NCBI GenBank assembly: GCA_946406115.1 | Contig: OX291553.1 | Span: 3,539,001 to 3,603,000, forward strand | DNA length: 64,000 nt | From: Apoda limacodes | Taxonomy: Eukaryota > Arthropoda > Insecta > Lepidoptera > Limacodidae | Direction of reading: 5' to 3' | Shown here: positions 1 through 64,000 of the stretch, piece after piece | How the letters are laid out: every line of letters starts with the position of its first letter | How positions within the stretch are numbered: the stretch's first letter is position 1 | The notes under the pieces: generated by a model | What the model was told of the DNA's origin: nothing | The model's input: only the letters and a program-made list of their open reading frames with translations | The model's database searches: none | Program-made: the position numbers and the translations under genes

Positions 1-337
1 TTCGATAAATGTGAAGGACTCCGTTCGCAGCGCTGGTTCCAAGAAGAGTAACGTAGGTAGTTCACTAAGTTTATTGTATGGTGTAAATTGGGTCAGCTAA
101 TTAAAAATCTTTTTATTAAGAGTCAAATATTTGAAACTAAGTCCTAAATTGACATACCTCTTGTCAGAAGTAGACACAGGCGCGTAACTTTTCTCTGTAC
201 TACAGTTCCTTCACGCCATTTGAACTTGTGGTAGGTACGGTGGTCGGCCCAATGGTCGGTCACTTTAAAAAGTACACCATTTGGATTTTTCAACCATTAG
301 ATTACTATCCCATTTTCTTCGATAAAACATCCATTGT
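1..337. other. AT-rich DNA, no feature recognised
   Basis: No ORF, RNA gene or repeat that I recognise. It ends where a family B repeat begins. Confidence 0.4.
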
Positions 338-614
338 TACTAATATATATTTAAGTAAGTTTGTTTGTTTGTGCTTAACGTCGCTACGGAGCAATCAATT
401 GAGCTGATGTTAGTTTTGGAGATTGTTAAGGTTACGGAAAAAGACATAGGCTACTTTTCAACTCTCAAAATTCAAATGTTCCTGCAGGAATAACTGTAAC
501 TGAATCCGACGTGGCCCAACTATAACTAAAGCTTTCTATAATTAAGGAGTTGCCGTAAAACTCCCACGCCGATGAACAGGTTAGCGCGGACGGAACCGCG
601 GGCAAAAGCCAGTG
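338..614 (-). repeat. Dispersed lepidopteran repeat, family B
   Basis: Read on the minus strand, the copy begins with a 'ggcttttgcccgcgg' head (window 595-613). It continues through the diagnostic 'gagttttacggcaactcc' and 'aactgtaactgaatccgac' blocks and ends in a 'caaacaaacaaac' stretch near an 'ataatatta'-like tail (about 340). The same modules recur at 4.8, 12.1, 20.9, 31.1, 35.5, 37.0 and 54.5 kb. The family is non-coding and very common in Lepidoptera. Whether it is SINE-like or Helitron-like cannot be decided here. Confidence 0.6.
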
Positions 615-2090
615 TAAAATAAATTTCCAATGTAAATGTATAAAAACTTTTAATTATAAATTATAGGCTCTTATGCCTCTTGTTGACAGGGTAAACATTT
701 AAGTATGGAGGTTTCGGTGTAACCGAATCGACATCAAAAATGTGTCATCAAATGTGTTTTTTTTTGTACTATATTAATATTTCATCATTTAATAAAGGTT
801 ATATCGTGGATCTACGTCAAATCAATCCCATCTGAGAATGAAGCCGGAGAATTAAGTTTATTACGAAACGAGCGCATTCAGCCGGACTCTTTGTGTTAGT
901 TATGCTAATTGCTTGTAATAGCTCTGTACTTAATTTCTAACATTTAAGGATTATCAGATTCGAAGTTACAAAATTATGCAAAGCAAGCAATTCCTTGATG
1001 TATCAAATGGCTTAAGGTATCAGCTTACAACTTAAATGTACTTGATCAGTAGGTATTTCATAATATTAGCAATTATAACAACCTACCTACCTCTTTATAA
1101 TTGCTAAGTACCAAAAGATATAAGCTCTTACGAATTTGGTACTATAGTAATTGTCGTGTTTATAACACCGCTACTTACTAGCAATTAAATAATTATGATT
1201 TTTTTCTGTATGTAGGTATTATGAACAGCCAGCTACTTTGTTTTTCAGTAATTATATTGAATGGAATTACACATTACTGCATCACAGAGTCCGATTATGC
1301 TCAGTTGTGGCCAAGGCTTGTATTTATAGTGCTTTTCTCAAAAAAGCCTGTAAAAAAACTAATTATATTGACAACTGTATTGACAATAATAAAAATAGTT
1401 AAGGAAATTTGCTGCCAATTCGCCGCTTTCAAATGTCGGTTTCTTTTTTTACTTTTTTAAATTAATTTTATGGCGCATTCTTTTTCTTATGCCAGTCCGA
1501 AACTCAAATACAAATTGATAATTTAGTTTTAAATGTTCGGGTTTAAAAAGGTCGTTCCATTTTCAAATTTCACATTTGACCGTTCGAGTCAAATATCATT
1601 GCGGGTCGCTCTCCGTTACTGTAATGCTAGAACGATTTATCCCAAAACAGCTTGTGCAAGACATCAATTTTTTTTTAAATATTCTTGGACATTACATCGT
1701 AGCATGTTTGAGAAAAAGTAATTTGGATTTCGCATTGATTTAGATTTCAAAACGTTTGTCTTCCCAACAACTACTTAACATATGTATAACTACCGGTAAC
1801 GCGCGCCGTTTCGCTTTTCCCGTATCTATCAGTCGATGACATTTCTTTCCCTATTTTACCCTCTTACTTATGGAAAAGTCTTCCAAAAATGCTAAACCAT
1901 TTCATAATTTTCATGGTTTTATTTACAATCAGTTTTTACGACAAAGTTTTATCGTCATTTTATCAGTCTCCAAAAACGGAAAAACACGTTCTTAATTTTC
2001 AACCAAGCAAAATTTTGTGCATTTAAATAGGGAAAAGGCGGAGAGACATATTTTTGTAGATTGTCAATCTAGAGTTGGACGAAAAAAACC
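615..2090. other. AT-rich DNA without recognisable genes
   Basis: Two short open frames (1221-1460 and 1533-1721) encode low-complexity, hydrophobic or basic peptides with no motif, and I treat them as chance ORFs. No RNA gene or TIR was seen. Confidence 0.4.
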
Positions 2091-2250
2091 TCGTTAAAAA
2101 CATAAGTAGTTGTTCCTTTATAATATGAGTATTATAAGTATCGTTAAAAACATAAGTAGTTGTTCCTTTATAATATGAGTATTATAAGTATCGTTAAAAA
2201 CATAAGTAGTTGTTCCTTTATAATATAAGTATTATAAGTATTGCTTAAAA
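2091..2250. repeat. 50-bp tandem repeat, three copies
   Basis: The 10-mer 'tcgttaaaaa' starts units at 2091, 2141 and 2191. The following 40 bases are the same in the first two units, and the third differs by one visible base (atgagt to ataagt). A diverged start follows at 2241. The near-identity suggests recent duplication. There are no unique spacers, so this is a minisatellite, not a CRISPR array. Confidence 0.9.
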
Positions 2251-2980
2251 TCCGGAAAAGTGTCTCTTTTCAAGATGAATTATAGCAGCGGGTCTCACAA
2301 CCACGCGTCACGCTCTTATTTCCATACTTAACGCGCCAGGGATTAAATTTCTTTACGCACAAACGCACTGTGCTTCAAACTATATCATCAAACATGTTTT
2401 TGCGATAGAAAAAAATTTGTTGTAAAGTAACAAGGTTTATTTTTCCGTGAAACTGTCAAGCATCTAACTTTGTTCGTGTAAGAGATTTCTTCCGCCAATA
2501 TTCCTAGACCCCTCCGTGCTAATAAACGTAAGAGACAAAGTCCTAGCAGTAGTAAATGTCGTAAAGATCTCGGCTGATTAGTCGTTAAGATAGCGACGAG
2601 TCAGTGTGCATTGTTGCGGTAGGACGGGTGCAGTGAAGTCTTACATAATGAGGGATGAGTGGAAGTGTAGAAGGTGGAAAGGGCAGGGGATAACTTTATG
2701 AGTTTACCGTATACCTTGGTTAGGTCGCTTAGTATAAATGATGTAACGGTAGGAGGGAGATGTCTGTATTCTCTACCTTTGAAATGTTTAATCTATTTTA
2801 TTTATGCTTCACAGCAACATCACAAAGTTTTGCACTGCTTAGGTTATCTGATTGAGAAAAGTGATCCTTAAAATATTTCGAGAAGCAGAACTTTCAAAGT
2901 AATGATAATGCATTGCCATTGCAACGAAGCCTTTGAAACTTGGAGACTATTTGGTTTGGCAGATTTGATTACCGAACATA
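2251..2980. other. No recognisable gene
   Basis: The 65-codon open frame at 2674-2871 has no domain or coding signature. Nothing else was recognised. Confidence 0.35.
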
Positions 2981-3060
2981 AGTAGGTATTGCGTTGTTAG
3001 TTCGTAGCCTGCGGGACATGAGTAGGTATTGTATTGTTAGTTCGTAGCCTGTGCGTCATG
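2981..3060. repeat. 40-bp tandem duplication
   Basis: Two 40-bp units start with 'agtaggtatt' at 2981 and 3021 and share the core 'ttgttagttcgtagcctg'. They differ at a handful of positions. The pair abuts a family A repeat. Confidence 0.85.
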
Positions 3061-3086
3061 AGGCAGCGTGAATTAAAAATTCTGAT

Positions 3087-3438
3087 TGTTAGGGTTCCGT
3101 ACCTGAAAGGTAATAAACAACCCTATTACTAAGGCTTCGCTGTCCGTCCGTCCGTCCGTCCATCCGTCCGTCCGTCCGTCCATCCGTCCGTCCATCCGTC
3201 TGTCACCATCGTCTGTATCGTCATTACGTCTGTATCTCATGAACCGTTATAGTGAGACAGTTGAAATTTTCACAAAAGATGTATTTCCGTTGCCGATATA
3301 ACAAATACTAAAAAACAGTAAAAAATAAAGATTTAAGGGGGCTCCCATACAACATACCTAATTTTTTTGCTCGTTTTTGTAGATAATGGTACGGATCCCT
3401 TCGTCCGCGAGTCCGACTCGCACTTGGCCTATTTTTTA
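3087..3438 (-). repeat. Dispersed lepidopteran repeat, family A
   Basis: The minus-strand reading starts with 'ggccaagtgcgagtcggact' (head, at about 3405-3428) and 'gggatccgtacc'. It passes through 'caacggaaatacatc' and 'aaaatttcaactgtctcac' and ends at 'aacccta' with 'ggtacggaaccct' (about 3087-3105). The family is found across Lepidoptera and has no coding capacity. The tail carries an expanded CCGT microsatellite. Confidence 0.75.
3140..3202. repeat. (CCGT)n microsatellite in a family A tail
   Basis: About 15 tetranucleotides of CCGT, interrupted by CCAT. The corresponding position in other family A copies (20.3 and 54.4 kb) holds only a short 'gacggacggacag', so the repeat expanded within this copy. 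Confidence 0.9.
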
Positions 3439-3666
3439 TCTTTTAATTAAGGCACATAAGTATTCAATATACAATATTTATTTAAAATTTAGCACTTAAA
3501 CCTTCATTTGTATATTAGGAAATTCCAGGGAATTCCTGACTATTTACTACTTTATTCCCGATATAAGAAAATTGCGACTGCGCTACCCGACAACGCACTT
3601 TTACACTACGGATCCAGCGATTGTATGAAAAAATACTGACTTATAATAAAAAGTATCTTTTTTTTC

Positions 3667-4340
3667 TTTTTATACCACTAAGTTGGCAAACAAGCACACG
3701 GTCCGCCTGATGGTAAGCGGTCAACGTGGGCTTTGGACGCTTTTAAAAAATACTCGCGCGTTGCCGACCCTTCAAAAATCCAATAACTTCTTTCTTGAAG
3801 AACTCCATACTGTAGTCCTTAGAGAAAACCTTGGCAGGGAGCTGATTCCACAACCCAAGCGTTTGCGGAAGGAAGTTTCTCTGAAACCGCACTGTACGCG
3901 ACCATTTGGGTTCTAGAGTGTGAGAATGAATTCCCTGCCGATGGTAGAAAGTAGCCGTGGGCATTATTTCAAACAATTCCACAGAACACATCCCATTGTA
4001 CAAGCGGTAGAACACACACAGGGAGGTAAAGTCTCTCCTTAGACTTAAGGGTTCGATACGGCAAGTGAGTTTGGAATCGTAGACGATTCTCACAGCCCGT
4101 CGTTGAACCGAGTCAAAAGGGCCAAGCTGGTATTCGGGTGCACCCGCCCAGAGATGGCAGCAGTACTCCATATGGGGCCGAACTTGCGGCCTGTAAAGCA
4201 GCAACCTCTGCCCCGACGTGAAGAACTCGCTTGTTTTCCAAGTGATCTCGGAACTGAACGTCGCTAAAGTCGTGTTGACAACACCAAGAACCCCAATGTT
4301 CTTTGAGATGATGAGGGGTGTGTTCTGGAATTGCGGGACT
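3667..4340 (-). pseudogene. 5'-truncated Jockey/CR1-type LINE, 3' end of ORF2
   Basis: The minus-strand translation (open over 4399-3743) gives the C-terminal part of a LINE reverse transcriptase. It includes 'QVRPHMEYCCHLWAGAP', 'RRAVRIV', 'LRRDFTSLCVFYRLYNGMCS' and 'RFQRNFLPQTLGLWNQLP', the thumb and C-terminal region typical of this insect LINE group. The catalytic palm is absent. A segment before 'FTSGQRLLLYRPQ' is shorter than in the 14.2-kb copy, indicating an internal deletion. The 3' UTR lies to the left (3671-3740: ttataccactaagttggcaa, then a 'ccgcctgatggtaagcggtc' block) and ends at the T-run near 3667, as expected for target-primed insertion. The right boundary is uncertain; recognisable sequence fades after about 4340. 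Confidence 0.8.
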
Positions 4341-4762
4341 TTAGTCCAGACACACGGTATCGAAAGCAGTGTTGAGGCGGTGAGCTCACCAGCTGTCACG
4401 CTGCAAAGTGAAACGAGGCAGTCCCCTATGTTGACACAGGCTGTGTGTATCCGGATACTGGTTACTCCCTACTTGTACTAGGAGTGCATAGGCTACCCAG
4501 ATACTATGTTTTTTACTTTTAAGAATGGTTTTTAAAACTATAATTTATCTAAAACCAACTTAAGTACAAGCGTAGCTTTTGCTGTAGCGCTTACAAAATA
4601 ATATTATCGCGCCGCATTCATTCCGCTTGAAATCCAGACGATAGTTGGTATAACCGCTATTACCACTAATTTAAATGAAAGACACGGAGTGGCCATTCTA
4701 TAGTTTGAGATTCAATGTCTGTAGTGTTTAGTTCCAATTAACATTTATAGATAAAGTTGCAC

Positions 4763-5345
4763 TAGCTTTTGCCATTGGCTCCGCCCGCCCTAATTTTGGT
4801 TATCAGAGTAAGATTCTTACGGCAACTCCTTGATTATACTAAAAAAGTTTGTTATAGCTGTTATAGTAGATTTCGGTTATAGTGACTCCCGCGGGAACTT
4901 TTGAACTTTCCGGGATGAAAAGGTCCTTCTCCATCTCGGTATCTTTAACTATCTCTGTGCAAGATTCAAGCTCAATTGGATGTTCCGCTGCAGCAGGATT
5001 GAGTGACAAACAATATTGTAATTTCCGCAGGAACTTTTGAATTTTCAGGAATGAAAAATAGTCTATGAACTTCCCCGGGACTCAAACTACCTCCATACCA
5101 AATTTCTTTCAAACCGGTTCAGTGGTTCTCGACCCATTTAGTGGTTGAAGCGTGTTGAGTAAAAAACAACTACTAGTAAACATCCAAACTTTCATATTTA
5201 TAATACAATTGGGATAGCTGATAATTGTTAATCCAGGGTGTCAGCTACGTCCATACCAATTTTCATCAAAAGTGGTCTAGCCGCTTGAACGTGAAGAAGT
5301 AACAAACACACTCACAAACTGTCGCCTTTATAATATTAGTATGAT
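4763..5345 (+). repeat. Family B repeat, long copy with duplicated modules
   Basis: Head 'tagcttttgccattggctc' at 4769 and tail 'ctttataatattagtatgat' at 5326-5345. The inner module (bases like 'cgcgggaacttttgaa', then 'ccataccaaatttc') occurs more than once (4890-4960, 5025-5110 and 5225-5310). The copy is therefore a composite, or repeats were inserted into repeats. Confidence 0.65.
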
Positions 5346-6446
5346 ATCAAAAAAGAAAAAAAATCTTAAATTTCATAACTTTGACATATTCTATTAAATG
5401 TCTTAAATGACATTTAAGTTGATGGAATTCGTTACGATCTTGACTTACTTTTTAAGTAGCAGTAATGTAAGTTAATACAGTAATTTAAATGAGCCAGTGA
5501 CTTTTTCATCAGTTATCGGTGACACCTATTAGAGTATCGCTATATGGCGTCACCAACAACCGTGTACAATTATAATGCCCATCAATCACTTTTAACTGCT
5601 AATGAGCCTGCGATAGACTTACCAACCTTACTTACCAACTTGTCGACTGCCTCTACATTGTCTACGACTCGTTAAGTAACCACACCTACAAGCTGCGTAG
5701 ATCAATAGTCTCGGTTACATTAATGCATATTATTTCGTATAATTTTATAGTTTTTCTTAAGTAACTATATGTTTTTTATTAGTTTATATAATTTTATTCT
5801 TCAATACTATGAAGAAATTAATTATATTTTATTTTCGAGCCTCTCTTAACATACATTTTTTTACACAACTTTTTAGAGGAACTGATATATTTTGATGTTT
5901 CTTAATTTCATTATTTAGTAAGTACCTAATATTGTAATAAAAATCTTTGTTTGATTTCAAAATCAGAATCGAAGTCATGGATTTTTCGAAACAAACTTTT
6001 TTCTGTATATTCATTAGAATGTCTGCAATCATAATTATATGCAATTTAAATTTATGTCACAATAATATTTCATGTGTGGACTTTTACCTCCGTTATATTG
6101 AAATATTGCTTTCATTTCATTTTCATTAAAAAAACAACAGTTTTCACGAACACAACGCATATCGCTGCAGGCCACTCGCCGGACATACATTTATTGTTTA
6201 CATATCGGGTATCCGCTATATCTAGAATACAATATTCATAAGTATGATAAGATAACTCTATTGTTAGGGTTGCGTAACGGAAAGCTATAATCCAAAAAAT
6301 ATTGATATATTTGGAGTTTACTCCCTAAGAATCGATATAAGGCCCGTGGTATGAAAACATATACAGAGTAACGCTGCCCCTTCCCAATGCTTTCCTCACC
6401 TATCTTATATCTACTTTTATACTTTACTTTTATTTATATTTTAGAC
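5346..6446. other. AT-rich DNA without recognisable genes
   Basis: Overlapping short ORFs near 5829-6129 on opposite strands are poly-Ile/Asn/Lys frames expected by chance in AT-rich DNA. A degenerate family A-like 'gttagggttgcgtaacggaa' sits at 6263-6283. Confidence 0.35.
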
Positions 6447-6530
6447 CAAGAGAAAGAGATAGAGGGAGAGAAAGAGAGAGAGGGAGGGAAAGAGAGAGAG
6501 GGAGGGAAAGAGAAGGGGAAGAGAGAGAGA
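6447..6530. repeat. GA-rich low-complexity tract
   Basis: A purine-only run of about 80 bases with a loose ~20-bp internal period ('gagagagggagggaaa'). The open frame across it is a charged low-complexity artefact. It directly precedes a ~105-bp satellite array. Confidence 0.9.
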
Positions 6531-6533
6531 TTA

Positions 6534-6915
6534 AGATCTTTATTTCGAATGACAGCTGTCAAACTAGAAAGGGCCCTATATATGTAATTATTGATTTTAG
6601 ACTAGCAGTTTCTTGACAGTAGTGATAGACCTCATTAGTATCTTTATTCTGGATGACAGTTGTCAAACTAGAAATGGCTATATCTTCGAAAATATTAATA
6701 GTAGATTAGTAATTTCTTAACAGTGGTGAGAGACCTCATTAAGATCTTAATTTCGGGTGACGGTTGTCAAATTAAAAAGGGCTATTTTTTCGTAACTATT
6801 GATCTTAGACTAGCAGTTTCTTTACAGAATTAATAGATCACATCTAAATCTTTATTTCAGATGACAGGTGTCAAATTAGAAAGAGCTATGATTATATTGA
6901 TCGATCGCAGACTAG
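6534..6915 (+). repeat. Satellite array, ~105-bp unit, four diverged copies
   Basis: Unit landmarks are 'atctttatttcgaatgacag' followed by 'ctgtcaaactagaaaggg', then 'gactagcagtttcttgacag' and 'tagacctcatt'. Units start at about 6534, 6639, 6740 and 6846. Each contains the near-palindrome TGACAGCTGTCA or a variant of it. The same unit, inverted, forms the core of the TIR element at 38.7-39.9 kb. Confidence 0.85.
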
Positions 6916-6984
6916 TAGTTGGTATCAATGTATCTAAAGTTTATAATACAAAGTGTATATGACACCAACTTCAAAAATGAAGCC

Positions 6985-7215
6985 TGTTGTTTTTTTTTGG
7001 CTCCCCACGGGGGAAACCTCGTCTTGGGTAGTCGCTCTCGGGGGCGTCCCTTCAACTGGTGCGAGCCTCGAACCAGCAGGTGAGTCACTGCCAGGAGGGG
7101 AGTTTCCCGTTACGCGGTTGCAGTTGCGATTAAGTGGGGGGCAAGAAGCGCCCCGGCACTCTTTAATACCCCTTTTTTAATAGAGTCCATGCTGTATCTA
7201 TGCCATCTAAGACGT
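6985..7215. mobile_element. GC-rich block, probable transposon UTR fragment
   Basis: About 230 bases with GC content far above the flanks and sharp edges: 'ctccccacgggggaaacc' at 7001 to 'tctaagacgtggcggtaact' at 7208-7227. It holds homopolymer G/C runs but no conserved protein. The style resembles UTRs of insect LINEs, but the family is not identified. Confidence 0.3.
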
Positions 7216-10200
7216 GGCGGTAACTCATCTTAAATAGTTTTAGTTTTTTAAAAACAAATATTAAAATGAAATCAAATGATTGAAAAAAAATTTTGCTGTA
7301 ATATTTTTACACCAATTTAGAGTTCCAAATCTAGACACTTGACACGCTATCTGTCAAGCCAAGTTCAAGTAACAGAACCACCGAGAAATGCGAGCAGCAG
7401 CGTGTGTAACATTACAAGAACCATTTGGAGCCACTTTTGACCCCCTCATAACTCAAAAACCTCATAACTCACATAAACGTGTCAAATTTGGCTCATATAT
7501 TAAGACTTGCGAGATAAATATGTGCTCCTTATTTCATAAGCACATCTCAAACGGTTAATTAGATATTAACGTTCAAAAATCGTCACTTTTATCACAGACT
7601 GACCTATAGATTAAAACTCTTACACAGTTCCAGATGACCTAGAAACTTCAAATTTGGCATGCAGATAGGTAATTAGGTGAATACAAAAGAATAAATCAGA
7701 AACTGTTAAATTTTAATCATTTTATTATAATATTTCACTTAACCTTTAAGCGGGCGCGCGGTCATTTGTAACGACAGCGGTCGCGCGTAACCTTAATGAT
7801 CGTCAAGGTTTTTAAGAATTAAAATGACAAATTATTAAATTATTTGAATAACAATGTACTTAATTCCCTTTATATAGAACAAAAAAAATATACTTTTACG
7901 AAGTGCGTCGCGCGAATCTTCAACGACGTCAGGCGCGTGTTTACTTTGCAAAATCTACGCAGCATGCACAACGAAAGATATAATTTAGATTAAGCAATGC
8001 GCACAGAAAGGAAGAATCTATTGTTTTGAGTTGGGTTACTGCGGTCGATTCCGCGACCGCTTGAAGATTAAATGATTCTATAAGGAACACTTAACTTATA
8101 CTTATAAAAACTGTAATGTAAGAATCAGCAATCAGCAATCAAAACTTATGACACCCGGTCAAGGTAAGGTTTCCACGTAAATATAAAACGAGTTGAATAC
8201 CACCCTTAATTTGTTTTAATCCAATATTTCCGTTTTAGTACGTATAACTAAGAGTATAGTAGACTTTCGTATTTATTACGTTATTAACTGGGATTTAGTA
8301 TTAATTATTGTTTCAATATTTAGCGCACATCGATAGTGTAAGATCATTACTTATAAATAATTAAATAATAGGCATTTCGGTACACGGTGCGCGGTGCGAC
8401 CTATTTATAAGGTTCCGATTTATGCTACAAAACGGTACGAAAAATTATTTGTGGTTATATTATTATTACAATTCTTTTAGTAAGTACGTATGGTATAGGC
8501 AATAGTTGAAATCAAAAATTAATAATAATTTTAGTATAGTAATAAGAGTTTTAAGTAGGTAGGTATGTAATACTTAACCCTGAATGAGTTTGAGAATGAA
8601 ATCTCACTTCTTTTGTCGTTGAAGTCAACATCCAAGGCATACATCATAATATTGAACTTGGCTCTCATTTCACATTTATGTTTTTGATGAGATAGTATAA
8701 TATTTGGACACAGTTATTGTAATAAAATTATACATTTTAAAGACCTTGTAGTACTGAAAATATAGAAATTTAAAAATTTCTTGATAGGGATAAAACTGAT
8801 CGACAGCTGTTAAGTATTCTGTAACTAGCGCCAGAATGAAATTAATCTGTCAAGTATTTTAATATTAGCATCTATTATAGCTATTTATGGCTTTAGCGTT
8901 ATATTTATTTTGCGTTTTTGGTAAAATCGAAGCCATTATATGTCCTTGATAATTTCCTTTGCGTCAGTATACAGTCAACAGAAGATGCTTAATGTTTTGA
9001 AAAGGTAAGTTGTGTGGACCGACATGCTAACACTTGGACTGCTTCGTTACACGATACCAAAGCTAAGGAACGGTTCGAAATCCTACAACTTATTGCATCT
9101 ATGTGTCAAGGATCTAGGTCTAACTTCCATGAAGCATAACTAAATTTGAACACTTGCACATTGTATGTGGAAAAAGCGTAATTTGAAAGTTTCCATTTGA
9201 CTTGATTCCAAGTAAACTACTAAATATTTGAATTTAATAAATGACGTAAGAACGTGAATGTTACGATTTTCGCACCATATTGTTGTGTTTCATATGTGTA
9301 TATTGAATGCCGCTCATTTGATTAATGTAGGCGATGTCTGTTATTTTGTGTATATGCTGTCTATTCTAAGTAAAAACTAATTAGAATTTGAAACTGAGAT
9401 CTTGAGGCAAAACTGCTGCTAACAATTTGTAACAAATATATATAATATTCCACAGTAAATGCAATATTAGTTATGAATTCAATTGAATATAATGTTGTAA
9501 AATGTAGGTTTACACACACAATTTTGGTATGTCAAGACATTCCAAGGCTTTTTTTTATGACAAAATTTAAATAGGTAGGTATCCACACGCGATATGCGCC
9601 GGGATAATTTAATTTAGATATGTCGCACATTGATTAAGAAATTATGCTTTGTTTTCTTCATTGGCACAAACACGTGGAAACGTGCAATACAAAAATACTC
9701 AAGACGTAGATGTAAACTAATAAATTGATCATTTGATTATGTTATTTGGTCCTTCACTATTTCTTTCTAACAAATCGCTTTAAAACCCACCTCGAAGTTT
9801 TAGTTAACTGGCTAAATTATTTGAATGCGCAGTATGTGTGAGCGCAGAACGTGTGCGTACATGACAAAATTCCTCTTCATTTTAACACGAGTTTTTGAAC
9901 TTTTTACAGTGTCACTATAACTACACTATACACTTTATTCCTAATCCATAACGCCTTTCCTTTTATTTCCTTTAAAGACTTATTTTTTTAAATTATGTTT
10001 GAAGACGAACAAATTGACTGGTGCGTGGGACAGCACAAAAACACGTAATGGTAGTCAGAACCGGGCAATATGGAGGAATGCTTGTCTGTAGGTAGTGGAA
10101 ACTACCTATTATGTAAATTTTAATTTTAATAAGCATTTTTATAGCTTTAAAGGTGTGATTAGGACAGCATCATCTCGCGTACGTGCATATTAACTCTGTA

Positions 10201-10374
10201 TGTCACATTATATTTAAGTCTAAAACCATACTGTGACAATAATGAAACAATAGTGTTATGTTTTACGTATGCTCTGAAAAAGTAAGCAAGTGTTTTACAT
10301 GTGCAGAAATAGCTGTTTAGAACAAGCGGTCTCTTCATTTATGCTGGAAGTAATAAGACACCCTAATATTGAAA
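7216..10374. other. Long AT-rich stretch, no recognised gene
   Basis: A GC-rich patch at 7745-7800 ('gcgggcgcgcggtc' ... 'agcggtcgcgcg') starting beside 'ttaa' could be the end of an eroded DNA element, but no partner end was found. A possible tiny first exon at 8940-9004 is discussed as a finding. Otherwise nothing was recognised. Confidence 0.35.
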
Positions 10375-10600
10375 AGTTGTACGCGCGCGATGCCCACGCA
10401 CAAAGCGTGTGCCGCAGCGCCGGCGCCGCGCCGCGCTAGTTGCTGCGACCCGGTTTCATCTAACATCTGAGAACTTACTTCCGCGAGCCGCTGCGCTGTT
10501 GCTATAACTTCATTCAACTTGGTAGGTACGATACGAATTTGCGGAGTACGCGTTTTGTAATACGCAATTGCCACCGCCAATTCGCTCTAGACCAATGTTG
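10375..10600. promoter_or_regulatory. GC-rich island, candidate exon or promoter
   Basis: About 225 bases with many CpG dinucleotides (a 'cagcgccggcgccgcgccgc' run at 10414-10434) in an otherwise AT-rich 5-kb region. No known repeat was recognised, so an unspliced exon plus flank or a promoter is the main non-repeat reading. No TATA box or initiator could be fixed. Confidence 0.3.
10479..10586 (-). CDS. Candidate internal coding exon, unknown protein
   Basis: On the minus strand a 108-nt open segment is bounded by an AG (10588-10587) and by GTAAGT at 10478-10473, a perfect insect-type donor. It encodes 36 residues in phase 0 containing 'AVAIAYYKTRTPQIRIVP' and 'LNEVIATAQRLAE', with balanced amino-acid use and GC-rich third positions unlike the flanks. 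The polypyrimidine tract before the AG is weak. There is no in-frame ATG upstream and I do not recognise the protein family. The open frame continues past the donor into an Arg/Ala-rich CpG tract, which looks like intron read-through. It could be a chance ORF in a GC island. Confidence 0.25.
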
Positions 10601-12110
10601 TGGACTATCGCTTAAGCCTGTAGTAAGGCCTAAGAAAAAACAGCTAAATAATTTTCACAGTATAATATGTCTTGTCGGGCGTAAAAAAAACCAACAGCAA
10701 TATCTGGTCAGCAACTACATAAATCAAGGATAACATATTTTTTGGTTAGCAGTATATAAAGAAACGCATCGATTGTAAACAGCCAGAATCGCGACTATGT
10801 AATTTGGTTTTTATGTTATTTTTTGCATGAGTTATTGAAGTTAAAGTTCAAGTTATCGAAAACAATGTTATAATTTCTCACTAAAGTACTTCTTAAATGT
10901 CTCTCGGAAAATGTGTGAAACTTGGGTACTTCTTTTAAGTTTCAGTAAAGAGCACAGAAGTTAATACTTCTGTAAGGTTATTGATTCTTTAGCGCACAAA
11001 CACACAATCTCCCAGACTATAATTACGTTGAGCAAAGCTTTTGTGCACAAGAAAGCTTTCCAGTCTATACTTTGCTACAGAACATCTTTTAACGTAATAG
11101 GTTTACGTCGTATGATATTTGCAACCGCATGCATCATGGTGGCGTCATAGAAATAAGACATCCTAGTCCTACTTTGTAAAAATCTGTGTAAAATCAATGA
11201 ATACAGAAAATGAATATTAGTTTCTCGAAGGGTGTCGCAACCCTGTTATTGTAAAATATATAACATTAAGTGCTGTTAATATTATCTTTATTACTGCACA
11301 ACTTTCGGCATTGGGCAAATTGAAATTTTTTATACCACTCAGGTAACAAATAAGCATACTATGAAACACCAGAGGTCGAATTCTCAGATATTTGAACCAG
11401 ATTATTTGTATTCATAGCCACTTCTCTGCCAATATCATATTTAGAAAAACTAGAAATATAAATTTTACAAATGCGAACTCATTTCTTAAGGTAATTTCTT
11501 TCAGTGTAGAATATCGTTTAACAAATTCCTTCGCGTTTTTAGCTATGTAGCTATAAAGAAATTAATGGATATTATTGTTTCTTAAGGGAGATGTTATTTG
11601 GGATGTGAAGCGAAAAAAAAGCATGCATGTAAGTATGTACATTTACATAAAGTGTAGGTATCTATTTACGCCTCAACCAAATAGTATAGGTATGTTATAT
11701 ACTCGACTCAACTGCCTATACCTACGTATGTACGTTAGCGTCGGCCTCGTTGATAATGCAGAAAATAAACAAAGTCAACAAATTTCATTCAATTCTAAAA
11801 ATAACAACAACAAAACCGGAGAAGTCAGAAATAAATTATAATCAAGACTGTATTTATAAAAAATGTCACAATTCAGAGAGTTCCGGCGGTCGTTCGGTGA
11901 CAGACCGCTGAGGGCCGTCTGTCTGCTGAAGGTTGAATGATTCAGGTATTCGCTCAGCCATTCAGTCATCCACAGTCAGCAGTCAGCAGTCAGCACCATT
12001 ATGCAACTTGTCATCATTACTAATACTGCGATTATACATCGTTTAACGTTAATGTAACTGAATACCGTCACGTTAACGTAACGTTTTAATGTATTATTTT
12101 TATAAACAAA
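10601..12110. other. No recognised gene
   Basis: It contains only a 60-bp LINE end (listed separately) and an imperfect 'cagtcag' repeat at 11971-11996. Short ORFs at 11575-11969 have no coding signature. Confidence 0.35.
11325..11385 (-). repeat. 3'-terminal scrap of the CR1-like LINE
   Basis: The 'tttttataccactcaggtaa' block followed by 'caaataagcatac' and 'caccagagg' matches the 3' UTR end of the LINE at 3.7 and 14.2 kb, with an internal gap. Too short to carry coding sequence. Confidence 0.5.
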
Positions 12111-12360
12111 TAGCCTTTGCCCGTGGCTCCACCCGAGGTTTATTTAGATATCGGCGTAAGATAACGATAAGTTATAAAGTAAATATTCCAGAATAAAATG
12201 AAGCGTATTCATTGTTGTTCATTGTATAAGCTAACGACATTCGAAATTTCAGAAAAATCGGTTCAGTTAATAAAAACTTTAATCTTAATGATTATAGTAG
12301 GACCATCACCAAGCTGCGACTTTATCCCCGCTTCTTACGGAACCCTAAACATTTTAGAAT
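12111..12360 (+). repeat. Family B repeat fragment with family A end
   Basis: Head 'agcctttgcccgtggctcca' at 12111 and 'atcggcgtaagataacg' at 12150, then 'aaatttcagaaaaatcggtt' at 12244. The last bases (12336-12352) are 'cttacggaaccctaaac', the family A terminus. This shows either a fusion or adjacent insertion of the two families. Confidence 0.6.
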
Positions 12361-12375
12361 AATACACAGACTGTA

Positions 12376-12682
12376 TTTTTAACCGACTTCAAAGAGGAGG
12401 AGGTTCGCAATTCGTCGAAATCTTTTTTTTGTATGTTACCCGATTTCTCGAAGATGCCTGGAGCGATTCGAGAAATTCTTTTTTTATTTAATACTACTTT
12501 ACAGGTGGTCCCATATTATTATTATATTATTAAAACTAAAAATTTTGGAGAAAAAAAAATGATTAATGTTAATTTGGAACTGGTGAAACGCATTTTATGT
12601 TGATGATTGTATACAACTTTGTTACGAGTATGGATGTTTTAAGTGTACAAGAAAAAAAAAGCAATTCGTCACTGAAAAGAAA
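12376..12682 (+). repeat. Dispersed lepidopteran repeat ('accgacttcaaa' type)
   Basis: Starts 'ttaaccgacttcaaagagga' and continues with 'ggttcgcaattcgtcga', 'gtatgttacccgatttctcg', 'gatgcctggagcgattcg' and 'actttacaggtggtccc', a block order I recognise from many lepidopteran loci. It runs into a fold-back element at its right edge. Confidence 0.55.
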
Positions 12683-12944
12683 AAAAATAAAAACTTTTTA
12701 ACAAAAAGATGCACTAAAAAGGTAAAAATAATAACTAATTTCCAAAAATGATCTGAATTACAATTTTAAGTTGGTGTCTATATACTTACATATGTAACAG
12801 TTTATAACACACTTTGCTTGCATGACACCAATTTCAAACTGTAACTCAGATCAGATTTTTGGAAATTAGTATTTATTTTTACCTTTTTAGTGCATCTTTT
12901 TGAAGCCGGTATTTTTTTGTTAAAAAGTTTTTATTTGTCAGCCT
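12683..12944. mobile_element. Fold-back (inverted-repeat) element, copy 1
   Basis: The left arm starts 'aaaaactttttaacaaaaa', then 'gatgcactaaaaagg' and 'ctaatttccaaaaatgatct'. The right arm is its reverse complement: 'agatcagatttttggaaatt', 'acctttttagtgcatc', 'tttttgttaaaaagttttta'. A central pair 'gttggtgtc'/'gacacca' brackets a ~45-base loop. It has no ORF. Another copy lies at 33139-33337. The target duplication is obscured by A/T runs. Confidence 0.8.
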
Positions 12945-13477
12945 GTAGTTCAGCGAAGGAATATAACGTAAGGAAATCCTGGAAATCATATGCTTGAAAA
13001 GATAGTCAAGGAATTTTTTGAAGGCAGAAGATATCCCAATTCTTAAAATATTTTTTTTAATGTCATCAGTTCAATGAGTAGGTACGTTTATAGCAAGCTT
13101 TATACCCACTGACCGGCATTATATCAGCGTCATCACCAAAGCGAAAAGTAAGGGTTTTTCAGCTTCTTATACAATGTTGTGTTCGAACTGGGAGGTAAGT
13201 GATTTTCCAAAAGCTTTGGGAAATACAGAGTACAGGGTTATTTCTTGTAGGAATAGTATAAACAAGACAAAAGACTTTTGTTCACTGAAATACTGTAAAT
13301 TTCTTAGACCGTTTATTACACATCGTCCGCAAAACAATAGTACGTAACTGTAGACGGTGGTGCAGTAAGCCTTTGCTGGGGCAGTAGAGGTTGATGGACG
13401 AACCGTAAATCTGTCAATTATATGAATCTAGCAAAATGGAAATCAAGAAACAAAAATTGAATTGAAAATGCAAAAAA
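12945..13477. other. No recognised gene
   Basis: Nothing supported. A few GTAAGT-like donors (for example 13194) lack an adjoining open frame. Confidence 0.35.
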
Positions 13478-13836
13478 AAACCGGCCAAGGTTCATGCGCA
13501 GTGTAGGGTTCCGTAGTACCTAACTGCAGTAATTAATTTACATAATTTAACCTAATTTGAATAAAAAAACTTACTAAGTGCAAGTCAAACTCTTGCAACG
13601 AGGGTTCCGTACCTTCTATCATTTACGTAATTTACAAACTCCAACAAAAACAAAACGTTTGCCGCTAAGCGGTCACCCATCCAATTACTGACGAAGCCCG
13701 ACTTTGCTTAACCTTGAATATCGCTTCCAAGAAACAAATGTGTTACTTTTTGCTTAATAATAGCTAGATGGCGCTGTGACGGTGATTTAAAATGGTAAAT
13801 GGCTCGGGCCCGACTCACACTTGGCCGGTTCTTTCA
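13478..13836 (+). repeat. Composite family A element with inverted ends
   Basis: It begins 'aaccggccaagg' with 'gggttccgtagtacc' at 13507. A second, more typical head ('actaagtgcaagtcaaactc', 'gagggttccgtacc') follows at 13573-13613. It closes with an inverted head, 'gcccgactcacacttggcc' plus 'ggtt' (13808-13830). The outer termini are therefore 'ccggccaag' and its inverse, giving a TIR-like outline that ordinary one-ended copies lack. The middle ('gcggtcacccatccaatta', 'agatggcgctgtgacgg') is a module not seen in the other copies here. Confidence 0.6.
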
Positions 13837-14229
13837 CACGAACTATGATCATTGTGTGTGTTACTGTTTTAACGATAGAACAACTAGATTATTAAGTCTG
13901 TACCCTGTACCTACCGCCAAGCGCAGCGTCCGAATTCTAACGTAAATTAAATCTAATACCATTAAACGAGCAATTCTTGTATACTTATGTAATCATTCAT
14001 AACTCTTTATAAAATTAAGTATGCAGGGGGTTTCGGGGGCGATAAATCGATCTACCTAGGTTTCATTTTTCGAAAACGTCGTTTTATCCGTGTTTTCTTT
14101 TCAAGAAATTGCCTAAATAAATTGAAAAATATGACTCTTCCTGACATCTATTGGCGAGTACTAACACTATTATTTTTACGACTTCAAAATAGACGGCGTT
14201 GTTAAAAAAAAACGAGCAAAGTTTTTTGT

Positions 14230-15620
14230 TTCGTTTTTTTATACCACTAAGGTGGCAAACAAGCTTACGGTCCGCCTGATGGTAAGCGGTCACCGTAGCC
14301 TATGGACGCTTGCAACACCAGAGGTATCACTCGCGCGTTGCCGACCCTTCAGAAATCTCCATACTGTAGTCCTTGGAGAAAACCGTGGCAGGGAGCTCAT
14401 TCCACAACTTAAGCGTTCGCGGGAGGAAGTTTCTCTGAAACCGCACTGTACGGTCGGTTGTATTTCGGTTCTAAAGTGTGAAAATGAATTCCCTGCGGTG
14501 CGATGGCAGAAAGTAGCCGTGGGCATCATTTCGAACAATTCCTCAGAATACAACCTATTGTACAAGCTGGTATCCGAGTGCACCCGCCCAGAGATGGCAG
14601 CAGTAGTCCATATGAGGTCGAACTTGCGACTTGTGAAGTAACTACCTATGCCCCGACGTGAAGTACTGCTTCGCTCTGTTGAGTACACCAAGTTTTTTGG
14701 ACGCCAGCTTCACCTTGTCCTGCAGATGATCTCGGAACTGAACATCGCTGGAGATGTCAACACCAAGGATCCCAATGCTCTTGGAGATGGAGAGAGGAGT
14801 GTACTGGAATCGTGGGACCACAGTTAATGGGGTTCTCTTAGCGGTGAGCGCACAGACTTGTGTCTTTGTAGGGTTGAATCGGACCAGGTTTTCCTCTCCC
14901 CAGTCAGAGACCTTGGAAAAAGTAGTCTTGATTTGAGACACAAGTTCACCGCACTTTTCCTCCACAACGGCACGAGGGATGTTTGCACGAAAGTGTAATA
15001 AGCTTCTCCATTACTGTCATCTGCATAGCAATACATGTTGTTGATATGCAGTAGAAACAGCGTAGGGGACAGCACAGAGCCTTGCGGGACACCAGCATTA
15101 ATGTCCATGCCATCAGAGCAACTAGCGTCAACTACGGTTCGTATTCGTCTACCGGACAAAAAGCTAGCCATCCATTTGCACAAACCCTCGGGCATTCCGT
15201 AAGATGGAAACTCCTATAGAAGACCGCGGTGCCAGACCCGATTGAACGCCTTCTCTATGTCCAGGCTACATGCCAATGCCTCCAACTGACTCTCAATGGC
15301 TAGTGCCCATCGGTGTGTGAGATACACTAGAAGGTCACCAGTCGAGCGACCGTGGCGAAAGCCATATTGACAGTCACTGACCAGGTCGTTCTTCTAGGTA
15401 TCTTAGAAGCAGTGTGTTGATCACGCTCCATAAACTTGGAGAGGGGAGAGGTAATAGCGATAGGCCTGTAATTCGATGGATCTGATCCATCGCCCTTTTA
15501 GGGCACCGGGCGCACATTCGCAGTCTTCCATGAAGACGGAAATTGCCTAGTGTGATAGGAAAGCGTGAAGAGGCACGTGAGTACAGGACATAACTCAGGA
15601 GCAACCGTGCCCTATATCGA
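14230..15620 (-). pseudogene. CR1/Jockey-type LINE relic, longest copy
   Basis: Degenerate reverse-transcriptase ORF2 in at least three minus-strand frames. From the 5' side (right) it shows an 'FPITLGNF' fragment near 15550, 'YGFRHGRSTGDLLVYLTHRW' and 'DIEKAFNRVWHRGL' (palm motif A, about 15230-15370), and 'AGVPQGSVLSP' with a 'YADD' catalytic box (about 15030-15110). These are followed by 'NPTKTQVCALTAKRTPL' (14860-14890) and C-terminal blocks near 14290-14600. Frame changes between 15604, 15195, 14965 and 14691 show several indels. The 3' UTR with 'ttataccactaaggtggcaa' ends at the T-run near 14230. The N-terminal endonuclease is missing, so this is 5' truncation plus decay. It cannot be functional. 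Confidence 0.85.
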
Positions 15621-15667
15621 TGTATTAAGACAACAGTTGTCTACCGGCAAAGTTAAGTTTGTCAAAT

Positions 15668-15732
15668 AATACAGTTTACTTTTTATGGAACCCTCGGTGC
15701 GCGAGTCCAACTTGCACTTGGCCGATTTTTTT
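15668..15732 (-). repeat. Family A head fragment
   Basis: The minus-strand reading gives 'ggccaagtgcaagttggact', 'cgcgcaccgagggttcc'. Only the first ~60 bases of the family are present. Confidence 0.65.
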
Positions 15733-16439
15733 TGTTCGAATATAATTTGATATTTTCATAGCGTTATAGAGTAAAATCTCTTTTGTTGATTTTAAATCGC
15801 GCGTTATCAAAAAGGGGTCTATCGATACATTGGTGGATAAAGCTACTGGTTTTTTCTACCTACATATTGCTTTAGTGACTTGTTTGGAGTTTGAACGAAC
15901 ACAACACAACAACAACGCATACATAAATAAATTAGTGGCAGTGATCTCATAGCTTTAAATTGTAATGGAATTAATTTATTCTATTTATTTTTGATGGAAC
16001 TCGGATTAAAAAATTTACATTTTACTTTTCAACATGTGGATCGGTGAACAATGAGTCATAAGTTGTGACGATTTTTAATTTTCATCTATTTGTACCTACT
16101 ATGTTTCCGTAGAATGAAAGTTATTGCAGATATCTAAAAAAAAGGGGTCTGAAAGTATTTATAAAGATTTATTATCAAGGTTTTTTTTGTATGATAGAAC
16201 ACATGGTTTAAAAATAAGAAGTTTTTTTTTTCCTGAACGGACTATGTAGCCATTACTGCTCCACTGGGCTTTCGGGGCCAGTCTGAAGGATTAGCCAAAA
16301 ACAATAGTTGGAAACGCATTTTTGAAGCCCTACCCTACGTTACCCTACACGTTCACACTGGGTTTCTTTTTATCAATTTTTATACAAAATCTGTATGGCG
16401 GATCACGAAAGACACTTTTATCTATGGACAAACGGTGGA
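15733..16439. other. AT-rich, no recognised gene
   Basis: Nothing supported beyond short poly-A/T tracts. Confidence 0.35.
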
Positions 16440-16535
16440 ATTATTCGGCTGTGACATACATACGGACAGACGGACTAAGGATTTTATATTATAAGGATTC
16501 CGTTATTGCCTGTGACAACGAAACCCTAAAACAGG
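16440..16535 (+). repeat. Family A tail fragment
   Basis: 'gacatacatacggacagacg' followed by 'aaggattccgttattgcc' and 'cgaaaccctaaaa' matches the 3' half of the long family A variant at 41.8-41.9 kb. Confidence 0.5.
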
Positions 16536-16639
16536 CGAAGTGAGTGGTGTACACGCATTAAGGTTTCGTAGAATAAGAATTATTGCGGATATCTACACTA
16601 CTTTTCAACCGATTGTGTTAAAAAACTGGTTGCCTGTAA

Positions 16640-16815
16640 AGTCGGTATACGGGCGAAAGTTTTACGTGACAATGATTTTATGTCTGTCTCTCTCGCTCTT
16701 AGGCGGGCGCGTGCCTCTCACTCGCTCTCATTGTGAGCGGAGCGTAACGCAGTTTCTTGAAGTGTCACCCGGCAAACCAATTTATAAGACGTTGTCACGT
16801 CAAAACAATTTTAGT
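16640..16815 (+). mobile_element. Short dispersed element with TIR-like ends
   Basis: Contains 'ctctctcgctcttaggcggg', 'cactcgctctcattgtgagc' and 'gaagtgtcacccggcaaacc', a block I recognise as repeated in moths. The ends 'gttttacgtgacaa' (16660) and 'ttgtcacgtcaaaac' (16792-16806) are imperfect inverses, which suggests a MITE. No target duplication could be fixed. Confidence 0.45.
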
Positions 16816-16944
16816 TTAAAGTATTTATAATATAAACCTCTATTATATATTATCGTGAAAATTTATTGATTTTTAAAATTCTCAACAAGCCAACAAAATG
16901 TTTACCTTAGTTCAAGGTATGAAGAGTTCTCAAGCTTAAACCTG

Positions 16945-17145
16945 TCCGGCCTGCCTGATGGCCAGCGGTCACCGCAGCCTATTGATGCTTGCTATTCTGG
17001 GGTATCACTCGCACTTTGCCGACCCTTTAAAAATCAAACAACTTCTTACCCCTATACCCTTGGAGAAAACCTTAGCAGAGAGCTAATTCCACAACATAAG
17101 CGTTTACGGGAGGAAGTTCCTCTTAAACCGCACTGTAACCGTATC
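16945..17145 (-). pseudogene. CR1-like LINE, 3' end only
   Basis: 'gcctgcctgatggccagcgg' with 'accgcagcctattgatgc', 'gccgaccctttaaaaatc' and 'cataagcgtttacgggagg' match the last ~200 bases of the 14.2-kb copy. It is severely 5' truncated. Confidence 0.75.
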
Positions 17146-17791
17146 CTTTAAAAAAAAACTTTTTTTTCATTTCATAACAATATGGCGTTTCATATTATAA
17201 GGCTGGTTTTTGCCATTTAGCGACCCAATAGTATATTAGAAGCTTCTCCGTTTTTAAAATCGTTCAATAAATGCTTAATTTCGAAAATGGAATGCAAGGA
17301 GTGTGTCAACACCAAGAAAAGTCAAGAATCTTTGCATACTTTGTTGAATGTGTCTAGATCTGAAGTACCCGCTGTGGTCGAGTAGTAACCTGATGCCCTC
17401 ACCACACAGTAAATGGCTATCAATGTAATGTTAAATCTGATAGAATCGGAATGTATACACTGCAAGTGTGAGTTCGGTTAACCGACTGTCTCCGACACGG
17501 CGCAGCACGGTGTCGGGTTCCCACCGCGCACTGCTCGCGCTCGGAGATCCGACGCCGCGACTATGTATCCAGTTCCAATACTGTGCTCATTGTGATCGTA
17601 ATTTTGACATGCTCTACAAGGGTTGCCAACTTTTTTTGATGAAATAGAGTATTTATGGGTTTAAAGCTCCGCTCCGCTCCGCTCTGCTTGAGTTACATGA
17701 CTTCGCGTCGTTGGTCACCTCAAAAGTTGTAACTGAGGTCAGATGTGAACTTCGTTCCGAAAAATCATGAAGTAGGTATATAACAAAAAAG
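17146..17791. other. No recognised gene; local GC-rich patch
   Basis: At 17480-17565 there is a GC-rich stretch ('gtctccgacacggcgcagca', 'gctcggagatccgacgccgc') with an internal inverted 'ccgacac'/'gtgtcgg'. A short (ccgct)n run lies at about 17671-17690. No coding frame was seen. Confidence 0.3.
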
Positions 17792-18092
17792 TCGTTGGTG
17801 GCCGAGGGGTTTAAATTTCACTTCACGTCCCAAGTGGCGGAGGTTTGAACCCGAGGTCGGCGTGTACCAATGAGTCTTTTCTTAATTTCTCAAGTACACT
17901 GATTAATTTATTCACACCACTGGCTTTTCGGTGTAGGAAAACATCGTGAGGAAATCTGCATACGTCAAGAAAAAAAAAAATGACGTATGAGAAGTCCATA
18001 ATCCGCATTGGGCCCGCGTGTGGACTATGGCCCAACCACCCTCGCTTAAGTGGGTAGGCCGTGCCCCAGCAGTGGGGACGTATGAAGGCCGG
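17792..18092 (+). mobile_element. tRNA-derived SINE with RTE-like tail
   Basis: The head has an RNA polymerase III A box-like 'tggtggccgagggg' (17797-17810) and a B box 'ggtttgaacccga' (17844-17856), about 35 bases apart. The body carries 'ggtgtaggaaaacatcgtga' plus 'ggaaatctgcatac' and 'ccgcattgggcccgcgtgtg' with 'gactatggccc', a 3' sequence shared with lepidopteran RTE-type LINEs, whose machinery presumably mobilised it. The overlapping minus-strand ORF at 17823-18110 is an artefact. Confidence 0.7.
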
Positions 18093-18257
18093 CAAGTAGG
18101 TATATAACAATAATGTTTATGGTGCTATGATGTAACCAAGTCATACAACCTTGTCAATAGTGAAAATACATTGTTTATGTGGAGTATTTTGGTGCGCTCT
18201 ATTAGTGTTATAAGATAATAAGTTCACCTACATGAAATAGAGTACAATACCCTTTAG

Positions 18258-18346
18258 ATTACCATAGACCATAGGCTACGGTGATCACTTACCATCAGGC
18301 GGGCCGTAAGCCTGTTTGCCACCTTAGTGGTATAAAAAATAAATAA
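18258..18346 (+). repeat. CR1-like LINE 3' terminus, plus strand
   Basis: 'ggctacggtgatcacttacc' then 'atcaggcgggccgtaagcc' and 'caccttagtggtataaaaaa' is the 3' UTR end. It is followed by 'taaataaaaaaaa', the 3' tail. It is the only copy of this LINE on the plus strand in the window. Confidence 0.75.
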
Positions 18347-18514
18347 AAAAAAATTAAAATTTTAGGTTAAAGTTGGAAACCCTACGCTCTACTTGTATTC
18401 GATTTATTTATTGTTAGAATAAACTTACTCTTTGACCGATAGGTATACGATCATCAACGCACAGGCCCACACCACAATACTGGGTCAAGATACTTGAAAT
18501 TTTGCACAATAATA

Positions 18515-18660
18515 TTTATATTGATAAAATTGTTTGTTTTATGTGTTGTGTTTGTTTGTAGGCGGTAATCTCTGCAACTACTAAACCGACTCTACTAATT
18601 CTTTTTCATCTTTCATACTCAGAAAGTAGATCATATATTATCGAAAAAGCGGGCGGGAAG
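18515..18660 (-). repeat. Family B fragment, 3' half
   Basis: Reading the minus strand, 'aagaattagtagagtcggtt' and 'tagtagttgcagagattacc' then 'caaacaaacac' matches the family B 'cggtt...gttacagac...' module order. The copy is diverged. Confidence 0.4.
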
Positions 18661-19058
18661 TAGCAAATGTAGGGCCGAAGAGTAAACAAAGCAAAATTCA
18701 GTCACAACGAGCAAAGTTCCTTCCATTTCTCAATTCAATTAATACTAGGTAGGTGAATTTATTCTTAACTTGGTTGTAGATTTTCTGTTTTGTGATGTTA
18801 TTTGAAATACCTGGTTATACCAGATATGTGGTTTAATACAACCGAAAAACCGTGTTTAAATTAATTTAGGTAGATCATGACAAATTTTAAATAATTTATA
18901 TTATTAGGTGAGTCGACTAGCAATAACTACAACTCAAAAATACTGGCTGGCATTATGGCGCTTGAAAAATGTTGCGCGCAAAAAGAAAAAAAGGCGGGTA
19001 AGCGTAAGGAAAGTGCAAAATCTAAGGAATTTGCGAATTCAATTTTATGCCTAATAAA
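18661..19058. other. No recognised repeat
   Basis: Nothing firm. A Lys-rich open stretch just upstream of 19059 ends in TGA at the start of the short ORF below. Confidence 0.3.
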
Positions 19059-19166
19059 ATGAGTTCATCAAGCGATTTTGAAATGAATTCAACGCCTGAT
19101 TTAATAAGAAAAGATGCTCAAGCTGTTATAGAAAACCTGTGTTTACTTTTCTCATATTCGAAATGA
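19059..19166 (+). pseudogene. Short ORF, possible N-terminus of a Crypton-like protein
   Basis: A 35-codon ORF starting at ATG 19059 and ending at TGA 19164-19166. Its peptide runs Met-Ser4-Asp... and includes 'TPDLIRKDAQAVIENL'. This resembles, from memory only, the Ser/acidic leader and helix preceding 'LLPEKS..Y' in insect Crypton-type tyrosine-recombinase ORFs. The expected continuation is absent because the frame goes off into 'CLLFSYSK' and stops. It could equally be a chance ORF. Confidence 0.2.
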
Positions 19167-19983
19167 AAAGCATAGTGTTTAATTCGGGTGAAATGCCCAT
19201 TTCAGACTCGAACTATTCATCCCTTAGTTAATAATCTACTATTATAATGCATACGAAGCCATAATTGGCATTTAAAGGGGTGACATGATTTTTAACGTAG
19301 ATAAAGTAAGAGGTACTAAAAAGTACTGAGTTATCATATCGTTTTATCTCGATTGAGAGTTCCCACGGGAGTAATTTTTTTTGCCGGTCTCTATTCTCTA
19401 TTAAAAAAGTTACTCAATTAAATAGATACTAGTTTATTTACACAAGTAAATCGCGCGACAAGCTATTATGATCATATAAATTGTGTATAATGAGGTTATA
19501 AGTAAATAGTTAAAATTTTAAAGGAAAATTTTATTTTCTTCTTTTTAGAGCATTTAAATAAAAGCTATTTTAAAAAAGATTTTTTTGCTTTTAATTTTTC
19601 ATTCTGCATTCGATCAAGAATGTTTCTAAGTATTTAACAACAAAATCCTTTCCTGTATTATCGTATGGTACCAAAATTGTTCTGGACGTTTAAAACAGAA
19701 ACATACTTTAATACTGCTATCATTCATTGTTTCAATGATACAAAATAATTGAGAGATTTGGCCGCGGGAAAAAGGCTAATACGAAAACCAGTAACAAGAA
19801 ACATGAAAATACCCAGATGTGATTAATTAGATATTCAATATTTTTCACGTTCAATATTTTTGTAATCGATAAATATTTGCGTTGTTTTTTTTTATGTACA
19901 ATATACTGGTAATATAGGTGAGTTTAAGTACGTGAGTATTCCAATTGGAATGTATTTAAACTTTCTTTCTAAAATACATTAAT
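19167..19983. other. AT-rich, no recognised gene
   Basis: Nothing supported. Confidence 0.35.
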
Positions 19984-20372
19984 GAAAGTGCGACTCGGAC
20001 TCGCGCACGAAGGGTTCCGTACCATTATCTATAAAAATAGCAAAAAAATCTCGTCTGTTGGACCCCTTAAGTATTTATTTAATTTTAATTTTAAAAAATA
20101 TTTTAATTGAATATTCTGTGAATATTTCAAGCGTCTACCTGTTGTCATTATCAATATCGAGCAATAAAAATCACGTTTATTGAACGGAGGGCCCCTTAAA
20201 TATTTATTTTGTTCTGTTTTTTAGTATTTGTTGTTATAGCGGCAACAGAAATACATCATCTGTGAAAATTTCGATTGTCTAACTATCACGGTTCATGAGA
20301 TACCGCCTGGTGACAGACCGACAGACGGACGGACAGCGAAAAGGGTCCCTTTGGGTACGAAACCTAAGTAAA
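19984..20372 (+). repeat. Family A repeat, near-complete
   Basis: Head 'aagtgcgactcggactcgcg' with 'gaagggttccgtaccatt' at 19986-20024. The body has two related modules ('aatattctgtgaatatttca', 'gcggcaacagaaatacatca'). The tail is 'gacagacggacggacagcg' and 'gggtacgaaacctaa'. It aligns along its length with the copy at 54050-54488, which supports a single family of about 390-440 bp. Confidence 0.8.
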
Positions 20373-20872
20373 TAAGCCCCTCAAGCAGACTTTTAATGAA
20401 AAAACATTCGTCTATTTATGCGCCTTGAAGTCGATTGCCAATCAATGCCCGATTGTCGATTGTTTTAGATAGATTTTTTTGGGAAAATTATTTGATTTTA
20501 GTGAAATAAGTTCCGTTGAAAATGAAAGGGTTAAAACTTTTGTCAGTGTTTCGAAATTTAAGTTGACAGATATTATATTATACGGCGCCCATTCTTCTGC
20601 GAAATTCTTTTAATAACGAAGAAAAGTTACTTGTGCGGTAGTTGCTGATGGACCAAATTTTTTAAGTCTATTTCTTAATATATGTTCTTCTATTTTATAT
20701 TATGTTCAGTTTTTCTGTGATTCTACAATTCATTAAATTTGTTTTTATTAAATTTTCACGTACACCAAAAGTGCATGTGGAATTGTAGCTCGATCTGATA
20801 ACAAGAAATTGCTCAAAATAACCGACGGCCTAACAGATAAAATTAAATCAAAGTTTATTAAAATAAAGCGAG
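20373..20872. other. No recognised gene
   Basis: AT-rich; nothing supported. Confidence 0.35.
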
Positions 20873-21045
20873 AATCAAAAGTTTTCGCAGAAATTACTAT
20901 AACCAAAGTCCACGTGGACGAACTACAGCAATAGCTTGCTACAGCAAACTTCCTCATTACAATCAAAGAGTTGCCATAGGAGTCCCACGCCGCCGCCGAT
21001 AAGTGAATTTAGCGCAGACACAGCAGTTTGGCAAAAGTTAGTCTT
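20873..21045 (-). repeat. Family B fragment, 5' half
   Basis: Shares 'gagttgccataggagtccca' and 'cgcagaaattactataacc' with the minus-strand copy at 338-614. Confidence 0.6.
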
Positions 21046-21554
21046 TAACAATATGGAGCTGTAGGAAAAATGCGTGAGTGTTTACACTCTGGGCACTGGA
21101 CATGATGCGTTGGCCCTTGTCATTAATTACAGGATCTCTAATGCTTGGCACGCTCCATCTGGTGACAAATGACCATAAGAAGCGCCTTAAATGTAATTAT
21201 ATTAATACAAAGTCGAGCCTTAAAAGGAGCGTGAAGAAAGTCAGAGAAACACTTTGGTATTTATTTTGAATGACTACTGTTCTAAAAACAAATAAAAACT
21301 AATCAAAGCTTTCGTAAGTATAATCTTAAACGATATTTATTATAATTTTCAGTGTACCTAAAGGATAAAAAAATTAAAAAAAATAAACTAAAAATCATAT
21401 TCTATCTATCTTTTGTCAAATTATTTTTAATATTTTTGGTACCGTCATGAAATTGGCTAGTCGTGACTCGTGATCTCATCTATTACTTTCTGGAAAAACA
21501 ATGATACCACAATCTTATATGAAATACTAACCTATAAACTAAATAAATATAATA
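21046..21554. other. No recognised gene
   Basis: The ORF at 21078-21269 lacks any motif. Confidence 0.3.
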
Positions 21555-21905
21555 AACTATAAAAGAGCTATGGTTATAGGGTATAACTACAGCTCTTTGT
21601 TGACATAAAAATACAAAGGGTTTCCGTACAAAAATGGGTACCAGCGGAACCCTCCCAACTAGCACATTTGTGTTGACTGCAGCCTGTTTTACAACTTTAA
21701 ATGCTATTATAGCTCTACAACAGTTTTAATACCTGCTAACAAGGGTTTAGAAGCGATACTTAATGCTTTAAGACGTATGTGAATTATAATTATTAACTAC
21801 TATAGCTAGTTATTGTATATTAGCGGTAACTATAGCCAGTATATAGGTGACTTCTACAGCTTTAAGCTACCCGTAGCAGTAAAGCTGTAAAAAGAAGTTA
21901 CCTGA
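21555..21905. repeat. Hairpin-rich block
   Basis: Two clear hairpins. At 21567-21602, 'aagagctatggttata' pairs with 'tataactacagctctt' around a 3-base loop. At 21847-21902, 'gtgacttctacagcttta' pairs with 'taaagctgtaaaaagaagtt' plus 'ac'. Intervening DNA repeats 'actatagc' and 'ctatagc' words. It looks like an eroded inverted-repeat transposon family. No ORF. Confidence 0.5.
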
Positions 21906-22531
21906 CTCTTATAAACGACTTAAGTTCTTGTATAGTTCTGATAAGATCTGTGAGTTCTATAGCATTGATAAATGATACGATAGTACAACCAAATTCTTTC
22001 AGCGTTGAAAAACATTGTTATGCAACCTAAAGCTATACAATAGATTCTAGAAAAAAGTTATTTTATGCTTATTGAAACGATTAGGGTTACAAAAACAGGT
22101 TAATTTCTGCTATTGTATAGGAATTAGTGCTATAAAATTGGTAAAGAAAAAGAAGCTTATATCGCCATTTTAAGGACAATCACTAAAACTATATAAAAAT
22201 CAAAATTCCACTTGATTTTACAAGTTTCTTGCGAATATAGCTATAATTATTTTACAAAAACCAAATTGAGCATAAAATCCAACTATAAATTATATAAAAA
22301 AAACAAATTAAGTAAAAATACGCACTGCCGATTATCAATTAGTAGCTTGAAGAAGTAAGCTTAACTCTAATATATATGAGTATATCGTTTTTATGTAAGC
22401 ATTAAAGAACTTTAAGCTCTAAGGAATCTCTTGAATCGTAATAGGTAAATGTCTGAAATTTTCACATAATCTGTGTTATCAAAATAATGTACTTAAAACA
22501 AACAACAACTAAACTTACAAACCAGATATGT
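21906..22531. other. AT-rich, no recognised gene
   Basis: Nothing supported. Confidence 0.35.
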
Positions 22532-22590
22532 GAAGTTAAGCATCACTGGGCGTGGTCAGTCCTAAGATGGGCGACCTCCTAGTGGCTCCT
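22532..22590 (+). pseudogene. 5S rRNA-derived fragment (3' half)
   Basis: 'gaagttaagca' followed by 'gggcgtggtcagt' and 'agatgggcgacc' reproduces the order and spacing of the 5S rRNA internal control region and loop E/helix IV segment. Similarity fades at 'tcctagtgg'. The 5' half of 5S (first ~60 nt) is absent, so it is not a functional gene. It is either a lone pseudogene piece or the head of a 5S-derived (SINE3-type) retroposon. Confidence 0.65.
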
Positions 22591-22667
22591 CTTTATTATT
22601 TTTGTTTGAAATTTATTTATATTACAGTACTTCCGAATCGCACTTAACCGATCTTTTTATATCGGCG

Positions 22668-22770
22668 TTGCAAATCAATGCAATTTATAAAATAATTTAT
22701 TTTCATCGCTCCATCATCATCATCATTGTTTAGAAACTCGCAGAAAAATTGTTTTTTTGCTGCGAGCGTG
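22668..22770 (+). repeat. Dispersed repeat, also at 24.8 kb
   Basis: 'ttgcaaatcaatgcaattta' ... 'taatttattttcatc' ... 'agaaactcgcagaaaaat' corresponds block for block to 24826-24935. It contains a (CAT)n run at 22711-22726 and may be the 3' part of the unit headed by the 5S-like sequence. Confidence 0.55.
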
Positions 22771-23883
22771 AGGCAAAGTTATTCATCAGTCATGCCGCTC
22801 CGCTCGTGGCCCGACGTCTGGGCTCGCGCCGCCCTTTTGTGACATGTTATGCCTACGCTGAAGGATTTTTTGTGATTTCCATGGCCACACCCGGCCGTGG
22901 GTTGAATACCTAAGTGTTGTGTATAGACAATAACATCAATGATATTAGAATGTTTTTGTCGCATTGTCGCTATGGAAAATTAGATATCAGTTTGAATGTT
23001 TAATATTTATCTTTTTAGGGCACCTTAGTTGAAAAAAGAACAATTACAGATCATTTATACTGTATCAGGTCATTTTGTTTGCATGTATCTAGTCAACCAC
23101 TTCGATCCAATTTTTCAATAAAAATGGATTTTTACTGAATGATTAATAAGTGTGTAAATAGTAGATTGTAACAAAAGAGAGGGTGCTAATAGTTCGAGTG
23201 CGTAAATAGTACCTTCAAACATTCTGCTTTTTATTTCGAATATATGTACATAGTAGATTATATTAAAACAAAAATTAACAGTATAGGAAAAAATTACAAC
23301 TATTCACAGTTAATATTAAAATTCCACTACTATTTTAGCTTCTTCTCTAATTAAATGAAGCCTTAAATCTATATCTAAATGTGATGAACTCACCTTATAC
23401 AAATCTCTAATATACTTAAATAATTATCATTCGACAAAACCACTGACTGAAGATTTAATTACCGGTAAATTTACATTTTCATGGAAAATAACATTTTAAA
23501 TTACTATGTTTTTTATTGAAATTAAATCGTATTTGCCCATTCATAACGTTTTGCAATTGAAATAAAGTCGAAAAAGTACATTTTTGTGGATTCACGAAAT
23601 TTTCTGTGACTTGTTCTCAACTATAAAATATTCAAGAGTGGTTCAAAATTTATCCAGTAGATGTATTGATGTGATGCGCTATTTATTTATAAATTAGATT
23701 TAATATTTGTTGTTAAATATCGGTGTAGTATCATTTTAAAAATAGTTTTTATACATAAAATAAAAAAAATTACAATGTGTTTATTTATATATAAAATGAA
23801 ATTCCGTAAACTGAAACTGCTTTCAACATTCCTCTGGAGGAAACCGAATAATTTTCAAACCACAAGCGCCTTTTCAGTGTCCT
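22771..23883. other. No recognised gene
   Basis: AT-rich; nothing supported. The minus ORF at 22779-22964 has no motif. Confidence 0.35.
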
Positions 23884-23968
23884 ACTCGCACATGTCACTC
23901 GCACATGTCACTCGCACATGTCACTCGCACATGTCACTCGCACATGTCACTCGCACATGTCACTCGAA
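23884..23968. repeat. 13-bp tandem repeat, about 6.5 copies
   Basis: Perfect 'actcgcacatgtc' units from 23884. Both strands stay open across it, giving a repeated His/Thr-rich peptide (plus-strand frame 23775-24059). That is a by-product of a stop-free unit, not evidence of coding. 'cacatgtc' includes an E-box-like CATG core. Confidence 0.95.
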
Positions 23969-24087
23969 TAAAATACAATTTCCTTGTTTCCGCCAATTTG
24001 CTATACGCGTGGTTTTTTCCTTCTGCCTTGGAAGGGTGATTAGGTGTTATTGGAGATAAAAGCAAGAAGCGGAATGATGTCAAAGGT

Positions 24088-24158
24088 AGATTACCGTGGG
24101 CGCCGCACCGCCGCCGCCCTCCGCCGTCGCCCGCCCACGCCTGCCGCCCGCCCCTAAT
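24088..24158. other. GC-rich low-complexity tract
   Basis: Run of CCG/CGC triplets ('gccgcaccgccgccgccctc'). On the minus strand an ATG-started frame gives a Gly/Arg-rich peptide. It could be a 5' exon or a promoter-proximal CpG patch, but no splice or TATA signal is convincing. Confidence 0.3.
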
Positions 24159-24825
24159 TCTGTGCATGACATCAATTATTATGTTACACAGTTATTTTAA
24201 CTCTGTATTCATGTGGTGAAGGCTCTTCGATTCGGCAATAAGAACGCCTCCGTAAACATTTCTTGTTTATAACTTTCCTTTTAGTAAACAGGTTAACTGA
24301 CGAAAGAAGTTTTTACTTCAGTTCGACTCACTCTCTACCTGGACCAGTTTGCGGAACTCATTAATGCTGGAGACGTTTACAAAACTTTTGCAGATATTCC
24401 CTGGACCTGTGACCTGTAACCTACACTGATAAAACGTGACCGAATAATTTTTGTAGTACTGTAAATGTATTTATGTATGTAATACTTTAAAGTAGAATGT
24501 CTTTAGTAGACTGTTGTTCGTTCCCTCGTTTCACTCTTCAGCTAAATATGCATATTATGTTAAGTACAAGTAATGGTGACAGAGTTATTTTAACTATGTA
24601 TATCATAGCTTCCCTCAATATTCTTACAATTTTGAAAGGTGTTTGGAAGCTAAAGTATGTCAAGGCGACTTTGCTATTAAGGTTACTGTGGAGGTCACTA
24701 CTTTGTGACATTAGTAAATCTATCTTTGCCTTTGAATATTTTAATCCTGACGCTTGCATCTATTGCATTTTCCGTAATATGTAACGCCATTGCTCCAAGT
24801 CCCTCCTGATTCCTAATCTTTAACC
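24159..24825. other. No recognised gene
   Basis: The open frames on both strands at 24497-24784 show no recognisable domain. Confidence 0.3.
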
Positions 24826-24935
24826 ATTGCAAATCAATATTTAATTTACAAAATTCTAAAATAATTTCTTTTCATCTCTCCAGCACAAAAAGTGTGATTT
24901 TGGTGTTCAGAAACTCGCAGAAAAATCATGTTTTT
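24826..24935 (+). repeat. Second copy of the 22.7-kb dispersed repeat
   Basis: Shares 'ttgcaaatcaat', 'ataatttcttttcatctctc' and 'cagaaactcgcagaaaaatc' with 22668-22770 and adds 'aaaaagtgtgattttggtgt', which the first copy lacks. Confidence 0.55.
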
Positions 24936-25804
24936 CAAAGTTTTCAGTTCCAAAATTAACTTATCGAATTAGATGATTCTGACAAAAAAATGGGATCACA
25001 AGTTCAGCAAATATTTAAAACCTATCGGTACAAATATTAAGTCATAAATTACACTTTTTCTATTGAAAGTACCAGCTTAATGTTTATTTAATAAAATAAG
25101 AATAAATATCGCTTTCACAAATATCATGCTATGTTTTCGATGACAATGTTATGCAGTTAAATATCTGAACGCAACTCCTGTAAAAAAAAAACAAAATAGC
25201 GTTTTACTTATTTACTGTGATTTTCTAGATAAAATAAGGGGACTCTAGGGACGTAGATATATACCTGTTTCTGTCACACATTAAAAGTAAAGACAACAAG
25301 TGTCTACTGCCAAACTGATCTTTATACAGAAATCGGGTAAAAATATCAAATCGTATTAAACAGTTGGCGACTTTTAAAAGGAAACTGTGCTGTTGTCATA
25401 TTTTATTTATTATTTTAAACTAGAATTTTCGTGTTTTTTTAACATTATAACTAAAACCTATCGTGGTAAGACCCGGTTTAATTTAATTATAATATTTTAT
25501 TTATTATTAATTGAAGTATAACAGTTTATAGACCATATCACTACATTACATTTAAAACACACACATTTCAAAAACAAAAACATATACTTCTAAAATCTCA
25601 CATTCGTCTTTCTAGCATACTCTTATACTCAGTCAACAAATTTGCTATGTCAGACACGAGCAGGTCACACTGTGGTGCTGCTTATGAAACTATCGAACAC
25701 AAGGTAACCGAGTACCATTAGAGCATTGATTTTCAAAGTAGGGGGCGTGACGACATCCAAAAGGGGGCGCAGGTCCCTCTTTCTATTGAACCAAGAATTG
25801 GAAA
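24936..25804. other. AT-rich, no recognised gene
   Basis: Nothing supported. Confidence 0.35.
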
Positions 25805-25896
25805 TCACGTTATGCACACGCTCCGTCACGTTATGCACACGCTCCGTCACGTTATGCACACGCTCTGTCACGTTATGCACACGCTTCGTCACGTTG
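25805..25896. repeat. 21-bp tandem repeat, four copies
   Basis: Unit 'cacgttatgcacacgctccg' plus one base, repeated four times. The last two units differ at single bases (ctctgt, cttcgt). Because 21 is a multiple of 3 and the unit lacks stops, both strands stay open (25665-26021 and 25726-26049). Neither is likely a gene. Confidence 0.95.
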
Positions 25897-26296
25897 ACTC
25901 TTCTTATAACAAGAGTGTGGAAAGATTTTTTTTCAAATAAAACATTTAAAAATATTTTACCATTATTGTATTTTACAATTGCGTGGCGAGACCACTTGCT
26001 GCCATTTTGGACACTGGGCATTTTGATATTTTGCAGTAGGGAGACGTGATAAAAAAACTTTAGGAATCCCTGTTTTAGAGTTATTATTTAATGCTAAAAG
26101 CGGTTATTGAAACAAAACGTGTTGTACATATAAAAACATTACCAAAACTGGTTGCATTTAAACTGAAGAATTGCAGTAACTTTACTTTTGTAGTATATAT
26201 TGTTTTTTTTCTTATGTTGTATAAGTAAATTTTAATAAACTTCCTGTTTGATATTGTATTCGTTGTGTTTCTTAACTAAAACTTGAAATCAGCCTA

Positions 26297-26468
26297 ATTT
26301 TTTTTTCGCTGGTAAAGGAGAAACGTTGTATGTTTGACATGAGACCAATTTTATTGGTCTCATACCTTTAAATCGTTTACTGTGCTCAGTTCTCTACGTA
26401 TAAACCATTCACTACGCTCAGCATCTATTCTATAAGAATTCTGGACAGCTTCAGTAGCTGCACGACAC
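26297..26468 (+). repeat. Left part of a dispersed repeat split by a TIR element
   Basis: Contains the palindrome 'gagaccaattttattggtct' with 'c', then 'catacctttaaatcg', 'actgtgctcag', 'cactacgctcagc' and 'ttctggacagcttc'. The block order matches 63555-63770. The sequence resumes at 27207, after the inserted element. Confidence 0.6.
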
Positions 26469-26471
26469 TAA

Positions 26472-27203
26472 GGCCCGGATTTATAGTCGTGGCTTAGCCA
26501 AAGTAACATTCTAAGACAGAGGCTTAGTAAGCGTAATGTAATTAAATGCAACAATGAACATAACTAAAGCCCGTTATAATAGTCGTTGCTTAGACAAAGT
26601 ATTACTTATTGCTAAGACATAGGCTTAGCTTAAATAATGTAATAATAAACACTGCTTAGACACACACACGTTGCTAAGCATGCTCTTGTTCTTAGCTAAG
26701 CCTAAGTAACTCATTTCCTTTACTCAGGACAGTCTAAGCACGTAATGTGTTAAAAATAATAAAACATTGATTCAGATGCTCAAATATCCATGAATTATTT
26801 TTTCCTAGCTTCTAACGTCGACTTCTGGAAGGGTACTTTAGGCAAATGAGAGAGGTGCGAGGGGGTAGGGAAATAATTCTGGTACATAATTACCTACGGT
26901 ATCGTCGCCGCATTCGGTGCGCAAGTTAAAACTCGCACTCGACGACTCAACCGGATTTTTGCTCTTTATAACATTGGATGCGCGCAGGTAAAGATTACAA
27001 GCCATACAGCGTTGTCGATAAACTAAACCACTGTTTACAATAAATTGACATAAAAAAAAAACATAGACTTTTAGGTAGGCGGTGTTTTTGAAAATCTGGT
27101 AAAATAACTAATAGCAGTAGTATGTATTGTATAGAATTCTCCAAGTAAGACTTGCAGAAGTATTACTTAGGACATTGCTTAGCAACGTCTATTAATCCGG
27201 GCC
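26472..27203. mobile_element. 732-bp TIR element flanked by TAA, non-autonomous
   Basis: Left end 'ggcccggatttatagtcgtg' plus 'gcttagcc'; right end, reverse-complemented, 'ggcccggattaatagacgtt' plus 'gctaagc'. TAA stands immediately outside both ends (26469-26471 and 27204-27206). A 3-bp TWA duplication is the known signature of PIF/Harbinger transposition. Subterminal copies of the end ('agcccgttataatagtcgtt', 26568) repeat the motif internally. There is no transposase frame, so it must be moved in trans. Confidence 0.8.
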
Positions 27204-27206
27204 TAA

Positions 27207-27290
27207 AACTTTAGCACAAGCAACGAACGAATTTGCTGACTTGTTGATCAAGTATAACTATTGTTAATAAATTGGTTTTGTTTTATTTTA
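27207..27290 (+). repeat. Right part of the split dispersed repeat
   Basis: 'aactttagcacaagc', 'gctgacttgttgatcaagta' continues the repeat begun at 26297. The 63.7-kb copy reads 'taaagttggcacttc', 'cccacttgttgaacaaataa' without interruption. Confidence 0.55.
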
Positions 27291-29049
27291 AAAATACGGA
27301 ACCACTTTTTTTTACTTTAGCGTACCGCGCCGCTTTATACTTCATTATAAAATCTAGATCTTTGCCGTACAGACTTTGTAAAGGTATGTGTACCTACGAT
27401 TAGTTTTTGACTCTGTCACTTTTTCGCGACTTTGTCCCTGTACCTTAGTTAAAGAACTCCTGGATTTTTACTAGCCTAACAAGACTGCATAGGCATAGTT
27501 AAAATAACTATTAACAATTAATTTTGCATTTTATGTATTATTTCTATCTTTAATAGGCAGCCTCTTTTATATTATATTATAATTATAAGATATCATATCA
27601 TAACATATCATATCATATTATATTAGGATTATCCACCCAAAGATTATTTAATATCATATCCTGATTGACTCATTAACGCCGAGAACAAACTACTGAAACT
27701 TAAACCATGACATTTTGAACAATTATGCAATGGTGTAATATAGGGGTTGGAAATTTGTATGAAAACCCGTTATTTTGGAAGCTGAAACCATTTAAATTTA
27801 ATTGTTTTTGTAAAGTCATCCCCTTGGGAGTCAAAAAGGGTATGATACTTACTAGGTACATACCTATAATTGCAAATAAAAAATCGGCGTTTCTGGAAAA
27901 TCAGAATGATTAAATGGAAATAAGAGAATTCGTTTGGAAATTCCACCGCTTATTACATCTGTAGGGCACGGGGAAGTTAAATGGCGCGGGCAACATCGTA
28001 GGCAACTAGCAAGTAATGTATGAAATCGCTGTGCTGTCATTAAAATAGTTATGTCCGTCTATCTATTGTAAATCAATGAGTCTGCATCTGACGTCACTAT
28101 TGTATTGTACATCTAGTGTAGATACTCAGCACTTATGCCAGAACTGAATCGCCAATAGCTGACACCTAATAGTCCGAAAGTGAACTATGCACACTATGCC
28201 ATTTACATTTGGGCTTATATTACTATTATATTCTAACTACGTATAATATTGTGATGTGCATAACATTATCTATTATATAAATAAATAAATGTTAAGTCAA
28301 CTCAATTATTGTAAGAGTAACTAGATTATTTTTATTTTTATTTTGCAATATGCATATATAGTAAATATAACAGAACTAGTTAACTCATGTACCTACTACG
28401 TGACAACTATTTAATACGTGATAACTTGTTTTATTCTGCAGTTTGTTTGTTTCTCTACTTTATTGTCGTCACGAGGCAACCTGATGCAACGAGAAAATAA
28501 TTGAATATAGCTAATAGGACGGGGAATAATGCAATTTTTTCTGAGCTTCCAGGATATATGGTTTACAGCTGATAAATCTGAAAGAGAATTTACTGGTCTT
28601 TAATTACACCATGGTGCATTTTTGTGGTCGTAAGTCTCGGGCAAAAACCTTTTTTTTTTTCATTGAACCTTCATTATACTTGCCGCCAACTTACTTTATT
28701 TTTTTATAGACACTTAGATAGTGAGAAATAGACCTGTTTATTCTATTGCAAATATAATTTAGTGTCACAATATAATTTTATTGTAAACAATAAGCGAAAA
28801 TTAAACAAGTACAATTTTAAGACATTCTTCATTATTTGGTGAAATCATTAATGACGAAAGTAATAAATCATTCAGGTGAATTAGCAGATCCATATTGAGA
28901 TGAAAACATATTTTTTTCTGAGTAGGAAATAGAATAGTAATAAAATATCAATCGTAATAAAATATCAATCGTAGGATTGGAAACCATAAACCCGGGATTT
29001 TCGAAATTGATATGAACATATTTTTAAAGGATAGCGGCATCTGATTCAA
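27291..29049. other. AT-rich, no recognised gene
   Basis: It holds an (ATATC)n-like microsatellite at 27587-27625. A 'ggggttggaaatttgtatga' block at 27744 recalls a common lepidopteran repeat but is not delimited. Confidence 0.35.
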
Positions 29050-29445
29050 AACGGCCAAGTGATAGTCCGGCTCGCGCACCTAGGGTTCCGTACAAATTCA
29101 CTTATTAAATGTAGATAGTTTTTCCATCATGTGATCAAGTCTAACAGGTTTATGATCAGTTTTTGGATTATTTCCTATATTTGTGATCTTGCTTTTTGTC
29201 AAATTTCATGATTTCGGTCAACGGGAAGTAACCCAAAGGTTTTGATTTGTGATTGCCAAAATATGCGATAAAATGGCCGTATTTCGACCGTATTTTTTTA
29301 TTGCGTTGACTTAGAGGCTTCAAGAGACCGTAGACTTTACTATTTGGTATTTATTTCAACTAGATACCTCCACGCGTTCCTGCGAAAAAGGGTCTTGATG
29401 GATAGACAGACAACAAAGTGATCCTATAAGGGTACCTTTTTTAAA
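29050..29445 (+). repeat. Family A repeat, diverged variant
   Basis: Head 'acggccaagtgatagtccgg' with 'ctcgcgcacctagggttccg' at 29052-29092. Tail 'gatagacagacaacaaagtg' and 'cctataagggtacctttttt'. The middle ('tttcggtcaacgggaagtaa') differs from the 20-kb type and is a separate subfamily. Confidence 0.65.
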
Positions 29446-30149
29446 AAAATATATATATAAACTTCCTTAATCTCTAAATCCCGGGTTACTCTGAAATTAT
29501 ATATTGTTATTATGATGCAGATGTTATAAATATTTTAAATTTAAATATTATCTATTGTGCAATGACCTAGTGTAGGTGTACTAACTATATTACATTACTT
29601 TTAATATAAAATTGATAACAAAAATTATAAAAGATTAACGAAGGAACCGGTGTGGTAAATTGAAGTCAATAAAATTTATAGTTTTTGACGCTTAAAAATG
29701 CTATTTAAAAGTCAATTTGAATAAAAATACTTCGAGTTTGTTAAGGATACAGAAAGGGTAAGTCAAATAACCTTACGAGAGTTCAGGCTTTTGGAAACTT
29801 AAGACCATTTAGATATGTATTGTGAGGACATTATAACGCATAGTTTATCAAGCAGTGTCTAGGTCACATTAATTTGATTTAAAACTACAAGTATACTAAA
29901 AATACTTTTAAAATATCTATTAAAAATAATGACAGAAATTTAAATTAATTGGAATATTATTTATGAAAAATACTCACTGACGCGGTGATAACCTAAAGGC
30001 TTACAAAAGTTTTTCCACTAGTTCTGTACAACCACACAATGCAACTCGCACTTTGCTTAACGCGCACTTTGTATTTATTAGCTGTTATACTATTGATATT
30101 ATATTCGTTTTAAGTTTGAAGCTTATACCTATGTACGTATAACCTGTTT
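29446..30149. other. AT-rich, no recognised gene
   Basis: Nothing supported. Confidence 0.35.
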
Positions 30150-30390
30150 TACGATAGCGCAAAAACAACCAAAACTTGTTCCTTGTATGGAGGCCCCTCT
30201 TCGTTTTACTTTTTGCTTTTTTTATTATTTATTACTTTATCTGTGATAGTAGGTAACACATACTTTGTGAAAATGTCAGTCTTCTACCTGCTATTCTAAA
30301 GGATAAAGCCCTTGGGAGGTCGGACATTCAGCGCAGGCTGAGAAATAGGGTTCTATTAGCATACTTTGGGTACGGAACCCTAAAAACTAT
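30150..30390 (+). repeat. Family A, 3' half
   Basis: 'gtatggaggcccctcttcg' then 'ttactttatctgtgatagta', 'gtgaaaatgtcagtcttcta' and 'ctttgggtacggaaccctaa'. The head is missing. Confidence 0.55.
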
Positions 30391-31094
30391 ATTTTTTTAA
30401 CTCTTACTAAGTACCATTTCCGCTTCTCGCTCATGACTTGCAGGGTTATCAAAGACTCCGACTCGGCGTCGCCGCTCGAATTAAATCGTTTGTATTAATT
30501 CCCGATCGATCGACAGCCCTACTAATTTATTAACATACGTTTATTAGTGACGATATATGTGCCACCATGACGTCTGAAATTTGTACCTAATGATTTATGC
30601 TTGAAGTGTATATGCCTTAAGGCTGTACGGCCGATGGTGGATTGCATTGCAGCGGGTTATTTTTACTATATTTATTAAATTATTATACTTGTACCTATTC
30701 AAGTTTATACATATATGTATAGTTTTTTTTTCCTAGTAGTATCAATTTTTGATACACTGTTTGTGTTTTATGTATATTTATGTGTGTCCTTGAGTGTGTG
30801 AGTGAGACCTTCCAATCTTCTCTTATCTAAATATTTTTAAAAGCAACTATAAATCAGTTTTAAGTTCAGAGTACGTGTGTCGGATTTATATTTTCTTCCT
30901 TTACTACACGTGAAGTTTTATTGGAGTTGCTTGAGTGTGTCATGCTCTCTCAAAGTGTCTGCGGTGGTGGCATGAGTGTCGGGTCGTTACGTTCCCTAAA
31001 ACATGGTTGAGCGAAGCGATGGCTGATTCATTTACTTGTGAACGGCTGCCGCTGTGGAGACTGGTCTGCTCTTGCAAACTTCTTTGTATTCTTA
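30391..31094. other. No recognised gene
   Basis: The minus-strand frame at 30940-31179 overlaps a family B copy and has no domain. Confidence 0.3.
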
Positions 31095-31310
31095 GTATTC
31101 GGTCATCGGTGTAGGATTTCAACGGCAACACCTCAATTATGGGGAAAAAAAAACGAACGATAATACTTGAAGTTTTCAAGTAGCTTATGTCCTTTTCCGG
31201 GACTCAAACTATCTGCATGCCAAATTTCATCTTAATCGGTAGGTACAGTGGTTTCAGCATGAAGAGGTAACAGACGGATTTACTTTCGCATTTATAATAT
31301 TTATTATTAT
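31095..31310 (+). repeat. Family B repeat
   Basis: 'ggtcatcggtgtaggatttc' and 'aacggcaacacctcaattat', then 'ccgggactcaaactatctgc', 'atttcatcttaatcggtagg', 'gcatgaagaggtaacagacg' and 'ttcgcatttataatattta'. The tail is intact. Confidence 0.75.
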
Positions 31311-31624
31311 ATTATATTCATGGATAGTATGGATTGTTTTAAGTATATGTAAGTATGTATGTACATATGATTGTGCAAAAATATAATTATGATGGCGATA
31401 TAATGCCAGTAGTACTATAAATATCTGTATTCCTTCATTCGATTGACGAAATTTGACGCTTCACATTGTGCGCAGGGGGCGCATAAAAAGAAAAAAATAA
31501 AAATTGACATGTTTGACTTTGTTTTTAATAGCTTACTTACTTATTTTTATTACCTTATAAGTTTTTCGGTACTTATTGTATACTCTTTAGCTAATTTATA
31601 AAAGTATTGTATGATTACTTTAAA

Positions 31625-31742
31625 TAGAACTTCTTGCCAGCTCTTTTTAGCAGAAATTAACATTGTATACATTGTATTGACGATTCAAAAGTGTTCTTAG
31701 AAACCTATTTGAATAAAGTTTTTATTTGACTGATTGATTGAT
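31625..31742 (+). repeat. LINE/SINE 3' tail
   Basis: 'ttgccagctctttttagca' ... 'gacgattcaaaagtgttctt' ... 'tttgaataaagtttttattt' ending in 'gactgattgattgattt'. The AATAAA-containing end followed by short tandem repeats is typical of insect LINE 3' termini. Only the terminal ~120 bases are recognisable. Confidence 0.5.
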
Positions 31743-31845
31743 TTAACTACACCACCTTTCGCACGAGGTATTCCGTTGCAACGTGATAGTCGCAGATTAG
31801 CGGACACAAACTACAGTCAAGCGAGATAACTTTTACAATACACTA

Positions 31846-32262
31846 TGGGCGCGTTCGTTTTGGGATGCAGAATCATTATTTTCATTACTTTTGTCACCGT
31901 CATTCGTTCGTTTAGCATTGGCATCAAAAATATCAACATTTTAGTATCATCTATACAAAAATAACGATATTTTTGTTATTTTTGTCACTTTTGTCACCGA
32001 AAAATGAAACTTTAGACCCATGTCTGAAGTTGGGGTTTCTGTGTTAATCTGTCAAACTGCCTATACATATTCATTGTTTTTGGTAGTGTGTGTACGTCAA
32101 CCGTTCGTTTTGCAAGTTTTGTAGCCAAAAATTTTGTAAGTAACGTTTCAAAGCTACACGAACGATAGCGGTAGGTGTCGGTGGCAAAACTGGCGTTATC
32201 AAAAGTGTGAAAATATCATTCGTAAGAACTCTTATCCCCAGAACGAACGGACGAAAATATAG
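31846..32262. mobile_element. Possible TIR element (~415 bp)
   Basis: Left end 'gggcgcgttcgttttgggat'. Right end, reverse-complemented, is 'cgtccgttcgttctgggga' plus 't'. Thirteen or so of ~16 terminal bases correspond. Internal 'tttttgtcacttttgtcacc' words repeat. No ORF and no clear target duplication. Confidence 0.35.
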
Positions 32263-32686
32263 TAATTTTATGTTACCTCGACCGAGAATCGAACCATTTT
32301 GCCAGTACATTATTTTTCTATAAAAAAACAGGTTGCACTCCGGGAGTGCCGGCGGAAGTGTAAACTTAAATATTAACAATTTTTTTCTATACTAGCTTTT
32401 TACTTCCCATCACTTCGTATACATATTTATTTATTATAAATAATAATGTTTTTTTATTTACTTTTTTGACGTATTATATTTGACATCTCAATCTGTCAAA
32501 GAATTAAAATCCCATATCCAACATCCCTGTACTACTTCATAATCGCCATATACTAAAAATAAAAAAAAAAAAATACAACTTGTATATAACATTTTAACAA
32601 GTGTAATCCGCACTTTCATCTTTTCATCAACCCAATTTCCTCTTACTTTTTATTCGTCCTATAGAGTTAAATATTTAACAAAAAAA

Positions 32687-32910
32687 GAACACAACGCCGG
32701 TAAAGAAGTTTTCACTTTAAAATCAATCTTTTTATTTTGCCAATCATCCTATAATGGCGTGGCATTATGGTTTCCGTCCCGCGAATTTTTATAGCGTGGC
32801 ATTATGGTTTCCGTCTTATGAATTTTCGATCAGCCTGCGCGAGTTTATAATTTTTTATACCCATCACAAAAAACTGCACAACGCCGCTAAAAAAGTTTTT
32901 ACTTAAAAAA
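32687..32910. repeat. Dispersed repeat with internal 38-bp duplication
   Basis: 'ggcattatggtttccgtc' occurs at 32761 and 32799. Flanking 'cacaacgccggtaaagaagt' (about 32690) and 'cacaacgccgctaaaaaagt' (about 32878) are also a direct repeat, ~188 bp apart. Confidence 0.6.
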
Positions 32911-33138
32911 TGTTAGTTAAATAATTTTCGAATAACGAATGACGTAATAAAGTTTCAAGAAGACATACTGAAAGTAAGGTTGGCACGTTGCGTTGCGCGT
33001 CCCACGTTTGACTCCTGTCGCCGACGTTGTGCCGTGTCGCTGTCACAAGTCACAGCTTTGTTTGTCAATAATTTTAACTTTATCATTTATACTTATCCTC
33101 TTTGTTGTATGGTGCTGACTTATTTTTTTTTTCAAATA

Positions 33139-33337
33139 TAAAAACTTTTTAATAAAAAAACAACCGGCTTCAAAAAGATGCACTTAAAAGGGTCAAATAG
33201 TTATTTATTTCCAAAAGTCTGATCTGAATTACAGTTTAAAGATCAGAATTCTGGAAACAAGTAATCATTTTTACCTTTACAGTGCATCGTTTTAAAGCCG
33301 GTTGTTTTTTTTTTTTGCTAAAAAGTTCTTGTTTTTT
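33139..33337. mobile_element. Fold-back element, copy 2
   Basis: Arms 'aaaaactttttaataaaaaa', 'aaccggcttcaaaaagatgc', 'atttccaaaagtctgatctg' and the inverse 'gatcagaattctggaaacaa', 'acagtgcatcgttttaaagc', 'cggttgtttt', 'ctaaaaagttcttgttttt'. It is shorter in the centre than the copy at 12683-12944 and includes the 'accggcttc' segment in both arms. Confidence 0.8.
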
Positions 33338-35451
33338 TCTCTTGAGTGAAGAATTGCCTTTTATTTCTCGTACACTAAACAAACTTTTATACATTAACAT
33401 GAAAGGCCAACTATTCGGACTCAGTAATTCGTGACAAAACTGCTCTCGTAACCCGTGATTTTACTTGCATACATTTTTGTCTTGAATTCCAGAGTCTGGC
33501 GTAGTAGAGACTGTTCCTAATGATTCCATTACTTCACTTGTGCCTAAAAGCGTTACCCCTGCTAACTAACGCAACGCAAGAATTCGTCCTAATGGTGCGG
33601 ATCTTTGAACTTTCCATACGTCTTTGGAATATCTTCTCAGATCAAAGCAGGTTTCCAGCCGATGTTTTCCTTCACCGAAAAGGATAGTCCCTTATAAGAC
33701 GGCATTTTTCCATGATAAAAGGCGATGTAAAAATGCGGCGAAAAGGTCATATCACATGGCACCAGCTAAACATAAAAAACGTTTCCTGTTTTCTTTTTTG
33801 ATATAAAAAGTGATGTAACTACGTATAATATATTAGTCCTGACCTGACCTATGAGCTCGAATGTAACGAGGGCTAAGTTCAGAATCAACGTAACATTTTG
33901 CGAAGTGTTACAACCTGTCAAGTGCCTAATCGAGTGTTGAGTTTAAGACTATAGGCCACTCCTGCTATGATCTAACAAGTGGTGATTTATCGTGGGATAT
34001 TTGAATCACATATCGTTAATTCAGGGAGCATTTTTTTAACTAAAAATTTTTTGGCCGCGCTAAGTATCCCAATAATTTCCCTTGCCCAAGGTTAAGTGAG
34101 GATAGCTCGCTGCCTCAACAGCACAGTAGATACGTATGAAGAGTGATAATACACAAGGGACTGATGTGCCATGTATTAAGTTTCTAGAGCCACTCATTGA
34201 CTGATTGAGCTGTAACATAATAAGCGGTATGGTAAAGTCCGTTTAATAATGAAATAAGAAACGACAATACAATCTTGTAAGTATCCATTTTATCTTATCC
34301 TCTAAGTGAATTATTTTACAAGAACGATAAAACAAGTCAGCCTCAATTGCAATTTAACCAAAAGACGAAATACCATATTTGTTATGTATATAATTTAAAA
34401 ATATTATTTATAATTTTTATTTACTATTTTATTTAGGGAAAACAAACAGCATTCTCAATGTTAACAATTAATTTAGTACATGATATAAAATAAGTGTAAA
34501 GCCAGCATTGTTTACCTGAAATCAAATGTTAATTTAAGATTACAATCAAAAGAATGGAAGCAGAACAGTAGCAATAACTAAATACATGTAATTAGTTACG
34601 TGTTTTTACTCGATTATATTGTAGCACAGGTTAAATATTATAATAAGATTCTTACTAATTATAATATATTTTCTTACTAACATTGAATTATAAATATTAA
34701 AATAAAAATATAAACATAATACGTAAAGTATTTAGGATACCAAAGAAGCCCATTACCTCAATTTCATATTGTACATATATTATTGGCATTACCAAATATG
34801 GAAACACTAACGGTGACACCGTAAACAGTATTGGATCTGACCTCCGTCTCCTACTCTTTTTTTTTTCACAACTGATGGTAAGAGTTAAGAGAGTTGTATT
34901 TTGACGCAGCTATGTAGCGGTTACGTCATAACTAACTAACTATATACATATAAATAGGAAACTATTGGTATCTAATGTATTTTGCGAAAAATGCTCCGGT
35001 TACAACCGCGCAAGCAAGAACTGCCTTGCGGAAGGTTTTTACGAATAAAAATACTATTTTTACAAATTGCAAACTAAGCATCTTACGACCGGCGACTATG
35101 TGGCGCACCTGACAACGACTAGGTACAAGTGCGTCATGTATGTACGTAAGTAAATATTCTTTTAAAATCGTATTCTCTATCTATGAGAGCATAGTCATTA
35201 TTCTACTGTTGAAAATATTTATTGTTCGGATATATGTAATCACTTGAACAAATGTTGGCGCCGAACTTGCGCACGCGGCGGTTTTGGTCGGTTCAAGGCT
35301 GTACGTTATTCTGTTGTAGTTTCTTTGACGCTAGTATTTTAAAAATCTAAGTGATATGGAAAAGTTTTTCTTAAGTTTTAATCTTTGGAACCGGTCTGAG
35401 ACACGATATATCGCGGGTCGGCAGGAGGTTTGGTACCGCTTACTAATAGCT
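33338..35451. other. AT-rich, no recognised gene
   Basis: Nothing supported; the ORF at 33624-33806 has no motif. Confidence 0.35.
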
Positions 35452-36060
35452 TTACTAGCTTTTTCCCATGGCACCGCCCGTGCTTAATTCGATTATTGGC
35501 GTCAACTTAAAATTAGAATAGATTGTCCACTTGTATTTAGTATTGTGTGTGTATGTGAGCTATGAAACAGGAATTATATTATGATTAGGTACTCATTTGT
35601 TGTTGCTCTTTGGTAGTAAGTAAGTCACTTTTTTAGGGTCCCACTGAAAATCAGTGCTTTGCTCATTGTGAGCACAGCGTTATGGATACCCATTTGGTTT
35701 ATAAATGTATACAGTAAACTTCCAAAAGAATGTACATTTAAGATAATTTTTGTTAGCTATATTATATATATTTATGTATATGTATGTGTGCGATTGTGTG
35801 TATTTGTATGTTTACATGTACATATATAGCAATTATTGTACTCTACCATTTAGTGTATGTTTATTAGTCAAATAAATGTTTTTCTTCTTTTTCTTCTTCA
35901 CTTGGAATTCGATTGGTTGTTTTGTTATTCCTGTGGGACGTTTCCGGTACAAAAAATAGCACATGTCCTTTCTCCGTCTCTTCAACTATGTTTATGACAA
36001 ATTTCAGCTCGATTGGATGCTCCGTTGAGAAGTGAAGGAATTATACACAGATAACATTAA
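35452..36060 (+). repeat. Family B copy interrupted by a LINE-like 3' tail
   Basis: Head 'tagctttttcccatggcacc' at 35458 and 'gattattggcgtcaact' at 35493. The matching inner part ('ttattcctgtgggacgtttc', 'caaatttcagctcgattgga', 'gctccgttgagaag') appears only after 35895. Between them, 35745-35900 reads as a separate 3' tail ('tagtcaaataaatgttttt' followed by 'cttctttttcttcttc'). Confidence 0.45.
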
Positions 36061-36363
36061 TTTTTAACCTTGTAAACTAAGAACTGCATCGACCGTACGA
36101 CGCGGAAGGACGAACGTATATGAAGTACGTAAAAAAGTTTAGGTTAGGGATACATAGAGAGTGTGTGTAACAAAGTATGAATAACGCAATTTACTCTCCC
36201 TGTTGTATGAATGTCATGAAGTGTCAATCATGAAATTTAAGTTCATACATCCGTTTAGAATTAAGAGCGTTTTTCTTTTTAAATACCAAACTGACTGTGC
36301 TAACCCAACCCACACTTAACGTTTTTAAAGTACAAATATCTTCACTCTTGTGAATTCGGTTAA

Positions 36364-36511
36364 AATAAACTTTGACATGCCTGTGTTTACTTGACTTACA
36401 ATAAACTTTGACATGCCTGTGTTTACTTGACTTACAATAAACTTTGACATGCCTGTGTTTACTTGACTTACAATAAACTTTGACATGCCTGTGTTTACTT
36501 GACTTACAATG
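36364..36511. repeat. 36-bp tandem repeat, four copies
   Basis: Unit 'aataaactttgacatgcctg' plus 'tgtttacttgacttac', four nearly perfect copies. The frame on the minus strand (36553-36224) stays open because 36 is divisible by 3, which makes a repetitive Lys/His/Ser peptide that I do not consider a gene. Confidence 0.95.
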
Positions 36512-36571
36512 AAGTACTTGATGGCCTTCAGACAGACAGAGGCACTTCCGCATTTAATTTTATTATAATAG

Positions 36572-36720
36572 TAGCTGACCCGCTAGCGTTGTTTCTCTTT
36601 TTTGAAACAACTGGCGCGCCACCTACACGTATTGTGCACAACAATTTACCAAAATTTCATAATTACAGTCGGTTTACCTTTATTGCGCGAGTCCGACTCG
36701 CACTTGACCATTTTTTCCTT
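36572..36720. repeat. Short family B head and family A inverted head
   Basis: 'gtagctgacccgctagcgtt' at 36571 is a family B-type head. 'gcgcgagtccgactcgcact' at 36686 is a family A head in minus orientation. Both are fragments. Confidence 0.5.
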
Positions 36721-36954
36721 CATAAATTGGAAATTAAGGAGTGACTTGCTGTTTTTATACACATATATAGATAGATATAAGTATGGATTATCTAACTACA
36801 CTTATCTACGATCGAGTGACGCAATTTATAGTACTTTATACTTACTGCCGATTCAAACGTTTTGGATTTGATTCCCGGAAGCAGCAACTAATATTCACCA
36901 TCATATTTCATATTTCCGAGAGCAAGTGACGTGCTGGAATATTATTATTAATAC

Positions 36955-37520
36955 TTTATAATAAATTCGCCCGCCCTAAATTTTGTTATCGGCGTAGGTT
37001 CTTATGTAAACTCTTTAGTTATAGAAAAAAAACAAACAATCAAATTTTTCCTATTTAATGGCATAATACATTCGTGTCTGTGAAACCATGGATATACACA
37101 TACAAAATTTCAACACAATCGGTCAAGCTGTTTAGTAGTTGACATACCGACAGCAGCGCTACCTACCGGGTCCAATTGTATTTTTAAATCATGTAGGAAA
37201 CCATCGAAATACCTATATAAAATTTCAACCCAATCGGTTTAGCCGTTTAGAAGTTATGTGAAAAAGATAAGTACGGAACGATAATTCTTACCAAACTATT
37301 ATTACCTTTACATTAATTCTTACTATTACCCGTTGTCCCGTAGCAATGGAGCCTTTTCTTCCTTCCTTTTCAAAAAGTAGCCTTTGTTCATCAGGGATAA
37401 TGTCGGCTTCTAATGGTAAAAGAATTTTTCAAATCGGTCCAGTAGTTTCGCAGCTTATTCAATCAAACAAACAAACAAACAAATCTCTCCTCTTTAAAAT
37501 ATTACTAGAGAGATACACAA
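36955..37520 (+). repeat. Family B, composite copy
   Basis: 'ttcgcccgccctaaattttg' with 'ttatcggcgtaggttc' at 36966-37000. The 'aaaatttcaacacaatcggt' type module occurs twice (37105 and 37216). A third related module (37340-37515) follows with 'caaatcggtccagtagtttc', (CAAA)n and a 'taaaatattactagag' end. Confidence 0.6.
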
Positions 37521-38690
37521 AACATATTTTTTACTAAAGAGGACGATAGACGCCAGTCGAGCAAGTCAAGTATAAAAAAAAGCTAAAATCATCCTAAGCC
37601 TGCTCACATAAGGTTGAACTTCACACGTCATGTTTTATGTGGCTTACGCGTGGCGCGCTTACGTTTTTGGTTGGTTTTTCCATGTTTTTAATTTATTGAA
37701 AAAAAAAAGCGGATATAAAATTCTAGCCGATTTTCTTTTAATATAAAACAATACTTAAAAAATTAATTGAAAAGTTATTGGGTTCCCTGACAAAATAAAT
37801 ATATAAGACAAGTAAACTTAATTTTCAGCACTTTTTTGTGATTATTTATGAATGATTTTCTTATTTTTTTTAAATTTAGTTCAATTTTCTTTTCAATTTC
37901 TTCTGTTGCTAATATCTGTATTTTTTGTGATTTGTAGTCTGTACCACTTCTTCAAACTAGAACAAGTAAGATGGACTGTTTTGGGATTTTAGGGTATGTC
38001 GTCTTCTTAAGTAGATTTTTTTTACAAGTTTTAAATTTTCTTGCTCTATTAATAAGATAACGTTGAGTCTCAAACTCTTTTAGTAATTTTACCGAAACGA
38101 CCATCTCACCAACCGAGCGTCAGCCAGTCACACGCCGGCGTCAGCACCATTTATACACATTCAGCGGGCTACAATTATTTAATTCAAAACTGTAGAAATG
38201 AAATCCTGACGTCACAGGTTATTTGTACGAATATGTTGAAAATGTTAAGTGGCAGGTGACGCCACACTGCCTTCGTCATCAGTGATAAAATAATTCAATT
38301 TGTTGCGTTACCTATCATTCGTCCGTCACCGTCACCCACTACACGTCACATCACGTCACCCACGCGGCGAGACCCGCGCCGTGACTGATTAAATCTTCCC
38401 ACTACCTGACACAAAACAACCCTATTGGGAAATAACCGGTGGACAGACGTATTCGTACAATGTCTACGTCTCTTCGGGATACGCAGAAAAACATGTAGGA
38501 TTTTATGTTTTGTAGAATTTGGTACCATATAATGAAACATTTGAATTGGTGTTTTTCTTTATTTAAAGAGTTGCTTAGTGAAATAACAAAACTGTATATT
38601 GCGAAGTCAATAAACTAACTGGTTATTGATGACCTTTTGTGTGAACTGTATTTTTTTGCATTTTATTATTAATTTCCGTTAAAAATAGCG
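37521..38690. other. No recognised gene
   Basis: A patch at 38090-38180 and 38230-38400 is richer in GC ('cgtcacccactacacgtcac') without a coding frame. Confidence 0.3.
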
Positions 38691-38694
38691 TTAA

Positions 38695-39858
38695 TTGTAA
38701 ACGGCACTACCAGCGGCACTACTGGTAGTGCCGTCTACAATTGGTCTGGCAGTGCCGTTTACAATGCTTGTCAAATTTTTCAAAGTAAAATGGTTAACAA
38801 AAAATACATGTTTTTCGTGACATTATTTTGTTATATATTTTTTCTGGAATAACTGTTGGGATGATAAGGAAGATTCACGTAATACAAATAAGTCAAGTCA
38901 AAAGATCGATAGCAAAAAAAAATATTAGACTGCAATTTATAACATAGAGCCAAGAGAGATAAAAAAAACCAGTGACACTACTAGCAACAGAGTGTAGTGT
39001 TAGTGTAAATGCAAAATTTTATCTAACAAAGCTGGACAAACCGTTAATCCGTAAATCGATAATGAACAATGTTATTAACGATTGTAAATATTATAAACAT
39101 TTTATCCATTAATAACATAACTGTAAAAAATCCTTTGAATTACATTTTAATTGCTTTTTTAAATGGTTTTTTTTTTACCTTTTTTCTGGTTCGACGGCTG
39201 TCATCCAAAATGAAGACCTTGAAGAAATATATCAATCTTGTAAAGAATCTCCTAGTCTACGATTAATAGTTTTGGAGATAAAGCGGTTTTTAGTTTGACA
39301 GCTGTCATCCGAAATAAAGGTTTTGATGAGATCTGTCACTTCTGTAAAGAAACTACTAGTCTACGATGAAAGTTTACGGATAAAGCCGTTTTTAGTTTGA
39401 CAGCTGCAATCCAAAATGAAGATTTGGATGAGATCTATCACTTCTGTAAAGAAACTTCTAGTCTACGATCAAAAGTTACGGAGATAAAGCCGTTTCTAGT
39501 TTGATAGCTGTCATCAAAAATGTAGATCTTGATGAGATCTAAAACTTTTGTAAAAAACTCCTAGTGTACGATTAATAGTTTTGGAGATAAGCTTTTTCTA
39601 TTTTGACAGCTGTCATCCGCAACGAATCTTGATGAGATATATCTCTTCTATGAAGAAACTAGTCTATGTTAAATAGTTTCGGAGATATAACCATTCTAAA
39701 GCTTATAAAATTCTGCGGTCTAAGATATTTATATCCTTGTTTGTATTTTTGTAAACGATTGTACCTACTTTGACAGATCTGACAATCATTGTAAACAGCA
39801 CTACCAGATCTATTGTAAACGGCACTACCAGTAGTGCCGCTGGTAGTGCCGTTTACAA
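38695..39858. mobile_element. 1,164-bp TIR element with satellite core
   Basis: Left and right TIRs of about 92 bases correspond with roughly nine mismatches, the first 40 bases being the same. They start 'ttgtaaacggcactaccagc'. TAA directly abuts both ends (38692-38694 and 39859-39861), a PIF/Harbinger-type 3-bp duplication. Each TIR is itself palindromic ('ggcactaccag' ... 'ctggtagtgcc') and repeats 'cggcactacca' internally, giving cruciform potential. There is no transposase frame. The core is a five-unit array of a ~103-bp satellite. Confidence 0.85.
39190..39700 (-). repeat. Satellite array, ~103-bp unit, five copies
   Basis: The landmark 'gacagctgtcatcc' or a variant lies at 39193, 39297, 39399, 39503 and 39605, a spacing of 102-104 bases. 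The reverse complement of a unit ('gactagtagtttctttacag', 'tttatttcggatgacagctg') matches the unit of the 6534-6915 array. Both the spacing and the palindromic CAGCTG core are kept. Confidence 0.9.
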
Positions 39859-40123
39859 TAAACGAAAAATAGAATAGCAGCCACCTTGCAAAGTACACTA
39901 TCGTTCGGTACCTATCCGGCGGCCTATAAGAAATCCTTTATTTTGATAATAGAGGGCCCTTTACCTTTAAATCAACTCAAAAATTTAGTAGGTATTTTCT
40001 GTATCATAAATAGCGCAGTCAAAAATATACAATTTTATCTATGACGTGTATTCCCGAACGGCCTTCGACAGTTTCTTTACTTAAATATACTAAAACGAAA
40101 ATCGAAAACAAAGCTTTTTTGCG

Positions 40124-40310
40124 GTTGTGTTGGTAGGCATTAGAAGTTAGTCCATCGGACTGCCATGTTAAAGGTACTCGGTTCGATTTTCGGTACGGGC
40201 AACAAATAGTTACAACTCATGTATTGTATTAATTTTGTCAAGTTGGGGTCACGCCCGATCAACGGTGAACGCCAAGTTGGGACGGTAAACCAAAAAAAGA
40301 AAGGAAAGTG
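40124..40310 (+). mobile_element. Possible tRNA-derived SINE
   Basis: B box-like 'ggttcgattttcggtac' at 40180-40196 lies ~45 bases after an A box-like 'ttggtaggcattagaag'. The body has 'ttgggacggtaaaccaaaaa' and ends in an A-rich run. The A box is weak, so the class is tentative. Confidence 0.4.
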
Positions 40311-41369
40311 GATAAAGTTAAGAGAATACGAATTGCGGCGTCTCGAAACGAGCTTTATAAAATCGAATTTTCCATTTGTTTATGAAATTTACTAATAAAA
40401 CACTATACAATTTAGTGACCTGATCATAAGACGAACTTATATCTGTGGTTATCTGAAATTCTAAACAATGTTTTCATTAAATTTTAATCTTATTAAGACA
40501 ATTTGTATGATAAATGGAAATTGAATAAAAAAAATTTAATAGAAAACTGACATATTGCAGAACCTAGATATTTACACCTAAAAAACAAGTGGGTAACGCG
40601 AAATGTCAAAATAAGTGGGTAATCATCACGAAATTCACGCCTCAAAATAAGTGTTTGCTAAAATCATAGAGTATGAAAGTTATCAAATTGAGTGTAGAAA
40701 ATGTCAACGGAAGTTGATGACAGTTAATAACTCGATTGTTACAAGCAACAGGCCTGTAATAGGGTTGTCTCTAGTCTCGACTGTGTGGGCCGCCCGCCGC
40801 CCGCCCTGGGCGAGGCGCCGCCCGACCTACAGCCGACAATTAACTCTCCAGCCAGACGCCGCATGTCGGCCATGTTGCTTACTATTATAAAAAAATATAC
40901 ATATACCAGCTTCTCTTTGTTTCACTTTTTTTATCATAGGAAAATTGTTTTACTTGCGTAACATTTTTATTTATGAACTTATGTAGGTACGTTACTAAAT
41001 TAAGACTTAATTGGACTGTTGAATATGTAATGGAAACTTTATTTATGTAGGCATATTTATGGTAATGTTGAATTTAATTTTATATTGACCAAGTAATTAT
41101 TGCCAAACCTGTGTAATAAAACAGACATGCACTTACATAAATCTAAAGATGTCACCTTACAGCTTTATACTGGCGCAAATATGACCCCTTTTGCGAATTA
41201 CGCTTAGCGCCCAAATGGCTCCTAAAAATCGGCAAGACATTAAGAATTAGGTACTATTCAAAAATTACAAGTTTTACTTACTTAATTTGAATATAAAACA
41301 CATAATAATCTATTCGCTCTTTAAATATTTTTCAGAACAAAAATATATAGAAAACGAAAAAAAAGATAA
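40311..41369. other. Mostly AT-rich; one GC-rich patch
   Basis: 40785-40880 is strongly GC-rich ('ggccgcccgccgcccgccct') with CpGs. It lies in a 79-codon plus-strand frame without a known domain, so it is either a promoter/exon patch or a repeat fragment. Confidence 0.3.
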
Positions 41370-41915
41370 AAAACCGGCCAAGTGCGAGTTGGACTCGCGC
41401 ACCGAGGGTTCCGCACCTACCACAATTTATGTAATTTAAAAAACTACTTACTAGATCTCGTGCAAACCAATTTCGGTGGAAGTTTGCATGGTAATGTACA
41501 TCATATATTTTTTTTTTCAAAATCCTGTAGTTTTATCATCCTCTTATTTTAGAAGTTACAGGGGGGGGGACATACATTTTACCACTTTGGAAGTGTCTCT
41601 CGCGTAAACTATTCAGTTTAGAAAAAAATTATGTTAGAAACCTCAATATCATTTTTGAAGACCTATCCATAAATACTCCAAACTTATGGGTTTGATAAAC
41701 AAAAAAATTTTTGAGCGGCAGTTTTAAGTATGGGATAACCCCAAAAATGTATTGTTTATTTTTTTATTTTTGTGTGAAAATCTTAATGCGGTTCCCAGAG
41801 TACATCCACTTACCAAGTGTCAACAGTATAGTGGCTGTGTTATACGGACAGACAGACATGACGAATCTATAAGGGTTCCGTTTTTTGCCATTTGGCTGCG
41901 AAACCCTGAAAAAGA
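41370..41915 (+). repeat. Family A, long subfamily
   Basis: Head 'aaccggccaagtgcgagttg' with 'accgagggttccgcacc'. Distinct ~400-bp middle ('ggtggaagtttgcatggtaa', a run of nine Gs at about 41560, 'tgatattgaggtttctaac' on the minus strand). Tail 'acggacagacagacatgacg', 'ataagggttccg', 'gaaaccctgaaaaa'. The plus-strand ORF at 41752-42081 begins inside it and is an artefact. Confidence 0.75.
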
Positions 41916-42929
41916 TGTGCAATTATATTTCACATTTCAAAGGAGCTCTGTTTGTCGAGATTGTTTGATCATTTCGCAACGTAAACAGCTAATGGTTAAT
42001 AAATATGTCCAATATTTTAGTAACACACAAAGTATGTTATATACCCTGTACCTTTTACCTTGTAAATTGTTAATATCATAGTATTCATCTATTTAAATTT
42101 AAAGTAGCGACTGCTGGATAGTTTCTTTTCGCCAGAACGCTATTGTGATTTCTAAACGACAGTAACTGGTAACATGTAGTTGACCGTTTTAAAAAAAAGT
42201 GATATGATCTTTTCATAAATAAAGCATTTGAATTTAAGCTGGTTTTTAATTAGTTTAAATATAGGGATAGACCCCGTTAAAGTAAGTATAAACTGAAAAA
42301 TTATATTTTAAAATAAAAATTAAACATTTGTAGTGTACCTATACTTACTTAGCTCAGGCTAACTGCAGCCCACACGCGCTGGGGTAAGTATTTTTCCGCT
42401 CTATGTTTGTTTGCCTTTCTTGAAACATTGAATTGAATTTCAAATAAAATATTCATTACGTTAACGACTTAGATACTAACAGACACCGAGCAGAGTGAGA
42501 GACTACGGAACCCTAAAAAGAAAACGACAGGCAATGAATTTGAGAGATGGCGCGTATCGTATCGTGCGTGGCGTGAAAACGGACGCCGCATAAATTATAT
42601 CCGACTCAATTTGCGACCAGTCGTAGGCCTCGTCTTCAAATTGGGACGATATTTATCTTGAATATGTACGTCTTGTCTAGCCCTGATTTTTTTATTAAAT
42701 ATGGACGCTCTGTTTACTTGCGTTCACTCCCCTCCCTCTGCATTTCTCGCTTCAGACACATTGCTTGAAAAATATATTTGTCAATTTAGTTGCCTATTCT
42801 ATTTACTCTCCTTTACTAGTAACTTTGTCTGTATATACCAGTTTTTCTAAACCAATTTCTTTAATCATATGACATTACTATTTAAGTTTGAGTTACATGT
42901 CACAATTTCCTCACGGAGTCCTTTATAAA
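41916..42929. other. No recognised gene
   Basis: A family A terminus ('gactacggaaccctaaaaag') sits at 42501-42520. Otherwise nothing supported. Confidence 0.35.
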
Positions 42930-43080
42930 CCTGGATATAAATAAAAACATATCCGCCACAACACCTACCTTCTAGAGATGAAACGGATATCCGGCAAAAA
43001 TCGAGTTTCCAGCATGTCCGGCCTAATTTTACTGTCCGGACGCATACGGGATAGCAGTTCAATATCCGGCCGGATATCAA
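42930..43080. repeat. 'ccggatatccgg' repeat fragment
   Basis: 'gagatgaaacggatatccgg', 'catgtccggcctaatt' and 'aatatccggccggatatca' are repeated palindromic words. Related 'ggataatccggatt' words recur at 43945 and 45280, suggesting an eroded repeat family. Confidence 0.45.
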
Positions 43081-43303
43081 GATAATCAATTAATTACAGC
43101 GTAAGGAATGCAAGAGCTATCCGCTGTCTTTTTCAGTGCCATTGTGTAATGGCATTGTAGGGCTGCATGTTGGGCACTGTCTCTAAACTGCCGTAAATTA
43201 TGCTGTAAATTATTTTCAACACAATTGCTCAAAAAATGCATTTACGAAGCTTGTATATATTTTTCGAAAGTTCCTAATTACGCACCATACATACAACGAT
43301 ACA

Positions 43304-43346
43304 TGCGGTAAAATAGGTACTCTCACATAAGTACCTGTTTTACCGC
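43304..43346. repeat. Perfect-stem hairpin
   Basis: 'tgcggtaaaataggtact' pairs with 'agtacctgttttaccgca' around an 8-base loop: 18 bp with one mismatch. It is flanked by a GC-rich 'gctccgctgtagggcgccg'. Probably the centre of a small palindromic element. A structured-RNA origin is possible but unsupported. Confidence 0.6.
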
Positions 43347-46300
43347 ACGCTCCGCTGTAGGGCGCCGTGTGTATCCTTTACTTTTTTTTTTTTAAATTTT
43401 GATTTCTGTTTTCTTTTGGTATTAACAGTGAATTCAAAATACGAAGTGTAAACTCAGGGAACTTTAGAGATTATGAGAAATTTAATTGTACGTAAATTTG
43501 ATGCAAAAATTATCAGACATGTATGTTATATGTAAATCGTTATGATGACATGTCTTTGGAATATAAATTATCACTTTTCTTGACAACATAGCAGTTGATA
43601 GATAGCCTTGCACTGGGTGTCGGTGACGAAGTATTGGTACCGACTGCAATTGATTCGAGGTAAGTGCTTTTTAATTAAACCTGTTAAAATGGATTTAAAA
43701 TAAATGTACCTTAGCACCAAACTGTCACGGTGGCTAATTTAGAACAAATTGTTTAGAAAATTAAGGCGATTACTAACATAGCTACGCTTCAGGGTCGTGG
43801 AGTTTATGACGAGAATACGAACTCAATTTTGTAGCAACAATTATTTCACATGAAAATAATTCTAAAATAATTCCATAAAACAATCCCGCATTTCTGGCAC
43901 AGTAAAAGCTGAAGGATTTTCAAAACGTATTACTTTAACTGATCCGGATAATCCGGATTTTTTGAAGTTTATACAATGTCTGTATTTAGGATGTAAAAAA
44001 AATCAAATTTTAAAAAAAATATTTGATGATTTTAAAATAAAAATACTCGTTGAATCAAATAAAATGTATTTCTGATCATTTGCTAAGCTTAAGGTATTAG
44101 TTAATTACATCCTAAATAAAAAATCACTTGGCTGGTATTTTGCTGACTTTGTTAATTATACCCCAAAAGTCTTTATTCAATGGAAAGGCAGATTCAGTCC
44201 TCTGAACGAAAAATTCATTTTTTGTGTCAGAGTTGTCTAAAAATAAAACACACTAAAGTCTTCATTTGAAAGCTAAAATATTGATTCTGCTAGTTGTAAC
44301 GAGTTGAAAGTTTGGTTGGACAAAACGTCGGAAATAGTCAAAAGTATCCCGCGAGCACGGCGGGTAAAATGAAATATAGTCAATAGTCAAACCAATCTGC
44401 AAATCAAACATGTTTTATGTGTTGCATGCACTTCTTTATATCATTATCACTGTTATCACAGTAATTCAAATTGCTATCTAACAAATCCAATTTAGCCTCA
44501 ATCATATACTCAATACTCAATTTGGCTGGTATAGCGATCAGACTCAAGGTTTCAAAATTATGTGTTTTTATATGTAGGTTTCTTAAGGATACTGAAAAGG
44601 TAAACACACACTATTGAGCTACTGCACCTCTTATATTTTATGTGTTCGGTAATTAAAAAAAAAATGAGTTGTGTAGAAGTTTCGTTTTCTTATTGAATTC
44701 GATGTATTTAAAGGAAGTTTATTAGGGGATCTCTTTGGATGTCTGTACTAGAATGAATTATATATTAGACTTTTGATGTTAACACTTGAAGGTAGATAAG
44801 GTAAGGAAATATAAGGTAATTATGGAAGTTCTGATACTTTTGGATCCATCAAAATTATATTAGAATCATTTGAAAGCCGGTTGACGTCCGGCCGCGAAGT
44901 TAAAATAGTTGATTTTTTAGTTTCCCTCTCGGCCTATTGCCTTTGCCATTTGCCTGATGCTAGCGCGAGTTTTCCTCCGCTACATCTTATTTTTGGTACA
45001 TACTTCCGCACATCATGTCATCGCGGGAGGTTAAGGGAGAGACGGGTCAAACACGTGTTTTGTGCTGTCGTCAAATCGATCTTTACAAGTAGCACAAAAT
45101 CTAATGTACTATAATTTTTGTAACTTTTAAACTTTCAGAGAATGAAGCTTTCTAAAGTACTTGTTTTTATTTCCGTTTTTTAAATTTACATCAATAGCGG
45201 TATTTGGGTATTTAATTATTGGAATTGGGAAATTGTTTACAATAGTTGTAATGCACAAATACCCGGATTTTTCGGATTACGGATAATCCGGATTACATTC
45301 CCTAGGAACGAAGCTTATCATACTTTTGATCCCGATCGAGTTATCCAAGGTAATTCCTTGTTCCTACAATAATAATAATAATAATTATAAAAAATACATA
45401 GCCTTTAAAACCTTACTAAAAGATAAAAAAATTGAACCTTACGCACGCACATGGAACATTGTACGTGTAATTATAAAGTAGTTTTTGTATGTGGTCGTAT
45501 GTCATAGATAATTTAATATTATTATCTTGAGTAATTTTGCATTAATCTGTGTTTTCTGTGACCTGTACCAGTCTAGTAATTGATAAATATTTTGAATAAC
45601 AAAATAATTTATTAAACATACTAAAGTTGTTAAATACTTCCAATTATGAGTCATTCTTGTTTTCGGATAAAATTTTGATATATTATAACCTTTACTCGTA
45701 AATTATTGTTAGATCGGATGAATTATTTAATTATTCGTGTTGTTAGTTCATCGCTTCATTATATTATAAATATTTATTGCGCCATAATTTTCTTATGCGC
45801 TGTTTTCGTCAACAAATACAGAAGCATGTTTTTACCTCGAAAAAGCGATTTAATTACAAAAAAATGTCTCAACGCATTACATATTTTTATATAATTGAAC
45901 TAGAAGAATTTAAATAAATAAATAAATAAATCGAATGAATGCAATATTTCAATTGCTTCCTTTGCTTGGATTACATAAGCTGTTCAAGAAGCTATGTATA
46001 ATATAAGATTATTGATATAAAAGGAGACGTTTCATACCCGGTCTGCACCTTGTACACATTTTAGAAAATCGAGGAAAAATCTAGAGGTTATTAAGAAAAT
46101 ACTAAAATTACGATAAATACAGTATTTTTTTGTACAAAACAATATTTTATTATACCACATTACTAAGCAGGCAACAATTAGGTACGCCATTATGAATACA
46201 TTCTGAAACCTAATACGAAGTATTCTAATAATATATAAATATATTTCAAAATGTTCGTAATAATTATAAAAAAATATTGTCTAATTTTTATGCAAAAATA

Positions 46301-46659
46301 AATTAGTATACGTAATTATTAATAAAAAGAGCTTCTTGTTTATTTTTTCATATTAATCCATCGACATCGACAAAGACCATCGACCATCCCGACGTGTGAT
46401 TTCTAAACGTAGGTACTATTAAACGTCAAACTATTTACATATTATAATTGTCATTCTGTGTTTACCATAAGCTTCTTGGTTTACTGTAAACAAAGTGCTT
46501 TTGTATTAACGATCCCTGCTTTGTTATTTGGACCTTTCTGCATCGCGTATTATATTGGATTTGGCTGAGTTCATTAGACCTGATTTCTCTACTGCGATTC
46601 GGATTTTGTCTTTTAAAACACATCTTTCATCATGACATACAAATCATGTCATTTTAAGT
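43347..46659. other. AT-rich, no recognised gene
   Basis: Microsatellites (AAT)n at 45366-45385 and (AAAT)n at 45913-45931. The frame at 44881-45114 has near-normal base composition but no identifiable domain. Confidence 0.35.
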
Positions 46660-46880
46660 CTGCATGCAGGAGCACAACCCTCTATCATCTGCCGGAGATA
46701 GACGGAGGATTGGGCCTACACTCCCAACGCAGGCCAAACGGCTTGAGGAGAATTAAATACAGGTATTTCCTTAGTCGCCTTATTTGACATCCACGATGAG
46801 AGTAGGTCTCTCCAGGTAGGGGCAAATTCTTTCTACTACTCTGCCAGAAACCACACGGCCACGCGATCTTTTGTACTTAT
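46660..46880. mobile_element. Unclassified moderately GC-rich repeat-like block
   Basis: 'ctatcatctgccggagatag' (itself a hairpin), 'gcctacactcccaacgcagg', 'gacatccacgatgagagtag' and 'gccagaaaccacacggccac' stand out from AT-rich flanks and look transposon-derived, but no ORF or end was delimited. Confidence 0.3.
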
Positions 46881-47046
46881 GCTATTTTAAACAGCTGTGC
46901 TTGCTTACCTTAACAATATTGGCTGAGCACATTCTAAGATTTGTGTGCCCATGCTTGCAAATGGATGTCTGTTATCTGAGCAATTGGTACGCTGTCCACC
47001 ATTATTGGTCTAAATAGTTGTATTTATCATTTTCAGACTAGCAAAT

Positions 47047-47313
47047 ATGGCGCATTGTTTGCTATGTTCCTCTGCAATTATTGAAGATGCTCAATATTAC
47101 ATGACTGATAATATTGCCCCAGAAATAACTTCGTCACTAGAACTCAATCCAGGATTTGAGATGATTAATAAAATATGTTATTGAAGTACTACATCTCATT
47201 ATCTCGGACTCTATATTAGGGTTAGATGCGACAAGGACACTAAACATTATTTTCATTTCAAGACCCACCTGTTGGGAAACACTGCTGAAGTCTTCGATTC
47301 AGCGATTCTGTGA
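47047..47313 (+). pseudogene. Degenerate ZAD-like exon, interrupted
   Basis: ATG at 47047 lies 11 bases after a good 3' splice site ('tttatcattttcag'). The 45-codon frame carries Cys4-x2-Cys7 and 'MINKIC44Y', then TGA at 47182-47184, and the same frame stays open to 47311. Insect ZAD zinc-finger domains have a CxxC near the start and an 'ICxxC' about 40-45 residues later. Here the position of the fourth Cys is Ser47 (AGT, one change from TGT), right after the stop. I infer a decayed ZAD-type first exon. With only three of four Cys and no C2H2 fingers visible, a chance match remains possible. Confidence 0.3.
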
Positions 47314-47365
47314 TTATATTGATGCCTTAAACATTAATTAAATTAAACATTCAAAAATGTATGTA

Positions 47366-47624
47366 AGCTGTTTTTTTTATTTCACAAGCCCGATATTCCT
47401 ATATATTTACTAATTTCATACTTTAATAGAACAGATCTGAGATAGTTCTGGCCACAGGCTAAGTAATAAACTTGTTATATAGTGACCAGGAACAACAACT
47501 ATACATATAACATGACTCGGAAACAAATGTTTCGTTACAAAAATATCTGCCCATAGCGGGATTTGAACCCCCGACCCTCGGCAACGTAGTCAGGTGCAAT
47601 AACCACTCGGCCAAACCGGTTGTC
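47366..47624 (-). mobile_element. tRNA-derived SINE with poly(A) tail
   Basis: On the minus strand the head contains a perfect A box 'tggccgagtgg' and a B box 'ggttcaaatcc' about 50 bases apart, i.e. a Ser/Leu-type tRNA promoter. The expected anticodon stem is not maintained. The body has 'gaaacatttgtttccgagtc' and ends 'gtgaaataaaaaaaac' at 47366-47382. Intact promoter boxes and the A-tail suggest a fairly recent copy. Confidence 0.75.
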
Positions 47625-47910
47625 AAATGAATTGCATTGCTTGGTTTTTCCTTGATGTCGAATGCGAAAATCATAAGATATTCTCGACAGCAAAGCGAAA
47701 AACATGTCCTCCGTTTTTCATGATTTGTCCTCTCGTCCTCCCTTTCCTACTCTATGTCCTCCTTTTCTATAAGTATTTATTGTATGCTGATAATGCCGTG
47801 TGCTATGCAATTTTGTATAACTTGATTTCATGATGGCGATGCGGATGACAATTTATGATATGAATTTACATATGCTGTGGACGATTTTCTTCAAAACTGT
47901 CAAAAACACT

Positions 47911-48084
47911 GAATTTCACTTTTGTAGAAGCGCACATAACGCAAACGTAGAAAGAGTTTGTTCTCTAATTACTGCGCAATGGACCAAAGAAAGAAACTGA
48001 GTCAGTGTGGAGTCAGCAAAATCGTTGATTCTCACACAATTAAAAAACCAAGAACTTCTTTTAAAAATTGGCAGTTCAGCTTAA
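47911..48084 (+). pseudogene. hAT transposase C-terminal relic
   Basis: Frame 47911-48084 encodes 'SAHNANVERVCSLITAQWTK' then 'ERN', a TGA (47998-48000) where Arg is usual (CGA to TGA), then 'VSVESAKSLILTQLKNQELL', ending at TAA. The 'N..VER..S......RN...V....' pattern is the hAT-family C-terminal dimerisation domain. Downstream, 48165-48215 ends in 'cctttttcaaataatca' and 'ttttgcaacacta'. The inverse of this, 'tagtgttgcaaaa', resembles a hAT terminus. Upstream transposase sequence is not recognisable. Inactive. Confidence 0.6.
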
Positions 48085-48215
48085 TATGATTAACATAAGT
48101 CAATAATAAAAAAAAACATTTATTCGGAAAAGACCTCCAGTATTTTAAGAACATCATCCACTTTACCCCCATTAGTCCTCCTTTTTCAAATAATCATTTT
48201 GCAACACTAAGTATA

Positions 48216-50179
48216 TCAATGTTAGGTCTGATTTAGGGGTTTATTTTTTTACTATTTAGTAGACTCTTGAAACATGTTTAATTTTTGTTATTAAAATTTT
48301 ATTTAACCTAAAGTGTGCGATAATATAATGAAATCAGGACGATAAAACTCACAATATTTATCTGCAAAGCAGTTAGATTATACAGTTTCCCATTAAAAAA
48401 TGTATTAACCTGCGACTCTTTTATTGCTACGCCATAAAAATATGGTCCGTTTTACACTAAGAGGCAATTATATTCTATGATGCTGATTTTAAGAGCATAG
48501 TAATAATAATAAAATAGTTCTCGAAGTCGACGTAAATACGATTATAAAGTGTGCGTGCACTCCCACATAGCTGTTAGCTGGCAACACTGCATGCACGTCT
48601 AACGTCTAGCCAATCCAATAGGTGCATTTCGGCAATATCGATTGTAGAAACGTTATTACTCGATAAAATCCGCACGATGCAGTATATAGTACCTACATTA
48701 CTGCCGCGGCCCGCAAACGCAGCATAACCGGGCGATCGTGAGTATGCGGGACGAGGCATAGCTGAGGCACGCATCACAGAGTTCAATTTTCAAGTAATAT
48801 TTTAATTGCTTATTGTTTTTCAGATTGCATAGGGGGTACACCATGTGGAGCGATTAAAGTTATTTGGTCGGATAACGTTATGGTATGGCCATTGTAGACA
48901 CAAGTCTGTACCAGTTTACCAGTGTCAGTATAGTATTATTAGTGATGGGGATTGCTTTACTTAATAATTATAATCCTGGTTTCTTTTGTACACCGAAATT
49001 GTATTTGACCGTTAAAGTTGCTTTAAATTTTAGCTCCGGCTAATTAGACAAAATGAAGTGTAAAGCCGTGAAAAAACTATACTATTCTATTTGTGACGAT
49101 ACAACCCCACTTTGGTTCAGTTTCCGTGAAAAATATGCTTAACAGTTTACCCTTTAATGAATGCACGTAAGTTTAACTAACGCCTGCAATCAAGATTCAG
49201 TTATAATAAATAACCTCATATACTTCAACCAAACGAGCCTCGTTTATCAAACTTTAGGTTACTTGTCCATTACTCGTACATGGTAAGCAAAGGGCAAACT
49301 AGCGATTATCTAAGTAATGGTTTTAAACGTAATTTGTGCTGGCTGTCGACCTACATCGTCTCAGTTTGTCTTACCACATAGTTTTATGTTAATTCCATTA
49401 CTTGAGAATGTCAAACGACGTAAATTATACGCTACTGCATTTATGTCGGTCTGATGTGAAGTTGTCGTTTGATACGTGTGGAACTTGTAAATGCCGTTCA
49501 AATAAGCGTATGTTAAGTGTGTGGTGCCGGGCCGCTGCACAACCGCCAGGTTTATCGGTTAGTTAATTAATTTGGGATTTTGATTTATATTAGCTGTTTA
49601 AAATTTCTGCACAAAATGAAATCTGATAATAAAACGTACATTGTATATTCCAATCCGTACATATTTTTGTGTAAAAGTCTCCACTATTGATATTAATTGC
49701 CTTTTAATTTCGGGTACACAAGTGATTGTAGATCCCAGTAATAATAATTAGGTAATAAATAAGTTATTCAAAGTCAACAGGCTTTTTCACTGTGTAGTTA
49801 ATTTGATAAAATTAGCTATGTAGATATTTACATATAATTATAATACATAAAGTTTTAATCTATGTGACTAGGCATCCAAGTACACAGTATATGCCTAAGT
49901 GTTTAGTTTCTAGAGATAATTCCACATTTGATGGCGACGTAAAACTTAAAGTTTATAAGAGCCTTAACCGATCGTGATAGCCACCGCCGCAGCCCGAGAG
50001 TGCTTTACACATAACTTAGCAAATTAATTGGACCAAGACCGGGACCACTATACAAACTACTTGTAACTTATGCGATGTATCTTGTAAACCTATGATTTTG
50101 ACACAAATATATTAGTGCAGAAATGTAGAAAATATGTATTTGATTGTAGAGAGTGTTGAACTTAGCAATATGTATTTTT
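48216..50179. other. No recognised gene
   Basis: 48580-48790 is moderately GC-rich with a TATATAG (48688) and CpGs ('ccgcggcccgcaaacgc'), a possible promoter without supporting exon. 'ttgcttattgtttttcag' at 48807-48824 is acceptor-like, but the following frame stops at once. Confidence 0.3.
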
Positions 50180-52150
50180 ATAATAGCTTATTCCTACAAG
50201 GTCTTCGCTCGTCAGAACGCGAGGCAGACACCAAAAAACCGGTTCGTGGTCTTCTCACATTTCTCCCTTACGGGGAAATGGGGCAACTGTCTTTGGGCTT
50301 TGCCCTTCTGCAGTGGTAGTCTTCGCTACTTTGCACCGAAAGTAGGTGTCTGGGGGTTGACTTATGTCAAATTGGTCCTCTTTGCTTGGTGTTGGTGTTT
50401 ACTTGTCTTCTACTTTGACTACCAGGTCTCGAGGATACCCCAAGCCCTCGGGCGGCCGAGCGTGAAGCGGCGCCAGTCCTCTTATATGCGGCCAGACCGA
50501 GTTATCTACCTGCGCGAACATTCTCGTGGCCAACCTTCCGACAAACTCTGCAATGGTCTCGACGCGGAGGTCTCTCGCTAACGTGGAGTTCCTTACGTAT
50601 CTTGGTGCACCGGCTATGGTGCGTAGGCTGCGGTTTTGGGTCTTTTGTAACCGCTGGCGTTGGGACGTGCTGGCAAGCGCATACCAAGCCGGTGCGGCGT
50701 ACGTGAGGCGGGGTCTTAGATACAATTTGAAGATCCCGACTTTCACACGAAGCGGAAGGCGAGCTGTGAGTACCGGTTGAAGGAGGGCCTGTGCCGCTCT
50801 CGTCTTTCCGATCACGGCTGTGATATGCTTCCTCATGGATAGAAGGCGGTCGATTTCTACCCCTAGGTAGGTGGCCTCGGTAGTCCATTCGATGACCTGT
50901 CCATGGAACTGTAGCGGCGGTATTTTAGTATAACCCCGGAGGAGGATGGCTTGCGTCTTCCCGACGTTTACCGACAACTTCCACTTGGCTAGCCATTCTG
51001 GCAGGAGGTCTAGGCATCTCTGCATTTTGATGCGAGCGTGGGCTGCGGTGATAGAGCTGGTGATGAACGCCGCATCGTCAGCGTACAGGGCCAGTTCTGC
51101 TTCAGAGGTTTTTGGGAAGTCGTCGGTATATCTGCCATAACAAGCCGGTGAGAGACAGCTCCCCTGGGGTACACCTGCACTAATTTGGCGCTCTTCTGAT
51201 AGCGCGTCCTCTACTCTCACTCTGAATCGTCGCTGTTCTAAGAAGGAAGCGACGACTTTTGAGATCCTTCTCGGTAGCGAGGATGTGGTCAGCTTGAACA
51301 GAAGTCCCTGGTGCCACACCCTGTCAAAAGCCTTCTCCATGTCCAGGAATACTGCAACAGCGTGCTCGTTCTTGTTTAGGGCTACTGCTATGTGGTGCAG
51401 TACCCTTGACAGCTGGAGAGTTGTGGAGTGTTCAGCGCGAAATCCGAATTGCTCCTGTCTGGGTACGATGTGCGGACTCATGTGCCTTAACAGGAGTTTT
51501 TCAAACACCTTCGAGATATTCGAAAGGAGCGTGACGGGCCGATAGCTTCCTGGCTTCAGTATATTTTTCCCAGGTTTTGGGAGCATGATCACATGCCCTG
51601 TCTTCCACAAGGTGGGAAAGTGCCCCGTGCGCATGATCCCATTGAACAGGCGTGTCAACGCCGCTATAGTTCTGGGAGGAAGGTGACGTAGCGCCGTGTT
51701 TGTAACCCGGTCAGCGCCTGGGGCTTTTCGGGGCACTGATCTTCTTATTTCCCGCTCCACTTGGCTCGGTGAGAAAACCACTGGGTCTTCGTCGGGAGCT
51801 ATCGGTCGGGCGAAGTAGTCTCGAAGGTGTTGCTCCACTAGCTCGGTATGAGCATGGTCAGTGGTCGGATTTAGCTGAAACTGTTCCTCCAGGTGTGTGG
51901 CAAAGATTTCTGCCCGGTCTTCTGCTCTATATCTCGGCGTCCCATCCGTTGCGAGAAGTGGACGCACTGGAGCTTGCCCTTTTGTCATTTGACGACAAAG
52001 ACGGTGTATGCCAGTCCAGTCGTCACTTATGGTAGCGAGGTGGCGCTCCCAGCTTTCGGTTCGGTGTTCATTAATCAGCTTCTTGATGTGGTCCTGCATT
52101 TTGTTTGGGCGGGTCTAAAACCGGAATCCCTAGGCCACCACCATGGCTAC
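50170..52150 (-). mobile_element. Jockey-type LINE, 5'-truncated, RT intact
   Basis: The element runs right to left: a truncated 5' edge near 52100-52150, an uninterrupted reverse transcriptase, then a GC-richer 3' UTR (50170-50398). No endonuclease or gag-like ORF remains. The GC content of the whole block contrasts sharply with the flanks. I could not see a long T-run at the left edge, so the 3' boundary is approximate. Confidence 0.8.
50399..52099 (-). CDS. LINE reverse transcriptase, 566 aa, open
   Basis: RNA-dependent DNA polymerase of a non-LTR retrotransposon, which copies its RNA at a nicked target site. Motifs in order: 'RKAPGAD' (124-130), 'LPKPGK' (173-178), 'SYRPVTLL' (185-192), 'FGFR' (218-221), motif A 'FLDMEKAFDRVWH' (251-263), 'AGVPQGSCLSP' (308-318) and the catalytic 'YADD' (339-342). 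The thumb and C-terminal domain follow, to a natural stop. All catalytic Asp residues are present and no stop or frameshift occurs, unlike every other LINE in this window. The upstream endonuclease is missing; an in-frame TAG precedes the ATG by five codons. The ATG at 52099 is only the first Met after truncation, not the true start. The sequence suits the Jockey clade. It is unlikely to move without the endonuclease. Confidence 0.9.
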   Translation of the reverse strand: MQDHIKKLINEHRTESWERHLATISDDWTGIHRLCRQMTKGQAPVRPLLATDGTPRYRAEDRAEIFATHLEEQFQLNPTTDHAHTELVEQHLRDYFARPIAPDEDPVVFSPSQVEREIRRSVPRKAPGADRVTNTALRHLPPRTIAALTRLFNGIMRTGHFPTLWKTGHVIMLPKPGKNILKPGSYRPVTLLSNISKVFEKLLLRHMSPHIVPRQEQFGFRAEHSTTLQLSRVLHHIAVALNKNEHAVAVFLDMEKAFDRVWHQGLLFKLTTSSLPRRISKVVASFLEQRRFRVRVEDALSEERQISAGVPQGSCLSPACYGRYTDDFPKTSEAELALYADDAAFITSSITAAHARIKMQRCLDLLPEWLAKWKLSVNVGKTQAILLRGYTKIPPLQFHGQVIEWTTEATYLGVEIDRLLSMRKHITAVIGKTRAAQALLQPVLTARLPLRVKVGIFKLYLRPRLTYAAPAWYALASTSQRQRLQKTQNRSLRTIAGAPRYVRNSTLARDLRVETIAEFVGRLATRMFAQVDNSVWPHIRGLAPLHARPPEGLGYPRDLVVKVEDK

Positions 52151-52208
52151 TAACATTACAAAAACAATTTATGTGTTTATACGAGCAAAAGTATGCGTGA
52201 TCTATACG

Positions 52209-52450
52209 AGTAACAGAACTATCACAGAGGGGTTGAGGTCGACTCCAGACAGCGGGGAAGAGTAGGCATACTGGCGTGTAGTGCTACTACTTATTCTGTG
52301 CACCAGTAACAGAACTGTCACAGAGGGGTTGGGGTCAAATCTTGAGAGAGGGGATAGTAGGTAACAGAACTATCACAGAGGGATCGGGGTCGAATCTAGG
52401 GAGCGGAGGAGAGTATATATGCATACTTTGTGTAGTGTTATTACTTATTA
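52209..52450. repeat. Irregular tandem repeat, three copies
   Basis: 'gtaacagaactatcacagag' or a one-base variant starts units at 52209, 52305 and 52361. Units carry 'ggggtcgaatct', 'gagtatata..gcatact' and 'gtgtagtg.tattacttatt'. The middle unit lacks its second half. Confidence 0.85.
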
Positions 52451-52756
52451 TGTGCTTAAGTACTTACCTATAGATAGAGTTTGTTACGAACTATACATAA
52501 AACATCACGCAATCTGTATTCTTAGAAGAGTCTACTTCTCTGTGTGTAATCAAACTGTTAAACTTAATTTCCTGTTTGCGTCAACAGTATAAGTTATTTA
52601 TGATATTTAATACGCAAAATACATATGGGTTATAATTTTGCAAGTGAACTGCAAATTGAGTAACATGAGTGGGTTACCAGATCCAAAAATGAGAATTAAT
52701 ATTTTGACATTTCGTCTCAATATTGTATGTGGTAAAATTTTATGTGTAAACGTTAA

Positions 52757-53253
52757 GGCTAGGGTATAGGCCAGACCGCGAAAATACGCCGTTTTTGTGC
52801 AAATTTTGTGGTTAAACTACAGCATCTAAAGCATTGAAAAAAATATATGTTAAAAAACTTGCTTTTGTCTAGTGCATTACCTTACTGAATGATTTTTATT
52901 TATTGTATTTAATGCAATAAAAAATCTGGAAACACTTGTGCAAATTTTTAAAGCGTGTTTCGCATTTGCTTGTAATGAAAGTTGGTTAAATAATTAGAAT
53001 AGCTTGTTATCTAGTGCATAGACTCTAAGTTGTAGCGAAAAGTCAAAAAAATGTGACTACAAAACGGTAATCACGTTAAATTTCATACAAAAAATTTAAA
53101 GTTTCAAGGCGTCATTACGGTATAAATTACTTAAGAAGTATATAACATATATATCTCATAGTAATGTTTATGACATTATCTAGTGATTTATAGTACATTT
53201 ACATACACAACGTTAGAATTACAGAAATTAGCTTTCTGGCCTATATCGCCCTC
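52757..53253 (+). mobile_element. 497-bp TTAA-flanked element, copy 1
   Basis: Left end 'ggctagggtataggccag' follows TTAA (52753-52756). Right end, reverse-complemented, 'gagggcgatataggccag', is followed by TTAA (53254-53257). The last ten bases of the two ends (ATAGGCCAG with the preceding T) are the same. TTAA target sites are characteristic of piggyBac transposition. There is no ORF. The inner blocks 'actacaaaacggtaa' and 'agtttcaaggcgtcattacg' recur inverted at 55331-55866. Confidence 0.7.
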
Positions 53254-53294
53254 TTAAAGGACAACGTTTACAAAAAATCGTCAAGAAAACATCT

Positions 53295-53460
53295 TTTGTT
53301 TACGTGCAATTCAGTTATAGTTACTCCTGCGGAAACTTTTGATTTTACGGAATATACCGTTTGGCCTTTTTGTCTGTTTTACTATCTCTATGCGAAACTC
53401 AAGTAGATTGTCCGTTGTGACGTAAAGGAAGGGTAAACAAACATACTTCCGCATTTCTAG
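53295..53460 (+). repeat. Family B fragment
   Basis: 'cagttatagttactcctgcg' with 'gaaacttttgattttacgg', 'ctatctctatgcgaaactca' and 'gattgtccgttgtgacg'. Middle module only. The (AC)n run at 53639-53654 lies nearby. Confidence 0.55.
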
Positions 53461-53984
53461 TTTAAGTATAATTTTTTTTTGTTGCTGATAATTTTAAATT
53501 ATTCCTGTTTTCTTGACTGAGGGCCATAATTCCTGATATGCCAGGAAAACCTGTCGTCTGGTAACCCAAAACGTAAGGTTTCGTTCGCTTGTGTTGCGTT
53601 TGTGCACAGTTGTGCATTGTGTAATAGAGAGCGTTGCTGCACACACACACACATAGCTCTGCGCAACACATTGCTTCGGTTGCATTCATTTATTGCGCAT
53701 TGTTGCATTGATATAGGTTTGGCATTTCTCTGAAGAATAACTTATTGATCTAATAGTACTATAGTTATATTGTAACTGCGTGTTTTGAAGTAACAGATAT
53801 ATTTATGTAGTTTCAACGTTGCCGTTTAACTTTAATAGGACCTTTAGCACTTCAAATTATTTGTTAAACTAACTTCGTCTGCGCCACATTTATGAAATAA
53901 TAAACCACAACTATGTTTTAAGTAGCTTTATATTTATACACCTTGGCCGCGCCGAACCAGTTGCATATATTATATAGTAACCTC

Positions 53985-54045
53985 TATGAAGAACCCGCCC
54001 TAAATTCGGTTATCGGTGGAGGATTTCAAAGGCAACTCCTCAAAT
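53985..54045 (+). repeat. Family B head fragment
   Basis: 'aacccgccctaaattcggtt' then 'atcggtggaggatttcaaag', 'gcaactcctcaaat'. A family A copy starts directly after it, and the family B tail resumes at 54495. Confidence 0.65.
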
Positions 54046-54049
54046 ATAA

Positions 54050-54488
54050 AAAACCGTCCAAGTGCGAGTCGGACTCGCACACGAAGGGTTCCGTACCATT
54101 TTCTATAAAAACGGCAAAAAAATCACGTGTGTTGTATAGGAACCCCACTAAAAAATTTGTTTTATTTCAATTTAATTGCTTATTTTTAATGTGAATATAT
54201 AACTAAATATTCTGTGAATATTTGAAGCGTCCGCCAGTTGCCGTTATCAATATCGAGCAAAGACGAGCAAAAAAATCACGTTTGGTGTATGGGAGCCACC
54301 TCAAATATTTAAATTATTCTGTTTCTTAGTATTTGCTGTTACGGCAACAGAAATACTTCATCTGTTAAAATTTCAACTGTTTAACTATCTCGGCTCCTGA
54401 GATACAGCCTGATGGCAGACGGACGGACAGCGGAGTCTTAGTAATAGGGTCCCGTTTTTTATCCTTTGGGTACGGAACCCTAAAAACC
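54050..54488 (+). repeat. Family A repeat, best-preserved copy
   Basis: Complete from 'aaccgtccaagtgcgagtcg' with 'gaagggttccgtaccatttt' to 'ccttgggtacggaaccctaa'-type terminus (54467-54484). Both internal modules are present ('gaatatttgaagcgtccgcc', 'ttacggcaacagaaatactt'). It appears inserted between the head and tail of a family B element. Confidence 0.85.
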
Positions 54489-54489
54489 G

Positions 54490-54652
54490 GCTCACACTTG
54501 ACGTTTTCAAGTAGCCCATGTCCTTCCTCGGGAGTCAAACTATCTCCGTGCTAAATTTCATCTTAATCGGTACAGCGCTTTAAGCGTGAAGAGGTAATAA
54601 ACAGACAGGCAGAGAGTTACTTTCGCATTTATAATATTAGTATGGATTCTGG
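54490..54652 (+). repeat. Family B tail
   Basis: 'ttttcaagtagcccatgtcc', 'gggagtcaaactatctccgt', 'aaatttcatcttaatcggta', 'aagcgtgaagaggtaataaa' and 'gcatttataatattagtatg'. Probably the continuation of 53985-54045. Confidence 0.75.
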
Positions 54653-54856
54653 GCCGAATATGCAAAACGTAATGTGTGTCTAATAATGTGTTTTGTTGTT
54701 ACAGGTAAAGTGACATGCGACGTTTATTCGAGCACTTAACAGTAACTTTAACACCGATATCAGTTTCAATTAAATTGGTTTGCTATTTGTAAACATTAAT
54801 ATGTGTAAGTAACAAAGAACTACTTATTTTATAAACGTTATTACTTCGATTGCTTA

Positions 54857-55007
54857 AGGCTGGGTTGCACCAACGAACTTTAACGTTAACGAGCCGTCAA
54901 AAATGGAAGATTGTATGAAAATTTGCATAGTAGCTGTTTTAACTTAACCAGCCCAAAGTTCAGCAAATTACTAGCTGCTTAACATCAAAGTTGGTGCAAC
55001 GCAGCCT
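54857..55007. mobile_element. 151-bp MITE
   Basis: TIRs 'aggctgggttgcaccaac' and its inverse 'gttggtgcaacgcagcct' (17 of 18 match). The interior has a symmetric 'aacgttaac'. This is a lepidopteran MITE type I recognise. No target duplication is clear and there is no ORF. Confidence 0.8.
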
Positions 55008-55330
55008 CAGTTGAACATAATCGATTTTGTAATCTACATTTTTTCGTCACGTTTGGACGGAAAAATATGGGTAAAACGTGGATATTCTGCAACAGTTGTT
55101 ATTATTAATATTATGGTTTGATATCAAGGGGGTCTGACCACTCCCTTAGAGGTATGTTTCGTGGTGGTAATTATTTTCTACATTTAAAATCTAAAGGAAT
55201 TCTGTCGTGACTTTTGTAGAAAAATAATATTGTATCAGAAATATGCGCTTATTTTCCTTAAAATTTCTGAATAATGCTAGGAAACGCAAGAAAATAATAC
55301 GCATTTTTCAATGACATATTCAGCAATTTA

Positions 55331-55866
55331 GGAGGGCGTATACGCTAGAAAGCTTATTTCTGTAATACTAACGATGTGTATGTTGAATGTATTAAAAATC
55401 ATTACACAAAGTCATATACAATACTATGATATATATTCGTTATGTACATCTTAAGTAATAATGACATAATGACGCCTTGAAACTTGTTTTTTTTTTGTAT
55501 GGAATTTACGGCTTTTACCGTTTTGTAGTCACATTTTATTTATTTTTTGCTACAGCTTATAGTCAATGCACTAAATAAAAAGTATTTATTCTAATTATTT
55601 TACCAACTTGCATTACAAGTATAATGTGTAATAAATAAAAGTGTAATGCAATACACGCTTTAAAAAATTGCACAAGTGTTGAAACAATAGTCTCTTGCAG
55701 ATTTTTTATTGCATCAAATACATAAATGAAAAAATATTCAGTAATTCACAAAAGCAAGTTTCAAAACATATTTTTTTTTCAATCCTTTAGATGTTACAGT
55801 TTAGCCACAAAATTTGCACAAAAACGGTGTATTGGCTAGTCACGCGATGTAGCCTATATCGCAATC
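55331..55866 (-). mobile_element. 536-bp TTAA-flanked element, copy 2, inverted
   Basis: Reverse-complement end 'gattgcgatataggctac' next to TTAA (55867-55870). The other end 'ggagggcgtatacgctag' follows TTTA (55327-55330). Internal 'tgacgccttgaaactt', 'taccgttttgtagtcacatt' and 'cacaaaatttgcacaaaaac' match copy 1 in inverse order. The size difference reflects indels in the AT-rich interior. Confidence 0.7.
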
Positions 55867-56334
55867 TTAATATTAAATTATGTCGTGTGGTTGTTTATTA
55901 TCTACTTTTTACTTATAGATATAAATAGTTAAATATAGTATAATATATAAGCTCATACTTATAAATAGTTAAATTTTTTGTAGGTGCAAGCCTTAAAAAT
56001 TAAAAAAAAAACCATTATTGCACGCATGGAATATGGAATAATGGATTTTAGTAGTGTTTTATTTGACGCATGCTCTAAAGACTATACTTTCGCATCATCT
56101 GTACACATAATAAAGAAGACCTTACGAGCAACTGCATTGAATAGGTTTTTTTAGATCCGTAGAAATCGCAGTATCGTCCTTTGGAAATTGTTGCTTCCGT
56201 CCCGCTCTCCGGAAATCAGGGGGTTTTTTCCGGCGTTGACAGTTCTTTGATTTTTTCTAGGGTCCTAGGAATGGTATTAGGTACCTACTGTTTACGTCGG
56301 ACTTAGTTCACCGGAATAGGAAAAAACGTTTACT
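55867..56334. other. AT-rich, no recognised gene
   Basis: Nothing supported. Confidence 0.35.
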
Positions 56335-56520
56335 GGATTCCAATACGTGGGTGATCGCGTGGACCGACTGCTGAAACGATGGGCGTGGGTTCGATTCCCG
56401 CACAAGAAAAACATTTTATGTACTGAAAAATTTGTGTTTGTTTAGAGACTGGATGCTTTCATTATATAATATAGCGCCATGTAGTCCCAAACTAAGCAAA
56501 GCTTTTACTAATGACGCCAG
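56335..56520 (+). mobile_element. tRNA-derived SINE
   Basis: B box 'gggttcgattcccg' at 56387-56400, an A box-like 'gtgggtgatcgcgtgg' ~40 bases earlier, then the body with 'gtactgaaaaatttgtgttt' and the tail 'gtagtcccaaactaagcaaa' plus 'gcttt', a 3' signature of lepidopteran SINEs/LINEs. Confidence 0.7.
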
Positions 56521-57852
56521 ACAACGAAAACGTAATAAAATAAATACATCATTCATATTCAACACTAGCTCGAAAAGGCTCACTTTGTCGTTTATAATCT
56601 GATTGAATATTGCACGAAACTTGGTTTTTCGTCACAATAATGTTTGTTATCAACAAAATGATCAAAGCCGATACCTAATCAATTTCCATTATCAGCGAAT
56701 ACAGTTACATCCCTAATGCGCTCCGGGACATCATTACCGCCCGCATGCGTCCGGTCGTCGAACCCATCCACATCTGCACACAGACACGCTGTACACGCGT
56801 TACGAACACCTACACCTACACCTATACCGCGCTTCAACATCCAATCCCTAATTTGAAATAACTAAACCGATGTGAAATCAGCTTACAAGTTTAGGTGCCT
56901 ATCCAAAATAAAAAATCGGTCAAGTGCTTGGTGTACACGCTGGAACGAAAACTGTCGAGGCTAGTTGGCCTGGTAGACTAAGTTCCATTGTTGTCGACAT
57001 CCCCCGTCGCATCGTTTGCCCGCGCTATTCTTTATGTTTCACTCAGGATTCCGTTTGACTTTTTTCTTTTTGCTCGGCTCCTAAGGGGCTAAGAATTGGA
57101 CTTTGAAATGCAAAAACATTTTTCAAATATGACGGGTAGTTTCAGAGATTAGCGCGTTCAAACAAACAAACAAACTTAGCTTCATTTTTTTAGTATAGAG
57201 TAGGTAGGTATAGATAACTGATAAAATTGTCAACCGATTTTTTTGAATGAACTTGTCCTCAGATCCACGCCTGAAGTTTGTTGGATTAACTCTCCTAAGA
57301 GAAACGAGGCTTAAGAGAATACGATTCGCGGTGCCTCACAGCGTGCTTTATACAAATGAATTTCCCACTTATTACCTTACCTAGGTCTGTAGTGTGCCAG
57401 TTTTCTATTAAATTCTAAAGTTTAAAAGCTATACAGGTTTTTAGTTTATCATACAAATGATCTCGAATAAGATTAAAAGTTAAGAAAAACTTTTTTTAGG
57501 ATTCTTGAAAACCACAGACGTAGATATTCGGATCATGGCTACAAAATTTCCCAGTATGCGATCAGTAAATGTCCAAACAAAGTAGAAAATTCGTTGGTAT
57601 CAATCACGCTGCAAGGAGCCGCCAATCGTATCCTCTTAAGCCGCGCTGGCCCAGTGTGGAAGATGTTATCTATCTAGTGGCTACCCCTGTCAGAACTTTC
57701 AAGCTGCCCATAACAGGGGGGCCTTATTATATATTACTCCTCAGAAGCATAGCATCATATACCTACGTATATAATATTTTATTAGAATTAAACGTACAGT
57801 CCTAGTTTTCCATATGATATCTACTTACATTTTCAATAATCATGAATATCGG
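56521..57852. other. No recognised gene; weak repeat scraps
   Basis: A family A-like 'aaaaatcggtcaagtgcttg' at 56909, a family B-like 'caaacaaacaaac' with 'ttttttagtatagag' at 57160-57200, otherwise nothing. The ORF at 57569-57805 lacks a domain. (GACTA)n lies at 57853-57871. Confidence 0.35.
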
Positions 57853-57917
57853 ACTAGACTAGACTAGACTTAGATAAATTTTGTACGATGAAGAAGTTCA
57901 AAATGTTTTTTGGCGGC

Positions 57918-58023
57918 GGTGGTCGGTGGTTAGCTGCTGTCTGCGCGGCGGTGGTTAGCTGCTGTCTGCGCGGCGGTGGTTAGCTGCTGTCTGCGCGGCG
58001 GTGGTTAGCTGCTGTCTGCGCGG
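57918..58023. repeat. 25-bp tandem repeat, four copies
   Basis: Unit 'ggtggttagctgctgtctgc' plus 'gcggc'; 'tagctgctgt' at 57931, 57956, 57981 and 58006. The copies look identical, so expansion is recent. Confidence 0.95.
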
Positions 58024-58094
58024 CCAATTTCAAATGGAACTTAAAAAAAACCTTATTTCAAGTATAGGATACGTGTGTGATTTTATTATAGTTC

Positions 58095-59125
58095 ATCATC
58101 ATATCAGCCTATCGACGTCCACTGCTGGACATAGGCCTCACCTAACTTTCTCCACAGCGTGCGACTCTGTTCCGCCTGTAACCAACGACTCCCCGCTACC
58201 TTTACAAGGTCATCTGTCCATCTAGCGGGAGGCCCACGCTGCGCTTTCCGGTTCGTGGTCGCCGCTCGAGAACCTTCTTCCCCCATCGGTCATCGGTTCT
58301 TCGAGCTATGTGCCCTGCCCATTGCCACTTCAGCTTTGCGATTCGGTGAGCTATGTCGGCGACTTTCGTTCTCCTACGGATTTCCTCATTCCTGATTCGA
58401 TCACGTAGGGAAACTCCGAGCATAGCTCTTTCCATCGTCCGCTGAGCGACCTTGAGCTTGCGTATAAGGCCCATAGTTAGCGGCCACGTCTCAGTGCTGT
58501 AAGTCATCACTGGCAACACACACTGGTTGAAGACTTTTGTCTTCAAGCACTGGCGTATTAAGGACGAGAAAATAGTACGCAGTTTTCCGCACGCTGCCTA
58601 GCCGAGTTGGATTCGACGATTAACCTCTTTCTCGAAATTGGACCTACCTAATCGAACAGTTTGTCCCATGTATACGTATTCGTCAACAACTTCGAGTGTA
58701 GAGTTCCCAACATTTATTGGAGTTGGTGCTACACGGTCATTCGACATGATTTTCGTCTTGTCCATGTTCATCTTGAGGCCCACTCGTTGGGAAGCTCTAC
58801 TGAGGCTTTCAAGCATTCCGCTAAGGTCCTCCATCGATTCTGCCAGGACTACAATATCGTCGGCAAACCGAAGTTAGGTAATGTACTCGCCATTAACATT
58901 GGTGCCAAGCCCGTCCCAGTCCAGAAGCTTAAAGACATCTTCCAACGCATTAGTGAACAGTTTCGGAGATATGCCATCTCCCTGTCTCACACCTCTCTGC
59001 AGTTGGATCGGTTTCGAGTTCTGGTCCTGGAGACGGACTAACATGGTGGCGTTATCGTACAAGCATTTTAGCACCTCGATATACCGATGATCAATACGGC
59101 ACTCTGTAGAGCCTGTAGCACTGCC
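58095..59125 (-). pseudogene. RTE-type LINE relic, C-terminal half of RT
   Basis: The minus-strand frame gives 'LKCLYDNATMLVRLQDQ', 'GVRQGDGISPKLFTNALED', then a TAA where His is usual just before 'LRFADDIVVLAES' (catalytic FADD), then 'NMDKTKIMSN'. A TAG replaces Trp after 'RRIQLG' near 58598. 'QRTMERAMLGVSLRDRIRNE' and 'LKWQWAGHIARR' follow. A one-base deletion near 58210-58225 moves 'PPARWTDDLVKVAGSRW' to the next frame. So there are two stops and one frameshift. The 3' end is 'gtccagcagtggacgtcgat' ending at 'tgatgatgaac', the usual RTE tail. The N-terminal endonuclease and early palm are missing. Confidence 0.85.
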
Positions 59126-59510
59126 TATGTTTTCATCAATTTATAGTTTATAATTTAATCCCATATAAACAAATGAATACAGACGGATAGACTATTGAGT
59201 TTTGATGCTTTATATTTTTTAATTCTCAGTCAACTTATAAGACGTAATGTTCTAAAATGGTTTTTCTTCTACTTTCTAATCTTATCTGTTTTTTTTGTAA
59301 AATAATTATTCAAAAAATTTATAGTCTTAAAAATGATTTTTTTTTGTTGAAATTTCTCTTAAAAATTATGAAACCTGAAGCAAACTAATGAATGTTGCTT
59401 TGTCGCCGGGCTCTGAGCTGTATTTAAAGTTTCGAGTCTCTAGTTTATCGGGAAGTTCAATCCAAGTGCAAAATTTGAAGACATAGGCTAGTCGGAAGCC
59501 TGTTGTTCCC
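59126..59510. other. No recognised gene
   Basis: Nothing supported. Confidence 0.35.
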
Positions 59511-59920
59511 GTCTCGCCACGCACCTTCCCTCACTACTGCTCAATAGACGTCTCGCCACGCACCTTTTCACACGATAGCTCTATCTAGACGTCTCGCCAC
59601 GCACCTTCCCTTATTATTGCTCTGTCTAGGCGTCTCGCCACGCACCTTTTCACACGATAGCTCTGTCTAGACGTCTCGCCACGCACCTTCCCTCACTATT
59701 GCTCTGTCTAGGCGTCTCGTGACGCACCTTTTCACACGATAGCTCTGTCTAGACGTCTCGCCACACACATTACCTCACTATTGCTCTGTCTCGGCGTCTT
59801 GCCACGCTCCTTTTCACACGATAGCTCTGTCTAGACGTCTCGCCACGCACCTTCCCTCACTATTGCTCTGTCTAGACGTCTCGCCACCCACCGTTCCTCA
59901 CTATTGCTCTGTCTAGACGT
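59511..59920. repeat. 41-bp minisatellite with alternating A/B units
   Basis: Ten units begin 'gtctcgccacgcacctt' or a variant at 59511, 59550, 59591, 59632, 59673, 59714, 59755, 59796, 59837 and 59878. Type A continues 'ccctcactattgctctgtct' and type B 'ttcacacgatagctctgtct'. The order is A-B-A-B-A-B-A-B-A-A, so amplification occurred mostly as an 82-bp dimer. Confidence 0.9.
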
Positions 59921-60177
59921 ATTCGAACTGTGACCCGTTACAGTTTAAAAGCCCAACCAGAACGGTAGAGTTTACAAACCGGACTCGACTTATCCATCAC
60001 TTGTTTCCTTTCTCTAATAAATAAACTGAACTTTAACTTGTGGCTATTAACTCAAAGTTTCTACAAAATAATGTTGACCACATACTAAAGAAGAGCTTGA
60101 AACGCCCTGTTTAGACACAAATATTTAAACTTTTATTTAGGGTTTCGAGCCCAAAGGGTGCCAACGAAGCTCTGTTA

Positions 60178-60430
60178 GGGTTAGCTTAGACCGAGACGCG
60201 ACGCGACGCGGCATTTTTGAGATAGCAACACATTATGTACCTTGTTTACTAGTAAAAGATACAAATTATAGTGAGAGCACAAAAGTGAGAGGTTACGTGT
60301 CGAAGTACAATAAGAAGCATCGCGCGACGTTGGGATGCGTATCTTTTTGTCTAGTAAACAAGGTCAATAATGTGTTGCTATCTCAAAAATGCGGCGTCGC
60401 GTCGCGTCGCGTCTCGGTATGAGCTGACCC
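60178..60430. mobile_element. 253-bp fold-back MITE flanked by TTA
   Basis: The ~85-base arms correspond closely: 'gggttagcttagaccgagac', 'gcgacgcgacgcggcatttt', 'tgagatagcaacacattatg', 'accttgtttactagtaaaag' and the inverse at right ending 'tcggtatgagctgaccc'. TTA stands outside both ends (60175-60177, 60431-60433). The right arm has one extra 'gcgac'-type unit. No ORF. Confidence 0.85.
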
Positions 60431-60648
60431 TTACTAAACCTACGCTGTCTGCTAATAAATAAAATATATGCTAAGATAATTTCAGGCTTTCCTAATAATA
60501 ATAATAAAAATGAAAGTAACAATTTAAGGGTGGTCTCGATACGAGGAACATGTTTTCGTATATCGTATCATAAAAATGTAATACATAATATTTAGATTTA
60601 ATACACTCAAGCCTCAAGTAAACAAGCTAAGTAAAACAACTAATAATT

Positions 60649-60740
60649 AAAACCGGTCAAGTACGTGTTTGGCTCGTGCATTATGTGGAGGTACGGAACC
60701 CTCGGTGAGCCAGTCCGACAGGAACTTGGTGGGTCCTCGA
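60649..60740. repeat. Minimal family A element with inverted ends
   Basis: 'aaccggtcaagtacgtgttt', 'ggaggtacggaaccctcggt', 'gagccagtccgacaggaac' and 'ttggtgg'. The head is followed at once by an inverted head, like the outer ends of 13478-13836, with the body lost. Confidence 0.55.
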
Positions 60741-61061
60741 TCCCCGCGAAGAAATACGCTACGCGTTAACGCAGCCGCATGTTACGCATCCGACGACGAC
60801 TAGTAAGAGTACGATTCCCTCACGTCACGTCCAATGATTTCCCTTGGGCGGGTAGTAACATTAAATCACGTCGTAGCTAGGGTTGCCGTCCTCCGCAAAA
60901 TTGATTTACTTTGCTAACTAATTTATACCTAACACTGATAACCGCGGCTTTACTCACTTTGTTTTGTAGTAATAAATAAGGTTGCTGTGACCATCATGTA
61001 TATTTACATGATGTATATCTACCTTTGTAAAAAATTCAAATAATTAAACCGCGAAATAACC
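60741..61061. other. No recognised gene
   Basis: Nothing supported. Confidence 0.35.
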
Positions 61062-61480
61062 AGCAGGCAAACCAGCCTACGGTCCGCCTGATGGTAAGCG
61101 GTCACCGTGGACTATGGACGCTTGCAACACCAGGGGTATCAATCGCGCGTTGCCGACCCTTTAAAAAGCTTCTTTCTTGAAGAACCCCATACTGTAGTCT
61201 TAAGAGAAAACCTTGGCTCCCGGAGCTCATTCCACAACATAAGCGTTCGCGGAAGGAAGTTTCTCTGAAACCGCATTGTACGCGACCATTTCAGTTCTAA
61301 AGTGTGTCGATGAATTCCCTCCCGTTGGCAAGCGGTGCGATGGTAGAAAGTAGCCGTAGGCATCATGTCGAACAATTCCTCAGAACACATTCCATTGTAC
61401 AAGCGGTAGAACACACGCAGGGAGGCAAAGTCTTTCCTCAGACTTAAGGGTTCACCCCCGCCCAGAGATGGCAGCAGTAC
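61062..61480 (-). pseudogene. CR1-like LINE, 3' end of ORF2 and UTR
   Basis: The translation from 61414 includes 'FYRLYNGMCSEELFDMMPTA' and 'MRFQRNFLPRTLMLWNEL', matching the C-termini at 3.7 and 14.2 kb. 3' UTR landmarks are 'cggtccgcctgatggtaagc' at 61080. A short deletion removed the segment between 'cttaagggttc' and 'cgcccagagatggcagcag'. Confidence 0.8.
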
Positions 61481-61775
61481 TCAATAATTTAGAAAAAAAC
61501 AATAATAGGTTTACCACCCTAGATTTTGAACCCCTTAGCCGGCCCGGGACGCGTCACAGAGAAAAGTTCTACATACGAACACATTCTTATCAGATTATAG
61601 TGTTATGGGGCACGTTAAATTGTCATTCTAATGGCTTATTTACACGTTTAAGTAGCCAAGCAAATAATTTAGGTCAAATGTCACGTGTAAACACAAAATT
61701 TAATTTTAAGTTGCAAGTTAACGATTATCAATATAAATAAATACTTTCATAGAAAAGATGCAGTCAAAATATAAA

Positions 61776-61845
61776 CCTCGAGCTAGGACTTGAACCTGAA
61801 ACCCTTACATTCCATGTAAGCCCTCTACCATTGAGCTATCGAGGC
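61776..61845 (-). pseudogene. tRNA-like sequence, anticodon GGA
   Basis: The minus strand folds as a near-cloverleaf. Acceptor 'cctcga'/'tcgagg', D arm 'gctcaatggtagag', perfect anticodon stem 'cttac'/'gtaag' with loop 'atggaat' (GGA, Ser), T loop 'ttcaagt'. Against function: tRNA-Ser needs a long variable arm, which is absent; the T stem has a mismatch; and the acceptor stem is one base short. It is a tRNA pseudogene or tRNA-derived repeat head. Confidence 0.6.
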
Positions 61846-62669
61846 ACGAGTCTGGCTGATGAAAATAATATTATATATGCCATATCTATGGCTATATCAT
61901 CAATAAATATAAATAAATATTTATGTAGCATAGGTAGTTACCTCCTAGGTAGTTTTTGAAACATTTCGATACATTCGTCTTCCGTCATCTATACTGATAT
62001 TTAATAATAATATATTATTTATTTATTTATTATTAATTGAATTAATATTATTTTACTCCTTATAAAATACTAATATTACAGAAATGTTAAAAGGTTTAAA
62101 TTGATTTGTTTTTATGTATGTTGTTGGTAATGTCTGCAAAATTTTTTTTACTGAAAAGCATAACTACATTGCATTTTTTCATTGTTGACGTACTTAATAT
62201 ATGATTCATAATTTATTTATTCGATCACTAACATAGCGTACACTGATACAAGATTATAGGTAGAATAGAATATTAAACTAAGTAAGTGCCGCTATAATTA
62301 TAGGTGAAGACAACATGCACTAGCTAAAAAGTAAAATGAATTAACAATTTATAATAATATAGTTAATAAGTTTTAACAAAATCAAAAAAAAGTTTATATA
62401 AAAGGCGACTACGATTATAATAATTAGGATGTACAGATTTTTGAAAGCAAGATGTCGAAATTAATAAATTTAAAATGTAGATATACAATTAGAAGACAAA
62501 TTTTATTAAATAATTGTAATATGTCACAATAATAAAATTTTAACTAAATCTAAAAGTAAAGGAAGATAAGATTAACGAAAATAAATAGTCAATAAAATTA
62601 CAATATAAAACTTTACTAAAATAAATTATAAAATAATGTTAAGATAAAAAAAAAGTGAAAAAAAAATAT
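61846..62669. other. Very AT-rich; possible LINE 3' UTR
   Basis: The stretch from about 62500 to the ORF end at 62674 may be the 3' UTR of the LINE relic that follows on the minus strand. No other feature. Confidence 0.3.
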
Positions 62670-63095
62670 TTTGTTAAATCTTGAGAGCAATAGACTCTGA
62701 AACTTTCGTGCGGAAACTGCGCTCTGAGTCAAAGATTAAGTCCACCGGGTTAGGATAAGTTATATTGTTATACTGTCTTGCGATTCTGTTAAGAGTAGAA
62801 AAATGTCCTAGGTTTGTTTTAGCTAACTCAGTTTTAAATAGTTTAAATGCCGAAGGTCTACGTAATCTCAGTGGTGTAGAGAAGTTAACTTGAGCCAGAA
62901 GCTTAGGAGTATCTAAAATACCATTTACAATTTTGTACAGAAACATGCTGTCCAGCACTAGTCTTTGATCGGAATCATTTTAAAGAAGTTAAGTTTATCC
63001 TCATATTTAGGCAATATTTTTAGTAATTTGCAGCTATATGTCAGGTGCCAAAAAAACCTTTTTTGAATACTCTCTATTCTTTGAATAATACCTAC
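62670..63095 (-). pseudogene. LINE RT C-terminal fragment (second type)
   Basis: The upstream frame reads 'IQRIESIQKRFFWHLTYSCK', then shifts one base near 62970 into 'DQRLVLDSMFLYKIVNGILD' and 'RRPSAFKLFKTELAKTNLG', ending at 62674. 'IQKRFL..L', 'RR..LD..FLYKI.NG' and the closing 'S...' pattern are typical of the C-terminal domain of Jockey/CR1-superfamily RTs. It differs from the 'GAPEYQL' LINE, so a separate family is present. One frameshift makes it inactive. Confidence 0.6.
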
Positions 63096-63271
63096 TAATA
63101 ATTATATTATATTTAATTTAAATTTATTATATTTAAAATTCTTATTTTCGATAAATGTGTCATAAAGTAAGTTTCTGAACGCAAGTCTAAAAAAAAGCGC
63201 AATGGCGCGAAACTAATTAGTTATTTGAACATTAGATAGTTTATTTACGTATATTTTGTATTTTTTTTTAA

Positions 63272-63391
63272 ATGAGTGACTCGAGTTACGAAGGTATTTC
63301 TTTAACACCAGAAGAACAAAGACAACAACTGTCTAATTCTGTACTAAGACGCGAAAAATATCTTAAAGCATACGAATTGTTCAGTAATTGA
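63272..63391 (+). pseudogene. Short ORF-like stretch, possible Crypton-like leader
   Basis: From ATG (about 63273) the sequence can be read as 'MSDSSYEGIS' ... 'LTPEEQRQQLSNSVLRREKY' ... 'LKAYELFSN' to a TGA near 63391. Frame continuity across 63300 depends on a single base I could not confirm. 'RREKYLKAYE' recalls the 'KS...Y.K.Y..F' helix of Crypton-type recombinase ORFs. Low certainty. Confidence 0.2.
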
Positions 63392-63554
63392 CGACTTTCA
63401 AAAGGTGCTAATGTTAAAAAGAATAGTTAGTACCTACCTATTGTTTATTCTTAGATAGACCCAGAGTATAGTAGGTGGTATTTGTAAATAAGAATAAACT
63501 TATTGCTTAATATGGCCTTCAGTGTGTTCCTTGCCTAAGACCTATTTTTTCGCA

Positions 63555-63770
63555 CTTTTAGAGGTGAAAAGTTGTGTGTTTCACACGAGAGTAAATTATT
63601 TTAGGTGTCGTGCCTTTAAACTTCTTCGTGTGCTCAGCAGTCTATATAAGAATCACTCGCTACGCTCGTGATTCAATTCTGGACTTCTTTGCTAGCTCGG
63701 GATTTAAAGTTGGCACTTCACAAAAAACAACTTTGCCCACTTGTTGAACAAATAACTCTTTACCATTGGG
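63555..63770 (+). repeat. Uninterrupted copy of the 26.3-kb split repeat
   Basis: 'gtgcctttaaacttcttcgt', 'gtgctcagcagtctatataa', 'cactcgctacgctcgtgatt', 'ttctggacttctttgctagc' and 'cccacttgttgaacaaataa' align in order with 26330-26468 plus 27207-27260, and lack the 732-bp insertion. Confidence 0.6.
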
Positions 63771-64000
63771 CAATTAATGCATCGATAACAGTGAATATAG
63801 CTCACTTGTTGTGAACACACACACCCATTTAATAAAAAGATTTTGAATTTGGAACAATTGTTAAATTGTTTTAAATGTTATTGTGGTTGTTTTATGTCAT
63901 TGTTCTCTTATCGCCCGGTAATAATTACCGAATATATACCGAATAGCACTTTTTATTTTCTCACAGTCAATGATAAAAATTAGAGTTTACAATACTTAAA

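Follow-up and report, generated by a model that had tools for sequence, protein, structure and literature searches.

A satellite array inside a probable foldback-like, non-autonomous DNA transposon of Apoda limacodes

At one locus of the Apoda limacodes genome, satellite units stand in tandem between inverted repeats. Does a transposon at this locus carry the satellite with it when it moves, or do two repeats lie together by accident? The window is the whole stretch of 64,000 nucleotides that was analysed (C16:3539001-3603000), and an earlier note made from its letters alone had proposed a TIR transposon acting as a mobile carrier of the satellite. We compared the window with the genome of 800 Mb in 31 contigs. 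With a probability of roughly 0.9, the element is a non-autonomous, foldback-like cut-and-paste DNA transposon that moves a satellite array as one unit.

Borders and structure of the element

The features at the locus are as follows.

38681..38688, plus strand: target-site duplication, left copy AAAAATAG, identical to 39865-39872 and found by end pairing
38689..39864, plus strand: complete non-coding transposon copy, 1176 bp, with borders from comparison with other copies
38689..38787, plus strand: left terminal inverted repeat, hairpin-folding; a 19-mer motif occurs in it three times (one plus, two minus)
38788..38942, plus strand: left-arm spacer, also present in the left arm of L045, a relative of 3471 bp
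38943..39058, plus strand: stretch between two L045-matching blocks (element positions 255-370), the site of the left array and middle of L045 that are missing here
39059..39182, plus strand: inner flank of the right array; element 371 onward corresponds to L045 element 2451 onward
39183..39693, plus strand: satellite array of five ~103-bp units, from Tandem Repeats Finder and profile matches
39694..39765, plus strand: right-arm spacer from the array to the terminal inverted repeat; the query 39691-39770 matches beside the arrays of other copies
39766..39864, minus strand: right terminal inverted repeat, hairpin z -8.5; the motif occurs in it three times (two plus, one minus)
39865..39872, plus strand: target-site duplication, right copy AAAAATAG, identical to 38681-38688

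Borders: The earlier note had set the borders at 38695 and 39858 and had taken TAA on both sides for duplications. Both statements had to be revised. In many other copies, CGTTTA precedes and TAAACG follows this shorter border. As the ends of other copies continue with CGTTTA, the TAA/TTA lies inside the inverted repeat and is part of a conserved end; the duplication is one of 8 bp. The true borders are 38689 and 39864, six bases further out at each end. The inverted repeat ends of the element are CGTTTATTG...CAATAAACG, with one base changed at the left end in the window (CGTTAATTG instead of CGTTTATTG). Tabulated over 48 end-like sequences, among them inner motif copies that start with GATCTA or CAATCA, the six end places read C (38 sequences), G (30), T (40), T (40), T (38) and A (46); outside, the bases are mixed and AT-rich. 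The case calls for caution: a 3-bp "duplication" inferred from a single copy turned out to be the transposon end.

Target-site duplication: When lengths of 2-12 were tried, 8 alone gave matching flanks, in the window copy, L045 and L049. Nine complete copies have duplications. These agree at 8/8 positions in six copies (window, L045 and L049, as well as L022 with TTTATCAC, L052 with CAAAATAA and L055 with CTTTTTTC) and at 7/8 in three (L037, L051 and L056). Among random pairs, an exact 8-bp match occurred in 4 of 200000 (second estimate 6.5e-05), and a match at 7 of 8 or better at 0.00085 per pair. The pairing script listed only end pairs with at most two mismatches in the 8-bp flanks; hence, matching flanks were a condition for the selection of the window copy, L045, L049 and L037. 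The L022 duplication was first spotted by eye and then checked, and L051, L052, L055 and L056 were chosen for paired ends before their flanks were seen. L046, with two ends 79 bp apart, is below the 200-bp floor of the script and was not counted as a copy (flanks 6/8 alike, by eye). The end pair C10:12567174 + 12568611, among the matches listed, was left out of the copy count. L053, chosen for two 19-mer places 2.4 kb apart, holds the ends of two different copies and has no duplication. With joined flanks as the query, the fetched loci and the window gave self-matches only and no empty site.

Terminal inverted repeats: The ends had been described as TIRs of ~92 bp. The inverted arrangement stands, and the length has to be extended, as 38689-38787 and 39766-39864 are each 99 nt long and 90% complementary to each other. 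The palindromic structure noticed inside each of them is confirmed. With up to three mismatches allowed, the window has six copies of the 19-mer TTGTAAACGGCACTACCAG, all located in the ends (three in each), versus 0 in 100 shuffles; the copies in the left end start at 38695, 38722 and 38746. These copies lie in mixed orientation, and the ends fold into hairpins with z = -8.8 (left) and -8.5 (right); equally stable shuffles were 0/200 for each.

Interior: The five ~103-bp satellite units reported between the TIRs were recovered by both methods used. Tandem Repeats Finder gave a period of 104 with 4.9 copies at 39183-39687, and the profile search of the window gave five unit matches at 39186-39693. 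The element was also rightly described as having no coding capacity, as its longest stop-free stretch of 67 aa is not above that of shuffles (mean 72.6 aa, 200 single-base shuffles). With terminal inverted repeats that have internal repeats and are able to fold back, the element has the build of a foldback transposon; L045 and L051, with oppositely oriented satellite arrays in their arms, agree with this. It is also short, non-coding and repeated, with inverted ends and duplications, as is characteristic of MITEs and other non-autonomous elements.

Family copies and the link between satellite and ends

Copy number: The ends are highly repeated. In the genome, the 19-mer motif has 1009 matches at up to two mismatches versus 3 for the reversed control, and the outer-end 25-mer has 232 at up to one mismatch versus 0. 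A CC variant of the outer end has 183 matches versus 0 for the control and overlaps the set of 232 through the allowed mismatch. Most end sequences are CGTTTATTG or CCTTTATTG. Single-copy TIRs, which the earlier note had named as grounds against its reading, are thus not what the genome contains. The viral contigs gave 0 exact matches to the end motif (two forms) or to a satellite 20-mer.

Copies and subfamilies: Among the matches listed were 53 exact 19-mer places, and 20 ten-kilobase loci were taken from contigs C1 to C16. C3:12020416 and C13:3167085/3167695 are represented by 3-kb loci rather than 10-kb ones, and L026-L028 are the window's own copy. The complete copies measure 162 bp (L052, ends only), 703 (L022), 1176 (window), 1197 (L051), 1274 (L049), 1295 (L056), 1354 (L055), 2230 (L037) and 3471 bp (L045). 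Two subfamilies can be distinguished by eye: one like the window copy and L045, with GG in the motif, and one like L049 and L051, with mostly AG in the motif and often CC at the left end. The full-length satellite units of L049, L050 and L031 form a clade of their own (support 95/91).

Some neighbouring structures were seen in passing. Three outer ends among the matches listed (C3:22636683, 22648947 and 22660664) lie on one strand about 12 kb apart, which looks as if a segment with a copy had been tandemly repeated. In L006/L007/L036 (C3 ~12020416-12028525), a family copy is apparently split by an insertion of ~8 kb with ends of its own (GGGGCTCTATTGCC...), and an open frame of L036 resembles a Harbinger-type transposase by eye. 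Judged by eye, L037 has a reverse-transcriptase-like frame, and L045 contains other dispersed repeats in its middle.

Association: In the 20 loci, chosen by the exact 19-mer alone, the satellite adjoins the anchor end in ten (L032, L034, L038, L040, L041, L045, L047, L048, L049 and L050). Ends stand on both sides of it in five of these (L038, L041, L045, L047 and L049), so that TIRs bracket the satellite elsewhere as well, a point on which the earlier note had made its reading depend. The satellite is absent from nine loci (L033, L035, L036, L037, L039, L042, L043, L044 and L046). In the remaining locus, L031, 4.7 kb separate the array from the anchor end, and the array stands behind another left end, which became visible once the neighbouring L054 was added; a right end for this array was looked for in the locus and L054 and not found. 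As nine end loci are free of the satellite and the array of a tenth is tied to another end, the satellite is not obligatory. Of 14 arrays, which are not independent because the arrays of one copy were counted apart, 12 lie within 500 bp of an end, versus 26% when positions in these loci are drawn at random. Seven of the nine complete copies with duplications have the satellite inside, L052 and L037 being the ones without it.

Junction: Between the array and the inner border of the end-profile match lie 44-50 bp in L034, L040, L041, L045, L047 and L048; in the window copy, the distance is 38 bp. The spacer query 39691-39770 matches beside the array in the same six loci (77-97% identity) and in L053 (93%). 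In the unit tree, calculated from those 50 of 67 unit matches that cover at least 86 profile positions, the outermost units of the window (39599-39693), L045, L041, L048 and L040, which stand beside the right end, form one clade (support 100/99); the joint support threshold was reached by 4 of 47 inner branches. Because these copies share both the array-to-end junction and the clade of the outermost unit, the array travels with the element, and it was therefore in place before these copies dispersed. The mean unit identity is 83.1% within an array (84 pairs), 84.1% between the arms of one copy (29 pairs) and 80.3% between copies (971 pairs). With highly repeated ends, 8-bp duplications and satellite beside the anchor end in half of the loci, the proposal of a mobile carrier is supported.

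Two opposite arrays: L045 has minus-strand units in its left arm and plus-strand units in its right arm, and units in both orientations also occur in L040, L041, L047, L049, L051 and L056. Among the satellite-bearing complete copies, both orientations are present in L045, L049, L051 and L056, and one orientation in the window copy, L022 and L055. The arms of L045 are inverted to each other, with 83% identity in the end and 84.6% in the array. The spacer between end and array is weakly alike across its arms, where 1 of 1000 shuffles scored as well; in the window copy, 55 of 1000 did. A single unbroken inverted repeat along the whole arm does not follow from these values. BLAST aligns element positions 1-254 of the window with L045 element 1-278 at 84%, and element 371 onward with L045 element 2451-3471 at 83.8% identity over 636 columns, array included. 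Relative to L045, the window copy is without the left array and the middle. From these alignments, the window copy is best read as a deletion form that lost one array. Loss is the simpler reading, as two-orientation forms occur in both subfamilies. As three of the seven copies have one orientation, the two-array form does not hold throughout, and the case for it as the earlier state is one of parsimony.

Mechanism, alternatives and known systems

Mechanism: A putative transposase encoded elsewhere in the genome would recognize the motif copies in the ends, excise the element and reinsert it with an 8-bp stagger. Each insertion would thereby also plant a short satellite array, which may later lengthen or shorten as units slip or exchange unequally. 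Shorter forms would arise by internal deletion. The window copy would thus descend from a two-array ancestor whose left array and middle were lost, and L052, 162 bp long and without any satellite, would be another short form of this kind. In the frames of L045 and the fetched loci, neither a transposase of these ends nor an autonomous copy was found, which limits mobilization in trans to an inference. The six frames of L045 gave 0 Pfam families at E 0.01. By eye, some open frames of the fetched loci resemble reverse transcriptases or transposases of nested elements, and on this inspection none could be assigned to the CGTTTA/CCTTTA ends.

Class: hAT ends typically carry a terminal CA/TA dinucleotide, and the ends of the window family are mostly CG/CC. 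P and Merlin elements also make 8-bp duplications, and the target duplication of Galileo is 7 bp. The 8-bp duplication of the nine copies (six exact, three with one mismatch) is therefore not specific to hAT. The duplications of hAT are usually 8 bp, and those of Zisupton are also 8 bp (PMC12730594, accessible part). We consider it improbable that the CGTTTA/CCTTTA ends, the palindromic modules and the 8-bp duplication denote a transposase lineage outside the described superfamilies, which would retain the satellite in each arm as a functional part for recognition or folding and at the same time seed free arrays around the genome.

Alternatives: An accidental association, in which a small transposon hit a satellite array independently or two unrelated repeats are adjacent, would agree with the nine of 20 end-motif loci without satellite and with the array without ends at 6530-6879. 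The near-constant junction, the outermost unit common to five copies and the satellite inside most complete copies with duplications make such an accident very unlikely. PIF/Harbinger elements make a 3-bp TWA duplication, and TAA indeed stands on either side of the shorter 19-mer border, as would be expected for a member of this group with a TAA duplication. We nevertheless give this assignment hardly any credence, as the TAA belongs to the conserved end in other copies and the flanks outside this TAA-containing end agree over 8 bp exactly rather than 3 in the window copy, L045 and L049, with 8-bp duplications in nine copies. To our knowledge, Helitrons make neither inverted ends nor target duplications. 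The inverted ends at both sides and the 8-bp duplications found here leave practically no chance for a carrier of the Helitron type with tandem repeats inside, such as occurs in oyster and Drosophila, although central satellite-like arrays are often carried by Helitrons (PMC12628747, accessible part).

A further alternative concerns the origin of the satellite and is compatible with a foldback transposon that now carries it. A free genomic satellite may have existed first and then have been taken up by the transposon. The satellite has no similarity to the window arms beyond that of shuffles, unlike the origin proposed for Tetris repeats, and the array without ends at 6530-6879 has units that are 73% like other units. 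On the other hand, both subfamilies (window/L045 and L049/L051) already carry the satellite, so a capture would have to be old, and the array without ends may itself be a decayed copy. We regard capture as possible, at somewhat less than an even chance. That the satellite arose from the ends of the element itself was also considered and is unsupported, as the comparison of the satellite with the arms of the window copy gave no similarity above shuffles (122/500 and 407/500 shuffles score as well). A role of the satellite in transposase binding, by analogy with Galileo, is possible; as units and window arms share nothing beyond shuffles, it is without sequence support.

Known systems: The following comparisons hold for the accessible parts of the cited papers. 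Tetris of Drosophila virilis is a non-autonomous foldback transposon with no conserved open frame and a repeat unit of ~220 bp, which its authors suggest arose from the end sequence (PMC4079207). By description, the window family is like Tetris in being non-autonomous, having no conserved frame and having inverted ends that hold internal tandem repeats, and its 8-bp duplication falls within the 8-10 bp of Tetris (PMC4079207). Tetris also has a related small element with its ends, DAIBAM, and its repeats also form longer arrays (PMC4079207). The differences are the unit of ~103 bp here, the end-derived repeat, which is not seen here, and the kilobase-size arrays, which are shown for Tetris and not for the window family (PMC4079207). 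In Galileo, a foldback-like element of the P superfamily in Drosophila, the transposase domain binds the ends at sites within their internal tandem repeats (PMC3688188). The long inverted ends with internal tandem repeats are alike, and several recognition sites per end are likely in the window family too; domain and binding sites were tested for Galileo, whereas binding is inferred here (PMC3688188).

Satellite-bearing MITEs include miDNA4 and Xstir of Xenopus and tandem-repeat MITEs of the clam Donax (PMC12628747). They too are short and non-coding, with inverted repeats around satellite units that vary in number; their array is internal, whereas several copies of the window family have units in both orientations and ends of palindromic modules (PMC12628747). 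Foldback and inverted-repeat elements with internal satellite units are in part tabulated, and the mobile microsatellites of Lepidoptera are MITEs with (GTCY)n (PMC9659126). The latter are also small transposons carrying a tandem repeat in Lepidoptera, with a 4-base microsatellite in contrast to a ~103-bp satellite (PMC9659126). In the titles and opening lines of abstracts among the listed open papers on Lepidoptera, we met no description of the window family, and its end and satellite letters were absent from the open papers searched by text. The family is a further example of a kind established from flies, frogs and clams.

The family is a clear, countable example of a satellite spread by a cut-and-paste element. 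Many end copies and two subfamilies are present in a single 31-contig assembly, the array-to-end junction is shared, and the forms range from arrays in two orientations through a single orientation to no satellite at all. It is hence suited to testing whether free arrays descend from element-borne ones or the reverse.

A second array and other repeats in the window

The window contains one more array.

6530..6879 (to about 6920), minus strand: another array of this satellite, ~3.4 units, related to the element but lying outside it

Its units are ~73-76% identical to the element-borne satellite, with a mean of 73.3% against all other units (141 pairs). The statement that the satellite also exists outside the element thus holds within the window for this one array, which has no recognizable ends: none were found around 6530-6879, and window-wide end-profile matches beyond the element are at chance level. 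The flanks of the fetched copies did not match those of the array, and the non-satellite parts of L051 had no match around it. Flank matches nearby were a dispersed repeat at ~7000-7170, one 24-base match and simple GA repeats. The array may be a decayed copy, a free array seeded by an element, a source of the satellite or a carrier of another family. It adjoins a GA-rich simple repeat.

Several other repeats and one frame were recorded in the window. A GTCC tetranucleotide run of 15.8 copies at 3142-3204 resembles the (GTCY)n of lepidopteran MITEs (PMC9659126, accessible part). At 36360-36510, there is a 36-bp tandem repeat of 4.2 copies at 99%, whose unit contains TTACAATAAAC, resembling the transposon end sequence TTTACAATAAACG. 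A minus-strand open frame of 571 aa at 50399-52114 is non-LTR reverse transcriptase-like by eye. Four copies of a 25-bp tandem repeat at 57924-58024 are 100% identical, and a GC-rich tandem array at 59510-59920 is built of 41/82-bp units, the 41-bp one in ~10 copies, where the GC skew is -0.17.
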